From Acholoe squamosa (lineage: Eukaryota > Annelida > Polychaeta > Phyllodocida > Polynoidae): 64,000 nucleotides of DNA. The position numbers were made by a program, and so were the translations under genes. The stretch spans positions 17,856,395 through 17,920,394 of the forward strand of contig OX439049.1 in assembly GCA_949317995.1 (NCBI GenBank), read 5' to 3'. The notes under the pieces are model-generated. The model worked only from the letters and a program-made list of their open reading frames with translations, did no database searches and was not told the DNA's origin. Below, in pieces: positions 1 to 64,000 of this stretch; the first letter of the stretch is position 1, and every line of letters begins with the position of its first letter.

Positions 1-89
1 CTAGCTACTAAGAAAAGACAACCCCATTTCATAACGACTTTCTTTGGTAGACTTTTCCTTGAATAAAAAGATTCTATCCTACTGTTAGT

Positions 90-365
90 ACAGGTTGTCT
101 GACAGGGAGGGATGGGGCAGGTAGACAGGTTGTCTGACAGGGAGGGATGGGGCAGGTAGACAGATTGTCTGACAGGGAGGGATGGGACAGGTAGACAGGT
201 TGTCTGACAGGGAGGGATGGGGCAGGTAGACAGGCTGTCTGACAGGGAGGGATGGGGCAGACAGACAGGTTGTCTGACAGGGAGGGATGGGGCAGGTAGA
301 GAGGCTGTCTGGCAGGGAGGGATGGGGCAGGTAGACAGGTTGTCTGCCAGGGAGGCATGGGGTAT
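90..365. repeat. 35-bp minisatellite, about 8 copies
   Basis: The core gacagggagggatggggcag recurs at 101, 136, 171, 206, 241 and 276, with diverged copies at 311 and 346, so the period is exactly 35 bp. The minus-strand open frame across it is low complexity and is a by-product of the repeat. The flanking 366-687 holds nothing I recognise. Confidence 0.93.
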
Positions 366-869
366 GTGAGTGAGTAATAGATGTTTAACGCCATTTCGAC
401 AGCTAAGGTCATATTCATGGCGAGAACGACATTACACAATTTCACAGAGGAATGTGTCGGTGCCCGCACATATGTGCACCACACACATCTGAGGGGATAG
501 GAAAGACGAGATATAGACCCTTTTAAGTGGGCTAAGGAGGCCCGGATGGGGTATGTAGACAGGTATGTGAGCACATGGGCAAACAGAATGAAGGCCCTTT
601 TAACTTTATAAATTATCTATTCTCTTTTATGATCTGAACACAGAAAACTCCAATTGAGATTGAGTTTTATGGCAACATTCATTATTTGGGAGTGGTCATT
701 ATTTATCAACAGGGGGGGTGGTGGGTTTTTGCACGGATGCGCAAAAATCTTTTACACCCCCCCCCCTCGACGGCAGTCAAAATTTTTTGCGCCCCCCGCG
801 CCGGAGGCGCGGAGAGTTTTCGCGCTTCTATAGATCAAAGAGGTTTGTAGTGGTCAGTGAAAACGTCTC

Positions 870-940
870 TGGAGACACCGGGATTCGAACCCGGGTCTCT
901 CGCTTGCAAGTCGAGCGCTCTACCACTGAGCTACATCCCC
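870..940 (-). tRNA. tRNA-Ala(TGC)-like gene inside LTR of element 1 (first copy)
   Basis: The minus strand folds as a full cloverleaf. The acceptor is GGGGATG against TGTCTCC with discriminator A, the D arm is GCTC/GAGC, the anticodon loop is CTTGCAA (anticodon TGC) and the T arm is CCGGG/CCCGG around TTCGAAT. Acceptor pair 3-70 is G-U, the classic alanine identity element. The A box (TAGCTCAGTGG) and B box (GGTTCGAATCC) match consensus, and TTTT follows 6 bases after the 3' end as a possible Pol III terminator. The weak last anticodon-stem pair (A-G) means it may not be a working translation tRNA. It lies in a transposon LTR, so it is better read as element-borne. Confidence 0.8.
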
Positions 941-1288
941 TGGCCTGACATACCCTGTCAGCAACACGGCCCCACTGACATTTCCACTTTCCAACTACCC
1001 TGGATCGGTATGGTATACATAGGGGGAGTGACACAACCAAGTGAACAGTCCCTCTGAAGGCTCTGCGCACCCGACGGGGGAACGAACCCCTACACTCCTC
1101 CCAACCAGCTTCAACCGTATCCCGCCAGAACCGGTCCTCCAGTCCAGTCTGAACGGTACCAGTACTGAGTCACACACAGCCCATCTGTTTCCAAGTCCCT
1201 CAGCACTAGCAAGTTGAAGCGCTTGTCTATACCATACCAGCCCAGGTACCGAGCTCTCTAAAGGTCCCCCATGCGAGGCAGGACCACT

Positions 1289-1302
1289 CGGTGTCTCCAC
1301 CA
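1289..1302 (-). promoter_or_regulatory. Primer-binding site of element 1, complementary to its own LTR tRNA
   Basis: The minus strand reads TGGTGGAGACACCG one base after the LTR end (LTR begins at 1304). The LTR-encoded tRNA ends CGGTGTCTCCA. With the post-transcriptional CCA its 3' end is perfectly complementary to all 14 bases. The match fails at the next base, then one further base agrees. Confidence 0.8.
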
Positions 1303-1327
1303 CTGTAGTGGTCAGTGAAAACGTCTC

Positions 1328-1398
1328 TGGAGACACCGGGATTCGAACCCGGGTCTCTCGCTTGCAAGTCGAGCGCTCTACCACTGAGCTACATCCCC
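1328..1398 (-). tRNA. tRNA-Ala(TGC)-like gene inside LTR of element 1 (second copy)
   Basis: This repeats the tRNA of the other LTR 458 bp away. The cloverleaf, TGC anticodon, A and B boxes and downstream TTTT are unchanged. The LTR differences fall outside the tRNA body. Confidence 0.8.
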
Positions 1399-1707
1399 TG
1401 GCCTGACATACCCTGTCACCAACATGGCCCCACTGACATTTCCACCTTCCAACTACCCTGGATCGGTATGGTATACATAGGGGGAGTGACACAACCAAGT
1501 GAACAGTCCCTCTGAAGGCTCTGCGCACCCGACGGGGGAACGAACCCCTACAGGTTTTTTGCTAAAAAGAGGGTGATTTTTTTTAGCCCCCCCTCAAGAG
1601 GGGTCAAATTTTTTTTAGCCCCCCCTCGGGAGGGGTCTGAAAATTTTACATCCCCCCCTCAAACCCACCACCCCCCCCCCCTCTGTTGATAAATAATGAC
1701 CACTCCC

Positions 1708-2930
1708 TTAGTACATCATCTTCTATAACTCCCTAAGTCTCAAATAGCGTCCGTTCTTCTTTACTATTACTCCGTGTTATTAGACCAATGACCACAATAA
1801 ATCATAAATAAAAAGCTGGAAAGTGGTTTACTCAAAAATTGATAAAGGTGGTAAGCAGTGGTAGGTTCTGTCGTATAACGTCTCAGTAGGATCTTTTTCT
1901 GTTATCCCTTCACGGGTGACATGCACGATTCCCTGTTTTGTGTTCATTTGTCTCCATTATCTGACATTAAGAGACTCTCTTTGACTGCATTGGTACACTA
2001 TGCTGACAGTTCATATGATATTATGCATCTTACAAGAAGGAGATGCGGATGTCAAGATGTGCTACTGCATCAAACCTGTCATGTCAAAGTTTGGCAGCAA
2101 CACTACCCTCAGTTGGACCTATACAGAGGTCGCCGCGGCTGCATTAGGTTTTACATTAAGATGATAAATGAACATCGTCGTACTTGACCTAATAAACACC
2201 TCATGATTGAATGAACTATGATCATTGAGGACCTATCTTTTAGTTCACCCTTTTCACCGAGATTTAATCCAGGCTCACGAATATCTAAAAGTCAAGAGCC
2301 TCTCAGAGATGCCTATCGCCCATCTTGTCGTTATCTTTCCTTATCATATCCGTGAAAGGAACTCTAACGGACAAAGATGCGTCATCTCACAATGAGTGAA
2401 GTAAGGGCGGGTCAGTCATTCAGTATAACATTTACATAACGAACCAATAGTTAAATTCACAAATAACAAGTCAATGGAAAGGTACGCAAACAATGTTGAA
2501 TGTAACCGCATAGACATTAGTAGCTCTAGGTAGACTGTGAACGTGAAGTCAGATCAGTTGCCGTGTATAAGAGATATACCATGATGCGCCTGCATACAGC
2601 CAACACAGTTCAAAATGCAAGGATCCTGGGGTGGGGGCACTCAGACTGGGTTTGAGTACCAACTACATTTTTGTATACGTTAAGGGCCCCAGAGGGCTGT
2701 GGCTGTCACTGGGTGTAATAAGGAAAAATCAGTCATTGAAAAGTCATTGACATCACTGTTGATAACCCGAGAGTTAGTTTTCTTTCCACAAAGCTCTTTT
2801 CATTTCAACTCACACTCTCACAATTAAGTGTCACAAAACAGTGAGATATTAGTTGACAGTCTGCGAAATAGTGGAATGCACATTTGATATCCTTCATAAG
2901 TGTAATATCCCTTTGCAAACAGATATTTAG
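1708..2930. other. Unassigned AT-rich spacer
   Basis: No gene or repeat structure is recognised here. A short open frame at 1921-2187 has no recognisable domain and is not called. Confidence 0.5.
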
Positions 2931-3090
2931 GAGGAACGGTAACATGAACAGGAGCCACCCTGAAAAACGGCCCCCTGATGGTAAGCCCCAGGAAAATAGG
3001 CCCCCTGAGAGTAAGCCCCCAAGAATTTAGGCCCCCTGATAACAATGCCCATTTACCTATGGTTAACCTATATTAAATTCCAGTTTACCA

Positions 3091-3302
3091 AACATCCGAT
3101 CCACCTAACATTCGATCCACCTAACATCCGGTCCACCTAACATCCGATCCACCTAACATCCAGTCCACCTAACATCCGATCCACCTAACATCCGATCCAC
3201 CTAACATCCGGACCACCTAACATCCAGTCCACCTAACATCCGATCCACCTAACATCCAGTCCACCTAACATCCAGTCCATGTAACATCCGAACCACCTAA
3301 AC
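3091..3302 (+). repeat. 16-bp satellite array, short arm
   Basis: The unit is CCACCTAACATCCGAT with substitutions, repeated about 13 times. It is the reverse complement of the unit of the array at 5764-6876. Confidence 0.93.
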
Positions 3303-4019
3303 CTAGAGGGATGTTGACTTCCTTTACTTTTTGGCTGGGGTAGTCAGATGCAAACACTGCTGCTGGCAACAGGGTAGCCTTAGTATTATAATGGGCCCAA
3401 TGGGGGGCTGAGGGTATAAACCCCAATGTGAAGTTTGCAGCCTGTCAGATATACCTTAGTAGCAGGGGAGTTGATAAATCTACTTTTCTTTGAGTACCAC
3501 ATTAAACTATGCATTTGGGCCCAAAAACATGGAAAAATAAAGCCCAAATTGAGGCTTCCAGAATCCTTGTAAAAATTCATAATGGAATCATGAATGTGGT
3601 TAGGAATATTCATTTACGGCATATAGAGATGACCAGAAACCATAATGTTGCAGTCAAAAGTGTTTATATCAAGATTCTGGGTGTTTCAGTGCCGATATTT
3701 GTATATCAGCCGTGCATTATAAGAGCATCAATGCACTAGTGCTTTTTTAGGATTTTTGCTATATACATTTTCAAGGTCAAGTTAGACATTGAAATGGCTG
3801 GCGGATATGCATAGTCAATCTTGCCATATTGTCCATGGTAAAACCATTTCAATCGTATAGAGAATCGCACCCAGGCTGCTGTGGCAATAGGCAGGATCAC
3901 TGCTCCATGCTGAGGGGTACTAGAAACCAATGTGAATGTAAATATAACTAAACCGTCTGCCATACCTCTGGCTTTGCACACATATTTTCCATAGAATCCA
4001 AGCTTGCCATGTTAAATCA

Positions 4020-4339
4020 TTAACCCTTTAACTGCCAGCTCTCAAGAATGCCCTTTTCCCTTGGGCAGCAGAATGGGCATACTATGCTGCCCTAAATTAG
4101 CAGCTGAGGAGGATGAAAATATTACATGACTGTCGGGTTTTGTACTTTTCTGATGAGGATACATGTGTGTTCATGTAGAAACACATTGATGTTGGTAAAA
4201 TAATATGATAATTTTGTGTTTTAGGGATGTCAGCAATGTGGTACTGCTGCCTTTGGGCAGCTCACTGATGCTGCAGCAGCGACAGCTCAAGGGCATTTTA
4301 GATGTTGTCTAAGGGAATCAGTGGCCCTTAAAGGGTTAA
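4020..4339. mobile_element. MITE with TTAACCCTTTAA termini (copy A)
   Basis: The left end TTAACCCTTTAACTGCC is matched in inverse by GGCCCTTAAAGGGTTAA at the right end, about 320 bp apart. There is no coding sequence. Related termini occur at 44188-44442 and 33383-34231. Confidence 0.7.
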
Positions 4340-4789
4340 GGTCCCAGCAAATATAGGATCTATAGATAGTGATGCCATGCCAATTTGGACTATAAGATTT
4401 AACGAGTTGCAGTCTGCCATGGCTGGTTTTGCCTTCCTGACCTAGTTCTGGCTGAAAGTGTGTCACACAGCGACTTCCCATCTATTTACATGGTGGCAAC
4501 ACAGACTTTCCATGGCGGGCAGCCGATACGATTTGCTTTAAAAATTCTTCTATATTTGGAATGTTATGGAGAAAAGCAGTATGAGATCATCATCTATGGA
4601 TCTTATATTTGCTGTGACCTGAATGAATTTACATGCCAAGCTTGGATTCTATGGGAAATATGGGTGCAAAGCCGGAGACATTAATCTCACCAAAGTGACA
4701 CACTTACGTCATAATACAGACAACAACATGGCAAGTGTAAGGCGCCACACTTGGTTCTTAGAAATATGGACTATTGACAGACTTGTGAT

Positions 4790-5030
4790 GGACTGGTGAC
4801 AGACTGGTGACGGACTAGTGACAGACTGGTAACAGACCAGTCAAAGACTGGTAATGGACTGGTGACAGACTGGTGAAGGACTGGTGGTGGACTGGTGATG
4901 GACTGGTGATGGACTGGACAGACTGGTAACAGACCAATGAAAAACTAGTGATGGATGGGTAACAGACTGGTGATGGACAGGTGACAGACTGGTGATGAAC
5001 TAGTGACAGACTGTTTGACCAGTGATGGAT
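4790..5030. repeat. Short-period minisatellite (GACTGGTGAC-like)
   Basis: GACTGGTGAC/ATGG units of roughly 10-12 bp recur with substitutions and small indels. No coding function is seen. Confidence 0.85.
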
Positions 5031-5763
5031 AATAGGATCATAGACGTACAGATGGGGGCAAAGGCTTTAAGGTGTCAACGAACCGTTACAAGTTGATGTT
5101 GTAATGAACACTGAATCCAGAGAAGTTCTTTGATCCTTGTTTATTGCATGATGACAGAGTCTACATATAGGTGGTAACAATGATACACTCGCCAGCGTGC
5201 AGGCTCTGCCCCTAAGCTTGTAGCTCAACCTGTCGTAGGTTCTAGATACTAGGGAGGTTGTGTGTAGAATAAGAGATGCCTGGGAGCTGCTCATAGGGTC
5301 TTATATACCCTGTGAGCAGCTCACAGGGTGATGAAATATACCAGTAGGAGCAGGTCAGATCTGGTCAGGTCTGGTTGGACCTGGTCAGATCTGACGCATC
5401 GTCATACCTTGTAATGATTCTATTTATATGTGGACCAATCAGGGTGAAGTGAGATTGTGGAATTTCCCTGCATCCTAGAAATGCGTCCACAGGTATGTCG
5501 GTATGTTGTGATACTCCCAGTGAGTCAGTGCCAAGAAATGGATTGGGTCCTGCTCTCACAACATCCTGGTATGGATGATGTAAGAGTAGCTCACTTTACA
5601 CACTGGGGGGGGTGGGGTGAGTTGAGCGTGTGTGGCGAAGAATTTAATAAATGTGTAAAATAATGAACAATACCCAGAATAGTCCATTGACAAGGGATTG
5701 AAAAATAAGAAGGAAATGCTCTGAAGAAATAGTTAGAGTCAGCATTGTGAATGTTAGATGAAT
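5031..5763. other. Unassigned loop sequence between the satellite arms
   Basis: Apart from GGTCAGATCTGG-like direct repeats at 5340-5400 and a G run near 5600, I see no gene or element here. Confidence 0.5.
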
Positions 5764-6930
5764 GTTATGTTAGGTGGTCCGGATGTTAGGTGGATCGGAT
5801 GTTAGGTGGATCCGATGTTAGGTGGACTGGATGTTAGGATGATCGGATGTTAGGTGGATCTGATGTTAGGTGGATCGGTTGTTAGGTGGATCTGATGTTA
5901 GGTGGACTGGATGTTAGGTGACTGGATGTTAGGATGATCGGATGTTAGGTGGATCGGATGTTAGGTGAAGTGGATGTTAGGTGATTGGATGTTAGGATGA
6001 TCGGATGTTAGGATGATCGGATGTTAGGTGGATCGGATGTTAGGTGGATCGGATGTTAGGTGGATCGGATGTTAGGTAGATCAGATGTTAGGTGGATTGG
6101 ATGTAAGGTAGACTGGATGTTAGGTTGATCGGATGTTAGGTAGATCGGATTTTAGGTTGATCCGATGTTAGGTGGATCGGATGTTAGGTGGATCGGATGT
6201 TAGGTGGATCGGATGTTAGGTGGATCGGATGTTAGGTGGATCGGATGTAAGGTAGACTGGATGTTAGGTAGATCGGATGTTAGGTGGATCGGATGTTAGG
6301 TGAAGTGGATGTTAGGTGATTGGATGTTAGGATGATCGGATGTTAGGATGATCGGATGTTAGGATGATTGGATGTTAGGTGGATCGGATGTTAGGTGGAT
6401 CGGATGTTAGGTAGATCAGATGTTAGGTGGATCGGATATTAGGTTGATCGGATGTTAGGTTGATCGGATGTTAGGTAGATCGGATGTTAGGTTGATCGGA
6501 TGTTAGGTGGATCAGATGTTAGGTAGATCGGATGTTAGGTGGATCGGATGTTAGGTGGATCGGATGTTAGGTAGACCGGATGTTAGGTAGATCGGATGTT
6601 AAGTGGATCGGATGTTAGGTGGATCGGATGTTAGGTAGATCAGATGTTAGGTAGATCGGATGTTAGGTGGATCGGATGTTAGGTGGATCTGATGTTAGGT
6701 AGATTGGATGTTAGGTAGATCGGATGTTAGGTGGACTGGATGTTAGGTGGATCAGATGTTAGGTGGATCGGATGTTAGGTGGATCAGATGTTAGGTGGAT
6801 CGGATGTTAGGTGGATCGGATGTTAGGTAGATCGGATGTTAGGTGGACTGGATGTTAGGTGGACTGGATGTTAGGTTGACGTCATGTTAGTTTGACGTCA
6901 TTTCAGGTTGATGTCATGTCAGGTGATGGA
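5764..6930 (-). repeat. 16-bp satellite array, long arm (about 70 copies)
   Basis: GATCGGATGTTAGGTG units run with few interruptions to about 6876. They then drift into three TTGACGTCATGTTAGT-like units by 6925. Variant units (GGACTGGATGTTAGGT, GATGATCGGATGTTAG) recur in blocks, as expected from unequal exchange of multi-unit segments. Confidence 0.95.
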
Positions 6931-7607
6931 TGTTAAATGAAAAATCACATTTTCAGTCAGATTAGTTGTGCTGGATGTTAGAAAAATGGCCTACTTTCAT
7001 GAGGGCTTTAATTCAGGGTGGCTGATTGTCAGCGGGCTGGTTTCCTGGAGGGTTTAAGCTATGGTGGCTGAAAATCAGGTGGCCACTCTTCAGGGGGCCA
7101 ATATTCCCCAGGGTTCTCATTCCTGACACTGGAACAACCCGAAAACAATCTTCATTGGATTAAAAAAGATATGCACAAAGGTGCCCTCTGTTGTTTCAAG
7201 TGTGAATTATTTGTGCTCAAATTCAGGGCCTTAGTGAAGCTGTTATTAGTGCCCTCTTAAACAACTTTTGAATGGAAAGAACAAAGAAGAAAAATAGAAA
7301 TAAAAGATTTTGTGTGCCTGAAATATTATCGCCATGTCTAAGCAGGTAATCTGCTTCTAGCACATGGAAAGCTAAATCAAACTTTATACCACGATTTCTT
7401 GGTTACTCAGTGCTTTTTGGTGGATATTCCCAACCACATATCTGTCGATACTGCACACCCTATAGACTGTAACATCAATTTTGTAAGGCGTGCGGTTATC
7501 CATGGATAACCCACACCCCATGCGGTTATCCATGGATAACCACACGCCTCTCATGTCCTTCCATGTCATATGTTACAGACTATTTCACAGACTATTTCAC
7601 TGCCATG

Positions 7608-7674
7608 GTAGGGGTCGACCCTGCAATCTCAGTTCCTTAGTCCAACTCCCTGTGCAGTGCGCCACAGGGACTGA
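7608..7674 (-). ncRNA. tRNA-like Pol III module A (copy 1)
   Basis: The minus strand begins GTCCCTGTGGCGCACTGCAC and ends in a B-box-like GGGTCGACCCC. The same module in copy 2 (50243-50312) has a better B box, GGTTCGAGCCC. This is a tRNA-derived promoter region of SINE type and not a functional tRNA. Confidence 0.6.
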
Positions 7675-7718
7675 CGAGAAATGCTCGTTTCGAACCACCT
7701 CTGAATATGATACAAAGC

Positions 7719-8120
7719 CGTGTGCGCTGTTGCTGTCCGCTGCCGGGCGACGAGGTGTATTATACACAAACATAACTGCGAGACGCATTGAATGGAGGAG
7801 ACGCGGTGGTCTAGCGGTTAGCGCATTGCGCTCAGCCGTGAGAGGTCCGCGGATCGCGTCCCGGTCTGGGTGCATCTTTTTTTGCTGTGTGCGCTGTCGC
7901 TGTCTGCTGCCGGGCGAGGAGGTGTATTATACACAAACATAACAGCGAGACGCATCTTTTTTCGCCATGTGCACTGTCGCTGTCCGCTGCCAGGCGAGGA
8001 GGTGTATTATACACAAACATAACAGCGAGACGCATCTTTTTTCGCCATGTGCGCTGTCGCTGTCCGCTGCCGGGCGATGAGGTGTATGTATCGATTGTAC
8101 ACAAACATAACCGCGAGAGG
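7719..8120 (+). repeat. 80-bp tandem repeat within composite repeat
   Basis: The unit contains GCTGTCGCTGTCCGCTGCCG, the palindrome GTGTATTATACAC and CGAGACGCATC. Two adjacent copies begin at 7961 and 8041, exactly 80 bp apart. Earlier copies flank the tRNA-like module at 7800-7868. Confidence 0.85.
7800..7868 (+). ncRNA. tRNA-like Pol III module B (copy 1)
   Basis: GACGCGGTGGTCTAGCGGTT matches an A-box region (TGGTCTAGCGG), and GGATCGCGTCC is a weakened B box 40 bases later, followed by TTTTTTT. Module A is transcribed away on the other strand, so the pair is divergent. Confidence 0.55.
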
Positions 8121-8310
8121 CATTCAAAGCAAGCCAAGCCGAGACCGAGGCTGTTGCTGTCCGCTGCCGGGTGCCGAGGTGTATGTACCGACCGTGTACA
8201 CACAATGGCTGGCATCGAGTCCCAGGGAGGGGGAATAATTTTTGTTTTCAAATTGAATTTATTGGTATTCTATTGATTATTTATTGGTTTCGTGGTATAA
8301 AATAAGTAGA

Positions 8311-8419
8311 CAATGGATAAGTCATGACTCGTGTGTGTTAGTGAAGGCTAATAACACTCGGCCTACAGCCTCGTGTCATTATCCTTCACTAACACACACT
8401 CGTCATGACTTATCCATTG
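8311..8419. repeat. Terminal hairpin of composite repeat copy 1
   Basis: CAATGGATAAGTCATGACTC pairs with its inverse ending at 8419. The arms are about 50 bases with a GGCC-centred short loop. The same hairpin, with different but still self-complementary arm sequence, ends copy 2 at 49523-49630. Confidence 0.85.
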
Positions 8420-8435
8420 ATTACTTGTTCAATAT

Positions 8436-9346
8436 CATACTAAAATACCACGTTATCTGAGGTTCTAAGTACATCTACCAGATAAATCTCCTGGTTTGGT
8501 GACAAGTCAGTGCTAACCACAATCATCATGAACGCCCATTTTAAGGCACAGGTGTCATACTTTTTATATAACACAGGAGGACCATCTGCACCATAGTCTG
8601 ACTACAGCAGGGGAAAGTACTGACATAGATAATGAAGATAATCCAGGTATAATCCCCTTAGATAACACAGATTCACTGTCACTGGCATTACCACCCTGGA
8701 TAACCACACAATATTTACATTTTCTCCCATCATAAATGTGATAGATTTAAAATGCTATAAATGGAAAGGTCTACACTTACCTGTACTGTACTATGGGGAA
8801 TCCCGGTATGAAGGTAGGAGGATGGTTCCTAATTAAACCCCTACATTAAATCGTCCAGGATATTGTAGATAAGTGTGTGGGTTAGAGGGATTAGTATGTG
8901 TAGGGGAGTGTGTATGTGTGTGTCTATGGGAGGTATGTCTAGGTGACGGGTCTCCATAAGAGCAAGGTGCAGGTTCCGGATTGACCTGTATATATAATAA
9001 GCGCCACTCTGTGCCTACCGTAATGGCTGAATAATTACATAGGTACAGGAAACATGAAATAGGTCACTAAGAAGTAATTTATTGAACAAGCACATGTGGC
9101 TCTGGGTAATAGATTCACTCTAAAGGAGTGGTTATTATTTATCATTTGTCATTACTTTACCCCCCCCCCTTGAGGTGGGGGGGCATAACAAAATTATCCT
9201 CTTTTCAGCAAAATAGCCCAAGCAATAGATGAAAGAGGGGTGGGAAAATTCTCCTGGTCCTGTTGGAATCAACTATCAGGGGTAAAGGTAAGTTGGTATG
9301 ATAAGCACCCTAGTGCTTCAACAGGTCTATACGGTACCAGTAGTTG
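8436..9346. other. Unassigned spacer with a MITE remnant
   Basis: A one-ended relative of the G/C-run MITE lies at about 9125-9250 (GGAGTGGTTATTATTTATC followed by C and G runs). Nothing else is recognised. Confidence 0.45.
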
Positions 9347-9573
9347 CACGGGCGTTGACTGGTTACCAGGTTTAGTCTGTGTAGTTGTTATCCATATACT
9401 ATAGAAGGGTGAGAAACTAAAGGGAACAGTGCTGCCCTCTGGTGCTTTTTTTTTTGCTATGCACAGGCCTTGGTTACGGAGGTGAGTGGTGACTTTGCCA
9501 AAGTTTCTCACCCTTCTATAGCATTTATGGATAACACCTACACAGACTAAACCTGGTAACCAGTCCACACCCG
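9347..9573. repeat. Foldback element with about 70-bp arms
   Basis: The left arm from CACGGGCGTTGACTGGTTAC to GGGTGAGAAAC is repeated in inverse as GTTTCTCACCC... to ...CACACCCGTG, with a loop of about 85 bp. No open frame has recognisable content. Confidence 0.85.
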
Positions 9574-10846
9574 TGAGTAGTAGCCCATGTCAGACAGATA
9601 ACGCTCCCCGCCTACCTCTATACCTGGTCCTCCTGTGTGCTACTATCTACTGACCTCATCATGGTCTTTATCTACACACTGTGAGTAGCCTCAGTCATCA
9701 CCCTACTTTCCTAACCATACACCTTTAGCTTTACCAGTCAAAATCCCCACCAACTATTGTCTTTACCAATGCTGATATCTTTATCAACGGCAATGGGATA
9801 AGCATATTATAATAAAATCATTATCTTATTTTTGTGAGGTCAATCTAATTCTTGGGATCTTGCTGTTTTAGCTTCTAGCAGATCTGAGGCTCTTAGCTAA
9901 CCATCATGTTACACTCTTCACATTGTGTTTGCACCCATTAAATTTTGTTGACAGCCATAGAATAGATAATGGGACAGCATGCCTTGGTGTACGGTCATAG
10001 ACAAGTGGCACATTCCTGTGCTTTGATCCTCCAAGGGGCACACAAATATTTATTTCATCACTTGTTAGATACCAGTTCCTATTATCTATAACTGCTACCT
10101 TCTTACTATTATTTGTCACTTTACTATATCCTGTTTACCCTTTTCTTCACAAACCATTCCAAGAACAGAGATGTTATGGTACATAAGTCAATACCCAACA
10201 TTGGGGATTCCCTGTCACTTGGAATCCCAATGACATCAGAAGATGTCATGGAGAGCCAATGGCACCTCTCACCCATCTGCGTCACAGCAGATGGGAGGGG
10301 CTCCCACATCTAAAAAGGGCTTTGTTGGTAATACCCCAGCAAGGAGTTCCCTAATATACTTCTCTGTCTGCATGCTTAAGACAGAGGCATTCCACCCGGC
10401 CATAGTTCTGTACAACATTCAACAATAAGGCCTCCACCAGAAGAACATAGATGTCATCCTTGGTAGTAACTATAATACACAGAGTTGAACACACTTTCTG
10501 AATAATGACCCTTTATTCATCTAGTTTGTCAGAGCAATTTCTCATAATCTTTAAGCTAGACATAAAAACTCAGAATTACATAGATTATACGACTTTGGAA
10601 ATGACCAGTAAATTTGTAATGGTGTGATACAAGGTGCTGCTGGAAGACCGTCTCGGCATACAACAGTCAAAATTATAGACAACATGGGCAAGTTAAGCTT
10701 GCCCTGATTCAAAAGATTGTTACAATAAGTTGGGGCACCAAGGCCCGAACCTTACAATGTATGCCTTTTGAAATGTTTGAATATATATATACATTATATA
10801 TGGCATAGAATTGCCTCTACATCAAATAGCCATAAGATATTGCATG
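9574..10846. other. Region downstream of the ABCC gene, including possible 3' UTR
   Basis: The minus strand has AATAAA at plus 10512-10517, about 690 bases past the ABCC stop. It is the first canonical poly(A) signal I found downstream. No gene is recognised in the rest. Confidence 0.35.
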
Positions 10847-11001
10847 CAGTGGCCGATCCAGGATTTGAAAAAGGAGGGGGCGCGGCCCCAAAGGAGGGGA
10901 CACACCTATTTTTGGGCAAATTTCTGGGTCCAAAATACATAGTTAAACTATTATGTACTGGGAAAGGGGGGGGGGCGCCCCCCCCTCTAAATCCGGCACT
11001 G
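10847..11001. mobile_element. 155-bp MITE with CAGTGGC termini
   Basis: The left end CAGTGGCCGATCCAGGATTT is matched by AAATCCGGCACTG at the right end. It is flanked by a perfect 5-bp GCATG duplication (10842-10846 and 11002-11006). The interior is G/C runs. It lies just downstream of the ABCC stop and may be inside the 3' UTR. Confidence 0.85.
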
Positions 11002-11201
11002 GCATGAGGTAGTCATGATACACATCTAAATATTACTCAAATTATTCTAGTGTACAATGGCAACCATAAAGCTTACTATGGAGAATGTGTTACCTAATTC
11101 TTGCTCATATGGGGACTCCATAGGAGTCCACATATCAATATCTTCCTGCTCTAACAGAATCAGTCATATACATTAGCTACATTGTATCATCTCTGGGCTG
11201 A

Positions 11202-48753
<37,552 letters not shown>

Positions 48754-49456
48754 GGTTCCACAGCAACATAGACACTACTTTATCCACAAGTACTATACAC
48801 AATGTGTGTAAAGACAACAGGTACATTAGTGTTGTTATATACCTACCCGTTTTGTTGCAAATGGAGATGAGCAAACAACCTTTTTTTCTTAGGCCTCATA
48901 AACATAAGCTTTTACAGGCCTAATTTTCTATGTATAGTGTCATTGTACACATGCTGACATTAGGATATTTTATCTCCGTGAATTAATCTGTCGTTATAAA
49001 CTCTTTCATATAAATTATATTGCAATGTGATGTCATATGTCATTAATCATTACCTAGGGATTGCCTTTGTGCTATCCTAGGCTTTTATCTAGTATGGCCC
49101 TGTACTAGGTTTAGGCCATTTCTTAAGATGATCTCACATGACACTACCACTGCTACTCCATGTGATATTCTTATATTACTTTTGCTACAACCTGAAGGGC
49201 CTAGTAGTAGTATGTTGGGAAATGACTCCCAAGGACCTAGATCTGGTCATAGTGGATATTTTATTGATGTCAATAATAATGTAGTGATCAATTGCTTTCA
49301 TTGTAACGTAAGGTTCACCTCTGCTAATCTTGAGTGAGTTCTATGATATGGCATTGATAAATCATTCTAAACTTCCTAGCATTGTGTAGCATTTAAGGGC
49401 TCTAGAATAGTTTGTTCAGAGAAATACATTTTTGTGTATACTCTGAAACAGAATTG
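48754..49456. other. Upstream of ABCC start; promoter region not resolved
   Basis: This holds the probable 5' UTR and promoter of the transporter on the minus strand. I see no convincing TATA box, CpG cluster or other element. Confidence 0.35.
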
Positions 49457-49459
49457 ATG

Positions 49460-49510
<51 letters not shown>
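49457..49510. repeat. AT/TA dinucleotide microsatellite
   Basis: A run of (AT)n directly abuts the left end of the composite repeat copy 2. Confidence 0.95.
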
Positions 49511-49512
<2 letters not shown>

Positions 49513-49522
49513 AACAAGTAAC

Positions 49523-49630
49523 AAATGGATAACTCATGACGAGTGGGTGTTATCGACGGATAATGACACGAGGCCATAGGCCGAGTGTTATTATCGTCGA
49601 TAACACCCACGAGTCATGAGTTATCCATTG
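49523..49630. repeat. Terminal hairpin of composite repeat copy 2
   Basis: ATGGATAACTCATGACGAGT pairs with its inverse ending at 49630. The stem middle (GTGTTATCGACG/CGTCGATAACAC) differs from copy 1 on both strands yet still pairs. Confidence 0.85.
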
Positions 49631-50005
49631 TCTACTTATTTTATACCACGAAACCAATAAATAATCAATATTATACCAATAAATTCAAGTTGAAAAGAAA
49701 AATTATTCCCCCTCCCCGGGACTCGATCGAAGCCAGGCATAGTGTGTGTACACAGGTACATACACCTCCTCCCCCGGCAGCGGACAGTGACAGCGCCCGT
49801 CTCGGCTAGCCTTGGCAGCGGCACACGGCGAAAGATTTCAATGCGTCTCGCTGTTATGTTTGTGTATAATACACCTCCTCACCCGGCAGCGGACAGCGAC
49901 AGCGCACACGGCGAAAAAAGAAGCTTCTCGCGGTTATGTTTGTGTATAATACACCTCCTCGCCCTGCAGCGGACAGCGACAGCACACACGGCGAAAAAAG
50001 ATGCG

Positions 50006-50078
50006 CCCGGACCGGGAAGCGATCCATGTACCTCTGACGGCTGAGTGCAAGGCGCTAACCGCTAGGCCACCGCATCTC
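50006..50078 (-). ncRNA. tRNA-like Pol III module B (copy 2)
   Basis: It is the counterpart of 7800-7868, with the A-box region TGGCCTAGCGGTTAGCGCC on the minus strand and a weak B box. Confidence 0.5.
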
Positions 50079-50242
50079 CTCCTTCTGCGCCCGGCAGCGG
50101 ACAGCGACAGCGCACAGGGCGAAAAAAGATGCGTCTCGCTGTTATGTTTGTGTAGAATACACCTCCTGGCCCGGCAGCGGACAGCTACAGCGCACACGGC
50201 TTTGTATCATATCCAGACCTGGTTCTAGCCGGCCACCATCAG

Positions 50243-50312
50243 TCAGTCCCTGTGGCGCAATGCATAGGGGGTTGGACTAGGGATCTGAGAGTTTAGGTTC
50301 GAGCCCTGCCCT
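50243..50312 (+). ncRNA. tRNA-like Pol III module A (copy 2)
   Basis: GTCCCTGTGGCGCAATGCAT is followed by the B box GGTTCGAGCCC at consensus spacing. It is the best preserved of the three module A copies. Confidence 0.6.
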
Positions 50313-50576
50313 GGCCTTGAAAATTTCGTGTATTTTAACATGTAACATATGACATGGAAGGACATGAGAGGCGTGCTGTTATCCTGGATAACAGCACGCC
50401 TTAGATGGATAACAGCACGCCTTAGATGGATAACAGCACGCCTTACAAAATTGATGTTACAGCCTATAGGGTGTGCAATATCGACAGATATGTGGATGGG
50501 AATAGCCACCAAAAAGCACTGTGTAACCCACAAATCGTGGTATAAATATATATATCATATGTATGTTTCATACACC

Positions 50577-51217
50577 AATTTGACCATATTTGTTGCCTCT
50601 ATCAACTTGGCTCTATTTTTTAAAGATTGGGTTGCCATGGAGAGAATTTGGAACAAAAACGTTCTTTTTTGGCTCCTTTTACTTTGAACAGCATTATGGT
50701 ATAGATATGAGATATGCCCACCAGATATAATGATTGGAATTGAAACTTGAAGTCAATATCTGGAGACCTTTTTTTCTTTTGTGGATATTTGGATCAACAT
50801 GGTAAAAGGTACGCCCGCACACTCCCTCGCGGGTGTAACTTTTACTGTGTTGATCCAAATATTCTAATTATTAAGATCTCCAGAGCATTTCAAAGTTGCA
50901 TAGTTCATAAAAAAATGCTTATTTTCCCCTATTTTCGCCCATTTTCCCTCAAAGATTACAATAATTTGAGAACTATGAACAGCTCTGTAGACCTTGATAA
51001 TTGGAATATCGACTTAAGAAAAAAAGGTCTCCAGTTATTGACTTCAATTTTCATTTCCAAACATCAGATTCAGAAATTATGTTTCATTTCCATACTGTAG
51101 TGCTGTTCAAATGGAAAAGAACTAAAATAGAATGTTTTTGTTCCATTTTCTCTCCATGGCAACGAAATCATCATACAATACAGCAAATTTGATAGAGGCA
51201 ATAAATATGGTCAAATC
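50577..51217. repeat. Long imperfect foldback with a nested hairpin
   Basis: TTGACCATATTTGTTGCCTC and AACAAAAACGTTC near the left are inverted near 51100-51214 (GAGGCAATAAATATGGTCAA). The inner parts pair too (TCTGGAGACC... with ...GGTCTCCAG). Near the centre, TTTGGATCAACA...GCCCGC pairs with GCGGGTGT...TGTTGATCCAAA. Confidence 0.8.
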
Positions 51218-52227
51218 GATGAATGATAGATATACATCTATCAATTCTTTGTCAGATTATAACCAAAAATGTTTTTCTCTGAACAAACCTATCTAGAGCC
51301 CTTAAATGCACTATGCACCGCCATGTGTGTTCATTTTGTCATCATTATGCATCTAGAAAATGGCCTCCATTTATCCATCATGCTAACCCAAAGTAGTTAA
51401 AGCATTCACATATGGTCAGCATGGTGCACCAATATAGCCATTCCAGTGTGCATCATAAGGAAAAATGTTTCTTTGGGGCATTGTGTTTCCTTTGATCATA
51501 TCTAAGTGCAGCGGATAAATATGACAATAAACATAAACATGACAGGATTATCACCAGTACCAAGTTATGAAATAAACATTTCCTTATCAATTGACCTTTT
51601 CCTTTACAATGGGAAAGCTATTATCTATGATGTTCAAATAGATAGTGAATGGGGTGGGGGGGGGGTGTCGGGCTCTTATCCCTCAAACAGCCTTTAACCT
51701 CAAACAGAAGTCTGTTTGAGGGTTAAGAGCAATCACAGGATCTTATCCCTCAAACAGGTCCCTTAAACCTCGACTGCCCCCCATCCCCAACACTGCCAGT
51801 CCCCTATCCTTTCTCACTCCCTCTGTCCAATTGTGTCCTTTCCCGTCATATCTTATTCCCCTTCCTCTGGCTTATTGAGTTTACTCCCTCTGCTCTCCCC
51901 CGACCCTGTACTCCCTTCCCAATTGCCTCCCAACCCACATACTCCCCACATTCCCTTATTACCCTTGCCCATACTCCCATATCCCCTTATTCTATACTAT
52001 GTACCTGACCTCATCCATCCCACCTCTACATTGTATATCCTTCCCTCATATCGATGACACTATAGATTAGTACTACTTACGCTGTATTCAATGGGGGGGG
52101 GGGTGGAATATGATCCTCGCATATTCAGCGGCGCCATTTTGAAAATTATAGAGAGCTAATTTGTTTCGTATTTAGGTATGGTTATTAGAAGTTTTACGGT
52201 AAAAGAATGATTGAACTAGTTGAAAAT
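51218..52227. other. Unassigned spacer
   Basis: A palindromic CTCAAACAG block lies at 51678-51760 and pyrimidine-rich sequence at 51770-52030. No gene is recognised. Confidence 0.45.
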
Positions 52228-52251
52228 AATAGAGGTTGGCGGAAAAAGTCC

Positions 52252-52323
52252 TGGAGAAACTGGGAGTCGAACCTGGGACCCTCCAAACTGCAGGCGGAAG
52301 CTCTACCGCTGAGCTACTTCCCC
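52252..52323 (-). tRNA. tRNA-like gene (GCA anticodon) in LTR of element 2, first copy
   Basis: The acceptor GGGGAAG pairs fully with TTTCTCC, the discriminator is A, the D arm is GCTC/GAGC, the anticodon loop CTGCAGT gives GCA, and the B box is GGTTCGACTCC. Pair 3-70 is G-U. TTTTT follows 4 bases after the 3' end. The anticodon stem has one or two poor pairs. Confidence 0.7.
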
Positions 52324-52675
52324 GTCTGACGTTCTCTGCCTTCCATCTACACCTGGATCGGTATGACACAAATAGGGGCAGCTACCACCAGGTGCCAGGT
52401 GGCTAGGCTGGAACACCCGGAACGGGGCAGCTGGCTTTGTATGGCAGAGCTGGCCCCTACACTCCTCCCTACCAGATTCAACCTAGGGCTCGGAACCAGA
52501 CACCCAGGACTAGTACTGAGTCACCTTCAGTGTAGCCAACTCCTGTTCCCAGGAATCTCTGAGGGTGCCACCTGTTTCCAAGTCCACCAGTACTTAGCAG
52601 ATTGAATCGCATTTGTGTCATACCGGCCCAGGTACCGAGTTCGCGTAGTCCCCACTCTCACAGGTCAGGACCACT

Positions 52676-52689
52676 CGGTTTCTCCACCA
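52676..52689 (-). promoter_or_regulatory. Primer-binding site of element 2, matching its own LTR tRNA
   Basis: The minus strand reads TGGTGGAGAAACCG one base from the LTR. The tRNA in the first LTR ends GTTTCTCCA; with CCA, 12 bases pair without a gap. Where this site has A, element 1 has C, and the tRNAs differ correspondingly. Confidence 0.75.
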
Positions 52690-52714
52690 GTGTAGAGGTC
52701 GGCGGAAAACGTCC

Positions 52715-52786
52715 TGAAGCAACTGGGAGTCGAACCCGGGACCCTCCAACCTGCAGGCGGAAGCTCTACCGCTGAGCTACTTCCCC
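52715..52786 (-). tRNA. tRNA-like gene (GCA anticodon) in LTR of element 2, second copy
   Basis: This is the same gene with a damaged acceptor (TTGCTTC against GGGGAAG leaves a mismatch), anticodon loop CTGCAGG and downstream TTTT. It is probably decayed by point mutation. Confidence 0.65.
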
Positions 52787-52950
52787 GTCTGACATTCTCT
52801 GCCTTCCATCTACACCTGGATCGGTATGACACACATAGGGGCTGCTACCACCAGGTGCCAGGTGGCTAGGCTGGAACACCCGGAACGGGGCAGCTGGCTT
52901 TGTATGGCAGAGCTGGCCCCTACATTATGTTATGACTTGTTTAAGGTATT

Positions 52951-53084
52951 TAAACATGTCCACTCCAGTGAATAATTTTGCATCTTATTCACCGAAGTGA
53001 GTCTGCCTATATTCAACAAGGCCTTATAGGCAGACTCACTGAGGTGAATACGATGCAAAATTATTCACTGGTCGTGGACATTTG
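52951..53084. repeat. Hairpin element with about 55-bp arms
   Basis: CCAGTGAATAATTTTGCATC...GAGTCTGCCTATA is inverted as TATAGGCAGACTC...GATGCAAAATTATTCACTGG around a 13-base loop. Confidence 0.88.
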
Positions 53085-54227
53085 CTTATTTCTTTCTGTT
53101 TGGTATGGATCTCTAACTGTCATATCTAGGCCCTAGATGTGGTCCCTATGGATAATTACTCGCATCACCAATAATGTATTGATTAGTCTGTTTCATTGTC
53201 AGCTCCACCTCTACAAATCTTGAGAGAGTACTATGATATAGCAAAACCCGTCAAACCTTTGAATACAGCATGATGCTTAAATGCACTATGTGCATTCATT
53301 TTGTTGTCATTAAGTATGGAGAAAATATGGATATAATTTGTGGCCTGCATTTATACTAACCCAAAAAAATATGCTAACCCCAAAAGTAAACACACTCACA
53401 AATGGTCAGCATGGTGTACGTGTTGTATTTGTGCATTATGAGGGGATATGTTTCCTCTGGGCTTTGTGCTTCCTTCAATTATATATAGAGCAACCGATAT
53501 CCCTTATAAACATGGCAGGCTTATCAGTGGTACGTCAAGGAGCGTGCACAGCGGTACCACCTTGTCACTGTTTTGGGATATGGTACAGATATACCATTTC
53601 TAGACCATATTTAGTCAATTCTTTTTTGCACCATACGTCTTGCACAATAAGGGTTAAACTAGTGATGCTACATGTCAACCTCCGCCTATAGACAGATCAA
53701 GGTGCACAGGACACCAGGGTATTTACCAATTAGGAAATCATCTCAGCACACATACCAAGGCCAACACTGCAGAAATGGCGTTTACCTTTAAACATGTCTA
53801 TGTCTAAAAAAAATTAAAGTCTATACATTTAGGTTAGATAGGTGTCCCAATGATTACATGTTTATGAAGTAAATTCTTTTATTTTAAATATATAAACAAT
53901 TTTGCTAAAACTGTATAGACGTTTACAGTTTAAACATCTTGAATAGTAGCTTTTTAGGGTTACACATGTCTAGTACACACCAGGTGGCAGCGCTAACTTT
54001 GGGTGGACTTTCTGCACACAGTCCCAATCAACATTTGGTTGTAACAAATAGAAACAGCAATAGTGAATTGACTTTATTAATCCTATGCCACCATAGATGA
54101 TATAAAATAATCAATACGTTTGATGATATACACCTGTATAATGTTATTTTGTAAAGGATAAAGCAATGTCCTTCCTGCCAAGCTGCTGTACTTTCTTAGG
54201 TCCCTCACACTAGTGCAGTGTATATTT
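53085..54227. other. Unassigned spacer
   Basis: No gene, hairpin or tandem repeat of note is seen. An open frame at 53338-53691 has no recognisable content. Confidence 0.45.
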
Positions 54228-54866
54228 GTTTATTACACGATTTCTGTGATTTTGGGTGATTTTTCTGGATATTCCCAATTTGATACCTGTCAATATTGCA
54301 TGCCATGATGCATGCATCATGATCTTTGTATGGTGTGCCTGCTATCCATGTATATCAGGCACCCACTGCCTGTTATCCATGGATATCAGGTACACCTTAC
54401 ATGTCATATGTCACATGTTAAATCCTACAAGATTTTCATTGCCAGAGGTAGGGTTCGAACCAATACCCTACTGATCCCAAATCCAACTCCCTATGCAGTG
54501 TGCCACAGGGGCTGACGAGAAAGAGAGTGTTTGCCTGTATATATACAATGTACATAGTGAAAAGAAAATAGGGGGGTCCCAGGCTAGTTTCCAAGATATA
54601 TGTGACCCGGCCTGGTGGTCTAGTGGTAAGATCTTCAACTTCTGATCTATGGGTTGGGTGTTAAAGATTTAGCCAGGGCCAGGGCTTACCTGTGTTGACT
54701 TTGTCTACTGTGGGGTTACTCACACTACTATGGCAGGCTTCAAGTCCCATGGGGAGGTGAACGATTTCATTTTCAAATTGAATTTATTGATATTTTATTG
54801 ATTACTCATGTAATAAAATAAGTAGTCTCGTCACATGTTAGGCATTGATTACTTGTTCAATATACC
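54228..54866 (+). mobile_element. Composite repeat (copy 3, diverged and shortened)
   Basis: The order matches copy 1: GGATATTCCCAATTTG left part, TTATCCATGGATATCAGG, module A on minus (54445-54516), module B on plus (54604-54660), AATTGAATTTATTGATATT and GATTACTTGTTCAATAT. The tandem array and most of the hairpin are lost. Confidence 0.65.
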
Positions 54867-55150
54867 TTTGGCGGAAATCTTTGCATACTTTGCACTTGTA
54901 GATCTATACCTACTGATGCACCTCAAAAGGTAAATGAGAAAACAAATGAAAGACAGTCTTTTATTCTTTTAATGCATAGGCCTGTTAACCCTGAATTTCC
55001 ATCCAGTCATTTTGACATTGCAACACAAAATTTCATGTCAGAAAGATTTTAAACCTAAATCTCTAAAAAGAATTGTGATAAACACTTGGTCTTGCTAAAC
55101 ATGATTAAGAACTTATACATGATTATATGTTTACATATAATTACATATGT

Positions 55151-58728
<3,578 letters not shown>

Positions 58729-59512
58729 AATCCCACTGTGCACATCTCATCACCCCCAGCACCACCCTGCCCTGTTCACCCCAATCCCACTGTGCACATC
58801 TCATCACCCTCAGCACCACCCTGCCCTGTTCACCCGAATCCCACTGTGCACATCTCATCACCCCCAGCACCACCCTGCCCTGTTCATCCCAATCCCACTG
58901 TGCACATCTCATCACCCTCAGCACCACCCTGCCCTGTTCACCCGAATCCCACTGTGCACATCTCATCACCCCCAGCACCACCCTGCCCTGTTCATCCCAA
59001 TCCCACTGTGCACATCTCATCACCCTCAGCACCACCCTGCCCTGTTCACCCCAATCCCACTGTGCACATCTCATCACCCTCAGCACCACCCTGCCCTGTT
59101 CACCCGAATCCCACTGTGCACATCTCATCACCCTCAGCACCACCCTGCCCTGTTCACCCGAATCCCACTGTGCACATCTCATCACCCCCAGCACCACCCT
59201 GCCCTGTTCACTCCAATCCCACTGTGCACATCTCAGCACCGTCCTGCCCTGTTCACTCCAATCCCACTGTGCACATCTCATCACCCTCAGCACCACCCTG
59301 CCCTGTTCACCCCAATCCCACTGTGCACATCTCATCACCCTCAGCACCACCCTGCCCTGTTCACCCCAATCCCACTGTGCACATCTCATCACCCTCAGCA
59401 CCACCCTGCCCTGTTCACCACAATCCCACTGTGCACATCTCTTCACCCTCAGCACCACCCTGCCCTGTTCATCCTAAACCCACTGTGCAAATCTCATCAC
59501 CCTCAGAAGTAC
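58729..59512. repeat. 54-bp minisatellite, about 14 copies
   Basis: The unit begins CCCACTGTGCACATCTCATC and ends CTGTTCACCCCAAT. Because 54 is divisible by three, several frames on both strands stay open for hundreds of codons, which explains the long overlapping open frames. One unit near 59225-59250 is internally shortened. Confidence 0.95.
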
Positions 59513-59736
59513 ATCTTTAGCAATCTCAACATCCTTGTCCTGGATGGTAATTCACAAAACCAAAGAGAGTCAAAATTCATGAAGAGAGTGAAAATTACAA
59601 TTCTCACCAAGATTTACTCTCCCTTCGAGTCTAAACATACATGCCCGAGAACACTTCCTTCAAATTCTCTCTTTGGAAAAGCTGTTATGATTTATAAAAC
59701 TCAACTTAGGATGTCAAATTTATTATCTGTACCCTT

Positions 59737-60148
59737 CTGCAGGCTGTTGCAAAAAGATTTGGAAACGGTTTTGTCGGAGGTGGTATTCCCAAAATGGAAT
59801 TGACTGACCTCAGGGAATCAATTCCCTGTTGTGTTGCCAAAAGATAATTGGTCATAGAAGTAGTTTAGGAGTGGTCAGGAACTGGTGAATGCTTCCTAAT
59901 CGAGAACCAATTCCCAGGCAGTTCCTTTCTCCAATTTCCTGGCCTTTTGACTATAGGAAGCATTCAGGTGGAATTAATCATGGAACCAGTTCCTCAACTT
60001 TTTGCAATGCAGTCTAATTCGGAGTAAGTCAATTCCATTACAGTATAAGGTGGGAGTTGGTCTCCCTGGCTGGAGAGTCGGGAGGAACTGGAAGATGCAT
60101 TAGTTACCGTGAGAATTGAATTCCAAATCTTTTCGCAACAGCCTCCAG
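59737..60148. mobile_element. MITE with CTGCAGGCTGTTGC termini
   Basis: Its 28-bp termini (AAAAAGATTTGGAA as inner half) match in inverse at 26 of 28 positions. It shares the terminus family with 11471-11769. The interior contains GGAATTGACT/AGTCAATTCC pairs. Confidence 0.8.
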
Positions 60149-61656
60149 AAAACTTGCCAGACAGAATGCTTGCCAGGAGTCAAGTCTGACAAGTATTTGT
60201 TTTAGAATTGCACCACCTTTTTATACTCAGGATACTTGCCCGAACATTCACTGACTTCACCTAAAAATCAAAAATATTCACCAAACTTCCTGAATTAGCT
60301 TCTGGTTATGTATGTGCTGGTTCTGGTTTTTTTAACACTCACAACACACTGTTCTATTGCATTGTAGCAGAAATGCACCTGCTATCACTCAAGGAACACT
60401 GTTCTATTTGTATAGGGCCACTCATTAATTCTCAGACAACAAATTAGTGAAAATGCATCTGTTAGGCCACATAAAGAGATAATCGGCTTTGCAGACACAG
60501 TTTAGGAGAAAAAGAAGGCAGGTGCGGAAGGAACTTTTACATATACACCTTATCACCTGTTATCAGTTCTCCGTCTGAATTGGACAAACACATCTTTTAT
60601 CAACCATATTACTCAGGCCTCTTGTGCAAATGATAATGCCCTCAGTGCAGTCTGCACATGCGCACTTCGTCCATGGCTAGGCTTGCTGTCAGGGGGCTAT
60701 ATTACTGTCAGGGCAGGAGACCTCTCACCCAGGGTTAGAGGTCTCGTGCCCTGAAGCTGTCCCACGTGCTGGTGCAACCTTTTATTGTGCCAAATTGCCA
60801 TAATTTAAACTGCTTTTTTCCAGGTCCTCCCACATGCCGTGTCCCATTTTGACTATGTTGGTTTCTTCTTTTTAAAAAAACAAACAAAAAAAAACTCGAT
60901 CGAGTTGGTAAAGTAATCACCAGACTTGTCACAATAGCTACTAAGATATGTGTTTATTATAACGTAACATATTATGGTATCAAAGACTTTCTGATAATCC
61001 CAAGGCTTCCGAGGAGAAAAAAGTGTAATTCAGATAAACGGGACAAGAATTCTGAGGTCTACAGAACATTATCTAATTCTAATTGAACAATAGGAGACCT
61101 AGAGCATTAGAATAAGGTAAGCTACATATAATCGTCAAAATTACAGGTTCATGATATATACTTTAGATGAGTTATATAGCCCGCACCACAAATCTATCTT
61201 GTGGGCCTCAAATCAATCCATAAGAACGGCCATTAAAAAAGATAAGTGATTCTGATCAATGTAAATACGGTCAGCTATGGGTCAACAGCTGATCCTCCAT
61301 GTGGTTATCTCATAACCACTCTATGTTATTGTACCTAATGGTATGTTCATGGGTCTGGGCCGACATGCTGATCCCTTTTATCAGCCCCTTTAATGAAGGA
61401 AAATGAGAGGCAAAACAATTGCTTTGTATTTGCTTGTTGTCACTGGAGCATCATGCCATACCCGTCAGGAGATTATTCAAGCACCATCTAGGTGGACATG
61501 ATGCACTTCTATGTTAGTCGCCCATAGGCATTGTTACATAGAAATCTATATGGCAAATATAACAGGAAAATCGTAAACACCAAATCTCCCCAAGACTCGA
61601 CTACTACTAGGTTGGTAGGCATCCTAGGTTTGCCATTCCGGGGTCATTTCTTTTAA
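60149..61656. other. Unassigned spacer
   Basis: AT-rich sequence with no supported gene. Confidence 0.45.
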
Positions 61657-61925
61657 GGGAGTGGTCATCTTTTTTTTATCAAAGGGGGGGGGTGGGTTTG
61701 GAAAAAAATTTTCGCCTCCCCCCCTTGACGGCAGCGGAGAATTTCCACGCCCCTCTTTAATATATAGTGGCGCGCAGGCTTTTTTCCTATAAAGATTTTT
61801 TTTTATGCCCCCCTCCTCAAGATGGACCAAAACTTTTTAAGCCCCCCTCTCAGGAGGGGTCTGAAAATTTTACGCCCCCATCAAAACCACCACCCCCTCC
61901 CCATTGATAAATAATTACCACCCCC
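61657..61925. mobile_element. G/C-run MITE, complete copy
   Basis: GGGAGTGGTCATC... at the left and ...GATAAATAATTACCACCCCC at the right are inverse. It is flanked by TAA on both sides (61654-61656 and 61926-61928), a 3-bp duplication typical of PIF/Harbinger. Confidence 0.82.
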
Positions 61926-63569
61926 TAATTGACATTAAACTGAGTTAATTTTATAAGTATGTCTATGTGTCACAACTGGAAAAAAGGCTCCACCCATGGC
62001 AAACAATGAATAATTCATTGTGTACTACCTGGAGGAGGTTGTCCCGGGGTAACAAGAAGCCATGTTTTAACACACCTGCCTTTAGTTAGATTATTGGCAA
62101 AAACACCCAAACAGCCATGTGAATCACCATTTGTAGCGGTGCCTAACATGATTAACACGTATGTTTCAGCCCTGATTCTGCACCCAGCCGGAAGTGCCGC
62201 TATCTAAATGAATCATGGGAAGCCCCAGGTTATTCTATAAGGCATATGATAGTGTCGTGACAAAGACGTCTACGGGTTCTGGGATGTGGGAGGTGGGAGT
62301 TGGGCAAAGGGCAGAGAGTAGTGTTGGAAGTAATGTGGGCGAACATAAGAATAGAAAATTGAACTAGTTATCCCCATACCCACTCCCTGTGGGTACCTTT
62401 AATTGTGGATGGTTCTACGTGTCAATTCATAATGTAGAAAGGTGAATATTTGTAATTCTTAGCAAATTTAGATACCTCTACAACACCTAACACAGGTGCC
62501 TAAGAATGCTCTCTTTACATTCTCACATGTGAAAAATTCACAATCAATATCGACACCTTTTGACAATATTTAAAATTTACAATCATGCTCTAAAATCTGT
62601 CAGGAAGGGTTTTTCGCTAGCATTGATGCTGATGGACACGGGTATATTCGTACAAAATAAAATATTCATTTGGGCTGGAGGTCCAGTGAAATGCTGAAAA
62701 GACAACCAGTGACTTAATTGTTAAACGTTCCCCATTCATCAAAGGTTACACCTTTCACCATAAAGTCTATGGGTAAAAAAGTAGAAAGAAAGATTGTCAA
62801 TAGAATCTATACTTGTTGGCGGAATGGTATTTTAGAGCCTTATGTCCCCTGTCATACTAAAGGAATAATACAATCATTATTATAGCGTTGGTGAGTAGAA
62901 CCATTCATCCAGCATGTCGACCAATAATGGCTCCTCAAATGGTGAAAATGGTGTTTTGTGTAGTACAGCGGGCTCTGAAAGTTGTCATCTGTTGTCAGCT
63001 GGTAATCAAACCGTGGCAATGTATTTGTCTGCACTCTTTATTGCAAACAACAGTCATGGGTGTACACCTCCCTAAGGGTGTTAAAGATACATTTAGGCTA
63101 TAGCTTCACAGGTGTCTATTGTCCACAGGCAAGCATGTGCCTTTAACTACCCATGTTCACACAAACGTTATTTTGATGTAAAGGGATATCCATGATAGCC
63201 AAGAGTGATGTCATACTGCCTGAAGCAGGGTATAACCATGAGAAATGTCAGCATGTATGTTTACAAGTGAGGGGCGCTTTGCAGTTCCTTCACCAAACCC
63301 AATAAGAGCCTTTCGTTTTCACTGAGCAATGTATCATGCGAAGCCCCAGATAGATTTATGATTTGGCACCAAAATGTCCCAAGTGTCTCTTAAGGGACCA
63401 TGACAGTTGAATCGAGTGCAAACTTTAGTAATTTTCATTTTTCTCGTATATTATTCTGAAACCCGGACATGTTAAAAATTCCTTTCCTGGTTTCCTTGTA
63501 TTAAAGAATGGTAACAAATGACAGATCGTTTTTTAAAATCAGGTTTGATGTACACCCCTGTTATTTACG
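61926..63569. other. Unassigned spacer
   Basis: Nothing recognised apart from small AT-rich open frames. Confidence 0.45.
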
Positions 63570-64000
63570 GAGCCCCTAAGAGGACATGCCAAAAATAATT
63601 ATTTTCAGCAGAAAAAATATTCTTGCGGATACTGAACAATTCCTGCGGGTACAGAGACAATTCTTTGCGGGTACTGAAGAATTCTTGCGGGTACTGAAGA
63701 ATTCTTGTGGGTACTGAAGAATTCTTGTGGGTACTGAAGAATTCTTGCGGATACTAAACAATACCAAAAAGATTTTTTTCATGAAAAAAATATTCCTGCG
63801 GTTACTGAAAGATTCCTGCGGATACTGGAAGATTTCTGCGGGTACTGGAAGATTCCTGCAGGGTAATACGGAGCCCCTAATAGGACATACCAAAAATACT
63901 TTTTTCACCAGAAAAAATATTCTTGTGGGTACTGAACAATTCTTGGGGGTACAGAAACAATTCTTGCGGGTACTGAACAATTCTTGCGGGTACAGAAACA
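63570..64000. repeat. 20-bp repeat within a roughly 300-bp higher-order unit, cut by window end
   Basis: GAATTCTTGCGGGTACTGAA units recur with substitutions. The block GGAGCCCCTAANAGGACAT...AAAAAATATTC occurs at about 63570 and again at about 63869, so the 20-mers sit inside a larger repeat. Confidence 0.9.

Follow-up and report, generated by a model that had tools for sequence, protein, structure and literature searches.

The usual view is that LTR retrotransposons and retroviruses prime reverse transcription with a borrowed host tRNA, a few lineages using an end of their own RNA instead; in Tf1-type elements the 5′ terminus of the element RNA, and not a tRNA, serves as primer. Engineered retroviral vectors have been rescued by a tRNA-like primer fitted to a mutated primer site, an arrangement that is man-made. 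To our knowledge, no self-encoded primer has been described for Cassandra, a plant TRIM with a Pol III-type gene inside its LTR. Self-priming is named in the accessible text of the work on the biv-TRIM elements of bivalves (PMC6934838). The closest described relatives of the element reported here are the Helenus elements, TRIMs with tRNA-derived sequence in their LTRs that occur in fungi, plants and animals, pteriomorph bivalves included; animal Helenus elements have 4-bp duplications, Gypsy-like primer sites and signs of a Gypsy helper (Kojima, 2024, PMC10886601, accessible text). The same text weighed self-priming and rejected it, since the primer site was not found to be complementary to the tRNA-like sequence of the LTR (PMC10886601).

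In a stretch of 64,000 nucleotides of Acholoe squamosa DNA (the window), we identified a 707-bp LTR element at positions 846-1552, whose sense strand is the minus strand (the original prediction gave no strand). Like the Helenus elements of the accessible description, it is shorter than 1000 bp, encodes no proteins for its own mobility and has an LTR tRNA with boxes A and B, a primer site, a polypurine tract and a 4-bp duplication, and it is a Helenus by definition. It differs from them in that the 3′ end of its LTR tRNA, extended by CCA, is complementary to its own primer site, a property reported as absent in that text. Like Cassandra, it is a miniature element whose LTR contains a Pol III-type gene, a tRNA gene here and 5S rRNA there (PMC10886601, accessible text), and it shares with the biv-TRIM of molluscs the miniature LTR build, although no canonical primer site is identified in the accessible account of the latter (PMC6934838). 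As in Tf1-type elements, the primer would come from the element and not from a host tRNA, and, as in the engineered vectors, a template and a matching tRNA-like primer would be supplied as a pair. The earlier statement that this arrangement lacks an established description held in part: LTR elements with an LTR tRNA were described in 2024 as Helenus, and the self-matching primer site is the sole property that is new relative to the accessible text of that paper. Among the titles listed by a literature search that covered few subscription papers, there was no later work on TRIMp3/Helenus and none on retrotransposons with their own primer tRNA.

The window element is a complete TRIM. Its LTRs are two direct repeats of 249 nt, 99% identical, separated by an internal region of 209 bp; from the repeat, its ends and the order of parts, the 5′ LTR (TGTAGGGG...CACTACA) lies at 1304-1552 and the 3′ LTR at 846-1094, both on the minus strand. 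A tRNA-Ala(TGC) gene within each LTR (1328-1398 in the 5′ LTR and 870-940 in the 3′ LTR, minus strand) was detected by ARAGORN and by Rfam (RF00005, 68.5 bits, E 8.1e-13 in each), and a Pol III terminator-like TTTT begins 7 nt past the tRNA (1318-1321 and 860-863, minus strand). After a 1-nt spacer (1303, minus strand) follows the primer-binding site TGGTGGAGACACCG (1289-1302 on the minus strand, read 1302-1289), which is the reverse complement of the LTR tRNA end ..CGGTGTCTCCA plus CCA at 14 of 14 bases; base 15 of the site is mismatched to the tRNA (A against G). The polypurine tract GGTTGGGAGGAG occupies 1095-1106 (minus strand), and the same 12 bases precede the next LTR in every tabulated unit. 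The insertion is flanked by the 4-bp target-site duplication GGTT (842-845, partner 1553-1556), and among 46 LTR-internal-LTR units, a count that takes in tandem and nested ones, 26 have exact 4-bp duplications. The longest frame (177 codons from GTG, 995-1528, minus strand) spans the LTR tRNA and gave no match in a Pfam search. At least 45 near-full-length places of at least 98% identity, the window's own among them, were found in the genome (1.48 Gb, 63 contigs) with the best 40 of 3471 candidates scored. The structural part of the original prediction, namely a miniature, TRIM-like LTR element with a tRNA-Ala-shaped gene and TTTT in each 249-bp LTR and a 14-base primer site complementary to the CCA-extended tRNA end, is in agreement with all these features.

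Across the family, 127 of 129 LTR 3′ parts had a TTTT no more than 14 nt past the tRNA, starting 5 to 8 nt after it in 126 of the 129 (up to 20 of these parts had been preselected by a TTTTC pattern), and GGTTC was present in 116 of the 129. The combination of a tRNA gene and a TTTT 5 to 8 nt after it suggests that the LTR tRNA gene may be transcribed by Pol III. One pair in the anticodon stem of the Ala-type tRNA, beside the anticodon loop, is non-standard, and the minimum-energy folds of five LTR tRNAs showed no cloverleaf and a stability that is not unusual. Selection on the part of the LTR that holds the tRNA was not apparent from mutation counts, either in a first set of units (events, p 0.59) or in a second one that included Ser-type units (sites, p 0.50; events, p 0.15). 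The acceptor 5′ strand also varies between types (GGGGATG/TGTCTCC, GGGGAAG/TTTCTCC), so that the pairing of the stem is preserved while the primer site follows the tRNA end.

We searched the genome with a pattern composed of the LTR end, TGG, nine free bases and CGAGTGGTCCTG, with the reversed pattern as a control, and obtained 551 exact matches against 0 for the control, by which a chance match between site and tRNA was rejected. Among the 551 matches 100 were listed, from which 30 loci were excised and 40 further regions taken in list order, skipping places already covered, with L117 and L118 picked for their unusual sites; copies L002-L008 were excluded from the counts because they duplicate L009-L015, and identical copies were counted once for fit and concordance. 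The 3′ half of a tRNA was seen by eye directly upstream of the site in all 30 excised loci, and ARAGORN called a tRNA gene, with several anticodons, in 26 of them.

The primer sites differ between copies, and they do so together with the LTR tRNA. The Ala-type end ..GGTGTCTCCA pairs with the site GAGACACC, and most Ser-, Cys- and Leu-type LTR tRNAs have the end ..GGTTTCTCCA and the site GAGAAACC. Considering the Ala and Ser types, 80 of 81 non-identical copies with intact ends (L009-L118) were concordant (Fisher p 2e-21, computed on related copies, which share descent and are therefore not 81 independent events). The fit of a site to its own tRNA was 14/14 at 66 of 100 sites, the parser having missed 6 further sites; a second parsing of 119 sites gave 14/14 in 78, 13/14 in 27 and 12 or fewer in 14, with a mean fit of 13.23 against a permuted mean of 12.61 (maximum 12.83 in 10,000 permutations), and base 10 of the site tracked the LTR tRNA in 114 of the 119. 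Some of the low fits are parser misregistrations (L052, L102, L111).

The lone discordant copy among the 81, L102, is a mosaic of the Ala and Ser types. Outside the 81, a Ser-type LTR (L148, G000:C12:2886024-2886149) has the tRNA end ..GGTGTCTCCA beside the site GAGAAACC (copy read TGGTGGAGAAACCC) and is discordant, with a fit of 12/14, probably through a point mutation in the tRNA end. In L182 (G000:C1:104895600-104896600), an Ala-type site, GAGACACCGGG, stands beside the tRNA end ..GGCATCTCCA, with a fit of 11/14; priming in trans or an older tRNA are possible reasons for this mismatch.

Phe-type LTR tRNAs (..TTTCCCTA; end ..GGTTTCCCTA) are accompanied by correspondingly changed primer sites. 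The site is exactly TGGTAGGGAAACC in five of seven copies, found with a pattern that barred G at site base 5, so that this base is no free evidence in those seven; the other two are L162, which differs at base 13, and L160 (TGGTATAGGGAAACCG), with a 2-nt insertion near the start. Six Phe-type copies free of that condition (cluster 3, with L118 picked) have TGGTAGGGAAACCG, with the site exactly TGGTAGGGAAACC, in five cases and TGGTTGGGAAATCG in one, and fit their own, partly decayed tRNAs at 8 to 14 bases, with some parser misregister. Nine of the 20 stretches from the search that gave the first seven copies have no primer site after the LTR and resemble 3′ or solo LTRs beside unrelated DNA. 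Two tRNA-end types beyond Ala, Ser and Phe rest on single copies: the end ..GGTATCTCCA with the site GAGATACC fits at 18/18 in L127, a rearranged locus, and at 12/14 in L055; the LTR end ..GGTGTTTCCA (L173 and L176, with no adjoining site) predicts TGGTGGAAACACCG, which is the site of L052, where the copy's own decayed tRNA gives 12/14. The tracking of the LTR tRNA by the primer site across copies and families, a check that the original prediction had proposed, is borne out by the 80 of 81 concordant copies and by the change in the Phe type.

From these sequence comparisons, we consider it probable that the LTR-encoded, CCA-matured tRNA primes the reverse transcription of its own element, and that it is possibly shared between families. 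On this reading, a Ty3/gypsy element, the presumed helper, would move this Helenus-type TRIM in trans. Pol III would read the LTR tRNA gene through boxes A and B and TTTT; the transcript would be trimmed, provided with CCA and methylated at A58 in the tRNA position numbering. We infer the addition of CCA because it is absent from the gene, yet its complement TGG opens the primer site. The mature tRNA would then anneal to its complementary site, a single base inward from the 5′ LTR in the longer RNA, and would be extended by the helper's reverse transcriptase; packaging of the LTR tRNA would also be needed, and related families may share primers. Finally, the plus strand would copy the 3′ end of the primer and may in this way rewrite the site from the tRNA, keeping both in step, a process of which the extended sites described below may be footprints. 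We also lean, on balance, to a wider proposal, that a whole group of LTR elements captured tRNA genes as dedicated primers, in which a CCA-matured, A58-modified tRNA would prime its own and sister RNAs and rewrite their sites, co-evolving apart from host tRNAs.

If true, an element-borne tRNA gene that serves as primer would be a third priming route, the LTR tRNA would gain a use beyond promoting transcription, and mobile elements may use as primers many of the tRNAs whose genes are predicted in genomes of this kind. The complementarity itself contradicts the published negative statement on the described relatives. The prediction of a self-supplied primer is supported by a TRIM with an LTR tRNA, a fitting site and tracking across copies; its claim that priming would be independent of the host tRNA supply is overstated, because a tRNA-primed element still requires host Pol III, tRNA-processing and tRNA-modifying enzymes and the helper's reverse transcriptase.

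The first alternative is that a host tRNA primes and that the LTR tRNA does no more than promote Pol III transcription, its fit to the site reflecting common descent from a host tRNA-Ala. The LTR tRNA end of L182, GGCATCTCCA, which we take to resemble that of an ordinary animal tRNA-Ala, is in line with such descent, and bivalve Helenus families were matched to host tRNAs (PMC10886601, accessible text). Against it, bases specific to the LTR tRNA are mirrored in the sites of three or more tRNA-end types, and the host would need a separate tRNA for each type. We searched the genome for host genes with GGTTCRANNCCCGGTGTCTCCA, the T-arm and acceptor of the Ala type, where the next base is not G, and none of the 20 hits is a host tRNA gene: 2 are junctions, 17 continue with the element's U5, and the remaining one, L141, is a truncated element copy. 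This search covers only the Ala-type end with this T-stem and a non-G follower. An ordinary element with a borrowed host primer is lowered in probability by the site tracking and by the Ala-type host search, and we consider host priming unlikely.

The extent of the match between site and tRNA bears on priming by the LTR tRNA in two ways. Most primer sites cease to fit after base 14 (in 551 the search pattern itself fixed CGAG at this point, and 54 have another base at position 15). Repeated copying of the tRNA should often yield an 18-nt fit and does not account for this stop, which counts against self-priming. A pattern with a base other than A at site base 15 gave 54 hits, 48 of them with G, the tRNA base, and the antisense LTR tRNA continues for at least 21 bases in 33 of the 54, for 17-20 in 6 and for 16 in 6, whereas in 9 it does not. 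We inspected 18 of the 54, all but L025 selected by their letters. The tRNA match reaches 18 bases in L025 and L180 (the last base of L025 could be internal) and 19 in L181, where a single base disagrees with the copy's own decayed tRNA; beyond the match the element sequence returns, directly in L025 and after a few unexplained bases in L180 and L181. According to the accessible text of one report, plus-strand strong-stop DNA stops after 18 primer bases, at m1A58 (PMC13191261), and for this reason the 18-19-nt sites look as if a modified tRNA had served to rewrite them. The site of L179 continues into antisense tRNA that lacks the T-loop, skipped from one CCGGGA repeat to the next, and then reaches the polypurine tract, as if the enzyme had jumped a hairpin.

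Other copies form junctions. At 7 of 10 loci read, the LTR end is joined to antisense CCA-tRNA and to the LTR upstream of the tRNA, the other three being rearranged; simple read-through of a free tRNA was dropped as their main explanation, since those seven extend into the LTR beyond the tRNA. We read the junctions as second transfers that probably failed because the plus-strand ends had paired with the tRNA stretch of a different LTR. At some loci, families seem to have primed one another, or recombined, in trans. The extended sites and inverted junctions could also arise through template switching between the primer site and the antisense tRNA, which have 11 nt in common; the junctions therefore need self-complementarity but do not by themselves show priming.

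This continuation past the tRNA 5′ end into the upstream LTR is what would be expected if the primer were the 3′ end of the element's long RNA, cut by RNase Z after the tRNA of the 3′ LTR, provided with CCA and priming itself or a sister RNA, and at C1:111154 the antisense copy continues even into antisense internal sequence. Two other loci point elsewhere. C3:60118 (L121/L131/L132, G000:C3:60117880-60119800) is a palindromic insertion with two U3 ends, in which a Ser-type LTR lies tail to tail with an Ala-type LTR without U5; its inverted part ends at the LTR terminus and the 4-bp duplication ATAG is present on both flanks. At C7:52438, the inverted part likewise ends at the LTR terminus (a reading without the left flank). 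Both are better explained by the annealing of two plus-strand strong-stop DNAs, and priming by the long RNA seems to us quite improbable.

A further alternative, very unlikely, is that families recombined, swapping LTR and site as a block, and that the covariation merely results from this with no functional coupling: only about 25 nt separate the site from the tRNA end, so that they co-segregate, L102 is a mosaic and the U3 of Ala- and Ser-type copies fall in a single 80% cluster, but block swapping accounts for the persistence of the fit and not for complementarity in each tRNA-end type, the non-encoded CCA included, and it leaves the 18-19-nt extended sites unaccounted for.

A 12.7-kb Ty3/gypsy element lies in the window at 12421-25097 (minus strand), with Pfam matches to a zinc knuckle, an aspartic protease, RVT_1, RNase H and an integrase. 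These gag-to-integrase domains are accompanied by about 4 kb of further frames past the integrase. Its LTRs, of 357 and 358 bp, have the ends TGTAGGGG..CACTACA or CACCACA, and it has a 1-nt spacer and the 4-bp duplication AAAC. It has LTR ends, spacer and duplication length in common with the small element, but the primer site, TGGTGCTGTGACCAG, differs. This element is kin of a possible helper; a helper with the same primer site as the small element was not recovered, the sole gypsy element examined carrying TGGTGCTGTGACCAG. The repeats at 12421-12778 and 24741-25097 were also considered as a third small element, which was rejected, as they are the LTRs of the gypsy element.

A second element of the same build as the first, more decayed and with tRNA-Cys(GCA)-like genes, was found at about 52230-52924 (minus strand), with no clean target duplication seen. 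Its 5′ LTR (52691-52924) carries a tRNA-Cys(GCA)-like gene at 52715-52786 with a decayed 3′ end (ARAGORN, Rfam and repeat), and its 3′ LTR (52230-52461), with one end eroded, carries another at 52252-52323 (ARAGORN and repeat). The primer site TGGTGGAGAAACCG (52676-52689, minus strand) matches the tRNA end of the 3′ LTR at 13/14 and the decayed one of the 5′ LTR at 11/14.

Arrays of the small elements were also observed. L015 and L040 are tandem LTR-internal arrays with common LTRs, with 4 and 6 tRNA genes in a row, and L102 consists, in order, of a Ser-type LTR with the 3′ half of its tRNA deleted, an Ala-type internal region, an Ala-type LTR and a Ser-type primer site with its internal region. 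Tandem arrays are mentioned for zebrafish Helenus (PMC10886601, accessible text). The window also contains long minisatellite-like arrays with 16-nt and 54-nt units at 3026-3329, about 5856-6876 and 58593-59614, and two of the 16-nt arrays, near 3.1 and 6.2 kb, repeat one another in inverted orientation.
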